42,792 nt of DNA from Dietzia cercidiphylli. Lineage in GTDB: Bacteria > Actinomycetota > Actinomycetes > Mycobacteriales > Mycobacteriaceae. The notes beneath the pieces are model-generated. The model was not told where the DNA came from. It made no database searches and worked only from the letters and a program-made list of their open reading frames with translations. The stretch is taken from positions 1 to 42,792 of the forward strand of contig NZ_JAALEA010000022.1 of assembly GCF_014145145.1 (NCBI RefSeq), read 5' to 3'. The translations under genes were made by a program, and so were the position numbers. Shown here in pieces: positions 1-42,792 of the stretch. How positions within the stretch are numbered: position 1 is the first letter of the stretch; the number at the start of each line of letters is the position of its first letter.

Positions 1-26
1 TTGGTAGAGCTACGGACTTTTAATCC
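1..26. repeat. attL core (26-bp direct repeat with attR)
   Basis: These 26 bases are identical to 42767-42792. They correspond to the D-loop through the anticodon stem of a tRNA-Lys gene, including the anticodon loop CTTTTAA. The sequence after base 26 (ATAGTCCC) does not continue the tRNA, so the tRNA 3' half is absent on this side and the base after the core is phage DNA. The core also lies inside the open frame of the repressor gene on the minus strand. Host DNA should begin just left of base 1. Confidence 0.92.
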
Positions 27-314
27 ATAGTCCCCGTTGTTGCCCCCGCTCGGCCCGCCCTGGTGGGGGCCGTTGCTTTCTAGGCCGAGGGTCCACCAGG
101 CGGGCACTTTCCATCGCAACTGCACGCGCTTAGCGATCGCCACCTCATCGGCGACGGCGTTGCGACCGGTCTCCCACGCGTTGTAGGTGGACTCCTTCAC
201 GCCGAGTTCCACGGCGAACTCGTGCTGCGTGAGTTTGAGGTCGCGCCGAATCCGGCGCAGACGGTCGCCCGTAGTCATGTGTGGGATGAAGTCCCCGCTC
301 AGTTCGGTGTTCAT
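1..314 (-). CDS. Cro/CI-type immunity repressor, frame open through attL
   Basis: Helix-turn-helix XRE-type repressor that would silence early lytic promoters and maintain lysogeny. The HTH occupies about residues 17-72 (RLRRIRRDLKLTQHEFAVEL, then ESTYNAWETGRN), followed by a Gly/Pro/Asn-rich tail. The start at 314 is supported by a TTGACA/TAGGGT promoter whose predicted +1 is the A of this ATG; Met13 is an alternative start. The frame has no stop between 314 and the window edge: 104 codons are visible, the last nine or so lying in the att core. In the circular phage the frame would continue at 42766 for 23 more codons to a TGA at 42697-42699, giving 127 aa ending QAVAA. In the prophage the C-terminus is set by host DNA outside the window. 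The gene is divergent from xis. Repressor identity is inferred from HTH, position and orientation. Confidence 0.85.
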   Translation of the reverse strand, partial: MNTELSGDFIPHMTTGDRLRRIRRDLKLTQHEFAVELGVKESTYNAWETGRNAVADEVAIAKRVQLRWKVPAWWTLGLESNGPHQGGPSGGNNGDYGLKVRSST

Positions 315-349
315 GTCCCCACCCTATAAAGCTATTCAAACCGTGTCAA
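314..349 (-). promoter_or_regulatory. Repressor promoter, apparently leaderless
   Basis: On the minus strand TTGACA (344-349) is followed after exactly 17 bp by TAGGGT (321-326), a good TAnnnT -10. Six bases further downstream is the A of the repressor ATG at 314. Transcription would therefore start at or next to the start codon, giving a leaderless mRNA, which is common in actinobacteria. Only a weak GGTGGGG lies where a Shine-Dalgarno would be. Confidence 0.75.
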
Positions 350-360
350 TCCCTACCGCG

Positions 361-439
361 TATGGAAACGTACGCGTGTCGGCTTGACCCGATACGGATG
401 CGTATGCCACGGTATGCACATGGCCGATACGGATACGTA
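361..439. promoter_or_regulatory. Three operator-like 12-bp inverted repeats
   Basis: Three related sites lie in the rep-xis intergenic region and the start of xis: TATGGAAACGTA (361-372), TACGGATGCGTA (393-404) and TACGGATACGTA (428-439). Sites 2 and 3 are perfect TACG-N4-CGTA palindromes and site 1 has one mismatch. Starts are 32 and 35 bp apart, about three helical turns. They are the best candidates for repressor (or Cro/Xis) binding sites. A -35-like TTGACC (384-389) lies between sites 1 and 2, but no convincing -10 for the rightward early promoter is visible. Confidence 0.55.
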
Positions 440-614
440 CTCAGGAGACGAACTCCTCACCCCGGCGCAGGCCATCGCCGTTGCGCACATCTCAAAGTCG
501 ACCCTTCTCCGCGCCGAAGGGGCCGGGAAGATCGCGCCCCTCCGCACACCTGGGGGGCACCGACGTTACCGACGTGCGGACGTCGAAGCTCTGCTCTCTC
601 ACCCTGCCGCATAA
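420..614 (+). CDS. xis: MerR/BldC-like HTH protein, probable excisionase (Xis)
   Basis: Small DNA-binding protein of about 64 aa with the BldC/excisionase-type winged HTH: LLTPAQAIAVAHISKSTLLR, then the signature TPGGHRRY. Such proteins act as recombination directionality factors that bend att DNA and make integrase excise. Its position, divergent from the repressor and first in the rightward operon, fits Xis or a Cro-like switch protein. No Shine-Dalgarno precedes either ATG (414 or 420), so the mRNA may be leaderless. The TTG at 384 would add a peptide unlike the family. Candidate operator 3 lies inside the first codons. The protein ends SHPAA, an ssrA-like -AA tail. Confidence 0.75.
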   Translation: MADTDTYSGDELLTPAQAIAVAHISKSTLLRAEGAGKIAPLRTPGGHRRYRRADVEALLSHPAA

Positions 615-617
615 AGC

Positions 618-648
618 GGCCCCGCGACGGCAGCAACCGTCCGGGGCC
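618..648 (+). promoter_or_regulatory. Hairpin A between xis and antirepressor
   Basis: GGCCCCG (618-624) pairs with CGGGGCC (642-648). Inside it GACGG (626-630) pairs with CCGTC (637-641) around the loop CAGCAA; C625 is unpaired. No U-tract follows, so it is not a standard terminator. Its layout matches hairpins at 32203-32235 and 39861-39896 (GC outer stem, short inner stem, 6-7 base loop ending AA). It could attenuate or process the early transcript. Confidence 0.55.
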
Positions 649-670
649 ATGAACAGAAAGTAGGTCTGTC

Positions 671-1426
671 GTGTCAGATCATACCGGGACTCTCGTCCCG
701 TTCAACTACGGCGACGTGCAGGTGCGCGTCGTCACCGTCGAAAGCGAACCGTGGTTCGTGCTCGCCGACCTCGCCCGCGTGCTGGAAATCAGCGACGTGA
801 GCCGTCTCGCCTCCCGCCTTGACGATGGGGTGCGCCAGACGCACCCCATCCGGGATGCCCTCGGTCGCTTGCAGAACGCGACCATCGTGTCCGAGTCGGG
901 CATGTACGAGGTCGTCATCCGCTCCGACAAGCCGGAAGCCGCCGCGTTCCGTCGCTGGATCACCGGCACGGTGCTCCCGGAGATCCGCCGCACTGGCTCC
1001 TACTCCCCCGCGCCGGCCTTGCCGGTCGATCGGACCGAGCTGCTGGCGCGCGCTGTGCTCGAGGCGACTGCCGCGCTCGAGGAGAAGGAGGCGCACATTC
1101 GCGAGCTCGCGCCGCGGGCGGCGGTGGCGGACGAGCTGATGGACGCGACCGGCCTGCTCAGTCTCCAGGAGCTGGCCAAGGCGCTGGGTTGGGGTCCGAA
1201 CATCCTGTTCCGTGATCTCCGCCGTCTCGGGGTGCTGCAGTCGAACCGGCTGCCGTACCAGCGGTACGCGCACCACTTCGAGGTGAAGCTCGGCACCTAC
1301 AGGCATCCGAAGACGGGCGAGACGATGCCGACCCACCGCCCGTACGCGCGGCCGTCCGCCATCCCTTTCTTCCGCCGCAAGCTCGCGGGCCTGGAGCAGT
1401 CTCTCGATCTCGAGGTGGCGTCATGA
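671..1426 (+). CDS. Phage antirepressor, Bro-N plus KilAC-type domains
   Basis: 251-aa DNA-binding protein of the phage antirepressor family. Residues 1-110 form a Bro-N domain (PFNYGDVQVRVVTVESEPWF, then ALGRLQNATIVSESGMYEVV and FRRWITGTVLPEIRRTGSY). Residues 125-240 resemble the KilAC/ANT C-terminal domain (LMDATGLLSLQELAKALGWG, then YQRYAHHFEVKLGTYRHPKT). Family members inactivate repressors or modulate early transcription. The start is a GTG at 671. Its place right after Xis in the early operon suggests a role in the lytic decision or induction. Its stop overlaps the next ATG (ATGA). Confidence 0.88.
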   Translation: MSDHTGTLVPFNYGDVQVRVVTVESEPWFVLADLARVLEISDVSRLASRLDDGVRQTHPIRDALGRLQNATIVSESGMYEVVIRSDKPEAAAFRRWITGTVLPEIRRTGSYSPAPALPVDRTELLARAVLEATAALEEKEAHIRELAPRAAVADELMDATGLLSLQELAKALGWGPNILFRDLRRLGVLQSNRLPYQRYAHHFEVKLGTYRHPKTGETMPTHRPYARPSAIPFFRRKLAGLEQSLDLEVAS

Positions 1427-1698
1427 TGTACGAACTGCTCGACACGGCGGAGCACCCGATCGTGCTCGTCGCCACGCTCGAAGACATGCCGGAGGGGGAT
1501 CATCCCGCGGGCTGTCCGTGCGGGACCAAGTCCGGCAAGGGCCTCAAGGTCGTCCTCGGTGGCCACGCGCCCACTGCGGTCAAGGCGGTCGGGCTGATCA
1601 CTGCGGTCGCGTCGCTTCTGGCTGACGACGACCTCGCGGACAGTGATTGCCGCGAGATCCGTCGCCAGCTGGCCCGGCTTCTGGCGGTGGCGTCATGA
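1423..1698 (+). CDS. Hypothetical early protein
   Basis: 91 aa, not recognised. It begins with ATG overlapping the antirepressor stop (ATGA). A CPCGTKSGKG turn near residue 31 is followed by Ala/Leu-rich helices and an acidic stretch (LADDDLADSD). The 4-bp overlaps on both sides show it belongs to the early operon and is translationally coupled. Confidence 0.7.
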   Translation: MMYELLDTAEHPIVLVATLEDMPEGDHPAGCPCGTKSGKGLKVVLGGHAPTAVKAVGLITAVASLLADDDLADSDCREIRRQLARLLAVAS

Positions 1699-2084
1699 GC
1701 AGGTTGGAGGTCACTGACCAGTTCGACGCGGCGGCTCACACTGAGCATCTCCGGGCGGTCGTGGAGGCGGAGGAGTTCGCTGGCGGGCCGATGACGCGTA
1801 CGCCGGGGGTGGGACCGACCCTGGACGACCTGTTCGGTCCGCGGCCGAAGCCGCAGCCCGCGGGCGGGGACGGCCCGAAGCCGACGATCTGGGTCGTCAA
1901 GCAGACTTCCGGCGGCAACCTTCGTGTGCTCGCGGAGTGGCACATCACCTACGCCCGCCCGGAGGGGAGTGAGCTGCGGTTCCACAACGGAGACGACAAG
2001 CACCCGGTGGCCACGGTCCGGGCCGGGTCGTGGCACTCGTGCGTCGCTGAGTCCGCGTTGGAGCCGAAGGCGGGTGAGGAGTGA
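1695..2084 (+). CDS. Hypothetical early protein
   Basis: 129 aa, not recognised. The start is the ATG at 1695 in ATGA overlap with the previous gene; a longer in-frame ORF upstream would lie within that gene. The N-terminal half is Pro/Gly-rich. The C-terminal half (from PTIWVVKQTSGGNLRVLAEW) looks like a compact beta-rich domain. No motif indicates an activity. Confidence 0.7.
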   Translation: MSRLEVTDQFDAAAHTEHLRAVVEAEEFAGGPMTRTPGVGPTLDDLFGPRPKPQPAGGDGPKPTIWVVKQTSGGNLRVLAEWHITYARPEGSELRFHNGDDKHPVATVRAGSWHSCVAESALEPKAGEE

Positions 2085-2311
2085 TGGTCCCCGACACTCG
2101 CCCGGCGGCGGAGATCACCGCCGGTGTTCATGCGGTGGCGCATACCGGTCGGCGTAAGCGTCTCGTTCGAGGAATCGACCGGTTCGGTCATCTCGCGACG
2201 CGTGAGCCGTCGGCCTGGGTGTGGGTGGCGAGCCCTCTCGGTCTGGGCCGTCACCAGCTTGTCCAGGTGGCGCTGTCGGAGATCATCACGCATCCGGGGC
2301 GGGCGTCATGA
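2084..2311 (+). CDS. Hypothetical early protein
   Basis: 75 aa from the ATG at 2084, which shares its A with the previous TGA; a GTG at 2081 is an alternative start. The protein is basic, with the run TGRRKRLVRGIDRFG, and could bind nucleic acid. No family recognised. Its stop overlaps the next ATG. Confidence 0.6.
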   Translation: MVPDTRPAAEITAGVHAVAHTGRRKRLVRGIDRFGHLATREPSAWVWVASPLGLGRHQLVQVALSEIITHPGRAS

Positions 2312-2571
2312 CAACCGCCACCACGGCGACGAGCCTCGCGCCGTCTCACGCGATCTCGTGGGATCCGGAGGCCCGAGTGCCCGACTGGGTGGTCCTGGGC
2401 CGGATCCGTGACCTGATCGTCGCTGACCTCCCGGTCCCGGACGACATCTTCGGCTCCGACTCCATCGTCGACTACATCCCGGCCTTGCTCGCGGCGGGCC
2501 ACAAGCACCACGAGATCGAACGCGCGACGGGCGTCAAGCCGTCTCGCCATCTGCCACGGAGGACCCGATGA
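2308..2571 (+). CDS. Hypothetical early protein
   Basis: 87 aa from the ATG at 2308 (ATGA overlap). Acidic core (RIRDLIVADLPVPDDIFGSD) followed by a helical segment (YIPALLAAGHKHHEIERATG). The end could be a small HTH-like helix pair, but the similarity is too weak to name. Sits in the coupled early train. Confidence 0.65.
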   Translation: MTTATTATSLAPSHAISWDPEARVPDWVVLGRIRDLIVADLPVPDDIFGSDSIVDYIPALLAAGHKHHEIERATGVKPSRHLPRRTR

Positions 2572-2792
2572 GAACCACCACACGCCCTGACCGGCCGTTG
2601 CCGGCCCCGCTTCCGTACGCCTCGCAGGCGGGCCGCGGTGAGGCCCCGGCCCCGCGGCCGGCTGAGCCCGTGAACCCGGGCGGACCGCTGATGAGGGAGG
2701 ACGAGCGCACCCTCTGGATCGTCATCGGCTGCCTCGTCGGGTACCTGCTCGTGATGCTGGCCATCGCCTGGCATCTGAACGGGGGCCTGTGA
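2568..2792 (+). CDS. Small membrane protein
   Basis: 74 aa, ATGA overlap with the upstream gene. A Pro/Arg-rich cytoplasmic N-terminus is followed by one clear transmembrane helix at about residues 49-69 (LWIVIGCLVGYLLVMLAIAW). No lipobox or enzyme motif. Function unknown; small single-span proteins are common in actinophage early regions. Confidence 0.65.
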   Translation: MRTTTRPDRPLPAPLPYASQAGRGEAPAPRPAEPVNPGGPLMREDERTLWIVIGCLVGYLLVMLAIAWHLNGGL

Positions 2793-3145
2793 TGGTCGCC
2801 GTGTACATCGATGCCGCGGGTGACGTCCGGTCTGCCAACACGGACGCGCTGATCGCACCCGCGGGCACCACGCCGCGCGAGGCCCGCTTGCGCTCCGCGC
2901 TGTTGGCAGCCGCCGCCGAAGCCCTCCAGAGCTCCGCGACGGCCGGGACGGTGCGCCGCCCCGCACGGTGCCGGCGTTCCGAGGGGATGCCGGCCGTCGC
3001 GGTCCCCACGCCGATCTCCGCTGCCCCGTCGTACGCCCGGACTGTCGGCGAGGCCCGCCGGGTCCTCGCGGTGATCGACGTCGAGCAGCTCGCCGAGGAG
3101 ACCGCCCAGCAGCTCGCTGTGCTCGCCGGGAGGGACGTCCGATGA
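2792..3145 (+). CDS. Hypothetical early protein
   Basis: 117 aa from the ATG at 2792, which shares one base with the preceding TGA (GTG at 2789 is an alternative). Alanine-rich, with two predicted helical stretches (RLRSALLAAAAEALQSS and IDVEQLAEETAQQLAVLAG) separated by a Pro/Arg-rich linker. Not recognised. Confidence 0.6.
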   Translation: MVAVYIDAAGDVRSANTDALIAPAGTTPREARLRSALLAAAAEALQSSATAGTVRRPARCRRSEGMPAVAVPTPISAAPSYARTVGEARRVLAVIDVEQLAEETAQQLAVLAGRDVR

Positions 3146-3396
3146 TCTACCTACGCCGTTCCGGGTCCGGGCTCACCATCGGCAACGGCGACATCTCGTT
3201 CCTTGAGTACGTCGCCCGCGGAGCGCTCGACCGGGGCGAAACGGTCGAGCTGCATATCGACGGCCAGGAGTGGCGGCCGGTCACTTCCTACCAGGAGGTC
3301 AACGACACCCTGCACGAGCTGTATGAGGAGCTCGACGCACGCCGCGACGCCCTCGCCGAGTCGGACCAACTGCCTCTGCTCGGGGACGCGTCATGA
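3142..3396 (+). CDS. Hypothetical early protein
   Basis: 84 aa from the ATG at 3142 (ATGA overlap). A short beta-rich N-terminus (MIYLRRSGSGLTIGNG) is followed by an acidic helix ending ELYEELDARRDALAESDQLP. No family recognised. The start is fixed by the overlap, since the longer ORF upstream runs inside the previous gene. Confidence 0.65.
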   Translation: MIYLRRSGSGLTIGNGDISFLEYVARGALDRGETVELHIDGQEWRPVTSYQEVNDTLHELYEELDARRDALAESDQLPLLGDAS

Positions 3397-3749
3397 GCGT
3401 GTCCCAGTTCTCTGACGTGGTGAAGGCGCGGGTGATGACTCGCTCTGGCGGGTTCTGTGAGGTCCGGGCCGCTGGGTGTTGGGATGAGGGTTCGCAGCTT
3501 CATCACCGGCGTGCTCGCGGCATGGGCGGGTCGAGGGATCCGCGTTCGGGCGGTGCGGCGAACGCTCTGTCCGTGTGCCTTCCCTGCCATGCCCACGCGG
3601 AGTCGAATCGTGATGAGGCCCGCGATATGGGGTGGTTGGTCCGTCAGGGTGTCGACCCGGCGGTGGTGCCGGTGTTCCGGTACCGCAGGTGGGTGTTGCT
3701 GGACGACAACGGCGGCATCACTCCCGTGCCGAGCGGGGTGGCGTCATGA
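3393..3749 (+). CDS. HNH endonuclease-like protein
   Basis: 118 aa with an HNH/McrA-like beta-beta-alpha core: CEVRAAGCWDEG (possible zinc ligands), then LHHRRARGMGGSRD, NALSVCLPCHAHAESN. The His-His-Arg-Arg motif followed by CLPCH is typical of small phage HNH proteins. It would nick or cut DNA using one metal ion, and such early-region HNH proteins may act in recombination or replication. ATGA overlaps both neighbours. Confidence 0.8.
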   Translation: MSVSQFSDVVKARVMTRSGGFCEVRAAGCWDEGSQLHHRRARGMGGSRDPRSGGAANALSVCLPCHAHAESNRDEARDMGWLVRQGVDPAVVPVFRYRRWVLLDDNGGITPVPSGVAS

Positions 3750-3985
3750 TCGCCGGGGAGATCCGCGCTGTCGCGGATCTGGCCGCGCTGCGGGAGTGTC
3801 CGCCGCACACGGTCATCTCGGACGCTCGCGGACATATCGGCACCCTCGCCCAACGTCAGTCGTCCGCCCTCGCTGGCGGCGTGTACTGGGCCGGCATGGG
3901 CGGGATCTGCGACAACAGCACCATCGAATTCCCCGTCCAGGCGTGGTGGCCCAAGCATCCCGCCCTGGTTACCGGCGGCGCGTGA
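3746..3985 (+). CDS. Hypothetical early protein
   Basis: 79 aa from the ATG at 3746, overlapping the HNH gene by 4 bp. Contains PPHTVISDARGHIGTLAQR and an aromatic C-terminus (EFPVQAWWPKHPALVTGG). This resembles small conserved proteins of unknown role in actinophage early regions. No activity can be assigned. Confidence 0.65.
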   Translation: MIAGEIRAVADLAALRECPPHTVISDARGHIGTLAQRQSSALAGGVYWAGMGGICDNSTIEFPVQAWWPKHPALVTGGA

Positions 3986-4290
3986 TGGGCCGCCCAGCCT
4001 GGTGCCGCGAGTGCCGACACGAGATCGCGTGGGCCACGCTCATCCCTTCGGGGAAGGCCGTGCCGCTCGATGTGTCGCCGGACCCGGAGCTGGGCATCTA
4101 TCACCGCCGCTTCATCACTGATTCGACCGGGCGCCGCACCTCGACTGTGGTGCAGCTGTCCGGACATGACCTGACCGAGGCCCGGGACCGGGCCCGCCGC
4201 TATCCCGCTGACCGAGAGAGCCGCTTGTGGGTCCCGCATTTTGCGACCTGCTCGGCCCGCCGACCACACCCAACGGAGACCACCCGATGA
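3985..4290 (+). CDS. Hypothetical protein, possible zinc-binding
   Basis: 101 aa starting at the ATG that shares one base with the preceding TGA. The N-terminus carries CRECRHEIAW, a single CxxC that could be half of a zinc site, with a distant Cys-His context (HFATCSARRPH) at the C-terminus. Function unknown. Its stop overlaps the start of the ParB-like gene. Confidence 0.6.
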   Translation: MGRPAWCRECRHEIAWATLIPSGKAVPLDVSPDPELGIYHRRFITDSTGRRTSTVVQLSGHDLTEARDRARRYPADRESRLWVPHFATCSARRPHPTETTR

Positions 4291-5714
4291 CCACTCTGCA
4301 GATCACAGATCTTCCCATCCATGATGTCTACCCACACCCGCAGAACGTGCGCCGCGAGCTGCGCGGCATCGATGAACTGGCCGCCTCGATCAAGGCCGAG
4401 GGCCTGCATCAGCCGATCATCGTGGCCCCGGCCAGTGCCGGCACCGTCGGCGATCACGTGGACGACGAGGAGTACCTGATCGTGATGGGGAACTCCCGTC
4501 ACGCTGCGTGCGCTCAGCTCGGCTGGGAGACCATCCCCTGCATCATCCGCGACGACCTCGACACCGAAGAGAAGGTCCTCTCGGCGATGCTCGCCGAGAA
4601 CTGCGCCCGCAACGACCTCACCATTACTGAGGAGGGCGACGCGTTCCAGCGGCTCCTGGACCTGGACTTGTCGGCCGCTGCTGTTGGAAAGCGGGCCGGG
4701 CGCTCTCGCAAGCAGGTCACGGACCGCGTCACGATCGCCTCGCAGTCCGACCGGATCCGGCGCGCGGTCGACGACAAGCAGTTGACCCTGTCGCACGCGA
4801 TCGCTCTCGCTGAGTTCACCGACGATCACGAGCTGTACGCCCGCGTCGAGGGCGCGATCGGCACCCCGAGGTTCGAGTACGAACTCGAGCGCGCCAACAC
4901 GATCCGCCGCCACACCCAGGTCCAGGAGAAGCTACGCGCCGACGCCCAGGCGTCCGGCTTCACGGAGGCCAGCGAGCGCGAACTGTCGGCGATGCACAAG
5001 CCAGTCGGCGGGTTCCAGCTCGAATGGCTCGGTTCGACCGCCCCGGAAGATGGGGACGCCACGATCCGGTTCACGGTCACCTCGGCGAACCTTGAGCACT
5101 GGCCGCCGACGATCCGCTACTACCGCCTCGTCACCGTGCAGGACGAGCCCGCCAGCGGCCCGTCAGATGGTTCCGCCGACCCGGCACCAGGAAACCCGAC
5201 GTCGGCCCATGCCGGCCCAGACCTCGCCGCGATCAACGAGCAGCGCAGGGTCGAAGCCGAGGAGCGAAAGACGGCGGCGAATCGTCGCCGCGCCTTCCTC
5301 CGCCAACTGTGGGACGTCGACTTCGCCGTCGAGGATCCAGTGTGGGCTGCCAGTGTCCTGGACTTGCTGCGAATGGCGGTGGCGGAGCGCGGGTACGAAT
5401 GGGAGCCGCTCACCGAGCTCGGCGTCATCCTCACCCACGGTGACGGCGACGACATTCCCGAGCTGCGCGACGGCGACCCCCGACTGGATCCGGCCGAGTG
5501 GTCGTCGCTACGTCTGCAGTTCACCGTGTGGTGGTGCCGCTGGGCCGCGATGGGCGAGCGCGAGCTCTCCAACTACATCCCCGGCTTCTGGGAACCCGAG
5601 ACCGCCAAGTACCTCGAACTGCTCCGCGAGGTGCTCGACTACGAGCTGTCTGACATCGAGGACGCGCTCCTGGACACCTACTACGCCCATGTCGCCTCTG
5701 ATGGTGACGACTGA
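4287..5714 (+). CDS. ParB-like N-terminal domain protein
   Basis: 475 aa. Residues 1-110 form a ParB/Sulfiredoxin-like domain (PHPQNVRRELRGIDELAASI, GLHQPIIVAP, then GNSRHAACAQLGWETIPCII). An HTH-type segment follows (LSAAAVGKRAGRSRKQVTDR). The second half is acidic and aromatic and not recognised. ParB-like phage proteins bind DNA and may hydrolyse CTP or nick DNA, but no ParA partner is present, so a regulatory or replication role is more likely than partition. The start at 4287 is set by the ATGA overlap. Confidence 0.85.
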   Translation: MTTLQITDLPIHDVYPHPQNVRRELRGIDELAASIKAEGLHQPIIVAPASAGTVGDHVDDEEYLIVMGNSRHAACAQLGWETIPCIIRDDLDTEEKVLSAMLAENCARNDLTITEEGDAFQRLLDLDLSAAAVGKRAGRSRKQVTDRVTIASQSDRIRRAVDDKQLTLSHAIALAEFTDDHELYARVEGAIGTPRFEYELERANTIRRHTQVQEKLRADAQASGFTEASERELSAMHKPVGGFQLEWLGSTAPEDGDATIRFTVTSANLEHWPPTIRYYRLVTVQDEPASGPSDGSADPAPGNPTSAHAGPDLAAINEQRRVEAEERKTAANRRRAFLRQLWDVDFAVEDPVWAASVLDLLRMAVAERGYEWEPLTELGVILTHGDGDDIPELRDGDPRLDPAEWSSLRLQFTVWWCRWAAMGERELSNYIPGFWEPETAKYLELLREVLDYELSDIEDALLDTYYAHVASDGDD

Positions 5715-5871
5715 TCCCGCGGCCCGGCTGGCTGCTGCGTGGTGGGACTCCCTGGACGACTCCCGCCGGGTGCAGATCCACCGCTGGATTGCCGGCCGTG
5801 AGGCCTCCCTCGACCACCCGCCCGTCGCCGGGCAGACCGACCTTCTCGACTACCTAGGGACCCGACCATGA
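5701..5871 (+). CDS. Small hypothetical protein
   Basis: 56 aa in the +1 frame relative to the ParB-like gene, starting within its last codons (ATG 5701; an ATG at 5689 is possible). Contains LAAAWWDSLDDSRRVQIHRW, an amphipathic helix. Its stop overlaps the ATG of the next gene. Unknown function; the overlaps on both sides argue it is real. Confidence 0.6.
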   Translation: MVTTDPAARLAAAWWDSLDDSRRVQIHRWIAGREASLDHPPVAGQTDLLDYLGTRP

Positions 5872-6446
5872 CCACTTTCGTTGTCAACGACCCCGCGGTG
5901 TGTGACCAAGTCGCCGAACTGCTGGGCCCGTTCCGTTCCTCTAAGCCCGGCCGTCCGGCCACTAACGACCGTGTCCGTGATCGCGAGGCGCTCCTCGCTG
6001 CTGAGAGGCGCATCGCGGATCTGGAGCAGGACATCAGCCAGACCCAGTATCTGCTCGCCCAGTCGACTGCGAAGCTCGCGGCCGAGCGGGAGGCTCACGA
6101 CGAGACGACCGCCAAGCTGGTCGCCGCCGAGTCGGATCTCGCGCAGACCTCACGCGAGCTCGAGGGCGGCCGCGCCGAGCTCGAAAGGGTACGCGAGGAG
6201 CTGACCGAGAACCGTCGCGAGCTGACCAAGCTGCGAACCCAACCTGCTCCGGCCACGGTGAAGCCGCTGCACGGCAACTCGACCCGGGCCAAGGATCGGG
6301 ACGCGTTCACCGAGCTCGCTCGCCGCATGGACGAGCAGGCGAGAACTCAACCGAAGCCAAGGGCGGACGTCCTTCGCATCGCCGCCGGAGCTGTCCGTGA
6401 CGAGGTCGAGAAGGTGTACGGCACCACTGGAAAGAAGGCGTCATGA
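5868..6446 (+). CDS. Coiled-coil protein
   Basis: 192 aa. After a short globular start, residues 40-125 form a long coiled coil with heptad Leu/Ala and charged residues (LLAAERRIADLEQDISQTQY, then ELERVREELTENRRELTKLR). A basic linker and a helical C-terminus follow. It could be an oligomeric scaffold or a partner for the replication proteins just downstream. It is coupled to both neighbours by ATGA overlaps. No specific family recognised. Confidence 0.7.
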   Translation: MTTFVVNDPAVCDQVAELLGPFRSSKPGRPATNDRVRDREALLAAERRIADLEQDISQTQYLLAQSTAKLAAEREAHDETTAKLVAAESDLAQTSRELEGGRAELERVREELTENRRELTKLRTQPAPATVKPLHGNSTRAKDRDAFTELARRMDEQARTQPKPRADVLRIAAGAVRDEVEKVYGTTGKKAS

Positions 6447-7453
6447 CCGTCTCGTTCGCCACCTCGTGGGAGGGGCTGCGCCGCGCGCTGACATCGGTCC
6501 TGCCGCACGTCGACCGCAAGGACTCCTCCGAGGCGCTAAGCCGGGTCCGGCTCGACGTCACCGCGGGCTCGGACGTCGCGCTGGTGTGGGCCACCAACCT
6601 CGTGACGTCGGCCGTCGCCCGCACGCCGTTGCTGTCCCCGTCGGATGAGTCGGCGCTGCTCGAGCTGGAGCCGGGCATCGTCAAGAAGATCCTGACGATG
6701 TTCCCCGAGGTGAGGGATTCGATTGTCGCCCCGGAGCGGGTACTGACGATCACCCAGCCGCGCGAGCGGTTGATCCAGATCGAGGACACCTCCGGATTGT
6801 TCGCGGGCCAGGAGATCACCGTCCCCTTGCCCGCGCGTACTTCCGACCGGTTCCCGGACGTGCCGTTCCTGCTCGCCTCCCACATCGACCGGCCGCCGGC
6901 CTCGAAGCCGTCGCAGTGGTTGGACTCCTCGGATCTCGGCCGGTTCGCCGCCGCCACCCGCAGCTACGACGAGCAGATCGTCCTGACCGAGCGGGAGGGC
7001 TCCGACGACGCCTTCGTGTCGGTCGGGGCATGGTTCGCGGGCACCCTGGCCCGGTTCGAGCCCGAGAACTCCCAGCAGTACACGACCAAACGAGCCGCCG
7101 AGTGGGCCGCACTCCTGCCCGACCCCGCCTCTACACCCCGCGGGATCCGGGTCCATGACGGCCGGATCGGCGACGACCTCGACAACCTGATCTCCGCGGT
7201 CCGCATCGTCACATCCGCCGGCACCTGCTCGGTCTCGGTGATCCAGCGGCGGCTGCGCATCGGGTTCGGCGACGCGGCCCGCTTGGTCGACTTGCTCGAC
7301 CGGTTCGACGTCATCGGCGGCACCGCGGGCAACCTGATCCGCCCCGTCCACGCAGAGCTCGTCGAGGCGCCCGACGCCGTCGACATCATCTGCGACCAGA
7401 TCCTCGACGCCGCCCGGGCCGAGGACGCCACACCTCGAGGAGAAGCCGCATGA
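6443..7453 (+). CDS. Sliding-clamp-like protein fused to FtsK-gamma winged helix
   Basis: 336 aa. The N-terminal ~230 residues resemble a DnaN beta-clamp in spacing and motifs: WEGLRRALTSVLPHVDRKDS, SRVRLDVTAGSDVALVWATN, then a loop with RFPDVPFLL. Residues 245-298 are a winged-helix domain close to FtsK gamma (SVSVIQRRLRIGFGDAARLV then DLLDRFDVIG). A clamp would tether polymerase or the DnaQ-like exonuclease encoded next; the FtsK-gamma type domain binds short DNA motifs and could direct loading or signalling. The clamp assignment rests on weak similarity; the winged helix is clearer. Confidence 0.65.
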   Translation: MTVSFATSWEGLRRALTSVLPHVDRKDSSEALSRVRLDVTAGSDVALVWATNLVTSAVARTPLLSPSDESALLELEPGIVKKILTMFPEVRDSIVAPERVLTITQPRERLIQIEDTSGLFAGQEITVPLPARTSDRFPDVPFLLASHIDRPPASKPSQWLDSSDLGRFAAATRSYDEQIVLTEREGSDDAFVSVGAWFAGTLARFEPENSQQYTTKRAAEWAALLPDPASTPRGIRVHDGRIGDDLDNLISAVRIVTSAGTCSVSVIQRRLRIGFGDAARLVDLLDRFDVIGGTAGNLIRPVHAELVEAPDAVDIICDQILDAARAEDATPRGEAA

Positions 7454-8004
7454 GTAGCACCCTGCCCCACCTGATCGTCGTCGACGTCGAGACCTCCGGC
7501 ACCGACCCGCTCGACCATGACGTCCTCGAGGTCGCGGCCGTGGACCTGGCCACGGGCGAGGAACTGTACTTCGTGCCCACCCCGATCATGGGCAACTGGC
7601 TCGAGCGGGCACATCCGGCAGCCATGAAGGTCAACCGCTATTTCGAGCGCGGCGTCTACGCCGAGCAGGTCGACGTCCAGACCACCCGGCAGCGGTGGGA
7701 GGCGCTCGCCACGATGCTCGACGGCAACATCCTCGCGGCAGTGAACCCGGCGTTCGACGCGCGGTTCATCGACTACGCGATGGAGAAGCACGAGGTGGAG
7801 TGCCGCCGTAGCTACAGGCTCCGGGATCTCGCCACGTATGCCGCCGGGGTCCTGCGTACTGACCCGGCCGAGCCCACTTCGTCGGGCGAGATCTTCGCCG
7901 CCCTGGGCATCACGAATCAGGAAGCGCACTCGGCTCTCGGTGACGCGCGGGCGACTGCGGAGGCGTTCACCAAGCTCCGTGCCCTCTCCCTGGCGGGCAG
8001 GTAG
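7450..8004 (+). CDS. DnaQ-like 3'-5' exonuclease (DEDDh)
   Basis: 184-aa exonuclease of the DnaQ/RNase T superfamily. Exo I is VDVETSG with Asp12 and Glu14; Exo II is NPAFDARF with Asp103; Exo III is HSALGDARA with His160 and Asp165. All metal-binding and catalytic residues of a DEDDh enzyme are present. It would proofread or trim DNA 3' ends during phage replication, possibly with the adjacent clamp-like protein. Its ATG overlaps the upstream stop (ATGA). Confidence 0.9.
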   Translation: MSSTLPHLIVVDVETSGTDPLDHDVLEVAAVDLATGEELYFVPTPIMGNWLERAHPAAMKVNRYFERGVYAEQVDVQTTRQRWEALATMLDGNILAAVNPAFDARFIDYAMEKHEVECRRSYRLRDLATYAAGVLRTDPAEPTSSGEIFAALGITNQEAHSALGDARATAEAFTKLRALSLAGR

Positions 8005-8008
8005 CGCA

Positions 8009-8194
8009 GTGGGTGCCGAGAAGGCGTGCAAGGGGTGCGCCGAGGCTGCCGCCGACATGAGCGACACCGACTTGACCGACGCGATCGGCGTCCTCGGCCC
8101 CGACTCCCCACTCTTGCCAGCGGTCCGGGACGAGATCCGCAACCGCCTCCAGGCCGCCGCAGACGCGGCCACCACACGAAAGGAACCGGCATGA
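8009..8194 (+). CDS. Small hypothetical protein
   Basis: 61 aa from the GTG at 8009 (ATG 8057 is an alternative). Starts GAEKACKGCAEAAADMSDTD, with a CKGC pair. The rest is helical and acidic. Not recognised. It ends in ATGA overlap with the next short gene. Confidence 0.5.
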   Translation: MGAEKACKGCAEAAADMSDTDLTDAIGVLGPDSPLLPAVRDEIRNRLQAAADAATTRKEPA

Positions 8195-8283
8195 CGCATT
8201 GGCTCGCACTCGTCCCCCGCCTGCCCGCGTGGTCCGGCTGGGCGACCATGCGGCGCCTCGCTCGTGGAGGTGCCCAGTGGTAG
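8191..8283 (+). CDS. Micro-protein of 30 aa
   Basis: 30-residue ORF (THWLALVPRLPAWSGWATMR core) with an ATG that overlaps the previous stop and an end overlapping the next start by 7 bp. Trp-rich and amphipathic. It may be a real small protein or simply maintain translational coupling. Confidence 0.4.
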   Translation: MTHWLALVPRLPAWSGWATMRRLARGGAQW

Positions 8284-8444
8284 TCGGATCGCTCCTCGCC
8301 GCGGTCGTCCTCCTGGTCGTGGGCGCCGTTCGCTTACTCCGCGTCTCCCGAGCCCTCCGCCGAAAACAACAGGCCGTGGACCGGGAGCGCGACCACCTCA
8401 ACCGCACATGGAACTACCAGACCGGAAGGGTCCTCCGACCATGA
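8277..8444 (+). CDS. Small single-span membrane protein
   Basis: 55 aa from the GTG at 8277. Residues 2-20 form a transmembrane helix (VVGSLLAAVVLLVVGAVRLL), followed by a basic, coiled tail (RKQQAVDRERDHLNRTWNYQ). N-terminal anchor with cytoplasmic tail is likely. Function unknown. Its stop overlaps the next ATG. Confidence 0.6.
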   Translation: MVVGSLLAAVVLLVVGAVRLLRVSRALRRKQQAVDRERDHLNRTWNYQTGRVLRP

Positions 8445-9169
8445 GCACGAAGATCACAGCCGACAACGGCGTCGAGCTCGAGGTGTGCCACCTCGGCATC
8501 GACGCCACCAACCCCAACCCCGCCGAGCCGTCGTCAATCTGGGCCCGACTCACCGCAGAGCAGCGCGCGAAGCTCGCCGCGGCCCTCGCCCCGGAGCGGA
8601 CCCCGATCGTGGAGGGCAGGCCCGTTCACGGGATCACCGTCACCGGCTATGTCGGCGATGCCCCCATCAACCCCGCCGACTGCGACCGCACCACCGTTTA
8701 CACCGGCGAGTGCCGCAACTTCGCCGACACCGAGTGGATCCGATTCGAGTCCGGCCGCCGCCGCTCCCCCGACGCCCGCGACGGCAACACGTGGCTGATT
8801 GACGTCGTCTACGGATCGTTCTGGATGGCAGACGACAAGGTCCGCAACCTCGTGCCCCTCGTCCCCGCCACTGCCCCTGCGGTGTCCCGCGCCGACATCG
8901 AGAAGGCGATCCTGTCGCGTCGCTGGAACACGAGCGGCCCGGATAGCCAGGGCTTCGCCATCATCCACATCCCGTCTGCGGTCGACGCCGTGCGCGAGGC
9001 GGTCGACATCCAGGCTGAGCAGTCCGTGGACCCGGTCGAGGCCAGGGTGACCACGCGCCACCCCGAGCACTACCGGCTGGTGAACGAGGCCGACGGCAGC
9101 GAGTGGCGGATGAATCGCGCCGGCAAGTGGCTCCCCGCCGACCTCCTCGGGCAGGAGGCGGACCAGTGA
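8441..9169 (+). CDS. Hypothetical early protein
   Basis: 242 aa, not recognised. The ATG at 8441 overlaps the previous stop. Central region has GITVTGYVGDAPINPADCDR and WLIDVVYGSFWMADDKVRNL; the C-terminus resembles a short beta-rich module (HYRLVNEADGSEWRMNRAGK). No catalytic motif is evident. Codon use is like that of the neighbours. Confidence 0.65.
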   Translation: MSTKITADNGVELEVCHLGIDATNPNPAEPSSIWARLTAEQRAKLAAALAPERTPIVEGRPVHGITVTGYVGDAPINPADCDRTTVYTGECRNFADTEWIRFESGRRRSPDARDGNTWLIDVVYGSFWMADDKVRNLVPLVPATAPAVSRADIEKAILSRRWNTSGPDSQGFAIIHIPSAVDAVREAVDIQAEQSVDPVEARVTTRHPEHYRLVNEADGSEWRMNRAGKWLPADLLGQEADQ

Positions 9170-9486
9170 CCGTGATGGACGAATACCAGCCCCGTGGACA
9201 GCGCGTGTACGCCTATCAGGTGACGCGGGAAAACGCTTCCGCTGCCGCTCGCGAGTTCGGTTGCGAGATCCATGAGGAAGCCAAGTCCAGCGATCCGACC
9301 GACGTGGCCAAGTGGATCGTCGTGCCGACTGTCGAGGAGGTCCATCGTCTCCTGATCACCCACGAAGGCCCGGTGTTGGGCCGGGAGCGAGAGACGAACA
9401 AGGTCGTCGTATGGGCGAAGAAGGCCGACTTCGACGCTCTCTATGAGCGGGTCAAGAAGCCGGGGATGCGCGGGGCCGACCTGTGA
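9166..9486 (+). CDS. Hypothetical early protein
   Basis: 106 aa from a GTG in GTGA overlap. Contains QVTRENASAAAREFGCEIHE and VVPTVEEVHRLLITHEGPVL. Looks like a small alpha/beta protein; no family recognised. Confidence 0.6.
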   Translation: MTVMDEYQPRGQRVYAYQVTRENASAAAREFGCEIHEEAKSSDPTDVAKWIVVPTVEEVHRLLITHEGPVLGRERETNKVVVWAKKADFDALYERVKKPGMRGADL

Positions 9487-9872
9487 CCGGCATGGAGCAC
9501 GCCATAGAACAAGCGGCTGGGGTGATGGACAAGAACTTCAACCCGGACCGGTACCCGATCATGGCCGCGATGTTCCGCGACTACGCCCGCGCACTGGCCG
9601 AGGCTGGCCTCCTCGCCCCCGACCCCCTCGAGGGCGTCGAAGACGTCAGCGCCTCCCAGGAGTGGGTGATGATCCCCGCGGACCAGGTGCGCGAGGAGTG
9701 GGCTCAGAGGTGGGTGCGGCGGTCCGGCGAGGTCCGGGTGATGAAAGCCGAGAGTCGAGAGCACGCGGACCCTGGCGGGGAGCGCGGGGTGGAGGCGGTC
9801 CACCGCTTCGTGTCCGACTGGCTGCCCGCCGACATGGACGATGCCGAGGGCGACGGGAGGGCCGAGGGGTGA
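9483..9872 (+). CDS. Hypothetical early protein
   Basis: 129 aa, GTGA overlap at the start. The N-terminus (DKNFNPDRYPIMAAMFRDYA) is helical; the middle carries EWVMIPADQVREEWAQRWVR, a pattern seen in several small actinophage proteins of unknown role. Not recognised beyond that. Confidence 0.6.
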   Translation: MTGMEHAIEQAAGVMDKNFNPDRYPIMAAMFRDYARALAEAGLLAPDPLEGVEDVSASQEWVMIPADQVREEWAQRWVRRSGEVRVMKAESREHADPGGERGVEAVHRFVSDWLPADMDDAEGDGRAEG

Positions 9873-10057
9873 TCGGCCAGGTGCTGGAACCGGAATCGTC
9901 CATGGAATGTCGAGCGTGGGCCGACGAGATGGCCCGGCAGGCCGCGATGTATGCCGAGCACGGACACCCCCGGGAGGCTGCGGACTGCCGCCATTACGCG
10001 GCCCGGTGGACAAGGTCCGCCGAACGGGCAGCGGAGCGGGAAGGGGCCCTGTGGTGA
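9869..10057 (+). CDS. Small hypothetical protein
   Basis: 62 aa from a GTG in GTGA overlap. Helical throughout, with two Cys-containing helices (MECRAWADEMARQAAMYAEH and EAADCRHYAARWTRSAERAA). Probably a small two-helix protein. Unknown function. Confidence 0.55.
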   Translation: MIGQVLEPESSMECRAWADEMARQAAMYAEHGHPREAADCRHYAARWTRSAERAAEREGALW

Positions 10058-10359
10058 CCGCCCCGGATCGTCAGCGTGACGGCGGACCGATCGCCGGTGA
10101 CCTCCTGCAGCTCGTGGAGCACGGGTTCCGCGACGACACCGGGGTCGACTGGTACCGCGGGTACGGACTCGTGGTCACGACCGCGAATCGCCGCCGGATC
10201 CTCGACCGGGACGACACGGTGTCTGAGGCGGACGGCTGGTGCTACCAGGACAATCCCCTGTCCGACGAGGTGGTCGCGGTGACCCGCATCAGGTGGGAGG
10301 ACGTGCGGCTGTACGCGCCCGCCGACCTAGAGCTGCGGTGTCAGACGTGGACGTCGTGA
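10054..10359 (+). CDS. Hypothetical early protein
   Basis: 101 aa from a GTG in GTGA overlap. Acidic N-terminal half (LLQLVEHGFRDDTGVDWYRG) and a likely beta-rich C-terminal half ending APADLELRCQTWTS. Not recognised. Confidence 0.6.
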   Translation: MTAPDRQRDGGPIAGDLLQLVEHGFRDDTGVDWYRGYGLVVTTANRRRILDRDDTVSEADGWCYQDNPLSDEVVAVTRIRWEDVRLYAPADLELRCQTWTS

Positions 10360-10493
10360 CCCCGCCGCCCGGCTCTAAGGAGGCCCGCGCCAAGGGCTGC
10401 CCCTGCCCCCAACAGGACCACCGCCACGCCCCCGACTGGCCCTGGTGGATCGACCCCCGATGCCCCGTCCACGGATGGAAAGAGTTCCAGTGA
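10356..10493 (+). CDS. Small CPC-containing protein
   Basis: 45 aa from the GTG at 10356 that overlaps the previous stop; GTGs at 10338 and 10347 would add a few residues. Carries GCPCPQQDHRHAPDWPWWID and CPVHGW: three Cys and several His, enough for one zinc site. Small proteins of this pattern are frequent in actinophages and of unknown role. Confidence 0.55.
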   Translation: MTPPPGSKEARAKGCPCPQQDHRHAPDWPWWIDPRCPVHGWKEFQ

Positions 10494-10906
10494 CCGAGCC
10501 GATGCAGTTCCCGCCCCCCGAGCCGATGAGCCTCGCGAGAAAAGCGGTCAGCGCAGCGGTTCACACCGCGATCGTGCGCCGCATCTTCGACGCGAGCTGG
10601 ACCGAACTGTATCCGGGGTGGGAGCTCCCTGACTGGCCGCAGCTGACCCAGCCGCCTCGCATCGACCGTGAAGCGATGCGCGACCCCTACCGCCGGTACC
10701 TCAAGGACTGGCTCAGCGATACCGCGTTGAAAGACGCTGTACGCCGCCGCTTCCGGCCGCTGGCGGACGATCCGCTGATTCGCCAGATCCTCGAAGAGGC
10801 GGACCTCAAGATCGCCATAACTAGGTGGGTGCCGCCGATCTCACCCAAGCCCTGGGCCCGCGCCATCGCCGAGACAGCACAGACGGAGGTCCGTGATGAC
10901 CAGTGA
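10490..10906 (+). CDS. Hypothetical early protein
   Basis: 138 aa from a GTG in GTGA overlap. Mostly helical and basic, with Trp/Pro-rich spacers (WTELYPGWELPDWPQLTQPP) and FRPLADDPLIRQILEEADLK. Not recognised. Its end overlaps the next short gene by 11 bp. Confidence 0.6.
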   Translation: MTEPMQFPPPEPMSLARKAVSAAVHTAIVRRIFDASWTELYPGWELPDWPQLTQPPRIDREAMRDPYRRYLKDWLSDTALKDAVRRRFRPLADDPLIRQILEEADLKIAITRWVPPISPKPWARAIAETAQTEVRDDQ

Positions 10907-11027
10907 CGAGCACAAGGCGGCGGCCGAGCAGTCCCTGCTCGACGCGTGGGGTGCCGCAGACCCCACTCCGGAACTACTGCGTGGCCTCGTGCACGCCGTA
11001 CTCGCAACCATCAAGGAGACATCGTGA
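10896..11027 (+). CDS. Small hypothetical protein
   Basis: 43 aa (TSDEHKAAAEQSLLDAWGAA start). Predicted as two helices. Its stop overlaps the GTG of rtcB (GTGA), so it is translationally coupled to the RNA ligase and may act with it. No family recognised. Confidence 0.5.
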   Translation: MTSDEHKAAAEQSLLDAWGAADPTPELLRGLVHAVLATIKETS

Positions 11028-12199
11028 CCACTCAGCTCGCCCCGAACGTCCTCTCGTGGGCAACCCACATTGACCAGACCACCATTGACCAGGCGGTGGC
11101 CCTCGCTGGTCTGCCGTTCATCCACCCGCACATCGCGCTCATGCCCGACGCCCACGCCGGTAAGGGCTCCGCCGTCGGCACCGTCATCCCGACCGAGGGC
11201 GCGGTCATCCCCGCCGCGGTCGGCGTCGACATTGGGTGCGGCATGATCGCGGCTCGAACCCGATACACCGAGGCCGACCTCGAGCGCATCGACCTGTCCG
11301 AGCTGCGGGACCAGGTCGAGCGCGCCATCCCGTTGTCGCCGGGCAACTACAACAGCCGCGTGCACCACGACCACACCCATGATCGGGTCGCCGAGCTCGA
11401 AGCGCTCGCAGAGAGGAACGAGGTCGACCTGTCTCACTCTCCGAAGTGGCGTGAGCAGCTCGGCTCCCTCGGCGGGGGCAACCACTTCATCGAGCTGTGC
11501 CTCGACGAGACGGGCGCCGTCTGGTGCTTCCTGCATTCCGGGTCGCGGGGCGTCGGCAACAAGATCGCGCAGAAGCACATCAAGATCGCCCAAGCCTTGT
11601 GCAAGCGGTGGCACATCCAGCTCGCCGACCGGGACCACGCCTACCTCCCGCAGGGCACTCCGGAGTTCACCCGGTACTTGACGGAGCTGCACTGGGCGCA
11701 GACGTTCGCGCGGCTGAACCGGGACGAGATGATGGACCGGTTCCTGGACCAGCTCGCCCGCCTGTTCGGCGACGACGACGCCGGCGAGACTGAGCGGGTC
11801 AACTGCCACCACAACTACACCGAGACCGTCCAGGTCGGCGGCCGGAAGGTGTGGCTGACCCGCAAGGGCGCCATCGACGCCACCGAGGGCCGGATGGGGT
11901 GCATCCCCGGAAGCATGGGTACCCGCTCGTACATCGTGCGCGGCAAGGGCAATCCGTCGGCGCTGTTCTCCGCACCGCACGGCGCGGGCCGGGCCATGTC
12001 CCGCACGCAGGCCCGCAAGCGGTTCACCGCGGCCGACCTGGACGAGGCTATGCGCGGCATCGTGTACCGGCCTGGTGACGAGTGGGTCGACGAGATCCCG
12101 GCCGCCTACAAGGACATCGACCAGGTGATGGAGGACGCGGCCGATCTGGTCGAGGTCGTGCACGAGCTGCGCCAGGTGATGAACGTCAAGGGCACGTAG
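11024..12199 (+). CDS. rtcB: RtcB 3'-phosphate/5'-hydroxyl RNA ligase
   Basis: 391-aa GTP- and Mn-dependent RNA ligase that joins 2',3'-cyclic phosphate or 3'-phosphate ends to 5'-OH ends. Metal and catalytic motifs are all visible: VGVDIGCGM with Asp69 and Cys72, GGGNHFIEL with His154, HSGSRGVG with His171, CHHNYTE near residue 262, IPGSMGT, and SAPHGAGR with His319 as the likely guanylated histidine. Length is normal for the family. No Archease gene is next to it. In a phage the likely substrate is tRNA or other RNA cut by host anticodon nucleases. The end is followed by 136 bp without a clear gene, except a possible 15-aa ORF at 12289-12336. Confidence 0.95.
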   Translation: MTTQLAPNVLSWATHIDQTTIDQAVALAGLPFIHPHIALMPDAHAGKGSAVGTVIPTEGAVIPAAVGVDIGCGMIAARTRYTEADLERIDLSELRDQVERAIPLSPGNYNSRVHHDHTHDRVAELEALAERNEVDLSHSPKWREQLGSLGGGNHFIELCLDETGAVWCFLHSGSRGVGNKIAQKHIKIAQALCKRWHIQLADRDHAYLPQGTPEFTRYLTELHWAQTFARLNRDEMMDRFLDQLARLFGDDDAGETERVNCHHNYTETVQVGGRKVWLTRKGAIDATEGRMGCIPGSMGTRSYIVRGKGNPSALFSAPHGAGRAMSRTQARKRFTAADLDEAMRGIVYRPGDEWVDEIPAAYKDIDQVMEDAADLVEVVHELRQVMNVKGT

Positions 12200-12335
12200 G
12201 CCGTGCCCCGCCCAGCCCGGCGACCTCGCTCGCCGCCATCCGCCGCTGCCTCGTCCTGCGTCTGGTCTCGTCTGAAAGTTGGTGTCCCGTGTCTCGATCT
12301 CGTGTCGCGCAGCCCCGTTCCGGTGGTGAGCGCTG

Positions 12336-13610
12336 ATGCCGTGGTTCCAGGTCGATGACAAGTTCACGACTAACCCGAAGGTCCGCAAGCTGCTCGATCT
12401 CTCCCTCGAGCGTGATGATCGCGGTCTCGCGGCACTCGGGATGTGGGTGTCGGCCGGGTCAGACATCAATCAGTCGACGTTGGACGGGATCGTGTCCCGT
12501 GCGGGTCTCGTGCGGGTCACCTTGAACCCGGCGAAGGTCGATGAGCTCGCAGGCCTCCTGGTCGCCGCTGGGCTCTGGCACTCCGCCGGCCACTCGTGTG
12601 CGCGCTGCGCGCAGCCCCCGCCGGGGGCGTTCGTGTTCCACGACTGGTCCGACTACGGCTATGCCACCCGCGAGGAGAAACAGCTCAAGGACCGCAAGGC
12701 CAAGGAGCTCAAGGAGCCCCGGATCCGCGCCGAGGTGTGGGCCCGGGACTGCGTGAGCCCTGACCGTCCTCGTGAGGCGGATTGCCGGTACTGCGGTAAG
12801 CGAGTACGCCAGAAGGACAACCGCAGCGCGCCCGAAGACCGGGCGCATCTCGATCACGTCGACCCGACCCTCGCGATCGGCTCGACGAACATCGTGATCG
12901 CCTGCGGCGGCTGCAACAGCCACAAGGGCCAGCGGCAGCTCTCGCAGACCGAGCTGCAGCTCCGCCCCCCTCCCGCTCACAACGGGCCGCGTCCAGACGA
13001 CGCAGAGCCCCGAGTGTCGCCGACCGCCGTCGCAGATCCCGCGTCGCCGGCCACGCCCGCCGCTGAGACCACCGTCTCGCCGGGCCAGGCCGCCGCTGAT
13101 GCAGGATCGCCGGCCGGTCGACCGCAGACACCCGGCTCGCCGTCTCCGACCGCCCAGGAGCGACCAGCACCGCCCGACCACTCGGAAACCACTCTGGAAC
13201 CAGACGTGGAATCAGCCCGGAACGCTGTCCTCGCACGCACGCGTGCCGACGCGCGCAGGTCAGGGTCAGGGTCAGGGTCAGGGTCAGGGCTGGGTAAGGG
13301 ACAGGGTTCTGGTCGGGGTGAGGGGCCGGGTCACGGTCAGGGTCAGGGCCCGGCTGGTGGCAGGAAGCGGCGTCGGAGGCGGGGGCGTGGTCGTGGTGCC
13401 GGGCCCTCGTCGTCTGGTGGTGCTCCGGGTCCTGCCGCTCGGCCTGTGGGTGCTGCCGGCCAACCTCCCGAGGTGTATGTCCCTGGCCGCATCGGATCCC
13501 CGTGGGCCGAGTGGAAGGGCGCCCCGTCGACTGTGACCGATACCGACTGTGATCGGCATGGGCTGCCCGAGCCGTGCCGCAAGTGCGTGACCGAGAGCGA
13601 GGCGGGCTGA
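12336..13610 (+). CDS. Replication-initiator-like protein with HNH-type zinc domain and Gly/Arg-rich tail
   Basis: 424 aa. Residues 1-110 (PWFQVDDKFTTNPKVRKLLD, then GLAALGMWVSAGSDINQSTL) match the N-terminal domain of phage initiator/helicase-loader proteins. Residues 145-200 hold an HNH-like zinc fold (CRYCGKR, HLDHVDP, ACGGCNSHKG). The C-terminal half is low-complexity Pro/Ala/Ser then Gly/Arg-rich, with SGSGSGSGSG encoded by tandem CAGGGT repeats, and ends with CDRHGLPEPCRKC, a second zinc-like cluster. Position and layout suggest replication initiation with an origin inside the gene, but the function is inferred. The start shares one base with an upstream TGA. Confidence 0.7.
   Translation: MPWFQVDDKFTTNPKVRKLLDLSLERDDRGLAALGMWVSAGSDINQSTLDGIVSRAGLVRVTLNPAKVDELAGLLVAAGLWHSAGHSCARCAQPPPGAFVFHDWSDYGYATREEKQLKDRKAKELKEPRIRAEVWARDCVSPDRPREADCRYCGKRVRQKDNRSAPEDRAHLDHVDPTLAIGSTNIVIACGGCNSHKGQRQLSQTELQLRPPPAHNGPRPDDAEPRVSPTAVADPASPATPAAETTVSPGQAAADAGSPAGRPQTPGSPSPTAQERPAPPDHSETTLEPDVESARNAVLARTRADARRSGSGSGSGSGLGKGQGSGRGEGPGHGQGQGPAGGRKRRRRRGRGRGAGPSSSGGAPGPAARPVGAAGQPPEVYVPGRIGSPWAEWKGAPSTVTDTDCDRHGLPEPCRKCVTESEAG
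13261..13290 (+). repeat. Five tandem 6-bp repeats, possible origin iterons
   Basis: Five consecutive 6-mers, four CAGGGT and a final CAGGGC, preceded by a partial copy. Two further copies (GGTCAGGGTCAGGGCC) lie near 13335-13350. They sit inside the putative initiator gene, as the lambda origin iterons sit inside gene O. They encode Ser-Gly repeats, so a purely protein-level cause is possible. Confidence 0.6.
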
Positions 13611-13663
13611 TGCCGCTGCTCCTGCTCGACCTGTCCGACCCCGCATCCCAGGAGACTTCGTGA
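13610..13663 (+). CDS. Possible 17-aa micro-ORF
   Basis: MPLLLLDLSDPASQETS, starting at an ATG that shares a base with the upstream TGA and ending in GTGA overlap with the next gene. The perfect fit on both sides suggests a coupling peptide, but there is no other support for a function. Confidence 0.35.
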   Translation: MPLLLLDLSDPASQETS

Positions 13664-14307
13664 CCGAGACGTTCCTCGACCGGCAGTCGGTGCGCACGCT
13701 GGCGACCGACTGCAAGATCATCGCCGATTCGTCCGCCGAGTTGCTGCGCATCGCTCGGCTGGAGACCAGCCCGCCCGGTGGTCGGACTGCACGCAATCCG
13801 CGTGTGCCCGACTCCCGGCCGCCCCTCAACCTGACCGCACTGTCGGCCTCTATCGAGATGCACACCTGCCTGATGTCGTGGTCGGTGAACCTGCGCGACA
13901 ACACTGGCGTGCATCTCCCCGACCACGACGACGACCGGTCGCTCGCACTCCACCTCCGGGTACATGCTCATCGGATTGCGCAGCAGGCGTGGGGCCAGGA
14001 TTGCGCGGATGAGATCGGCACGTGGGCCGCCACGATCCTCGGGATCACCACCCCGCCGCCAGCTCGGCGCCTGGACGAGTACTCCACCGCCGAGCGCGCC
14101 CAGGGGCTCGCGACTGCGCAGGTGTCGGCCGAGATGTGCGCGCAGCTGGTCGACGAGTACACCGAAGGCCAGTACCAGCCGACGGCCGAGCAGATCCGCA
14201 AGTGGGGCCAGCGAGGGAAGGTGTCGGTGTACGGGCCGCCCCGCTGCCGCATGTACGCGGTGAGCGAGGTGCTCGATCACGTGCGACACGCGAAACGGAA
14301 GATGTGA
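13660..14307 (+). CDS. Hypothetical protein with C-terminal HTH-like segment
   Basis: 215 aa from the GTG at 13660. N-terminal and central parts are helical (SIEMHTCLMSWSVNLRDNTG, then LHLRVHAHRIAQQAWGQDCA). The C-terminus (QPTAEQIRKWGQRGKVSVYG followed by YAVSEVLDHVRHA) resembles a MerR-like or excisionase-like winged helix. It is the last gene of the early train and could regulate the late promoter region just downstream. Family not certain. Confidence 0.65.
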   Translation: MTETFLDRQSVRTLATDCKIIADSSAELLRIARLETSPPGGRTARNPRVPDSRPPLNLTALSASIEMHTCLMSWSVNLRDNTGVHLPDHDDDRSLALHLRVHAHRIAQQAWGQDCADEIGTWAATILGITTPPPARRLDEYSTAERAQGLATAQVSAEMCAQLVDEYTEGQYQPTAEQIRKWGQRGKVSVYGPPRCRMYAVSEVLDHVRHAKRKM

Positions 14308-14557
14308 CTGGCTTGTCCAACACGACGTGCTAGGCTTCGCCTTGCGAGCGCGGTGGGTCCACAGGACCGCCGACGCTTCGTCGTTCCCGCCCTGTGGTCG
14401 GCGTGTGGAACCCGTGAGCCCACGCCGCGGCATCGAGCGTGGATCTAATCTCCCGGCCGTAGTCGCCCGCGCGCATCTCCCAACTGGCCCCGCTTCGATG
14501 CGAGGGCGCGCATCCCCCGCGTGGCGCACGGCCGGGTACAACCACCGGGAGGCCATC
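14308..14557 (+). promoter_or_regulatory. Intergenic leader before the late/packaging genes
   Basis: 250 bp with no convincing gene. TAGGCT (14331-14336) is a TAnnnT -10 and is preceded by the inverted repeat CACGACGTG (14321-14329); no good -35 is visible (TTGTCC at 14313 is too close), which fits an activator-dependent late promoter. Downstream are two stem-loops: GGTCC/GGACC around ACA near 14355, and GGCGTG/CACGCC near 14400-14426. I infer a structured 5' leader; the promoter is unproven. Confidence 0.4.
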
Positions 14558-14725
14558 ATGGACGCCGCACCCGACGGGCTGCATCTCGCAGCCTTGACCA
14601 TCACCCTGTCGACCGACGGCGGCACCGAGTATGTCCTCGTCGAGGCGGACGACGACCTCGCCGCCACGACGATGCTCGGGATGCTGGACCTCGCGAAGGC
14701 ACAGATCCTCGACCGGCTCACCTGA
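14558..14725 (+). CDS. Small hypothetical protein
   Basis: 55 aa (starts MDAAPDGLHLAALTITLSTD), preceded by a good ribosome site (GGGAGG, 5 bases upstream). The longer in-frame ORF from 14327 is rejected because that part has no protein-like composition. Beta-rich then helical. Its stop shares a base with the HNH gene start. Confidence 0.6.
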   Translation: MDAAPDGLHLAALTITLSTDGGTEYVLVEADDDLAATTMLGMLDLAKAQILDRLT

Positions 14726-15093
14726 TGCCCGGCTCGACGACCGAGCGTGGTCTCGGGTGGAGGCACCAGCAGGACGTCGAGAGCCTGCGTCGTCGTCACG
14801 TGGAAGGAACCGCGTGCTGGTGGTGTGAGCGTCCGATGTTCAAGGATCCCGCTCGCAACTTCGATGGCAAGACCTTAGAGGGCGACCACTCGGAGGCCCG
14901 CAGTCGTGGCGGCCGCAAGGCTGACCGGCTGATGCATTCGACGTGCAACCGTCAGCGTGGGGATGGATCGAAGGACGAGCTCCGCCCGGCGCTGACCGGG
15001 GTGTGGCCGCCCCCGTCGCCCGCTGCCGCGGTGGCCACGGTGGCGCTGACCGGGCCGCCGGAGCCGCGCGCCCACGTCCTGGACTGGGGATAG
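14725..15093 (+). CDS. HNH endonuclease next to terminase
   Basis: 122 aa HNH protein: CWWCERPMF (zinc-type CxxC), EGDHSEARSRGG (catalytic His), then RLMHSTCNRQRGDG. HNH proteins encoded beside the terminase genes of cos phages (for example HK97 gp74) assist the terminase in specific DNA cleavage. The gene order HNH-TerS-TerL-portal fits. The C-terminus is Pro/Ala-rich. Start at 14725 shares one base with the upstream TGA. Confidence 0.88.
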   Translation: MPGSTTERGLGWRHQQDVESLRRRHVEGTACWWCERPMFKDPARNFDGKTLEGDHSEARSRGGRKADRLMHSTCNRQRGDGSKDELRPALTGVWPPPSPAAAVATVALTGPPEPRAHVLDWG

Positions 15094-15127
15094 GACCCCC
15101 CACCCCGAAAATATCTGGACCCCCGCC

Positions 15128-15165
15128 CTCCTGACTCCCTGCGCCGGTGCCAGTCAGGAGTTTTT
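15128..15165 (+). terminator. Intrinsic terminator before terS
   Basis: Perfect 9-bp stem CTCCTGACT/AGTCAGGAG (15128-15136 and 15152-15160) with a 15-base loop, followed by TTTTT (15161-15165). This is one of the clearest intrinsic terminators here. The GC-rich loop and its location between HNH and terS also make the surrounding 15094-15200 region a candidate for the cos site, which I cannot identify directly. Confidence 0.85.
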
Positions 15166-15201
15166 GCCGGGCTCGAAACTCACGTGCAGGAGGTGGCGGC
15201 G

Positions 15202-15549
15202 GTGGCCGACGAGGACCAGGCCGCCGACGAACGGTCGGGCGGCGATCGACTGCGTGCGGCGCTGGCCGAGGACGACGACCCGGCGGACCTGGTGGCGCTG
15301 ATCGAGGAGGCCGGCCGGACGAAGGATCGCCTCGACCAGCTCGACGCGATCCTGCGCGGCGACACCGACTTGTGGGCGCAGCTGACCGAGGGGCGCAGCG
15401 GCAAGGTGCTCGAGATCCGGGTCGACTCGGTGATGCAGGAAGCACGTCAGCTCACGACGGTGTTCAGGCAGACGCTCGCGGAGATCCGGAGGAGGCGTGA
15501 TGGAGGCACCTTCTCTGGGAAGCTCGGCGGTCTCCTCGACGACCTCTGA
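15202..15549 (+). CDS. terS: Terminase small subunit
   Basis: 115 aa from the GTG at 15202, which has AGGAGG 8 bases upstream; in-frame GTGs at 15184 and 15193 lie too close to or before that site. Acidic helical protein (DRLRAALAEDDDPADLVALI, then TKDRLDQLDAILRGDTDLWA) with a long C-terminal helix. It would recognise the packaging site and recruit TerL. Assignment is from position directly before TerL, overlapping it by 50 bp, and from size. Confidence 0.75.
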   Translation: MADEDQAADERSGGDRLRAALAEDDDPADLVALIEEAGRTKDRLDQLDAILRGDTDLWAQLTEGRSGKVLEIRVDSVMQEARQLTTVFRQTLAEIRRRRDGGTFSGKLGGLLDDL

Positions 15550-17125
15550 GGACGTCGACGAGATCTTCGCGGAGATCATCGCGGCGGAGTGGCCGAAACT
15601 CACCGGCCGGCAGACGCCGTGGGCGCAGTCGTTCACGGTCGGCGACTCGGCGCATGGTGAAAAGGTCGTCAAGCTCGCGCGGCGGATGAAGGTCCGCCCG
15701 ATGCCGTGGCAGACGTGGTCGATCGAGCACATCATGGCCAAGGACCCGGACGGGACCTGGACGCATCCGGAGTGCTGCCTAATCGTCCCTCGGCAGAACG
15801 GCAAGTCGCTGATCCTGTCGCTGCTGGTGATCTACCGGATGTTCGTGCTCGGGGAGAACATCATCTTCTCGGCGCAGCAGTGGGAGACCGCGAAGTCGCT
15901 GTGGAAGCGCACGTGGAACCTGGTCCGGTCACAGCCGGACCTCATGGCGTTCCACGAGTCGCACACCTGCTCGCAAGGGCGCGGCACGATCGTACTCACC
16001 ACCGGCGCGCAGGTCGTGTTCACCACCCGATCGCCGAACGCCGGCCGTGGTCTAGACGTCGTCGACCTCACGATCTACGACGAGGCGTACGACCTGGACC
16101 TCGCTGACCTCGCGGCGCTGTCTCCTACGCAGATGGCGGCGAAAGATCCGCAGAAGATCTACACCTCGAGCGCGGTGAACGTCGACCAACACCCGAACGG
16201 GATGCAGTTGGCGTCGGTGCGCGCTCGAGGGCAGGAACGCGAAGAGGGGCTTTTTTACGCGGAGTGGCGGTCACCGGACGGTTCGGCCATGGACGACCCC
16301 GAGTCGTGGAGAGTCGGGAATCCGTCGTATGGGGTGATCCAGACCGAGGCCAAGCTCGGCGCGGAGTGGCGCACGTTCCGCAAGACCGAGGCCGGCCGGA
16401 AGTCGTTCGGCTGCGAGTACATGGGGCTCGGCGACTGGCCCACCGACGGGCCGGAGGAGCTGCCCCCGGTGATCGACCCCGACGCCTGGGGCGACCTCAG
16501 AGACCTCACTGCGGTCGCGACCGGCGCGTCGTGCCTTGCGGTGGAGTGCGAACCGATCCGAGACCCGGCGATGCGCAAGTCGCGGCGGTGGACGATCGGC
16601 GCGGCGGTACGCACCGCGACCGGAAAGCACGTTCAGATCGGCTACCGCGGCCCGGGTTCGCCCACCGAGATCGCGGCGAAGGTCGCAGCGGCCGTCGCGG
16701 CCAACGATCCGGTCGCGGTCGTGCTCGACGACAAGAGCATCGCCAAGGACCTGCTGACCAAGCCGCTCACCGATCTGGAGATCGAGCCGGAGTTCGTCAA
16801 GTCCGGTCAGCTCTCCGAGGCGACCAACGGGTTCCTCCAGGCGGTCGACAACCAGACGCTCACCCACGACGGCGACCCGCGCGTCGCGCCGCTGCTCGAA
16901 CACGCGCAGCTGCGCGACGTGGGGCAGTCCGGCGGGGCGGCATGGGAGCGGCTGAAGAACGACGACATTTCTCCGCTGATCGTGCTGACGAACGCGGCCT
17001 GGGGGCTGGACAAGTTCGACGTCGCGGCCGATGCGCCGCCGCCGGCACCCGAGCACGTGCCGACGTCGGCGGACTCTGCGTCGGGCCCGGGCGAGGGCAT
17101 CGACTTCATGACCGCGAATTTCTAG
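15500..17125 (+). CDS. terL: Terminase large subunit
   Basis: 541 aa packaging ATPase and nuclease. Walker A is VPRQNGKS at residues 96-103 and Walker B is LTIYDEAY near 190-197, with the adjoining Glu as catalytic carboxylate. The C-terminal nuclease half holds acidic motifs such as VAVVLDDKSIA. The motor pumps DNA through the portal and cuts the concatemer. ATG 15500 follows GGAGGAGG; a GTG at 15497 is too close to it. Confidence 0.95.
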   Translation: MEAPSLGSSAVSSTTSEDVDEIFAEIIAAEWPKLTGRQTPWAQSFTVGDSAHGEKVVKLARRMKVRPMPWQTWSIEHIMAKDPDGTWTHPECCLIVPRQNGKSLILSLLVIYRMFVLGENIIFSAQQWETAKSLWKRTWNLVRSQPDLMAFHESHTCSQGRGTIVLTTGAQVVFTTRSPNAGRGLDVVDLTIYDEAYDLDLADLAALSPTQMAAKDPQKIYTSSAVNVDQHPNGMQLASVRARGQEREEGLFYAEWRSPDGSAMDDPESWRVGNPSYGVIQTEAKLGAEWRTFRKTEAGRKSFGCEYMGLGDWPTDGPEELPPVIDPDAWGDLRDLTAVATGASCLAVECEPIRDPAMRKSRRWTIGAAVRTATGKHVQIGYRGPGSPTEIAAKVAAAVAANDPVAVVLDDKSIAKDLLTKPLTDLEIEPEFVKSGQLSEATNGFLQAVDNQTLTHDGDPRVAPLLEHAQLRDVGQSGGAAWERLKNDDISPLIVLTNAAWGLDKFDVAADAPPPAPEHVPTSADSASGPGEGIDFMTANF

Positions 17126-17143
17126 ACGAGGAAGGGGGCGCTG

Positions 17144-18466
17144 ATGACCGAGACTGTGAAGGCCGCCGCGCCCGCTGCGGCGCCCGTGGGCGAAGTCGGG
17201 TACGTCGTGTCGGCCCAGTCGCCGATGCTCACGGGTCCGGGAAGCTACTGGTCCATCGACGCCGACATCGAGGAAGTCCCCGAGCTGCGGTGGCCCCAGT
17301 CGGTCACGGTGTTCAACCGGATGCGCCGAGCGGATGCTCAGACGATCTCGGTGCTCAAGGCCGTCACGCTGCCGATCCGGTCCACGAAGTGGCGGATCGA
17401 CCCGGGCGACGCCGAACCCGAGGTGGCCGCGTACGTTGCCGAGCAGCTCGGGCTACCGCTCACCACGGGCGACAACCCGGCCCCCCGGCGCCGGAAGTCG
17501 CGGTTCTCCTGGACCGAGCACCTGCGGCTCGCGCTGCTGTCGCTGCCGCTGGGACACATGTTCTTCGAACAGGTCGTCACCGTGGACCCCGTCACCGGTG
17601 ACGTCGAGCTGCGCAAGCTGGCCCCCCGGATGCCCTCCACGCTGACCGACATCAAGGTCGCCGACGACGGCGGCCTGGTCGGCATCGAACAGGCATCCCC
17701 CGCGGGCCGGACCGTCAAAGCCCGCGACGGCGGCCGGCGGTTCATCCCGGTCGACCGCCTGGTCGCGTACGTCAACGAGCGGGAGGGCGCGGACTGGGCA
17801 GGCACCTCGCTCCTACGGGGCGCCTACAAGCACTGGCTCCTCAAGGACCAGCTGTTGCGCATCGAGGCGATCTCGGTGCGCCGCAACGGCGTCGGCGTGC
17901 CGGTCTACACCGCACCCGACGGGGCGAGCTCCGAGGACATCGCCAAGGGCCGCAAGATGGCCAACGAGTACCGCGCCGGAGACACCGCCGGTGCGGGCCT
18001 GCCGTTCGGCGCCAAGCTGGACCTCAAGGGCGTGAACGGCATGCTGGTCCCGGCGCGGACCGTCATCGAGTACCACGACGCGCAGATCGCCCGCACCGCG
18101 CTCGCGCACTTCCTGAACCTCGACGGCAAGGGCGGCTCGTACGCGCTGGCCTCCACGCAAGCGGATCTGTTCATCACGTCGCTGAACGCGATCGCACAGA
18201 TGGTCGCCGACACGACGAACCAGCACGTGATCGACGATCTCGTCGACTGGCAGTTCGGCACCGACGTGCTCGCCCCGACGCTGACGTTCGACACGATCGG
18301 CTCTACCGACATGGCGGTCGCTCAGGCGGTCCGCACGCTCATCGACTCGGGCGCGATCACAGTCGACGACGACCTCGAGGTGTGGCTGCGCCGGGCGCTC
18401 GGCGCACCCGACCCGGGCTCTCGGTCCGGGGCGAGCGAGACGGACGGGGGTGACGGCGATGGTTGA
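17144..18466 (+). CDS. Portal protein
   Basis: 440 aa dodecameric portal of a siphovirus capsid. Family features are visible in ELRWPQSVTVFNRMRRADAQ, SVLKAVTLPIRSTKWRIDPG and AYKHWLLKDQLLRIEAISVR. Size and place between TerL and protease agree. Ribosome site GAGGAAGGGGG upstream. Its end overlaps the protease start. Confidence 0.9.
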   Translation: MTETVKAAAPAAAPVGEVGYVVSAQSPMLTGPGSYWSIDADIEEVPELRWPQSVTVFNRMRRADAQTISVLKAVTLPIRSTKWRIDPGDAEPEVAAYVAEQLGLPLTTGDNPAPRRRKSRFSWTEHLRLALLSLPLGHMFFEQVVTVDPVTGDVELRKLAPRMPSTLTDIKVADDGGLVGIEQASPAGRTVKARDGGRRFIPVDRLVAYVNEREGADWAGTSLLRGAYKHWLLKDQLLRIEAISVRRNGVGVPVYTAPDGASSEDIAKGRKMANEYRAGDTAGAGLPFGAKLDLKGVNGMLVPARTVIEYHDAQIARTALAHFLNLDGKGGSYALASTQADLFITSLNAIAQMVADTTNQHVIDDLVDWQFGTDVLAPTLTFDTIGSTDMAVAQAVRTLIDSGAITVDDDLEVWLRRALGAPDPGSRSGASETDGGDGDG

Positions 18467-19853
18467 GGTGGTGGTGCCACCGCGGCCGGTGCTCAAGACG
18501 ATCCCGAACGTCGAGCTCATCAAGGTCGGCACGTGGCCGATCTCGACAGGGATATGGACGGTCACCTCCGACGACCTGTACGCCGCGGTGTCCGCGCTCG
18601 AGTCCCCGGCGATCCGCCGGCCGGTGCTCAAGCTGGGCCACAGTGACTCGCGGTTCGACGGCGAACCTGCGGTCGGGTGGGTCGACAACATGCGGGTCTC
18701 CGATGACGGATCGACTCTCGTCGGTGACTACAAGGGCGTCCCCGAGTGGCTGGCCACGGTCCTGGCATCCGCGTTCCCCGACCGGTCCATCGAGGGCCAG
18801 TACGGGTTCACCGATCAGACCGGACGCGAGCACCCGTTCGTCCTGACCGCCGTAGCCCTGCTGGGAGTGACGGCGCCGGGCGTCGGCACGCTCGGCAGTC
18901 TCCAGGACATCGCGGCCCTGTACGGGGTGTCCGCCGCAGAATCCGCCGATCCGACCGGGGCGGAGTTCACCATGCCGGTCACGAGGGAAGGAACCCCCAT
19001 GCCACAGGCGATCAAGGTCGCCGCGTCGCAGTCGGTGGAGGACGTGCGGCGCAGCTTCTACGAGGGACCCGCCGCCAGCAACTGGTGGTGGATCGAAGAG
19101 ATCTACGTCGACCCGGGCGAAGTCATCGCGGTCGACGACGAGACCGGGGACCTGTACCGGGTCCCGTTCACCGCTGCCGACACCGGCATCACGTGGGGGG
19201 AAGCCGAGCTGGTCAAGCGCGAGTACGTCGCAGCGTCCGGCCGGACCCCCGCCATTGCGTGGGCCTCCCGTGAGGAGTCCCGCCCCGAAGCTCCGACCGC
19301 CGCGGTCGGTGATACCGAAGAGGAAGGAACGTCGATGGAATTCGACGACACCCAGGCCGCGGAGCTGCTCAGCCTGCTCAGCCTGGGAGAAGGAGCAACC
19401 GCTCAGGATGTCCTCGAGGCGCTCACCGCGCTCGTGGACACCTCCACCGCGGCGGCCGCCGGCGAGGGCGAAGACGCCGCGCCGGTCTCCGCCGCCGCTC
19501 TGGGGGTCGAGCAGATCCGCGCAGCAGCCGAAAAGAAGGGTCTCACCATGGTCGACGCCTCCACGCTGGAGAGCATCAAGGCTCAGGCCGCGGCGGGTGC
19601 CGCCGCGCAGAAGAAGCTCGAGCTCCAGGACCGCGAAGGCAAGGTAGCTGCCGCCATTCGCGCCGGGAAGATCCCGCCCTCGCGCAAGGACCACTGGTGC
19701 TCGGTCATCGAGCACGACGCCGGCATGGCCGATGTTCTGGCGTCCCTGCCCGACAACATGGTGCCGGTCGCTGAGATCGGCCACAACGGCGACGAGGTCG
19801 GCGCCTCTGCCGACGTCACCGAGTCCGACCTCTTCAAGAACTGGAGCTTCTGA
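18459..19853 (+). CDS. Capsid maturation protease with C-terminal scaffold domain
   Basis: 464 aa. Residues 1-170 are a phage prohead-protease/Mu gpI-like domain (VLKLGHSDSRFDGEPAVGWV, then ASAFPDRSIEGQYGFTD). Residues 181-285 are an inserted domain (NWWWIEEIYVDPGEVIAVDD). Residues 293-464 are helical and Ala/Glu-rich, typical of scaffold (QIRAAAEKKGLTMVDASTLE). It assembles the procapsid and cleaves scaffold and itself. Two internal in-frame ATGs with strong ribosome sites suggest nested products. Start at 18459; a GTG at 18450 is possible. Confidence 0.85.
   Translation: MVEVVVPPRPVLKTIPNVELIKVGTWPISTGIWTVTSDDLYAAVSALESPAIRRPVLKLGHSDSRFDGEPAVGWVDNMRVSDDGSTLVGDYKGVPEWLATVLASAFPDRSIEGQYGFTDQTGREHPFVLTAVALLGVTAPGVGTLGSLQDIAALYGVSAAESADPTGAEFTMPVTREGTPMPQAIKVAASQSVEDVRRSFYEGPAASNWWWIEEIYVDPGEVIAVDDETGDLYRVPFTAADTGITWGEAELVKREYVAASGRTPAIAWASREESRPEAPTAAVGDTEEEGTSMEFDDTQAAELLSLLSLGEGATAQDVLEALTALVDTSTAAAAGEGEDAAPVSAAALGVEQIRAAAEKKGLTMVDASTLESIKAQAAAGAAAQKKLELQDREGKVAAAIRAGKIPPSRKDHWCSVIEHDAGMADVLASLPDNMVPVAEIGHNGDEVGASADVTESDLFKNWSF
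19335..19853 (+). CDS. Nested scaffold protein from internal start
   Basis: In-frame ATG at 19335 preceded by AGGAAGGAAC five bases upstream, one of the best ribosome sites in the structural block. It would give a 172-aa scaffold (MEFDDTQAAELLSLLSLGEG start) without the protease. A second internal ATG at 18999 with GGAAGGA upstream would give 284 aa. Nested scaffolds are known for lambda C/Nu3 and Mu I/Z. Confidence 0.6.
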   Translation: MEFDDTQAAELLSLLSLGEGATAQDVLEALTALVDTSTAAAAGEGEDAAPVSAAALGVEQIRAAAEKKGLTMVDASTLESIKAQAAAGAAAQKKLELQDREGKVAAAIRAGKIPPSRKDHWCSVIEHDAGMADVLASLPDNMVPVAEIGHNGDEVGASADVTESDLFKNWSF

Positions 19854-20284
19854 TGTCCGCGATCCCCATGGTCACCAAGCACGGCCCCAAGACCTTCCAC
19901 GTCACCGAGACCGTCCGCGGCGGGCAGGTCGTCGAGGCGCGCACTGGCGGCAAGATCGGTGTCGCCGCTGCCGACTCGGGCACCGTCCTCGGTGTGTCGA
20001 TTGGCGATGCCGCCCCGCCGAGCTCCGCCTCGAGCGCTGACGCGTTCGGCAACCCGCTCGTCTCGGCCGTCTCGGTTCCCGAGTACACGGCCGTGGCCTA
20101 CGGCGGCATCGAAGTGCGGTGCGTGTTCTCCGCGGCCGCAGCGTTTGGCGAGGCGGTGGTCTCCGCCGGTGACGGCAAGGTCAAGCCCGCTGGCGCGTCC
20201 CCCACCGGCCGGATCCTCGGCTACGTCACTGAACCCGCTGGTGTCACGGCGGCCGATCAGTCCGGGCTCGTCCGGACCCTCTGA
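19853..20284 (+). CDS. Capsid decoration/stabilisation protein
   Basis: 143 aa, beta-rich, with the pattern of DUF2190-like decoration proteins: early GPKTFHVTETVRGGQVVEA and late GRILGYVTEPAG. It lies between scaffold and major capsid protein, where lambda gpD-like trimers are encoded, and would stabilise the expanded shell. Function inferred from position and composition. Confidence 0.75.
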   Translation: MSAIPMVTKHGPKTFHVTETVRGGQVVEARTGGKIGVAAADSGTVLGVSIGDAAPPSSASSADAFGNPLVSAVSVPEYTAVAYGGIEVRCVFSAAAAFGEAVVSAGDGKVKPAGASPTGRILGYVTEPAGVTAADQSGLVRTL

Positions 20285-20306
20285 CCCCCAGAAAGGAATC
20301 GCCATC

Positions 20307-21245
20307 ATGGCACCCACAGGAGTGGTGAGCGTCAACGACGGTCCCCGCATCACGATCAACGATCTCGTCGGGAACCCCAAGCTGGTCCCGACGAAGATCA
20401 TCGAACTGCTCGCCAACCAGTTCCTCTCCGAGTCGCTGCTGCGCGATGCGGGCCCCAACGTCAACGGCCTGGTCTCGTACAACGAGTCCACGCCGCTGTA
20501 CCTCGAGGAGGGCCCGGAGCCGGTCGCCGAGTTCGCCGAGATCCCGGTGACCGCCGGCGCGATCGGCCTGCCCAAGATCGCGGTCTCGCAGAAGATCGCG
20601 CGCGGCATCCGCGTGTCGAAGGAGATGATCGACGAGGGTCGGCTCGATCTGGCGCAGATGCAGATCACGCAGCTCGTCAACACGTTCATCCGCAACGACG
20701 ACCGGGCGCTGCGTCACCTGCTGTCGAACTCGGCTATTCCCGAGATCCCCGCGTCGGCGGCGTGGACCGACGGTGCCGGCAACCCGCGGCACGACATCGC
20801 CGCGGCGATGGAGAAGATCGGCTCGGCGTCCCTGTCCGGCGACACCGACGGGGACGACACCATGGGGTTCGTGGCCGACACCGTCGTGCTGCCGGCCTCG
20901 ATCACCCCGGTCCTGATGGACAACGACAAGTTCATCGACGTGTACAAGGACACCCTCGCCGCCGAGGACATCCGGTACACCGGCAAGCTCCCCAACCAGA
21001 TCATGGGCATGGCTGCGCTGCAGTCGCGTTCGTGGCCGCTGGACCGGGTCCTGGTCGTCGAGCGCCGCACGGTCGGGTTCTACTCCGACACCCGCGTGCT
21101 GCAGTCGACGAACATGTACCCCGAGGGCGGCGGACCCAACGGCGGCCCGACCGAGTCGTGGCGCTCGGACACCTCCCGCAAGCGGGTCAAGGGCGTCGAC
21201 CAGCCGCTCGCGGCGTGCTGGATCACCGGCGTGCAGGGGGGCTGA
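20307..21245 (+). CDS. Major capsid protein
   Basis: 312 aa HK97-fold shell protein. Start at the ATG 20307 after GAAAGGA. Landmarks are SLLRDAGPNVNGLVSYNEST, KIAVSQKIARGIRVSKEMID and the C-terminal SRSWPLDRVLVVERRTVGFY. No separate delta domain is needed, since the scaffold is encoded upstream. Position and length are standard. Confidence 0.92.
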   Translation: MAPTGVVSVNDGPRITINDLVGNPKLVPTKIIELLANQFLSESLLRDAGPNVNGLVSYNESTPLYLEEGPEPVAEFAEIPVTAGAIGLPKIAVSQKIARGIRVSKEMIDEGRLDLAQMQITQLVNTFIRNDDRALRHLLSNSAIPEIPASAAWTDGAGNPRHDIAAAMEKIGSASLSGDTDGDDTMGFVADTVVLPASITPVLMDNDKFIDVYKDTLAAEDIRYTGKLPNQIMGMAALQSRSWPLDRVLVVERRTVGFYSDTRVLQSTNMYPEGGGPNGGPTESWRSDTSRKRVKGVDQPLAACWITGVQGG

Positions 21246-21249
21246 TCCG

Positions 21250-21699
21250 ATGGCGAAGTACAAGCTCCTCGCTGACCAGTGGGACCAGGTGCTCTCCAAG
21301 CCCACCGAGCAGTTCCGGTTCGTCCGGCACCGCAAGGGGGCCACCGTCGAGATCACCGGAGCGGACGAGGCCCGGCTCCAGCGCATCGGGGCCGTCGAGC
21401 CGATCAAGCGCGCGGCTGCGAAGTCGACCAAGACCGAGCAGAAGCCGCCCCCGGAGAAGCCGAAGACCGACGAGGGCAACGGCGACGGAGGCGGCGACAA
21501 CGGTGACGGCCAGGGGGACCAGAACCCGGACGACGAGACCGGCGACCAGAATCCCGACGACTCCACTAAGGAGACGGTCGAGAAGCCGGCCAAGACCGGC
21601 CCCGTGGCCGCCTGGCGCGAGTACGCCGTCGCCCAGGGGCACGACCCCGACGAGGCGGCCGACGCCACTCGCGCCGATCTGATCGCCCTGTACGGGTGA
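21250..21699 (+). CDS. Structural-region protein with Asp/Gly-rich linker
   Basis: 149 aa. N-terminal domain (KYKLLADQWDQVLSKPTEQF to RLQRIGAVEP), an acidic low-complexity linker rich in Asp, Gly, Asn and Gln (residues 78-118), and a short C-terminal helix pair (AAWREYAVAQGHDPDEAADA) that looks like a Rho-N/SAP-like DNA-contact module. Probably a head or connector accessory protein. Function unknown. Confidence 0.6.
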   Translation: MAKYKLLADQWDQVLSKPTEQFRFVRHRKGATVEITGADEARLQRIGAVEPIKRAAAKSTKTEQKPPPEKPKTDEGNGDGGGDNGDGQGDQNPDDETGDQNPDDSTKETVEKPAKTGPVAAWREYAVAQGHDPDEAADATRADLIALYG

Positions 21700-21710
21700 C
21701 CCCGGGCGCC

Positions 21711-21746
21711 CCTCCGGCGCATCACCTCGTAGTGGTGCGCCGGAGG
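21711..21746 (+). terminator. Long hairpin between head genes
   Basis: 15-bp stem CCTCCGGCGCATCAC/GTGGTGCGCCGGAGG with one G-U type pair and the loop CTCGTA. No U-tract follows. It could be a partial terminator or an mRNA processing or stability element between capsid and connector genes. Confidence 0.6.
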
Positions 21747-21768
21747 CTGGCACAGGAAGGAGCCGCGC

Positions 21769-22137
21769 ATGTACGCCGAGGCGCATGACGTCGGGTACGA
21801 GGTGGAGCGCCCGTTCTCGGATGTGGACACCCACCGGGCCGGGTCCCTGATCGTCGCGGCGTCGCGGCTACTGGATCAGTACGTGACGATCGACCGTGCG
21901 GACCCCGAGCAGATGGGTCTCGCGAAGATCGTCGTGGTCGACATGGTGGCCGAGGCGCTCGCCCCGGGCGAGTACCGGGGCCACCAGTCCTACTCGTGGC
22001 GCAACGGGGCCCTCGCGGGCTCTGGCACGCTCGTCGCCACGGCGGGCGCGCTGCGGCTCCTGGACTGGCATCTGGCCATGTTCGGGGCGCCCAGTGCGCT
22101 CTCCCCGTCGTGGCACTTTGGAGATGAGGTCGGATGA
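21769..22137 (+). CDS. Head-tail connector (adaptor) protein
   Basis: 122 aa helical protein in the position of HK97 gp6/SPP1 gp15-type adaptors (LIVAASRLLDQYVTIDRADP, then AKIVVVDMVAEALAPGEYRG). It would form a ring under the portal. Ribosome site AGGAAGGAG. Ends in ATGA overlap with the next gene. Confidence 0.75.
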   Translation: MYAEAHDVGYEVERPFSDVDTHRAGSLIVAASRLLDQYVTIDRADPEQMGLAKIVVVDMVAEALAPGEYRGHQSYSWRNGALAGSGTLVATAGALRLLDWHLAMFGAPSALSPSWHFGDEVG

Positions 22138-22487
22138 GGCCGGGGTTCACCACGACGATCACGATCCTGCGGCCGACGGTCGCGGAGGACGAATTCGGGA
22201 CGGACGTGCTGGACTGGTCCGAACCGGAGCCGGTGCCGGTCGACTTCATGGTGTCGGTGCAGCCGCTCAGCTCGTCCGAGGGGCCCGCGGAGCGGCCGCA
22301 GGTCGTCACCGGGTGGCAGCTCATATCGCCACCCGGCAGGGATCTGCCGCTGCGGCCGATCGACCGGATCCGCATCCCCTCGGGGCTCGTGTTCGCGGTC
22401 ATCGGCGACATCCTGCGGTTCCCCCATCCGATGAAGCCGGACGGTGTCCATCACGTCGAGGCGATGCTCGAGAGGGTGTCCGGCTGA
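22134..22487 (+). CDS. Head closure (stopper) protein
   Basis: 117 aa, beta-rich, starting RPGFTTTITILRPTVAEDEF. This matches the SPP1 gp16/phage head-tail joining type proteins, which close the portal channel. Adjacent connector genes and 4-bp overlap support this. Assigned by position and fold-like pattern. Confidence 0.7.
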   Translation: MRPGFTTTITILRPTVAEDEFGTDVLDWSEPEPVPVDFMVSVQPLSSSEGPAERPQVVTGWQLISPPGRDLPLRPIDRIRIPSGLVFAVIGDILRFPHPMKPDGVHHVEAMLERVSG

Positions 22488-22753
22488 TGGCGATGTCGAA
22501 GAAGATGTTCGACCAGATCAACCGCAACCGGCAGGTCCGCGCCCACCTGATGAAGGTGGCGCGGGCGAAGGCGGCCCGCGCTCAGGCGATCACCAACGCC
22601 GAGGGCGGCAAGGCCCGCATCACGGTCAAGTCGGGCATCCGGCCCGGTGGCCGCGCTTACGTGAACATCGTGTCGGACTCCCCCATCGAGGAGTACGGCT
22701 CGGAGTCGACCCCCAGAATCCGCGCCCTGGGGCGCGCAATCAGAGAGGCATGA
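22487..22753 (+). CDS. Small neck protein (HK97 gp10-like position)
   Basis: 88 aa, basic N-terminal helix (SKKMFDQINRNRQVRAHLMK) followed by a beta segment (KARITVKSGIRPGGRAYVNI). It is located where the neck or tail completion proteins are encoded. Not securely assigned. ATG shares a base with the previous TGA. Confidence 0.6.
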   Translation: MAMSKKMFDQINRNRQVRAHLMKVARAKAARAQAITNAEGGKARITVKSGIRPGGRAYVNIVSDSPIEEYGSESTPRIRALGRAIREA

Positions 22754-23097
22754 CCATGGCAACGAAGGAAGAGACGATCAAGGTCAAGTGGGCGGCCCAC
22801 TCGGACCCGAGCAAGGTCGGCAAGACCGAGGAACTGCGGCCGCGGGAGGCACGCGCCGCGGTCCGCACCGGGCAGGCGCAGTACGTCAGCGAGAAGGACG
22901 TACCTCCGGCCCGGCCGTCGATGCACACGCGCGCGGCATCACTGGAGAAGGCCAAGAGCAAGGACGGCGACGAGGCCGCCCCGACCGAGCGGCCGCAGAC
23001 CGCCGCCGACACTGACGCTGATGGGGCGGCCCTGGATGACGCGGTCGCCGCGGCCGACTCCTCGCAGCCGGCCGCGAAGGCTCCCCGGAAGCGGTAG
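22750..23097 (+). CDS. Structural-region hypothetical protein
   Basis: 115 aa from the ATG at 22750 (ATGA overlap; ATG 22756 possible). N-terminal KVKWAAHSDPSKVGKTEELR and an acidic Ala-rich tail ending APRKR. Its start resembles small capsid-associated proteins of actinophages. Function unknown. Confidence 0.55.
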   Translation: MTMATKEETIKVKWAAHSDPSKVGKTEELRPREARAAVRTGQAQYVSEKDVPPARPSMHTRAASLEKAKSKDGDEAAPTERPQTAADTDADGAALDDAVAAADSSQPAAKAPRKR

Positions 23098-23100
23098 GCC

Positions 23101-23484
23101 ATGGCTGACGTCGACATCGAGTCCGAGCTCGTCGCCCACCTCAAGCCGGTCCTCGATGAGCTGGGAGCGGCCGGGGTGGGCCCCGAGATGCGCCCGGACA
23201 GTCCGCTCCCGTTCATTCAGGTGACCGCGCTGCCGGCTACCCAGGAGCTCCAGTCATGGGACGGGCGGCTGTCCCTCGACCGCCTGGACGCCGACGTCGA
23301 CGTCTACGCGGCCAAGAAGGTCACGGCCCGGGACGTGGGCCAGGCCGTGCGAGCGCGACTGGCGGTGCCGCTGGCCTCGCGCGCGGCGACGATTAGCCGT
23401 CGTCCGGCCCTGACACCCCGCCCCGACAGGAACGAGAACGTCCGCCGCTACGGCGCGGCCGTGAGTTTCCTCGCCCGCTCGTAG
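23101..23484 (+). CDS. Tail terminator protein
   Basis: 127 aa alpha/beta protein (ELVAHLKPVLDELGAAGVGP, then LSLDRLDADVDVYAAKKVTA) typical of siphovirus tail terminators that cap the tube before joining to the head. It directly precedes the tail tube gene. Followed by a terminator hairpin. Confidence 0.75.
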   Translation: MADVDIESELVAHLKPVLDELGAAGVGPEMRPDSPLPFIQVTALPATQELQSWDGRLSLDRLDADVDVYAAKKVTARDVGQAVRARLAVPLASRAATISRRPALTPRPDRNENVRRYGAAVSFLARS

Positions 23485-23501
23485 CGGGACCCACCACCGA
23501 C

Positions 23502-23527
23502 GAAGCCCCCGAATCCTCGGGGGCTTC
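23502..23527 (+). terminator. Hairpin terminator before tail tube gene
   Basis: Perfect 11-bp stem GAAGCCCCCGA/TCGGGGGCTTC with an ATCC loop. Only a short ATTT lies downstream, so termination may be partial, allowing tail gene expression to be set apart from that of the neck genes. Confidence 0.7.
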
Positions 23528-23549
23528 ACGCATTTCAGGAAGGAACGCT

Positions 23550-24143
23550 ATGAGCACCCCGATTGGCGACAACTACGACGACGAACTGGTCCGCATGGGC
23601 GTGACCGGGCAGCTGATGTACGCACCCCTGGGCACGATCGCCCCCGACGGGATGGCCGAGTGGGCCGAGGAGTTCATCGACCTGGGCTGGATCTCCGACG
23701 AGGGGATCACCGAGTCGGTCGACGAGTCCTCCGAGGGTTTCACCCCCTGGCAGGCCACGGCAGAGGTCCGCGAGGACATCACCAGCGTGCTGATCACGTG
23801 GGAGACCACCCTGTGGACCACGTCGTACGACACGGTCGCGCTGTACTTCCGCAAGCAGGAAGCGGACATGACCCGCAACGCGGACGGCTCGATCGAGTTC
23901 GTCGACGGCAACATCCCGAAGAAGCACCGCGTGTTCTTCGGCATCGACGTCATCGACGACCCGTACCGGCGCCGCATCGAGATCCCCAACGGCGGCATTT
24001 CCGAGCGCGGTGGCCAGACGTACACGAAGGGCTCGCTGATCGGGTACCCCATCACGATCAAGGGCTACCTCACGGCGCAGGGCTGGTCCTGCAAGCGCAA
24101 GTTCCTCGAGGGCTGGGACCTGCCCACCCCGGCCACCCCCTGA
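23550..24143 (+). CDS. Major tail (tube) protein
   Basis: 197 aa. It forms the hexameric tube around the tape measure. Family features include AEWAEEFIDLGWISDEGITE and the repeated beta segments ending SLIGYPITIKGYLTAQGW. The strong AGGAAGGA ribosome site fits a highly expressed protein. Position just before the tail chaperones is standard. Confidence 0.88.
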   Translation: MSTPIGDNYDDELVRMGVTGQLMYAPLGTIAPDGMAEWAEEFIDLGWISDEGITESVDESSEGFTPWQATAEVREDITSVLITWETTLWTTSYDTVALYFRKQEADMTRNADGSIEFVDGNIPKKHRVFFGIDVIDDPYRRRIEIPNGGISERGGQTYTKGSLIGYPITIKGYLTAQGWSCKRKFLEGWDLPTPATP

Positions 24144-24160
24144 TCCGTCCTCCCCCATTC

Positions 24161-24228
24161 GGCCGCCCTCGGGCGGCCCCACTGACGGCCCCGGTCGTGC
24201 GCCTTGTCGGGCACGCGCGACCGGGGCC
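24161..24228 (+). terminator. Two GC-rich hairpins after tail tube gene
   Basis: First stem GGCCGCCC/GGGCGGCC (24161-24178) with a 2-base loop. Second stem GGCCCCGGTCG/CGACCGGGGCC (24187-24197 and 24218-24228), extended internally by GCGC pairs. No U-tract. They probably reduce read-through so that the tube protein is made in excess over the chaperones and tape measure. Confidence 0.65.
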
Positions 24229-24266
24229 ACCTCATGCCCGACAGCCCGACATGAAGGAGGCCCACC

Positions 24267-24653
24267 GTGGCCATGGACAAGTTCTCCGACAAGCCCATCG
24301 ACATCGACGCGATGCTCGCCAAGCGCGAGGAGGTCGTCGGAAGCGCCGACCGGTTCCCGTTCATCGCCCTCGGTGAGACGTGGTGGTGCATCGACCCGCG
24401 TCTCGCGGACGACTCTCTCCAGTACGACCTGGAGGATCTGCGCGACGATCTGGACGACGGGGAGATCGATTCCTCGGAGTTCCGGACCGCGCTGATTGAC
24501 CTGTACCTCGGCGACGAGCAGGGCGAGAAGTTCCGCGCTGCAGGCGGCCAGATGAAGCACATCAACGCCGCTCTCGAGGCCTACGCGGATACGCAGGCGG
24601 ACCCTACCCGGAGGTCCTCGCGCGCTACCCGGAGGCGTGTGAAGCGGCGCTGA
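24267..24653 (+). CDS. Tail assembly chaperone, short form
   Basis: 128 aa acidic protein (SKPIDIDAMLAKREE-type start, then DLEDLRDDLDDGEIDSSEFR) in the position of lambda gpG. The last 18 codons are Arg-rich and unlike protein, as expected where the long form normally leaves this frame. Chaperones coat the tape measure during tail assembly. Ribosome site AAGGAGG. Confidence 0.85.
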   Translation: MAMDKFSDKPIDIDAMLAKREEVVGSADRFPFIALGETWWCIDPRLADDSLQYDLEDLRDDLDDGEIDSSEFRTALIDLYLGDEQGEKFRAAGGQMKHINAALEAYADTQADPTRRSSRATRRRVKRR

Positions 24654-25048
24654 TCGCTCAGTATCCGTCGCTCGGTGATCCCGTCGCCGCCTTCTGGCGC
24701 GGCGAGATCACCGTGCGGATGCTCGTCTCTCTGATCAATGGCCTGCCACCTACGTCGGCGCTGCATCGGGCTCAGAACGACGGCCAGTTGTGGACGTGGA
24801 ACGAGGCGCTGCAGTGGCAGCAGATCCACCTGCTCAAGGTGATCGACCAGCGCCTGGTCTGGCAGAAGCGCAAGAAGCCGAAGATGCCGAAGTTCCGTCC
24901 GTACCCGTGGTCGAAGGACGAGAAGAAGCTCGGCAACCTCGGCGGCAAATCGGCCAGCAAGGCACTCGAAGTGCTGCGGTCGCTACGCCCCGGCGGCGGC
25001 GCCGGGCGTAATGCCCCGGCGGCGGGCGTGAAGGTTTCAACCGACTAG
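24599..25048 (+). CDS. Tail assembly chaperone extension, -1 frame
   Basis: The -1 frame opens around PYPEVLARYPEACEAALIAQ and runs to 25048, giving about 149 residues with a conserved-looking core (FWRGEITVRMLVSLINGLPP, WTWNEALQWQQIHLLKVIDQ). It has no own ribosome site at its beginning, so a programmed -1 slip in or near GGACCCTACCCGG (24599-24611) should yield a G-T fusion of about 260 aa. The exact slippery codons are not certain; an internal ATG at 24719 exists but would cut the domain. Confidence 0.75.
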   Translation, partial: GPYPEVLARYPEACEAALIAQYPSLGDPVAAFWRGEITVRMLVSLINGLPPTSALHRAQNDGQLWTWNEALQWQQIHLLKVIDQRLVWQKRKKPKMPKFRPYPWSKDEKKLGNLGGKSASKALEVLRSLRPGGGAGRNAPAAGVKVSTD

Positions 25049-25064
25049 CAAGGGGGTGGCGTTG

Positions 25065-28000
25065 GTGGCTGTGGACAGTGACGTCGTATGGGTTCCGACG
25101 CTGCCCTCCCTGTCGGACTTCGCGAAGGAGCTCGACAAGGGCACCAAGGGCGCGGGCACCAAGGTCGGCGAGCGCGTCGGCAAGGAGATCGCTTCCGGTG
25201 TCGAGCGATCGAAGGCCGCGGTCGACAAGGCCTCTGAGGTCGCGGAGAAGGCCCACAACAAGGTTGCGGACGCAGCAGGCAAGGTGCGCATCGCCGAGGA
25301 GCAGCTTGCCCGGGCCCGCGATTCTGGCGACACGCTGAAGATCGCCCGTGCCCAGGAACAGCTGGCGACTGCCCAGCGACGCGTGTCCGAGGCGACGACC
25401 GCGGCTGAGAACGCGGATAAGTCCCTGACGTCGAAGCGGGACAAGCTGGCCCGGGCGACTGACGACTCGGCCCAGGCGGCCCGTGAGAACGCGGACGCCC
25501 TCGAAATGGGCGAAGGCTCGATGGCGAGCTTCGGCGGCGGTATCGACGGGCTCGTCGGCAAGCTCGGCGGCCTCGCTGCCGGTCTCGGCGGCATCGTCGC
25601 CTCCGCCGACGCGATGATGGAAGGCCTCGACCAGGACCGCCTGGGCGACAAGCTCGCAGCGCAGCTCGGGGCGACCCCTGAGATGGCCGCAGAGTTCGGC
25701 GACATGGCGGGCAGCCTGTACGCGCAGGCGTACGGCGATTCATTCGAGGACGTCAACGACGCACTGCGCGGCGTGTGGCAACAGGGGTTGGTCGACGAGG
25801 ACGCGACGAACGCTCAGATCGAGTCGATCACCGCCAAGGTGCTGGACCTGACCACGGCGTTCGATCAGGATCTCGCGGGCGCCACGGGCGCGATCGGCAC
25901 CATGCTCAAGACCGGGCTCGCGCCCGATGCCGACGCGGCCATGGACATCCTCACACGCGGCTTCCAGCAGGGGGCCGATAAGGCGGGCGACCTCCTCGAC
26001 ACCATGACGGAGTACCCGGCGCTGTTCCAGGCGCTCGGGATCGACGGGCAGACCGCGACGGGCCTCATCGCGCAGGGCATGGCCGGCGGTGCTCGTAGCG
26101 CCGACCTCGTCGCGGATGCCCTCAAGGAGTTCCAGATCCGCGCGATCGACGGATCGAAGGCCTCGGCGGAGGCGTACGGGACCATCGGTCTCAACGCCGA
26201 GGAGATGACCGCGAAGATCGCCGCCGGCGGCGAGGGGGCCCGCGAGGGCCTCGATCAGGTCCTCGACGGCCTGCGGGCCATGGAAGACCCAGTCGAGCGC
26301 AACGCCGCCGCGGTCGGACTGTTCGGCACCCAGGCTGAGGACCTGGGCGGGGCCCTGTTCGATCTGGACCCGTCTACAGCGGTCCAAGCACTCGGGGACG
26401 TTGGCGGCGCGGCCGAGGAGATGGGCAACACCCTCAACGACAACGCGGCGACGCGACTCGAAGAGTTCAAGCGGTCGGCGCAGCAGTTCGCCATCGACAG
26501 TGCGGGCGGCTTCATCGGCTGGGTGTCAGAGAACATCGACCTGCTGAAGAACCTGGGCATCGTCCTCGGAGTGACCGCCATCGCGCTCGGCGGGGTAGCG
26601 ATCGCCTCCGGCATCCTCACTGCCGGTTCGCTCCTGACATGGGTCCGGAACCTGACGATTGCGCAGTGGCTACTCAACTCCGCGATGCTCGCGAACCCGT
26701 GGACGTGGGTAGTTCTGGCCATCGCCGGACTGGTCGCCGCGTTCGTCATCCTGTGGAACAAGTCCGAGGCCTTCCGCGGCTTCTGGATCGGCCTGTGGGA
26801 CTCGATCAAGAACGCGGCGGCCTGGGCGTGGCAGAACGTCATCAAGCCCGTGTGGGATGCGATGAAGGCCGCCTTCTCCGCTCTGGGCGCCTTCTTCGGC
26901 TGGGTGTGGACCTCCCTGATCAAGCCCGCGTGGGACGCCTTGGGCGCCGGGATCGCGTGGGTCTGGAACGCGATTATCCGGCCCGCCTGGGACGCACTGA
27001 AGGCCGCGCTCGGCGCGGTCGGCGCGTTCTTCGGCTGGGTGTGGACCTCAGTCATCAAGCCGACCTGGGACGCGCTCGGTGCGGGGATCGCGTGGGTGTG
27101 GGAGAACGTCATCCGCCCCAACTGGGACGCGCTCAAGTGGGCCCTCGGCGCGGTCGGTGACTTCTTCTCCTGGGTGTGGAACAGCGTCATCAAGCCCACC
27201 TGGGACGCCCTCGGCGCCGGTATCGCCTGGGTCGCTGACAACGTCGTGCACCCCGTGTTCGATGGCCTCAAGACCGGACTCGGATTCGTGGAGACCGCGT
27301 TCCAGAAGGCGGTCGACTTCATCGGCCAGATGTGGGACCGCATCAAGGGCATCACCGCCAAGCCGGTGAAGTTCGTCATCGAGGACGTCTACAACAACGG
27401 CATCCGTGAGGTGTGGAACAAGGTCGCCGGCTGGCTCGGTCTAGAGGAACTCGGGAAGATGCCGATGCCCGAGACTCTCGGCGCATACGCAGCCGGCGGT
27501 GTCCTGCCCGGCTACACACCGGGACACGACGTGTACCAGTTCGTCGAACCGTCGACGGGTATGACCATTGACCTGTCGGGCGGCGAGTCGATCATGGTGC
27601 CGGAGTGGACTAGGGCGATCGGCGGACCGGCCGAGGTTGCCCGGCAGAACCGGGCCGCGCGTAGCGGCAATCTCGGTGGGTTCGCCGACGGCGGCACCCT
27701 GCCGGGCTGGGAGAAGCTGACCAGCCCTATCCAGTTCGCAATGGCGCGCGCGGTCGGGGCGGCGTTCCCGAATCAGGTCATCACCTCGGGCACCCGCTAC
27801 GAGGACGTGGGGTCGGGCTACGACAACCACATGGCGCAGCGGGCGGTCGACTTCGGTCCATCGGGAGCTCTCGCGGCGTGGATCGCTCGGGAGTACCCGA
27901 ACACGATCGAGTTGTTCTGGGATCCGGGGCCGAACCTTAAGAACGGCGCCCCGACTGGCGCGATCGGTGGGCACTCCGACCACGTCCACTGGGCGATGGC

Positions 28001-29309
28001 CGAGATCGCCGACCCGTACACAGGCGAGGTGATCTCGCACGACGGGCCTGGCGGGAACGGTGCCGGCGGCGGCGGTCTGTCGATGGTGCGGGCGATGGTG
28101 TCGCGGGCGTTCTCGACGATCATCGACCCGATCCTCGAGGCGATGCCCGACTTCGGTGGCGGGCTGTGGGGCGAGATGCCGGGCGCGCTGATCGGCAAAC
28201 TCGTAGACGGTGCGAAAGAGCACCTGGGGTCGCTGGCCGGCGTGTTCGGTGGCGGCTCGTCGCTGGACCTGTCTGGGATCGCCGGGGACAACCTGACGAT
28301 CGGGCAGGCCGCGGCCGAGATGGTCGGCTGGACGGGCGGCGAGTGGGCCGCGCTCAAGGAGTTGTGGACGCGGGAGTCGGGCTGGAACAACAACGCCCAG
28401 AACCCGACCTCGACTGCGTACGGCATCGCACAGTTCCTCGACTCCACGTGGGCCCCGTACGGGCCCAAGACCTCCGACCCCGCCAAGCAGATCGAGTACG
28501 GCATCCGCTACATCCAGCAGCGGTACGGCACCCCGTCTGCGGCGGTCGCGTTCCACGACGCGAACAACTGGTACGACCAGGGCGGTGTCCTCGCCGAGGG
28601 CATCACCGTGGCTCACAACGAGTCCGGTAAGCCGGAGGCGATCCTGACCAACCAGCAGTGGCGGGACGTCTCCGCGCTGGTGCACGAGCTGCAGTTCCTG
28701 ACCCCCGAGATGAAGCGGTGGGTCGACGAAGGCCTCGCCGAGCTCGAGCGGTTCGCCAACGCGGCCGAGAAGGGGTTCACCGCGTGGGCGGCCGCGACCA
28801 CCGAACAGGGCCGCATGGGGTCGCCGGAGGAGTTCGCGCAGCACTTCGGCACCGCACTCGGTCTCGACGTGGCCGACAGTGCCCTGGGCATGGTCGGTCT
28901 CGGCGGGATCCTGGGCGGTCAGCTCAACGACTCCACCCGGAACCTGCTGCACGCGATCATCGACGGACCGATCGGCGGCGAGGCCGCACTCCTCGACGAC
29001 GACGGCCGGGTCATCGGCACGAAGCTCGACGACCCCGCCGCCGCCGTGCCGGACGACCTCAGCGGCCTCGACATGTCGGCGCCGGTGGTGCCGTCGGTCG
29101 ACGGTGAGGCCGACATCTCGGCCGAGCAGCTACCCGCGGGCACCTCGGTGACCGTGGCGCTGCCCGCCGGCAAGACGGCGTACACGGACGAGGAGGTCAA
29201 GCAGATGCTCGACGAGCTCGACCAGCGCGTCGACGACCTGGAAATCCGTGTGACCGATTCCGACAACGCTCCCGCTCCGCTCGGTGCGGGCGTGTCCGGG
29301 ATCGTCTGA
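25065..29309 (+). CDS. Tape measure protein with peptidase- and transglycosylase-like domains
   Basis: About 1414 aa; sets tail length. N-terminal coiled coil (residues 30-145), a TP901-type core, membrane-like helices near 495-555 (LGIVLGVTAIALGGVAIASG and TWVVLAIAGLVAAFVILW), then Trp-rich repeats (580-742). Residues 888-981 look like an M15-type peptidase (NHMAQRAVDFG, GGHSDHVHWAM). Residues 1080-1175 look like a lytic transglycosylase (LKELWTRESGWNNNAQNPTS, YGIAQFLDSTW), with Glu in TRESGW as likely catalyst. These would open peptidoglycan during DNA entry. The start at GTG 25065 is 8 bases after AAGGGGG; GTG 25056 is possible. Confidence 0.93.
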   Translation: MAVDSDVVWVPTLPSLSDFAKELDKGTKGAGTKVGERVGKEIASGVERSKAAVDKASEVAEKAHNKVADAAGKVRIAEEQLARARDSGDTLKIARAQEQLATAQRRVSEATTAAENADKSLTSKRDKLARATDDSAQAARENADALEMGEGSMASFGGGIDGLVGKLGGLAAGLGGIVASADAMMEGLDQDRLGDKLAAQLGATPEMAAEFGDMAGSLYAQAYGDSFEDVNDALRGVWQQGLVDEDATNAQIESITAKVLDLTTAFDQDLAGATGAIGTMLKTGLAPDADAAMDILTRGFQQGADKAGDLLDTMTEYPALFQALGIDGQTATGLIAQGMAGGARSADLVADALKEFQIRAIDGSKASAEAYGTIGLNAEEMTAKIAAGGEGAREGLDQVLDGLRAMEDPVERNAAAVGLFGTQAEDLGGALFDLDPSTAVQALGDVGGAAEEMGNTLNDNAATRLEEFKRSAQQFAIDSAGGFIGWVSENIDLLKNLGIVLGVTAIALGGVAIASGILTAGSLLTWVRNLTIAQWLLNSAMLANPWTWVVLAIAGLVAAFVILWNKSEAFRGFWIGLWDSIKNAAAWAWQNVIKPVWDAMKAAFSALGAFFGWVWTSLIKPAWDALGAGIAWVWNAIIRPAWDALKAALGAVGAFFGWVWTSVIKPTWDALGAGIAWVWENVIRPNWDALKWALGAVGDFFSWVWNSVIKPTWDALGAGIAWVADNVVHPVFDGLKTGLGFVETAFQKAVDFIGQMWDRIKGITAKPVKFVIEDVYNNGIREVWNKVAGWLGLEELGKMPMPETLGAYAAGGVLPGYTPGHDVYQFVEPSTGMTIDLSGGESIMVPEWTRAIGGPAEVARQNRAARSGNLGGFADGGTLPGWEKLTSPIQFAMARAVGAAFPNQVITSGTRYEDVGSGYDNHMAQRAVDFGPSGALAAWIAREYPNTIELFWDPGPNLKNGAPTGAIGGHSDHVHWAMAEIADPYTGEVISHDGPGGNGAGGGGLSMVRAMVSRAFSTIIDPILEAMPDFGGGLWGEMPGALIGKLVDGAKEHLGSLAGVFGGGSSLDLSGIAGDNLTIGQAAAEMVGWTGGEWAALKELWTRESGWNNNAQNPTSTAYGIAQFLDSTWAPYGPKTSDPAKQIEYGIRYIQQRYGTPSAAVAFHDANNWYDQGGVLAEGITVAHNESGKPEAILTNQQWRDVSALVHELQFLTPEMKRWVDEGLAELERFANAAEKGFTAWAAATTEQGRMGSPEEFAQHFGTALGLDVADSALGMVGLGGILGGQLNDSTRNLLHAIIDGPIGGEAALLDDDGRVIGTKLDDPAAAVPDDLSGLDMSAPVVPSVDGEADISAEQLPAGTSVTVALPAGKTAYTDEEVKQMLDELDQRVDDLEIRVTDSDNAPAPLGAGVSGIV
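26800..27290 (+). repeat. Trp-rich tandem repeats in tape measure gene
   Basis: The protein repeats a unit like FFGWVWTSVIKPTWDALGAG IAWVW about every 40-45 residues, four times, with half-units of about 20 residues (VIKPxWDALxxA). DNA of the copies is also similar. Gain or loss of units would change tail length in steps. Confidence 0.8.
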
Positions 29310-29328
29310 CCGTGGAAGGGGGCTGCCT

Positions 29329-30132
29329 GTGATCACCCTGGCATACGCGGGAGTCGACTCCTCGGAATGGACTCTCGTCGGTGAGAGGCAGGGCGCGCAG
29401 GGCGCGGAGGCGGCGAAGGTGTCCGGCTTCATCGCCTCCCCCGACACGACGGTGGAGGCGCGCCCTGCCCGCACCGGGCATGTGGTGTCGGGGTTCACGG
29501 TGCCGCCGATGACCGGCACCCTCGACCTGACGGTGTCCTCGCAGTTGGTCGACGGCGAGACTCGTGAGCTGGACGAGATCTTCGACGCGCTCGCTCTCGC
29601 GTGGTCGCCGCTCGTCGACGGGGAGCTGACGTGGGTCTCGGACCGCGGCGTGTTGATGCGCACGCGGGCGCGGCTCGCCTCGGGTGGGTTCCCGATGCCT
29701 GATCGGTCCCCGACCGAGCGGGCGCCGGGGCAGCCGGTGCGGCGGGTGGCGCTGTCGCTGTCGGTGCAGTGCCTCGACGGGCTGTGGATCGGCCCGCAGT
29801 CGGCGCCGTACACCGGCGCCGTGCAGGTGTACAACGCCGGGGACCTGGATGACTACCCACGTATCGAGTGGGCCGGGGCCGGCGCGACGGTGGCCGGTCC
29901 GGGGATCCCGGAGTTCACTCTGCCGACCACTGCGGTGCCGGCGGTCTGGGACACCGATCCCGCGACCGGCGGGATGGTGACGATCGACGGCCAGCCCGCC
30001 ACGGCGCTGCGCCAGCAGATGCGCGGCCGGGTCGCCCCGGTCCCGATCGAGCCCGGCACGACCGCGCCGTGGACGTTCACCGGCTGCACCGCAGTGGTGC
30101 AGCCGTTGTTCCTCAACCCGTGGGGGAGGTGA
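29329..30132 (+). CDS. Distal tail / minor tail protein
   Basis: 267 aa beta-rich protein directly after the tape measure, where the Dit-like hub is encoded. Contains VSGFTVPPMTGTLDLTVSSQ and DLDDYPRIEWAGAGATVAGP, which resemble siphovirus tail components. GTG 29329 has GGAAGGGGG upstream. Confidence 0.8.
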   Translation: MITLAYAGVDSSEWTLVGERQGAQGAEAAKVSGFIASPDTTVEARPARTGHVVSGFTVPPMTGTLDLTVSSQLVDGETRELDEIFDALALAWSPLVDGELTWVSDRGVLMRTRARLASGGFPMPDRSPTERAPGQPVRRVALSLSVQCLDGLWIGPQSAPYTGAVQVYNAGDLDDYPRIEWAGAGATVAGPGIPEFTLPTTAVPAVWDTDPATGGMVTIDGQPATALRQQMRGRVAPVPIEPGTTAPWTFTGCTAVVQPLFLNPWGR

Positions 30133-30135
30133 GTC

Positions 30136-31755
30136 GTGTCGGACTGGTCCGCTGAACGTCTGGCCACCACCGCCGCGGGTGGCGTGGTGATGAAGCTCCT
30201 CGACCGGCACATCGAACCGGTCGACGATCTGCACGGGTTCTTCGAGTGGGAGGGCCCGGAGGTGCCGAACGAGGAGGCGACGTTCGTCGGCTCCTATCCG
30301 GTGAACCACCCCGTGGTCGACACGCTCATCCCGCTCGGGTCACTGGACCCCTCCAAGCCGGAGGACACGTGGACCGAGCTGATCCACGCGGCGCAGTGGG
30401 TGCTCATCGAGACCGGGCAGGATCCCGTCACGGGCAAGCCGCATCGGCTGTTCTACCGGGTCATGCGGATCACCGACGGCCACGGCTCCAAGCGCGCGCG
30501 GGTGAAGATCGAGGCCGTCAGCCTGCATCGCTACGCCGCGCACATCACCTTCCAGGCTAGTCCCGGATTCCCGATCATCGCCCAGCCGAAGTACCGCGAC
30601 ATCCGCGCCGGGCAGAGCTTGAAGGTGATCAAGGAGTACTTCCTGGTCAACACGATGCGCGAGTTCCAGCCGGGCGCGATCGACGGCTGGGACCTGTGGG
30701 CCCCCGAGTCGTGGGAGAACGTCGTGGCCGACCAATGGGCGTGCATCGTCAACCCGATCAACGCCCCGGTCACCACCGCCATGACGATTCTCGACATGCG
30801 GTTCGACTCCGGCCTCGCGGCGGTGAAGGAGACCCTCGACGCCGCCGGCCTGTTGCTGACCCTGGACGTGTGGCTCGAGGGCGATCCGCAACCGTTCCCG
30901 GATCACACGATCCTGACCAAGCCGACCATCGTCCTCGACATCGTGCCCCGACAGTGGGACACCTCCACCACCGGACATGCCGGGGACCTGCTCAAGGGCC
31001 TCATCCGCACGTTCGACACCGAGGCCAACGCCCCGCGCATCGGCCTGGCCGACACCCCGTCCACCGCGGCCGGAGTGCCGGCGTGGGTGCTGTGGCAGCC
31101 CGAGCACATGGAGGCCGTGACGTCCGAGCTGACGATCGCCAAGTCGGACGTCTGGCACGTCACGGTCGGTGGCCGCTCGCCCGAGGCGATCAACAACATG
31201 CTCGGTCTCGGCGCGAAGGCGATCTTCGGCGGGCTGGGTGCGGCGCTGGCGATGGCGATCCCGGTGTTCGGCCCGGTCATCGTCGCCGCGGCGGACTTCC
31301 TTGGCGACGTCGTCGGCGAGGGCCTCAAGGACAAGCTGTTCGCTTGGTCCGAGGCTGCTGACCTCAAGCGCAAGGAGTGGCACGGCCGGTTCGCGAACCG
31401 CGACTCGGTCGGGGCCGGTGACGGCTGGACGATCGAGGCGTACCAGCAGGCGTACCAGATGCTCGCCCAGGGCGCCGGCGGCATCTCGATCGGATTCACC
31501 GTCGACGGCGGCGCCCCGTTCCGTTGGGGCGAAGACTACCGCAGCGGCGACCAGATGGGCGTGGTGCACCGCGGGATCATCTTCGCCACTTACGCCTCCA
31601 AGACGGTGATCAGTCAGAAGAAGGGCGACAAGCGGCTCCGCTCGGCGATCGAGCTCGGCGACCCGCGTGTCCGGGAGAACCCGACCGCCCTGTTCGCCCG
31701 GTCGATCAAGACGATCCAGAACTCGGTCGACCGCGTCAAGACCTTCATCATGTGA
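30136..31755 (+). CDS. Minor tail protein (Tal-like hub)
   Basis: 539 aa. Position after Dit and features such as DLHGFFEWEGPEVPNEEATF and IIAQPKYRDIRAGQSLKVIK match actinophage gp37/tail-hub proteins (Gp44-like family). Residues about 355-385 form a hydrophobic Ala/Gly/Ile segment (GGLGAALAMAIPVFGPVIVA) that could insert in the host membrane during DNA ejection. Role otherwise inferred from position. Confidence 0.8.
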   Translation: MSDWSAERLATTAAGGVVMKLLDRHIEPVDDLHGFFEWEGPEVPNEEATFVGSYPVNHPVVDTLIPLGSLDPSKPEDTWTELIHAAQWVLIETGQDPVTGKPHRLFYRVMRITDGHGSKRARVKIEAVSLHRYAAHITFQASPGFPIIAQPKYRDIRAGQSLKVIKEYFLVNTMREFQPGAIDGWDLWAPESWENVVADQWACIVNPINAPVTTAMTILDMRFDSGLAAVKETLDAAGLLLTLDVWLEGDPQPFPDHTILTKPTIVLDIVPRQWDTSTTGHAGDLLKGLIRTFDTEANAPRIGLADTPSTAAGVPAWVLWQPEHMEAVTSELTIAKSDVWHVTVGGRSPEAINNMLGLGAKAIFGGLGAALAMAIPVFGPVIVAAADFLGDVVGEGLKDKLFAWSEAADLKRKEWHGRFANRDSVGAGDGWTIEAYQQAYQMLAQGAGGISIGFTVDGGAPFRWGEDYRSGDQMGVVHRGIIFATYASKTVISQKKGDKRLRSAIELGDPRVRENPTALFARSIKTIQNSVDRVKTFIM

Positions 31756-31764
31756 GGAGAGACC

Positions 31765-32154
31765 ATGCCCGACGACAAGGTGCTCGACGAGCTGTACCCG
31801 TATCCGCGCGACCCGAAGTTTCACCCGTTGGCGTGCTTGTTCTTCAACATGCCGCACCTCGCGGTGGACGCCGACGGCGCGCACGCGATGGCGAAGTGGG
31901 TGTTCGACCATCTCGGTTGCGCCGGCCCAGGCACGGCGGCGCCGCCGACGGTGAAGTACGACGCTCTCGGCGGGTCCGGGGCTCCGCACGAGTTCGGGGT
32001 GTGGATCAAGGCCGAGGACGACCGGATGACGGTCCAGGTGACGACCCCGGAGAAGGATCTCACCGAGATGGACGAAGCGGAGCTCGCTGAGTACATCACC
32101 CACGCGAAGGCCGCCTTGGTGGCCAAGCGTGCCGGCACCGCGAAGGAGGCGTGA
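31765..32154 (+). CDS. Tail-region hypothetical protein
   Basis: 129 aa: DDKVLDELYPYPRDPKFHPL start, VWIKAEDDRMTVQVTTPEKD, acidic helical C-terminus ending AKEA. Proteins of this type lie between tail-hub and fibre genes of actinophages without known role. Ribosome site GGAGAG upstream. Confidence 0.65.
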   Translation: MPDDKVLDELYPYPRDPKFHPLACLFFNMPHLAVDADGAHAMAKWVFDHLGCAGPGTAAPPTVKYDALGGSGAPHEFGVWIKAEDDRMTVQVTTPEKDLTEMDEAELAEYITHAKAALVAKRAGTAKEA

Positions 32155-32182
32155 CCGCCCCTCGGAGTCCTGTCTGCACTGC

Positions 32183-32235
32183 TAGAATGGGTGCAACAAG
32201 ACGGCCCCGAAGGTGCGCTAACACCATCCGGGGCC
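32183..32235 (+). promoter_or_regulatory. Promoter-like TAGAAT and hairpin B before HNH moron
   Basis: TAGAAT (32183-32188) is a TAnnnT -10; the -35 is not clear. Downstream GGCCCCG (32203-32209) pairs with CGGGGCC (32229-32235), and the inner GGTG/CACC closes the loop CGCTAA. No U-tract. It has the same layout as hairpins A (618-648) and C (39861-39896). It suggests that the HNH gene is an independently expressed moron. Confidence 0.5.
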
Positions 32236-32266
32236 TGACCACAACGACACGATTGGAGCGTGCGTT

Positions 32267-32848
32267 ATGGCTGACGATCAGCCTACCCCCGAAGAGTGGC
32301 GACCCGTAGTCGGGTACGAGGGCATCTACGAGATCATGATTGATGGTCGAGTTCGGGCACTCGACAGAGTCATCACCGACAGCGTCGGGCACACCTATCT
32401 GAGGCGTGGCGGCGAGAAGGTCGTCCGCGTGGGGGACTCTGGCTATTGCTGCGTGACCTTGTCGCAAGGCGGGCGCAATCGGACCGTCAAAGTGCATAGG
32501 CTCATCTTTGAGGCATTCGTTGGGCCGATCCCCGAGGGGGCGATTGTCCGGCACCTGAATGACGTAAAGACGGACAACCGGCTAGAGAACCTGGCGCTCG
32601 GGACTCACGCCGACAATCGTCATGACTCCGTTCGGAACGGGACGCATCACCAGGCGAACCTGACCCGTTGCCCAGGGGGCCACCTGTACGACGAGGCCAA
32701 CACTCGGTACATGCAGCCGGGGAATCGCCGCTACTGCGGAGAGTGCCATCGCCTCCGAGGGAAGGCGTGGAAGGACGCGAACCGCGAGAAGGTGCGCGCT
32801 GCGAACCGTGAATACATGCGCACCTACAACAAGCGCGTGAGAGGGTAA
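32267..32848 (+). CDS. HNH homing endonuclease (NUMOD4 type)
   Basis: 193 aa. N-terminal NUMOD4-like segment (EEWRPVVGYEGIYEIMIDGR), HNH core (VHRLIFEAFVG, IVRHLNDVKTDNRLENLALG) and C-terminal zinc-like part (CPGGHLYDEANTRY, YCGECHRLRGKA). It cuts DNA at specific sites and spreads itself between phages. It interrupts the tail block with its own leader, has slightly lower GC than the neighbours and is followed by a hairpin, all signs of recent insertion. Confidence 0.92.
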   Translation: MADDQPTPEEWRPVVGYEGIYEIMIDGRVRALDRVITDSVGHTYLRRGGEKVVRVGDSGYCCVTLSQGGRNRTVKVHRLIFEAFVGPIPEGAIVRHLNDVKTDNRLENLALGTHADNRHDSVRNGTHHQANLTRCPGGHLYDEANTRYMQPGNRRYCGECHRLRGKAWKDANREKVRAANREYMRTYNKRVRG

Positions 32849-32860
32849 TCGACCCCAGGG

Positions 32861-32881
32861 CCCCCGGTTGAACGCCGGGGG
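32861..32881 (+). terminator. Hairpin after HNH moron
   Basis: CCCCCGG (32861-32867) and CCGGGGG (32875-32881) around the loop TTGAACG, followed by TTCCGCCATTT. It separates the HNH gene from the next tail gene. Confidence 0.6.
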
Positions 32882-32904
32882 TTCCGCCATTTAGGAGGGC
32901 AGTA

Positions 32905-33708
32905 GTCACGGGAATCAATCTAAGCGGCAATGTCCCGACGACGCCGGGCGCGCCGGGCGGGATCCTGCAGGCGATCCGGGACGCCGTCGAATCCGTAGGC
33001 GGGATCGGTGAGGCGCTCGCCAACGGGCTGAACGGCATCATCTCGGGGATCGTCGACATGGTCCTGGGCCGCTACGACGGTGACATTCCGGCGCTGGTCG
33101 ATGGGCAGCTCGAGTTGAACGAGCGGTTCGAGTTGCTGGGTACCTCCGCGTACTGCGCGGCGTACATGTACAACAATCTGCGGCTGGGCCCGGGCCGCAA
33201 CCGGGCGTTGCCGTTCGATTCGCAGATCGGCCCGAACAACGACGCCGAGTTGGTGCAGGTGTCCCGTCCTCACCCGGAGGCGACCAACCCGTCGACCGTC
33301 CTCAGCGAGTGGTGCATCCGCCTGGACCGTGCTGGGTTGTGGCACGCCAACGCGTCGTTCGTTCACGCCGGGGACGGATTCGACCGTGCGCAGGGCGAGA
33401 TCGTGGTGCTCAAGCCGGACCTGACCCCGTACTCGTACACGACTCTGCCTGCCCCGCGGCCGCACGCCGACGGCGGCACCGTCACCGACGTCAACGTCGG
33501 TGTGCCGGTGTCTCTGTCGAAGTTCTTCGTCACCCCGGCGCCGGGTTACTACGTGCAGGTGCGGTGGCGGTTCAACGTGCTGGTCGGCATTCGCACGGTC
33601 AAGGGTGGCGCCCGCCTGTCCCAGTTCTCGGTGGTGCAGTGGTCCGACGACATCGCCAACACCGATACCAGTGACGATCCCGGCGGCACTATCGACGACA
33701 CCGCCTGA
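32905..33708 (+). CDS. Minor tail protein lacking a standard start codon
   Basis: About 267 aa if it begins where the coding signal begins (TGINLSGNVPTTPGAPGGIL). That point is 5-6 bases after a strong AGGAGGG (32893-32899), but the codon there is GTC (32905-32907), preceded by GTA and followed by ACG. No ATG, GTG or TTG is in frame until ATG 33058, which would remove 50 coding-like residues. A GTG to GTC change is the simplest explanation. The rest is beta-rich (WCIRLDRAGLWHANASFVHA, YYVQVRWRFNVLVG), typical of tail proteins. Confidence 0.7.
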   Translation, partial: VTGINLSGNVPTTPGAPGGILQAIRDAVESVGGIGEALANGLNGIISGIVDMVLGRYDGDIPALVDGQLELNERFELLGTSAYCAAYMYNNLRLGPGRNRALPFDSQIGPNNDAELVQVSRPHPEATNPSTVLSEWCIRLDRAGLWHANASFVHAGDGFDRAQGEIVVLKPDLTPYSYTTLPAPRPHADGGTVTDVNVGVPVSLSKFFVTPAPGYYVQVRWRFNVLVGIRTVKGGARLSQFSVVQWSDDIANTDTSDDPGGTIDDTA

Positions 33709-33778
33709 CCAGCCGCCCTGCCTGGCCCTCTCCTTCCTCGCCCGCTCGTACCGGGCCCTGAAACCTCTGGAGGCTCTT

Positions 33779-35809
33779 GTGCCCATCCTTACCGGCACCA
33801 TCGACGACGTTACGGGCTCCCCGCTGCCCGATCGGGTCTCGCTGGCCACGCTGCGTGTCACGGTCCGCGCCCCTTCGCGCCGCTCGTCGCTGACCGAGCA
33901 GGCGCGCCTCGTGGCCTCCGTCCCGGTCCCCGTGGAGGTCTCCCCCACCGGGGAGATTTCCGTGGAGCTCGAGCCGGGGCCGGCGGTCATGCTCGTGGAG
34001 GGCGAGGGCCTGCGCGACGTGTACGAGCTCGGCGTCACCGCCGACATGACCCTGCTGACCGAGGCGCTGCAGGAGTCCTCTCCGACCCGGTCGTGGGTGG
34101 AGTCGCAGATGGTGCAGCTGCGCGCTGCCACGGTCACCGCGGCGAGCGAGGCGCAAACTGCGAAGTCCGACGCCGAGGGCGCGGCAGCGGTCGCCGAGGG
34201 GCACCGCACCCACGTCGATTCGATCCGCGATCTCCTGGACGAGGCGGCGCAGACCAACGTCGCGCCGTACCTCACTGAAACCGCCCTTAAGGCCACCTAC
34301 GGTGCGAAGGGCGCAGGGGTGGCACGGGCCATGTCCCGCGCTCGGGCAGGGCAGAACCTCCACTTCACCTGCGTCGGTGACTCCATCTTCGACACCACCA
34401 CCCCCGGCAACGCCGGCGGTGGGCCGATGGAAAAGACAGCCACCCTCGTCGCGTCAAGGTTCGGTATCGAGGTCACCACCGCCAACCATGCCCAGTCCGG
34501 CTATACGGCGGCACGGTCGGCTCTCATGGGCAGGGTCACCTCGGCTATTGCTGAAAAGGCCGACGTACTGTTCATCTCATTCGGTAAGAATGACATCAAC
34601 TCCCAGACCATCGGACCGTTCGCCGCCAACGGCTACCCAATGGACGCCTCCCTCGCACAGATTGAACGCATCTGTGCCACGGTCCGCCGAGACTCCCCCC
34701 GTACTGATCTGGTCATTATTGGGGAAGGGCCGTACGCGCCGGACACCGCCGCGAACGTCGACTTGGTCGAGTATGAGACCCGACTGCGGGCGGTGGCAGC
34801 CGCATGGGGTGCCGAGTTCGTGGACGCCTACGCCGCGTTCGAGGCGTTGGGAAACTGGGCCCACCTCATGTACGACGGAACCCACCAGAATCCGGCAGGA
34901 AACGACCTGTACGCGCAGACGATCCTCGGGCATCTCACCGATAAGGAGTTCGCCCCGGTCGCACTGGCCGCCCCCCCGAAGGACGGGCTGTGGGCAATGT
35001 CCAACGTCGCCCAGGTTGGTGAGCATGGTTGGGTGGTCGTCTCCGGTGCGGGAACCAAGACCGGTACCACGGTCACCTACGGGGGTGCCGGATGGGCTAG
35101 TGGCGCTACCTCTACTCCTGGGGATACGGTCACAATCGCCGGGGTAGGGACGGAAGTGCTCGCGCAGGTGTCTACCGCCCTCGCCAACAACGCGGTCGTG
35201 GACGTACTGGTGGACGGGGTCGTGATCGGGGATGACGTTCATCTCGCGGACCGTGGCCTGCGCGGCGACTACTGGCTCCCCCTGGCGGTCGGGCTCACCC
35301 CTGCCGCTCACACAGTCGTGATCCGGCTCGTGTCCGGGACGCTGCGCCACTTCGCATCGGCGGTGCTCGCCGCCGCAACGTCCACTGAACCCCACGATCA
35401 GATCACCCTCATTTCCTCCACCGGCACAGCGCTAGCACTCCCCGAGGGGGGTACTGACCTCATCCTGGCGAACGCGATCCCTGTCTCGCTGCCTGCCGGG
35501 TGGCAGTCGGCCAACCTGACCATCGTTGGACGCGTCCAGTTGACGACCGCCGCCGACACGACCACCGTCCGCGACGTTCGCCTCCTCTGTCAGGTCTCCA
35601 CCGCCAAGCCCACGAACGATTCTGACTACACGTACGAGACGCTCCTGCCCGGCCCGACCGGGCAACAGCGATCTACCCCACTGAGTACGACGAGGTGGGT
35701 GGATCGCGCGGCCACCGTCAGCCTGCGAGTGCGGCTGACCTCCGCCGACAAGACGGGCGTGACGGTCACGGGGTCGCGGGTTCATGCGGTCATGACTCGC
35801 GCCGGATAA
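33779..35809 (+). CDS. Tail fibre with SGNH/GDSL hydrolase domain
   Basis: 676 aa. Residues 1-100 are a beta-rich attachment domain; 100-165 a helical stalk (VESQMVQLRAATVTAASEAQ). Residues 195-390 are an SGNH hydrolase: CVGDSIFD (Ser203), GKNDIN (block III Asn) and DGTHQN (Asp/His). The C-terminus is beta-rich and may bind receptors. It would deacylate or de-esterify surface glycans or glycolipids during adsorption. GTG 33779 follows CTGGAGG. Ends next to a convergent SGNH gene. Confidence 0.88.
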   Translation: MPILTGTIDDVTGSPLPDRVSLATLRVTVRAPSRRSSLTEQARLVASVPVPVEVSPTGEISVELEPGPAVMLVEGEGLRDVYELGVTADMTLLTEALQESSPTRSWVESQMVQLRAATVTAASEAQTAKSDAEGAAAVAEGHRTHVDSIRDLLDEAAQTNVAPYLTETALKATYGAKGAGVARAMSRARAGQNLHFTCVGDSIFDTTTPGNAGGGPMEKTATLVASRFGIEVTTANHAQSGYTAARSALMGRVTSAIAEKADVLFISFGKNDINSQTIGPFAANGYPMDASLAQIERICATVRRDSPRTDLVIIGEGPYAPDTAANVDLVEYETRLRAVAAAWGAEFVDAYAAFEALGNWAHLMYDGTHQNPAGNDLYAQTILGHLTDKEFAPVALAAPPKDGLWAMSNVAQVGEHGWVVVSGAGTKTGTTVTYGGAGWASGATSTPGDTVTIAGVGTEVLAQVSTALANNAVVDVLVDGVVIGDDVHLADRGLRGDYWLPLAVGLTPAAHTVVIRLVSGTLRHFASAVLAAATSTEPHDQITLISSTGTALALPEGGTDLILANAIPVSLPAGWQSANLTIVGRVQLTTAADTTTVRDVRLLCQVSTAKPTNDSDYTYETLLPGPTGQQRSTPLSTTRWVDRAATVSLRVRLTSADKTGVTVTGSRVHAVMTRAG

Positions 35810-36538
35810 TCAGGTGCAACTCGTCGACACGCCCACTGTGTCGAGCCTGTCAACAACCTTGGCACCGAACCGGGCATTACCTTCGGTTGTCAGATGCAGG
35901 CCGTCAGCAAAGTCGTCATCGCCCAGCCAGTCGCCGTCGAGAGGGTCCACGAACAGTGCGCCCGTGACCGCTGCCGCCGCAGCTAGTTCGTCACGTAGAG
36001 CAGTCAGTCTCACAAGGTCATAGCGGGGGGCCTTCACCGGGCCCACCACGACGACCGTTGCGTAAGGGTTCTGTGCCCGGATCAGCGCGAGCGTCCCCAC
36101 GGCTGCCTCCCGCACTCCGATGAGGTAGAGGTCATTGGTCGAGCCCTGAACGACAACGAGGTCCGGGGCCGAGGCGGTCACCTGGGGTACTCGATTGACG
36201 TACTGCCAGGCGCTTCCCGCGGGGTTGACGTACCCGGATCCGTGCTTTCCGAGGTAGGTCGGAGCCCAACAGTTGGAGGATGCGACGTGCTCGGCCCAGT
36301 TGTCGACCGGGGTGCCCACCTGTGCGGGAGCGGTGAAGGAGTCGCCGACGAATGCCGCCAAGGTCGGGCGTTCCTCGGGCGGGGTGGGGGCCGGGCCTGG
36401 GTCGATCACCACGGGAGGCTCGACGTCAGGGGTAGACGAGCCGAGCGACTGGGCTTGGGCGGCCGGGGAGGTGACGACGAAAACCGTGGCTACCGCGAGC
36501 AATATCGCAGCGATAGGGCGGGGGCAGGGAGAAGGCAT
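35810..36538 (-). CDS. Secreted SGNH/GDSL hydrolase
   Basis: 242 aa with a Sec signal peptide (PIAAILLAVATVFVVTSPAA, then AQA before the cut), a Pro-rich linker and an SGNH domain: GDSF with Ser67, GSTND with Asn135, DGLH with Asp212 and His215. It would act outside the cell as an esterase on glycan acetyl or lipid groups. It is the only minus-strand gene within the structural block and has its own promoter-like sequence, so expression in the lysogen and a change of host surface are plausible. Abuts the fibre gene end to end. Confidence 0.85.
   Translation of the reverse strand: MPSPCPRPIAAILLAVATVFVVTSPAAQAQSLGSSTPDVEPPVVIDPGPAPTPPEERPTLAAFVGDSFTAPAQVGTPVDNWAEHVASSNCWAPTYLGKHGSGYVNPAGSAWQYVNRVPQVTASAPDLVVVQGSTNDLYLIGVREAAVGTLALIRAQNPYATVVVVGPVKAPRYDLVRLTALRDELAAAAAVTGALFVDPLDGDWLGDDDFADGLHLTTEGNARFGAKVVDRLDTVGVSTSCT
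35824..35844. terminator. Possible shared hairpin between convergent genes
   Basis: TCGACAC (35824-35830) and GTGTCGA (35838-35844) form a 7-bp stem with a 7-base loop, at the junction where the fibre gene and the minus-strand hydrolase gene end against each other. No U-tract on either strand, so termination is uncertain. Confidence 0.35.
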
Positions 36539-36545
36539 AAGCGGA

Positions 36546-36576
36546 AGGTTAGTTGACGGCGCTCACGAAGTGTTAA
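36546..36576 (-). promoter_or_regulatory. Candidate promoter of the secreted hydrolase
   Basis: On the minus strand TTAACA (36571-36576) and TAACCT (36546-36551), spaced 19 bp, end 8 bases before the ATG. The surrounding 36539-36620 region is AT-richer than its flanks. Spacing is long, so confidence is modest. On the plus strand TTGACG (36553-36558) may belong to an overlapping promoter for the next gene. Confidence 0.4.
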
Positions 36577-36636
36577 GAATTGCGAAGAAGGTCCGATACT
36601 GCCCGATTATGCCCCGCTCTATCTGAGGAGGTTTCG

Positions 36637-36897
36637 TTGCCGATCACGGTTCACCAGCGCCGCCCCGCCTTCGAGGCGGTGCAGTACCAGCCCGGCGTCA
36701 ACTGCGCGGAGGTCGGCGAGTTCATCGGCCACGAGGTTCACCCGCCCGGCCAGTGCGACCCGTCCGGCGTCCTGGAGATCCCGCCGTCGGGCGGCACCAC
36801 CACCGCCCGCCCGGGCGACTGGCTCCTGCGCGCCCGCAGCGGGGAGCTGCTGATCTGCGCGGCCGAGGTGTTCGACCTGATGTACGAGCCCGCCTGA
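36637..36897 (+). CDS. Hypothetical protein before lysis genes
   Basis: 86 aa from a TTG at 36637 that follows GAGGAGG by 6 bases. Contains RRPAFEAVQYQPGVNCAEVG and PSGGTTTARPGDWLLRARSG, a pattern shared by small actinophage proteins near the lysis cassette. Role unknown. Confidence 0.65.
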   Translation: MPITVHQRRPAFEAVQYQPGVNCAEVGEFIGHEVHPPGQCDPSGVLEIPPSGGTTTARPGDWLLRARSGELLICAAEVFDLMYEPA

Positions 36898-36926
36898 AAC
36901 AACTCGCCAACAACTCGGAACAACTC
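36898..36926 (+). repeat. Three AACAACTC direct repeats
   Basis: AACAACTC occurs at 36898-36905, 36909-36916 and 36919-36926, spaced 11 and 10 bp, right after a stop codon and before a terminator stem. Helical spacing suggests a protein-binding site; RNA function is also possible. Confidence 0.6.
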
Positions 36927-36927
36927 C

Positions 36928-36957
36928 GGCCCCCGCCGATCGACGGGGGCCTTCTCC
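36928..36957 (+). terminator. Intrinsic terminator upstream of lysB
   Basis: 8-bp stem GGCCCCCG/CGGGGGCC (36928-36935 and 36944-36951) with an 8-base loop, followed by TTCTCC. Separates the preceding small gene from the lysis operon. Confidence 0.7.
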
Positions 36958-36975
36958 ATTCCCGCAGGAGGCCCC

Positions 36976-37764
36976 ATGCTCATCGTCACCGCGGACGGGA
37001 TCGGATCGGCCGGCATCGTGCCCGGGGACTCCCGGTCGATCATCGGCAACGTCACCGCCCGCCTTGCCCAGAAGACCGCGCGTCACCAGGTCGTGCCGGT
37101 GCACTGGCCGGCGGCGATGGTCGGCATCGGCGGCCGTACATCGTGGGCCGTGTCCGCCCACATCGGCGTGCTGGACCTCGATCGCATCGCAGCCGAGAAC
37201 CCGAACGAGACGCTCGTGCTGCTCGGCTACTCGGGCGGCTGTCGCGTGATCCACGACTGGCTCGACACCCGCCCCCAGGAGCACCACCGTGTGGCGGCCG
37301 TCGGCCTGATGTCCGACCCTTACCGACCAGCCACCCGGTGGCAGGACAACTGGAAGGGCGGACTGCCGAACCCCGGCGGCTCAGGCATCGCCGGTAGCCG
37401 CGTCGGACCGCTCGGAGGCCGCACCTTCTGGACCTCGGCGCCCGGTGACGTGATCTCCTCCTGCCCGCCTGATTCCCCGCTCCGCACCGCGGCGGACCTG
37501 TCCGACCAGATCCCCGGCGCTCTGCTCGTGGACCTCGCGGGGCACCTGCGGCGCGGCGACTGGCAGCTCGCCAACGCCATGCAGCTGTGGCGGCGCGACC
37601 CGCTCGCCTACCTGCGCGGCCTGGGCCCGCGCCTGGACCGCGCCCGCCGTGACATCGAGGGCTACCTCACCGGCGCGCACACCCTGGCCTACACCCGCCC
37701 CCACGCGGGAGGGCTCTCGCTCGCCCACCGCCTGGCGGACACGGTCGCGTGGGCCGTCCGGTGA
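36976..37764 (+). CDS. lysB: Lysin B, mycolyl-arabinogalactan esterase
   Basis: 262 aa alpha/beta hydrolase. Nucleophile elbow GYSGG with Ser86, likely acid Asp158 in SAPGDVI, likely His235 in GAHTLAY. LysB removes mycolic acids from arabinogalactan at the outer layer during lysis. It is found only in phages of mycolic-acid actinobacteria, so it informs on the host. AGGAGG ribosome site upstream; GTGA overlap with the next small gene. Confidence 0.88.
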   Translation: MLIVTADGIGSAGIVPGDSRSIIGNVTARLAQKTARHQVVPVHWPAAMVGIGGRTSWAVSAHIGVLDLDRIAAENPNETLVLLGYSGGCRVIHDWLDTRPQEHHRVAAVGLMSDPYRPATRWQDNWKGGLPNPGGSGIAGSRVGPLGGRTFWTSAPGDVISSCPPDSPLRTAADLSDQIPGALLVDLAGHLRRGDWQLANAMQLWRRDPLAYLRGLGPRLDRARRDIEGYLTGAHTLAYTRPHAGGLSLAHRLADTVAWAVR

Positions 37765-37889
37765 CCGGCCTCGCCTGGGCCGTCTGGCATCTCGCTCGCG
37801 GTCACCTCGTCACCCTGGGCCGCCCCTACGACGCCCCGGTGGGGACGGTCGCCCGATGCCGCTGCGGTGACCGACGACAGATCATCTGA
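37761..37889 (+). CDS. Small protein in lysis cassette
   Basis: 42 aa from the GTG at 37761 in overlap with lysB. TGLAWAVWHLARGHLVTLGR start and a CRCGDRR end. Trp-rich amphipathic N-terminal helix. Could be a lysis accessory peptide; unknown. Confidence 0.5.
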   Translation: MTGLAWAVWHLARGHLVTLGRPYDAPVGTVARCRCGDRRQII

Positions 37890-37898
37890 GGAGACAGC

Positions 37899-38660
37899 AT
37901 GAAGAACTGGTTCACCGTCGAACCCGACGTCACCCGCATCATGAACAAGCACTTCACCCCAGGGCGTGGCGGTCAACGGATCGAGTACATCACCCGCCAC
38001 CACCTCGCCGGGATCCTCACCACCGAGCAGACGTGGCAGGTGTGGCAGACCCGGCAGGCGTCCGCGCACTACGTGGTGGAGAACTCAGGCCGCATCGGGC
38101 AGCTCGTGTGGGACCGCGACACCGCCTGGTCGAACGCCAACCTCGCATCCAACCAGCGGTCCATCGCAATCGAGCACTCCAACTCAGGAGGCGCGGCGGC
38201 CGACTGGCCGATCAACGACACCGTCATCCGCGAAGGCGCACGCCTGGCGGCCGCCCTGTGCTGGTTCTACAAGCTCGGCCGCCCCCAATTCGGCCGCAAC
38301 GTCCGAGACCACCGCGAGTTCGGGCAGACCTCCTGCCCCCACCATCTCGCCAACGGCGGCAAGTACCACAGCACGTGGATGCGCATCGCCCAGGAGCACT
38401 TCGACTGGATGACCGCGAACCCGTCCGGCATCCCACCGACAGTGGCGCCAATCCCGGCGCCCGCACCGATCCCTGAGGAGGGGTTTCTCATGGCACTGTC
38501 CGACGCCGAGCAGCGCGAACTGCTCACCAAGACCCGCGACATCCACGCCCAACTCGGCCCCTGGGCCCAGCTCGGGCAGAACGACAAGGGCCAGAACCTC
38601 ACCCTCGTGGACGCGGTGGCCGACTCGCGCCGCAAGCAGGGCCACACGAAGGAGAAGTGA
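37899..38660 (+). CDS. lysA: Lysin A, N-acetylmuramoyl-L-alanine amidase
   Basis: 253 aa endolysin. Amidase_2 domain at residues 20-165: RHHLAG with His34/35, HYVVE, IEHSN with Glu92, and DHREFGQTSCPHHL holding His138 and Cys146 as probable zinc ligands. It cleaves the bond between muramic acid and the stem peptide. A Pro-rich linker (residues 180-195) leads to a 56-residue C-terminal helical domain, possibly cell-wall binding or oligomerising, which has its own internal start. Confidence 0.9.
   Translation: MKNWFTVEPDVTRIMNKHFTPGRGGQRIEYITRHHLAGILTTEQTWQVWQTRQASAHYVVENSGRIGQLVWDRDTAWSNANLASNQRSIAIEHSNSGGAAADWPINDTVIREGARLAAALCWFYKLGRPQFGRNVRDHREFGQTSCPHHLANGGKYHSTWMRIAQEHFDWMTANPSGIPPTVAPIPAPAPIPEEGFLMALSDAEQRELLTKTRDIHAQLGPWAQLGQNDKGQNLTLVDAVADSRRKQGHTKEK
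38490..38660 (+). CDS. Nested C-terminal lysin domain from internal start
   Basis: ATG 38490 (residue 198 of lysin A) is preceded by GAGGAGGGG at 38475-38483, 6 bases upstream, the best ribosome site of the region. It would produce a separate 56-aa peptide (ALSDAEQRELLTKTRDIHAQ start). Internal starts making free C-terminal domains are known for several endolysins. Confidence 0.55.
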   Translation: MALSDAEQRELLTKTRDIHAQLGPWAQLGQNDKGQNLTLVDAVADSRRKQGHTKEK

Positions 38661-38662
38661 CC

Positions 38663-38902
38663 ATGTGGACCGCAGCATTCTGGAAGGACGCGTCCGAGCG
38701 GGCCGTCAAGACCGCCGCCCAGACCGCCGGCGGTGTGCTCATCATCGGCACCCCGATATGGGAGGTCGACTGGACCGCCGGACTCGGCATCACCGCCACC
38801 GCGACGGTGCTGTCCCTGCTGACGTCGATCGCCTCGTCCGGTCGAGGTGATCACGAGTCGGCGTCCGCGCTCGAGTACGTCGGCCAGCATCGCGCCGGCT
38901 GA
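38663..38902 (+). CDS. Holin
   Basis: 79-80 aa. N-terminal WTAAFWKDASERAVKTAAQT is the typical start of r1t-type holins, followed by two hydrophobic segments (GGVLIIGTPIW and LGITATATVLSLLTSIASS). It forms membrane holes that time lysis and release LysA. ATG 38663; a GTG at 38657 overlaps the lysA stop. Confidence 0.85.
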   Translation: MWTAAFWKDASERAVKTAAQTAGGVLIIGTPIWEVDWTAGLGITATATVLSLLTSIASSGRGDHESASALEYVGQHRAG

Positions 38903-39330
38903 TGCGAGCGTTCGAGCCACACCACCCCAAACTGCGGATCGCCGCCCTGGTCATCGCCGCCGCCGGTGCCGTAGCTCGCGGAATGGCATACCTCGACCAG
39001 CCTGACACCGGCCGGCTGACTCACTTCGTTGACGCCGTCGTGCCCCTGCACGTGTGGGCCATAGTCTGGATCGCGGCTGGGGCATGCCTCGTCGCTGGGG
39101 TGTGGCATCGCATTGTCGCCAGGTACGCGCTGTCGTTCACAGCGATGCTGTGGGGAGTCTGGGGTCTGTCCTACATGTGGGCCACGATCGCGGGCGATGC
39201 ATCCAGGGGCTGGGTGACTGGCTCACTGATGCTCACGCTGGCGGGGACCATGATCATCATCGCGGCCCTCGCGGACACCGCGGGCCCGCCACGGGAGCCG
39301 GTGATTCTCAACCGTGGGGGCGACGGGTGA
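38902..39330 (+). CDS. Four-span membrane protein of the lysis cassette
   Basis: 142 aa with four hydrophobic helices (IAALVIAAAGAVARGMAYL, VWAIVWIAAGACLVAGV, ALSFTAMLWGVWGLSYMWAT, LMLTLAGTMIIIAALA). Likely a second holin or antiholin, as lysis cassettes of actinophages often have two membrane proteins. Assignment by position and topology. Confidence 0.65.
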   Translation: MRAFEPHHPKLRIAALVIAAAGAVARGMAYLDQPDTGRLTHFVDAVVPLHVWAIVWIAAGACLVAGVWHRIVARYALSFTAMLWGVWGLSYMWATIAGDASRGWVTGSLMLTLAGTMIIIAALADTAGPPREPVILNRGGDG

Positions 39331-39722
39331 CGTGGGGGCAGATCGCGGTCAACGCCCTCGCGGCGATCCTGCTCGTGGTGGGGACGTGGATCACGGCTCG
39401 GTTCACCCGGAAGACCGGGAAGGAGGCCAACGACACGCAGGCGGCGCAGGCGCGGACGGCGGACTGGTCGACGTTCGTGCAGGAACAGCGTGCGGAGCGG
39501 GCTGAGGAGCGCAAGTGGCTGGAGGCTCGGCTAGCCGAACGCGATCGCCGGATCGAACGCCTCGAGCAGCGCGTTGGGTCACTCCAGGAACGCTTCGACG
39601 CGCTGGAGCGCAAGTACCGGCTGGCGATCGCCTACATCCGTCGCCTGGTCCGCAAGCTGCAGCAGCACGTCGACCCGGAGGACATCGAGACCCCGCCGGA
39701 TGAGATCAGCCCGGACCTGTGA
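39327..39722 (+). CDS. Membrane-anchored coiled-coil protein
   Basis: 131 aa from a GTG in GTGA overlap. One transmembrane helix at residues 5-25 (IAVNALAAILLVVGTWI), then a long charged coiled coil (WLEARLAERDRRIERLEQRV to KLQQHV). Resembles DUF2746-type proteins in actinophage lysis cassettes. Could act like a spanin-analogue or holin partner; unproven. Confidence 0.65.
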   Translation: MTWGQIAVNALAAILLVVGTWITARFTRKTGKEANDTQAAQARTADWSTFVQEQRAERAEERKWLEARLAERDRRIERLEQRVGSLQERFDALERKYRLAIAYIRRLVRKLQQHVDPEDIETPPDEISPDL

Positions 39723-39751
39723 GGCCCCACTGCCTCACATCGCACGAATCA

Positions 39752-39780
39752 GCCGCCTCCACCTCACTGGTGGGGGCGGC
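39752..39780 (+). terminator. Terminator after lysis genes
   Basis: 12-bp stem GCCGCCTCCACC/GGTGGGGGCGGC with one G-U pair and a TCACT loop, followed by CTTTCGTCGTT. Marks the end of the long late transcript. Confidence 0.75.
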
Positions 39781-39823
39781 CTTTCGTCGTTATGGGCGGG
39801 GAAGGTGTGGCGGGGCGGACAAG

Positions 39824-39896
39824 TTGACAGGTATATCTTGAGGGGCCGCAGAAAGCGGTCGACCCCCGACGGTGCTACCAACACCGGTCGAGGGTC
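39824..39896 (+). promoter_or_regulatory. AT-rich TTGACA element and hairpin C before second recombinase
   Basis: An AT-rich island AAGTTGACAGGTATATCTTG lies at 39821-39840 in a GC-rich setting; TTGACA has no -10 at normal spacing, so this may be a promoter with an unusual form or a recombinase site. Downstream GACCC/GGGTC, CGAC/GTCG and GGTG/CACC (39861-39896) form a stem with loop CTACCAA. No U-tract. Same layout as hairpins A and B. Confidence 0.5.
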
Positions 39897-39932
39897 TGAG
39901 CCACCACACCACCTGATCTGGAGTGATGACCT

Positions 39933-40853
39933 GTGCAGCAGGCTACCGCTGCGCGCCCTGTGCGCGCGCCTATTCCCCCCGTGTTCGACACCCTCGATCT
40001 GTTGGTCGAAGGGTTCGTGGCCCGCTTCTCGTCGGAGTCCACCCGCACCGCCTACGCCGGCGACCTCGCCCTGTGGCGCTCGTGGTGCGATGAGCAGGGC
40101 CTGGACGTCCTCGCCGTCGAGCGGGCCCACGTCGAGCTGTTCGCCCGCTGGCTCGAGACCGCGCGCGGCAACTCCCCGGCCTCGGTGCACCGTCGGCTGG
40201 TGTGCCTGCGGTCGTTCTACCGCACGATGGCCGCCGACGGCCGGATCCTCGTCTCACCCGCCGAGTACGCCCGCCTGCCCAAGATCCGCCGCGACCGCAC
40301 CCAGTACACGCACATCACCCGCGGGGAACTGTCCACGCTGCTCGTCGCGGCCGACGACATCAGCCCCACGGCCGGCGCACTGGTCTCACTCATGGGCGTC
40401 CTCGGTCTGCGGGTCTCGGAGGCGTGCGCCCTGGACGTCGACTGCGCCGACCGTCACGAGCGCGGCCACCGCATCCTCACCGCCCACGGCAAGGGCGCCA
40501 CCGTCACCGGCATCCCCGTCCCGGTCCCCGTCGGCCGCCGCATCGACACCGCCCGCGGCGACCGCCCCACCGGTCCGCTGCTGCTCCGCCGCGACGGCTC
40601 CCGCATGACCCGCCGCTCGGCGGCCCGCGTCGTCACAGCGGCAGCCAAGGCCGCCGGGATCGACAAGCACATCAGTCCGCACGACCTGCGTGCCGCGGCG
40701 ATCACGTGCGCGCTCGACTCGGGGATCCCGTTGCGGGACGTGCAGACGATGGCCCGCCACGCTGACCCGCGGACGACGGAGATCTACGACCGTGGCCGGC
40801 GGGACATCGACCGGCACGGCGCTTACATCCTCGCCTCGTACCTCGCGGCCTGA
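39933..40853 (+). CDS. Second tyrosine recombinase
   Basis: 306 aa. Core-binding domain at residues 15-110 and catalytic domain with Arg160 (LGLRVSEA), Lys187 (HGKG), His250-x-x-Arg253 (HDLR), His276 (RHADPRTT) and nucleophile Tyr285 (EIYDR). The HADPRTTEIYDR box is typical of plasmid and mobile-element recombinases of actinobacteria rather than of tRNA-integrating phage integrases. It lies in a cassette bounded by terminators. It ends ASYLAA, very close to an ssrA degron. Possible roles are dimer resolution, a second integration mode or a moron. Confidence 0.88.
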   Translation: MQQATAARPVRAPIPPVFDTLDLLVEGFVARFSSESTRTAYAGDLALWRSWCDEQGLDVLAVERAHVELFARWLETARGNSPASVHRRLVCLRSFYRTMAADGRILVSPAEYARLPKIRRDRTQYTHITRGELSTLLVAADDISPTAGALVSLMGVLGLRVSEACALDVDCADRHERGHRILTAHGKGATVTGIPVPVPVGRRIDTARGDRPTGPLLLRRDGSRMTRRSAARVVTAAAKAAGIDKHISPHDLRAAAITCALDSGIPLRDVQTMARHADPRTTEIYDRGRRDIDRHGAYILASYLAA

Positions 40854-40857
40854 GAAA

Positions 40858-40896
40858 GAGAACCGCCCCCGACCTGCACGGTCGGGGGCGGTTCTC
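40858..40896. terminator. Bidirectional terminator
   Basis: Perfect 16-bp stem GAGAACCGCCCCCGAC/GTCGGGGGCGGTTCTC around CTGCACG. Followed by GTCGTT on the plus strand and CTTTCTC on the minus strand. It serves both the recombinase and the convergent Ltp gene. Confidence 0.85.
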
Positions 40897-40909
40897 GTCG
40901 TTGGGGCGG

Positions 40910-41470
40910 TCAGTACGCCTGGGTGGCGCCGTACTCGGCCTGCTCCGGGGTGAACTTCTCGAACTGCAGTTGGTCGACCAGGCCCTGGCGGGACATCGGG
41001 GTCATCTCCATGTACTGCTCTGCCTTCTTCGCGGCTTGCTCGTTCCAGTCGGCATCGACGTTCTCGACGGCGTACTGAGCGGCCTCGGGGCTGTACTCCT
41101 CGAATTGGAGCTGCTCGGCTAGGCCCTGCTGGGAGAACGCGGACACGCTCAGGTAGCGCTCGGCGGCGCGGAGGGCGTTCTGGTGCTCCCGCGGTACCTC
41201 TGGCTCTGCGGGCTCGGGCTCCGGCTCGGGCTGCTGCTCATCGGTGGGCGCCGCCGTGTCTGCGGCGGGTTGCGTCGTGGTCGTCTCCGCGGGCGCCACG
41301 CCTTCCTCGTCGTCGCCACCGCCGGCGATGCTGGCGATGAGCGCGATGAGGATCAGGGCGCCGACGATGATCGCGCCCCACTTCATGCAGCCGCCCCGCT
41401 TCTTCTTCGGCTGGTCCTGGGGCGGGTAGGGCTGGCCGGGCTGCTGGGGCTGGTACTGCGGGTTCGTCAC
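40910..41470 (-). CDS. Ltp-like membrane protein, probable superinfection exclusion
   Basis: 186 aa from the GTG at 41470, which follows GGAAGG by 6 bases. Gln/Pro-rich cytoplasmic start, one transmembrane helix at 30-50 (WGAIIVGALILIALIASIAG), an acidic Pro/Glu linker, then two tandem repeats of the Ltp family (ERYLSVSAFSQQGLAEQLQF and EQYMEMTPMSRQGLVDQLQF, residues about 97-186). Ltp of Streptococcus phage TP-J34 blocks DNA entry of other phages. Here the Cys before the helix is in GGCMKW, not a clear lipobox, so it is anchored by the helix. Probably expressed in the lysogen. Confidence 0.82.
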   Translation of the reverse strand: MTNPQYQPQQPGQPYPPQDQPKKKRGGCMKWGAIIVGALILIALIASIAGGGDDEEGVAPAETTTTQPAADTAAPTDEQQPEPEPEPAEPEVPREHQNALRAAERYLSVSAFSQQGLAEQLQFEEYSPEAAQYAVENVDADWNEQAAKKAEQYMEMTPMSRQGLVDQLQFEKFTPEQAEYGATQAY

Positions 41471-41487
41471 GTCGAGCCTTCCGTCGG

Positions 41488-41514
41488 GTTCACATATTCT
41501 TATCAGGTGTGAAC
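41488..41514. promoter_or_regulatory. Palindromic operator-like site upstream of the Ltp gene
   Basis: GTTCACA and TGTGAAC form a perfect 7-bp inverted repeat separated by 13 bp. The spacer holds GATAAGAATA on the minus strand, a possible -10 for the Ltp gene 18-20 bases upstream of its start. It is in the 49-bp gap between int and Ltp. It does not match the repeats at 361-439, so a different regulator is implied. Confidence 0.55.
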
Positions 41515-41519
41515 GACAC

Positions 41520-42434
41520 TCACGCCGCATTGGGCTGAGGTGGCGCGCCCCACGGGTCGAGTCGGTCGATCGCTTCCCGCCGCATCGCATCGGGCAGCTG
41601 GGTGTAGATCGCGGTGGTGGCGACGTTCTCGTGCCGCAGTAGATCCCGTACGAGGTAGATGTCGGCGCCGTCGGCGAGGAGCTGCGTCGCGAAGTAGTGG
41701 CGGAGCCGGTGCGGGGTGCCGGCGACCCCGCACCGGCGCATGTGGTCGGAGATGGTGCGGGACACGCTTTTGGCCTGAACGGGATCGGACGGGAACTGGC
41801 GGGACGGGAACCACCAGCCGCGGTCGGGCATCCGGCGGGACCAGTCCGCCACCATCGGGTGCAGGGGGAGCTCGGCGGGTTTCTTGCCCTTGCCCTTCAC
41901 GTACAGGACTTGTCTGTCGCGGTTGATGTCTTCGCCTCGCAGTTTCGCGATCTCGTGGACTCGCAGACCTTGGAGGGCGGCGAGCAGGATCATGGCGTGG
42001 GTGGTCATGCGCGTCGGTGCGGACAGGAGCATCTGCACGTCGCGGGCGGACACCGGGCGGGGTAGTCGCTTCGGGGCGCGGGGTCGGCCGACCTTGGTCA
42101 TCGGGTTGTCGACGCGCCGGTCTTGGACGTTCAGCCACTTGTAGAAGGCTGTGAGGCAGGCGACGTAGTTGACAATGGTGGAGTCGGACCAGGTGTCGTG
42201 TGAGGCGATCCATCGGGTGATGTCGATGGGTTGGGCGTGGGCTGGTTGTATGCCGGTTTCGCGGTAGAACTGGGCGAGGATGCGGCGTCGTTCGGTGATG
42301 GTGCGCTCAGACAGGCGGCTCGACACTTGCCACAGCTCGAAGTCGTCGAGGTGGACCAGAGGAATGGGGGGCATGTCAGCATCGTCACGAACCGCCACGA
42401 GAGTGGGGCCGGTGTTGCCTCCGCGTGATGTCAT
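41520..42434 (-). CDS. int: Tyrosine integrase of the prophage
   Basis: 304 aa. Core-binding domain (residues 30-125) and catalytic domain with Arg158 (QGLRVHE), Lys182 (VKGKGKK), His242-x-x-Arg245 (HRLRH), His268 (LLRHENVATT) and Tyr277 (AIYTQ). It recombines attP with the tRNA-Lys attB. It lies next to attR and overlaps the upstream 89-aa gene by ATGA, so it belongs to the rep-orf89-int operon of the circular genome and loses that promoter on integration. It ends PQPNAA, again an -AA tail. Confidence 0.93.
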   Translation of the reverse strand: MTSRGGNTGPTLVAVRDDADMPPIPLVHLDDFELWQVSSRLSERTITERRRILAQFYRETGIQPAHAQPIDITRWIASHDTWSDSTIVNYVACLTAFYKWLNVQDRRVDNPMTKVGRPRAPKRLPRPVSARDVQMLLSAPTRMTTHAMILLAALQGLRVHEIAKLRGEDINRDRQVLYVKGKGKKPAELPLHPMVADWSRRMPDRGWWFPSRQFPSDPVQAKSVSRTISDHMRRCGVAGTPHRLRHYFATQLLADGADIYLVRDLLRHENVATTAIYTQLPDAMRREAIDRLDPWGAPPQPNAA

Positions 42435-42700
42435 TGTTGTACTACAGGTGTGTGATTCAGGATCGCCTCAGCGTCCCGGACTCGCCCCAAGGCCTCGGTG
42501 ATGCAGTTGGCCTTGTGTCGCATCAGCGAAGCCCCGGCGTAGTTGCCGCGCTCGTCGAGGAACTCGGCATCGCGGCGCATCTCCACCAGGAGTCGGTCGA
42601 GTTCGTTGTGCGCGTGGCGTAGGTCGTGTCCGGCGAACTCGCGGTCGACCTTGGCCTGGATCGCGGCGTCCCGGGTGGGTTCACTGAGCGGCGCACTCAT
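42431..42700 (-). CDS. Unknown 89-aa protein between repressor and integrase
   Basis: 89 aa (SAPLSEPTRDAAIQAKVDRE, then HDLRHAHNELDRLLVEMRRD), helical, charged, no motif recognised. Its ATG (42698-42700) overlaps the TGA that ends the repressor frame only in the attP arrangement, and its own TGA overlaps the int ATG. In the prophage its upstream DNA is the antisense of tRNA-Lys, so it should be silent. A role in the integration/immunity switch is inferred from position only. Confidence 0.75.
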   Translation of the reverse strand: MSAPLSEPTRDAAIQAKVDREFAGHDLRHAHNELDRLLVEMRRDAEFLDERGNYAGASLMRHKANCITEALGRVRDAEAILNHTPVVQQ

Positions 42701-42711
42701 GCCGCCACCGC

Positions 42712-42743
42712 CTGACGGCGCATCGGGACCACGTTGCTATCCT
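42712..42743 (+). promoter_or_regulatory. Candidate phage-supplied promoter for tRNA-Lys
   Basis: TATCCT (42738-42743) lies 7 bases before the tRNA 5' end at 42751. The only -35-like hexamer is CTGACG (42712-42717) at 20-bp spacing. If integration is as read here, the tRNA rebuilt at attR must be driven from this phage DNA. Confidence 0.4.
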
Positions 42744-42750
42744 CGATCAC

Positions 42751-42792
42751 GCCCCTATAGCTCAGTTTGGTAGAGCTACGGACTTTTAATCC
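42751..42792 (+). tRNA. tRNA-Lys(TTT), 5' part, cut by window edge
   Basis: GCCCCTA acceptor strand, TA, D-stem GCTC/GAGC with loop AGTTTGGTA, then anticodon stem ACGGA and loop CTTTTAA with anticodon TTT, and TCC beginning the other stem strand. The 3' half lies outside the window in host DNA. Bases 42751-42766 are inside the prophage, so the phage appears to supply the 5' end. Confidence 0.9.
42767..42792. repeat. attR core (26-bp direct repeat with attL)
   Basis: Identical to 1-26. Here it continues a tRNA 5' half and should run on into the tRNA 3' half of the host. Crossover lies somewhere within these 26 bases, most likely near the anticodon loop, the usual site for tyrosine integrases. 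Confidence 0.92.

What the first reader, a model, noticed from the sequence alone, without database searches (positions are those of the whole stretch)
1..314. Integration-dependent immunity: attP lies inside the repressor gene
Seen directly: the minus-strand repressor frame from ATG 314 has no stop before the window edge and passes through the 26-bp att core. Joining the ends through the core (as in the circular phage) continues the same frame from 42766 for 23 codons, to TGA at 42697-42699. That gives a 127-aa viral repressor ending QAVAA, while the prophage form is cut after about codon 104. Known: in mycobacteriophages BPs, Brujita and Charlie, attP within rep makes a long unstable viral repressor and a short stable prophage repressor, so immunity depends on integration. 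This prophage has the same logic with a different insertion gene (tRNA-Lys).
Basis: partly seen in the sequence, partly recalled or inferred. Interest (0 to 1): 0.95.

Follow-up and report, generated by a model that had tools for sequence, protein, structure and literature searches.

The report
Immunity switch hidden in tRNA frameshift
This prophage's repressor gene contains the site where the phage joins the chromosome, so integration swaps a long repressor with a destruction-tag-like tail for a short one; the switch is a known kind, but here it rests on one extra base in a phage-supplied front half of the host's lysine tRNA gene.

Summary
Host contigs that overlap both window ends show a prophage in the tRNA-Lys(TTT) gene of a Dietzia-group bacterium. 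Joined through the 26-bp core, the repressor reads 127 aa, ending QAVAA. In the prophage it reads 105 aa and stops at a TGA in host DNA. By sequence this is integration-dependent immunity. The adjacent integrase is 48-51% identical to phage Charlie's. Other members of the kind also use tRNA-Lys, so the target gene is not new.

What differs is which half of the tRNA the phage carries. A 2022 review says these cores must contain the tRNA 3' end. This phage, and a second prophage in the genus, carry the 5' half plus a promoter-like hexamer. Their copies have one extra D-loop base, at different places. The form without it is in 23 of 23 genus genomes; a pattern for the two extra-base forms hits 2 of 401 family genomes, these two prophages. 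That base carries the viral frame past the host's TGA, whose letters are complementary to tRNA residues 12-14.

Instability of the long form and immunity from the short form are inferred from the family, not tested here.

The parts
3..314 (-). Repressor gene rep, the part shared by both forms (104 codons; HTH_3)
   Evidence: prophage form runs one codon plus TGA into host contig C553
1..26 (.). att core, rep-side copy; in the chromosome it is attL with C553
42767..42792 (.). att core, int-side copy; in the chromosome it is attR with C118
42697..42766 (-). 3' end of the viral form of rep (stop TGA 42697-42699); tail ends QAVAA
42751..42792 (+). Phage copy of the tRNA-Lys(TTT) 5' half, from nucleotide 1 into the anticodon arm
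   Evidence: ARAGORN on joined attR: tRNA-Lys, 77 nt; attB 76 nt; attL none; letters
42766..42768 (+). TTT where hosts have TT: the extra D-loop base that shifts the viral rep frame past TGA
42738..42743 (+). TATCCT, -10-like hexamer 7 nt before tRNA nucleotide 1; genus hosts have TATCGT, TAGTGT or TATTGT there
   Evidence: promoter function inferred
42431..42700 (-). Small ORF (89 aa) between rep and int, joined by ATGA overlaps on both sides
   Evidence: no Pfam or PHROG match at E 0.001
41520..42434 (-). Tyrosine integrase of the Charlie family, ends PQPNAA
315..419 (.). Divergent rep/xis-like intergenic region with near-direct repeats 389-404 and 424-439 (the second lies in the xis-like gene); possible operators
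   Evidence: operator role inferred
420..614 (+). Small excisionase/regulator-like gene, divergent from rep
   Evidence: phrog_66, E 1.7e-5
671..1426 (+). Antirepressor-like gene (Bro-N + ANT)

Best explanation
It is an integration-dependent immunity module of a Dietzia-group temperate phage at tRNA-Lys(TTT). In the infecting, circular phage, rep is read antisense through the core, the phage copy of the tRNA 5' half and its promoter-like region, giving 127 aa with an ssrA-like tail (QAVAA) that probably marks it for proteolysis. The integrase (..PNAA) follows downstream, probably in the same operon (ATGA overlaps). When the integrase recombines attP with attB, the rep side is joined to the host tRNA 5' half. 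That half lacks one D-loop base, so rep reads ..ACC AAC TGA and stops at 105 aa without a tag. This form is presumably stable and repressive. The int side is joined to the tRNA 3' half, and the phage-supplied 5' half rebuilds a 77-nt tRNA-Lys there. Shown: both frames, the tRNA loss and repair as ARAGORN reads it, the single-base difference, and that the two extra-base forms were not found outside these prophages. Inferred: degradation of the long form, activity of the short form, operon, use of the phage promoter.
For: Host junctions at both ends, 127/105 aa forms, and tRNA-Lys found in joined attB and attR but not in attL or attP. Integrase 51% identical to Charlie's over 92% by tblastn, 48% in the multiple alignment. 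Two more prophages in the genus at the same tRNA: G016 gives 101/123 aa ending REAAA, G002 gives 101/125 aa ending REIAA. Host tmRNA tag is ADTNQRDYALAA. Among related loci, 20 of 27 distinct tail reads end AA, 3 VA, 4 otherwise. The extra-base pattern hits 2 of 401 family genomes, these two prophages; the normal copy is in 23 of 23 genus genomes and 81 of 101 family genomes. Of 208 single-base edits of host tRNA positions 1-26, 61 open the frame: 8 substitutions, each at positions 12-14, and 53 insertions; no deletion does. Hence an insertion in the variable D loop is an easy way past the stop that spares the D stem and A14 (tRNA numbering recalled). -10-like hexamers sit at the same distance in both phage copies. 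G016's restored tRNA scores 69.4 bits in Rfam against 69.9 and 70 for two uninterrupted tRNA-Lys genes; its attL remnant scores 33.7, still above the family cut-off of 29.
Against: No stability or immunity data. The open tail is not unlikely by itself. The extra T is not independently confirmed within this assembly, because the two contigs that carry it overlap there. Only two elements of the 5'-half kind were found, so generality is unknown. Repressor relatives are remote and not uniform: none of 55 phage records covers 80% of the query; UmaThurman (49% over 76%) ends EQIPA, Elesar (57% over 67%) is only 81 aa, and Brevibacterium AGM1 (42% over 76%) is 155 aa ending VDAK. Within the genus the repressors are not close: G002 30% over residues 7-93, G016 no match at E 0.001. 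Integrase tags are not universal: Charlie's and Phrann's end AVS and VAS. BPs and Brujita could not be compared: two BPs accessions were not found, Brujita was not tried, and the 2013 paper is not held.
Confidence: 0.85

Rival explanations
1. attP lies in rep for historical reasons only. Both forms are stable and repress, so integration changes the protein but not immunity.
For: The HTH domain (residues about 16-64) is intact in both forms, and BPs long and short forms bind DNA alike (PMC4557955, passages incl. abstract). Some repressor relatives lack an AA tail.
Against: AA-ended viral tails in the three genus prophages and 20 of 27 tail reads, and on the integrases of the three genus prophages and 4 of 6 named phages. 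The one-base insertion keeps the long frame open in two phages at different positions.
Confidence: 0.1
2. The extra D-loop base is neutral drift in a tRNA copy, and the open long frame is a coincidence.
For: One of three phases through this stretch is open, and the tail beyond stays open in 69% of shuffles.
Against: Both 5'-half prophages have exactly one added base, at different positions. A pattern for these two forms found no copy outside them in 401 family genomes; other insertion forms were not searched. The stop after the shift falls on an ATGA gene junction in both.
Confidence: 0.1
3. The terminal repeat is an assembly overlap of a circular contig, and there is no chromosomal prophage.
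For: The window is a whole contig with a 26-bp terminal repeat.
Against: Contigs C553 and C118 carry host-phage junctions with opposite tRNA halves. G016 shows the same arrangement on one 153-kb contig.
Confidence: 0.02
4. The prophage is defective and its 105-aa repressor does nothing; another gene confers immunity.
For: A superinfection-exclusion-like gene lies at 40910-41590. An excisionase/regulator-like gene (phrog_66) lies at 420-614.
Against: I gave PHROGs 35 ORFs or parts of ORFs out of 286 listed at 60 aa or more; apart from rep none hit a repressor family, while antirepressor, terminase, portal, protease, tail and lysis genes are present. Most small ORFs were not scanned.
Confidence: 0.08

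Closest known systems
Integration-dependent immunity of mycobacteriophage BPs (gp33 136/103 aa)
   Same: attP within rep, longer viral and shorter prophage form, tRNA attB, ssrA-like tag, rep and int transcribed together, stop created at the host junction (PMC4557955 and PMC9262239, passages)
   Different: BPs uses tRNA-Arg with a 35-bp core holding the tRNA 3' end, and a changed third codon base makes the TGA. Here the core is in the 5' half and a one-base length difference decides. BPs sequence not found in the collections under two accessions.
Charlie and other cluster N phages
   Same: Integrase 51% identical (tblastn; 48% in the alignment); tRNA-Lys-like sequence antisense in rep; rep viral tail DSAA
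   Different: Charlie carries the tRNA 3' half; its integrase ends AVS, not AA; Mycobacterium phages are absent from the 55 records with a match to the window's repressor
Gordonia phage UmaThurman (gp36)
   Same: Repressor relative with the best E-value (49% over 76%); predicted integration-dependent immunity (PMC4929511, read whole)
   Different: tRNA-Arg, 3' half inside rep; tail ends EQIPA
Gordonia Jeanie, McGonagall, GMA5, GRU3
   Same: Reported attP for a tRNA-Lys attB; such immunity systems reported in the cluster; GMA5 has an extra ORF between int and rep (PMC5559632, passages)
   Different: 37-bp core; which tRNA half it covers was not checked here
Dietzia alimentaria prophage (G002)
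   Same: Same tRNA-Lys, integrase 75-77% identical, viral tail REIAA
   Different: Carries the tRNA 3' half; prophage stop is TAA read across the anticodon loop. Its two ends lie on different contigs, so its attP is my join.

Membership tests
Integration-dependent immunity | attP core inside the rep reading frame | tested here: met
Integration-dependent immunity | Longer viral form with ssrA-like C-terminus | tested here: met
   127 aa ending QAVAA; host tag ends YALAA; sequence only
Integration-dependent immunity | Shorter prophage form ended by host sequence | tested here: met
   105 aa, TGA in host tRNA DNA
Integration-dependent immunity | rep upstream of a tyrosine integrase on the same strand | tested here: met
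   an 89-aa ORF lies between, as GMA5 is reported to have
Integration-dependent immunity | Integrase with C-terminal proteolysis signal | tested here: inconclusive
   Ends PQPNAA; Charlie's own ends AVS; proteolysis not testable
Integration-dependent immunity | attB overlaps a tRNA gene that is rebuilt on integration | tested here: met
   ARAGORN on joined attB and attR; G016 attR by Rfam
Integration-dependent immunity | Common core contains the tRNA 3' end (as the 2022 review states) | tested here: not met
   Core is D loop to anticodon arm; the phage supplies the 5' half. I read this as a variant: the review derives the feature from the need to keep the tRNA working, which is met here by the other half. 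If the 3' end is held to define the family, this is not a member but works like one.
Integration-dependent immunity | Long form unstable, short form gives immunity | not testable with these tools
   needs experiment
Integration-dependent immunity | No arm-type integrase sites | not tested
   not searched
tRNA-dependent lysogeny | Integration destroys the host tRNA and a phage tRNA gene replaces it | tested here: not met
   tRNA is rebuilt at attR; ARAGORN finds no complete tRNA gene in the window

The most novel reading that the evidence does not exclude
A 5'-half class of integration-dependent immunity exists in which the lysis-lysogeny switch is a one-base length difference in a tRNA D loop. 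The stop codon is complementary to constrained tRNA residues 12-14, so the phage avoids it by adding a base at a variable D-loop position. One short stretch of phage DNA serves at once as att core, tRNA 5' half, tRNA promoter and degron-coding sequence. The class may have arisen twice: the two insertions differ in place, and the 5'-half (G016) and 3'-half (G002) integrases are closer to each other (83%) than either is to the window's (73% and 75%).
Probability: 0.7. Interest if true: 0.68.

Novelty: new variant of a known kind. Interest (0 to 1): 0.6.

Why it matters
The published account says these attachment sites must hold the tRNA 3' end, which limits where the switch can sit. This case shows the opposite half can do the job, with the phage apparently supplying the front of an essential tRNA gene and probably its promoter, and with a single base separating the two repressor forms. 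It gives a sharply testable case of one DNA stretch under tRNA, recombination and protein-coding constraints, and a simple predictor (tRNA half plus frame) for finding more such prophages.

Tried and rejected
Circular-contig artefact: rejected because of the host junctions. tRNA-Lys as a new target: rejected.

Evidence for free attP molecules in the sample: the two 34-base overlaps at the window ends look like assembly-graph branches at attL/attP and attR/attP. The far-end 34-mers of C553 and C118 each occur only once in the genome, so the graph reading stays inconclusive and is not used.

First tRNA-half survey: its D-arm pattern failed on the window itself when I ran a control. Redone, where the window and G016 attP give a D arm and no T arm, and G002 a T arm and no D arm. 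Of 112 fetched integrase loci (80, the best 80 of 144; 32; copies of one phage were not removed) 25 were dropped for having under 500 bases upstream. Of the remaining 87, 61 have an antisense T arm within 600 bases and 4 a D-arm match. Of the 4, I read three (L097, L159, L164) as the host tRNA-Glu gene that one search places there and one (L161) as probably chance; L161 was not followed. The D-arm finder caught 22 of 29 real tRNAs, the T-arm finder 29 of 29, so 5'-half cases could be missed.

The tail count used 34 of the 61 T-arm loci, those with an ORF of at least 90 aa through the arm, giving 27 distinct tails. Related phages share descent, G002 itself is among them (L157), and some reads are probably chance ORFs.

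The promoter scan found no consensus site in 20-700. A terminator-like hairpin inside the rep reading frame was folded: clear in G016, not the lowest-energy fold in the window; not pursued. 20 of 101 family genomes lack the exact normal tRNA pattern; I did not look at what they have.

Literature: 'integration-dependent immunity' listed 19 of 19 papers. Further searches listed 15 of 82, 13 of 13, 12 of 101, 4 of 4, 0 and 10 of 122. From titles and abstract starts I saw no 5'-half attP in rep; most papers were seen only in the listing, and the longer lists were capped. Read as passages: PMC4557955, PMC9934374, PMC9635641, PMC10865867, PMC9262239, PMC5559632 (plus section 8). Read whole: PMC4929511. 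The two 2013 founding papers are not held, so a prior description is not excluded.

Full report
CHECK. The window is a complete contig (C144, 42,792 bases) of a fragmented genome, and 26 bases repeat at its two ends. Two other contigs carry the host sides. C553 ends with host DNA, the first half of a tRNA-Lys(TTT) gene, and then window 27-34. C118 (reverse complement) begins with the last 34 bases of the window and continues with the second half of the tRNA. Joined flanks give an empty site with a 76-nt tRNA-Lys. The int-side junction (attR) gives a 77-nt tRNA-Lys; ARAGORN finds none in attL or attP. So the window is a prophage inserted in tRNA-Lys.

THE TWO REPRESSORS. rep starts at ATG 314 on the minus strand and has an HTH_3 domain. 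Through the core as in the circular phage it reads 127 aa ending ..KVRSSTKLSYRGVIEDSNVVPMRRQAVAA. In the chromosome it reads 105 aa ending ..KVRSSTN. The viral stop TGA overlaps the start of an 89-aa ORF as ATGA, whose own stop overlaps the integrase start as ATGA, as expected of one operon (inferred). Integration would also part int from the rep promoter (inferred). The integrase ends PQPNAA. The host's tmRNA tag is ADTNQRDYALAA.

WHAT DECIDES THE STOP. rep runs antisense to the tRNA. The host copy reads ACC AAC TGA; the phage copy has one more T in the D loop and reads ACC AAA CTG AGC. The TGA is complementary to tRNA positions 12, 13 and 14 (D stem and A14; structural roles recalled). Of 208 single-base edits of positions 1-26, 61 open the frame: 8 substitutions, each at positions 12-14, and 53 insertions; no deletion does. 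A D-loop insertion is therefore an easy escape that leaves the tRNA fold intact. The normal copy is present in 23 of 23 genus genomes; two of these are the attL halves of the window's host and of G016. A pattern that covers the two extra-base forms hits 2 of 401 family genomes, the window's and G016; other insertion forms were not searched. The exact normal pattern is in 81 of 101 family genomes; the other 20 were not examined.

OTHER PROPHAGES IN THE GENUS. An integrase search of 301 family genomes hit 18, three of them in the genus: the window's host, G002 and G016. G016 has a prophage on one contig at the same tRNA with the same core. Its phage copy also has one extra T, but after the GG (20a rather than 17a; numbering recalled). 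Its repressor forms are 101 aa (..TDYGLKVRSSTN) and 123 aa (..SSNQLSYRGEEHGSTVRDLFQREAAA), and its viral stop also overlaps a start codon as ATGA, here of a 22-aa ORF whose end overlaps the integrase start region. Its ends lie on two contigs; joined they give 101 and 125 aa (..REIAA), and the prophage stop is TAA from the antisense of the anticodon loop. The repressors themselves are not close: G002's is 30% identical over residues 7-93 and G016's gave no match at E 0.001. The integrases of G016 and G002 are 83% identical, and the window's is 73% and 75% identical to them, so the half carried seems to have changed within this clade; no tree was built.

THE tRNA REPAIR. Both 5'-half phages place a -10-like hexamer (TATCCT; TACCGT) 7 nt before the tRNA; the 22 other genus loci have TATCGT in 18, TAGTGT in 2 and TATTGT in 2. 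So the phage probably supplies a promoter too (inferred). For G016 the rebuilt tRNA scores 69.4 bits in Rfam and its attL remnant 33.7, against a cut-off of 29. The window's own rebuilt tRNA was scored by ARAGORN only.

WIDER COMPARISON. 403 phage records match the integrase at 1e-10; the 40 listed are Mycobacterium and Gordonia phages, Charlie among them (51% over 92%; 48% in the alignment). The repressors of Charlie, Phrann, Dogfish, Meyran and WST1 hold an antisense tRNA-Lys-like 3' half; UmaThurman's holds a tRNA-Arg 3' half. In 87 related loci (of 112 fetched), 61 have an antisense T arm near the integrase and 4 a D-arm match, which I judge to be host tRNA-Glu genes (3) or chance (1). Of 27 distinct repressor-tail reads, 20 end AA, 3 VA and 4 otherwise; this set includes G002 itself, and some reads may be chance ORFs. 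Against a uniform picture: UmaThurman's tail ends EQIPA, AGM1's VDAK, Elesar's repressor is 81 aa with no long tail, and Charlie's and Phrann's integrases do not end AA.

WHAT IS KNOWN. [quoted passage not shown] A 2022 review states that the common core must contain the tRNA 3' end and that in BPs a changed third codon base creates the stop (PMC9262239, passages). A 2024 paper says the common core typically includes the tRNA 3' half (PMC10865867, passages). About half of the 27 Gordonia phages with an identified attP core are reported to show such systems, and tRNA-Lys is among the targets (PMC5559632). The window is therefore a variant of a known kind.

LIMITS. No function was tested. An open tail is not rare by chance (69% of shuffles), while an AA end is (0.8%). 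The extra T rests on overlapping contigs of one assembly, and G016 supports the logic, not the letter. Two examples do not make the class general. The founding 2013 papers and the BPs genome were not available.

Noticed in passing
window 39933-40853 (+): A second tyrosine recombinase (24% identical over 242 residues to the att-side one), ending YLAA; 115 phage records match, 64 Gordonia and 47 Arthrobacter.
   Followed up: partly
window 40910-41590 (-): Gene matching superinfection-exclusion families phrog_4980 and phrog_15667, beside the integrase.
   Followed up: no
window 10946-12199 (+): RtcB-type tRNA splicing ligase (phrog_1075, E 1.1e-156), of interest in a phage that parasitises a tRNA gene.
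   Followed up: no
window 57-70, and L071 just inside the core: Terminator-like hairpin just inside the prophage (clear, with a T-run, in G016; weak in the window), pointing away from the host's leftover tRNA-Lys promoter at attL and lying within the rep reading frame; it could stop antisense transcription into rep.
   Followed up: partly
L082, about 2310-2387: ARAGORN calls a tRNA-Thr across the attP region of a contig of Charlie's length, probably a chimera of phage DNA and the tRNA-Lys 3' half.
   Followed up: no
L161: Mycobacterium MAG locus with a D-arm-like match 195 bases upstream of a related integrase.
   Followed up: no
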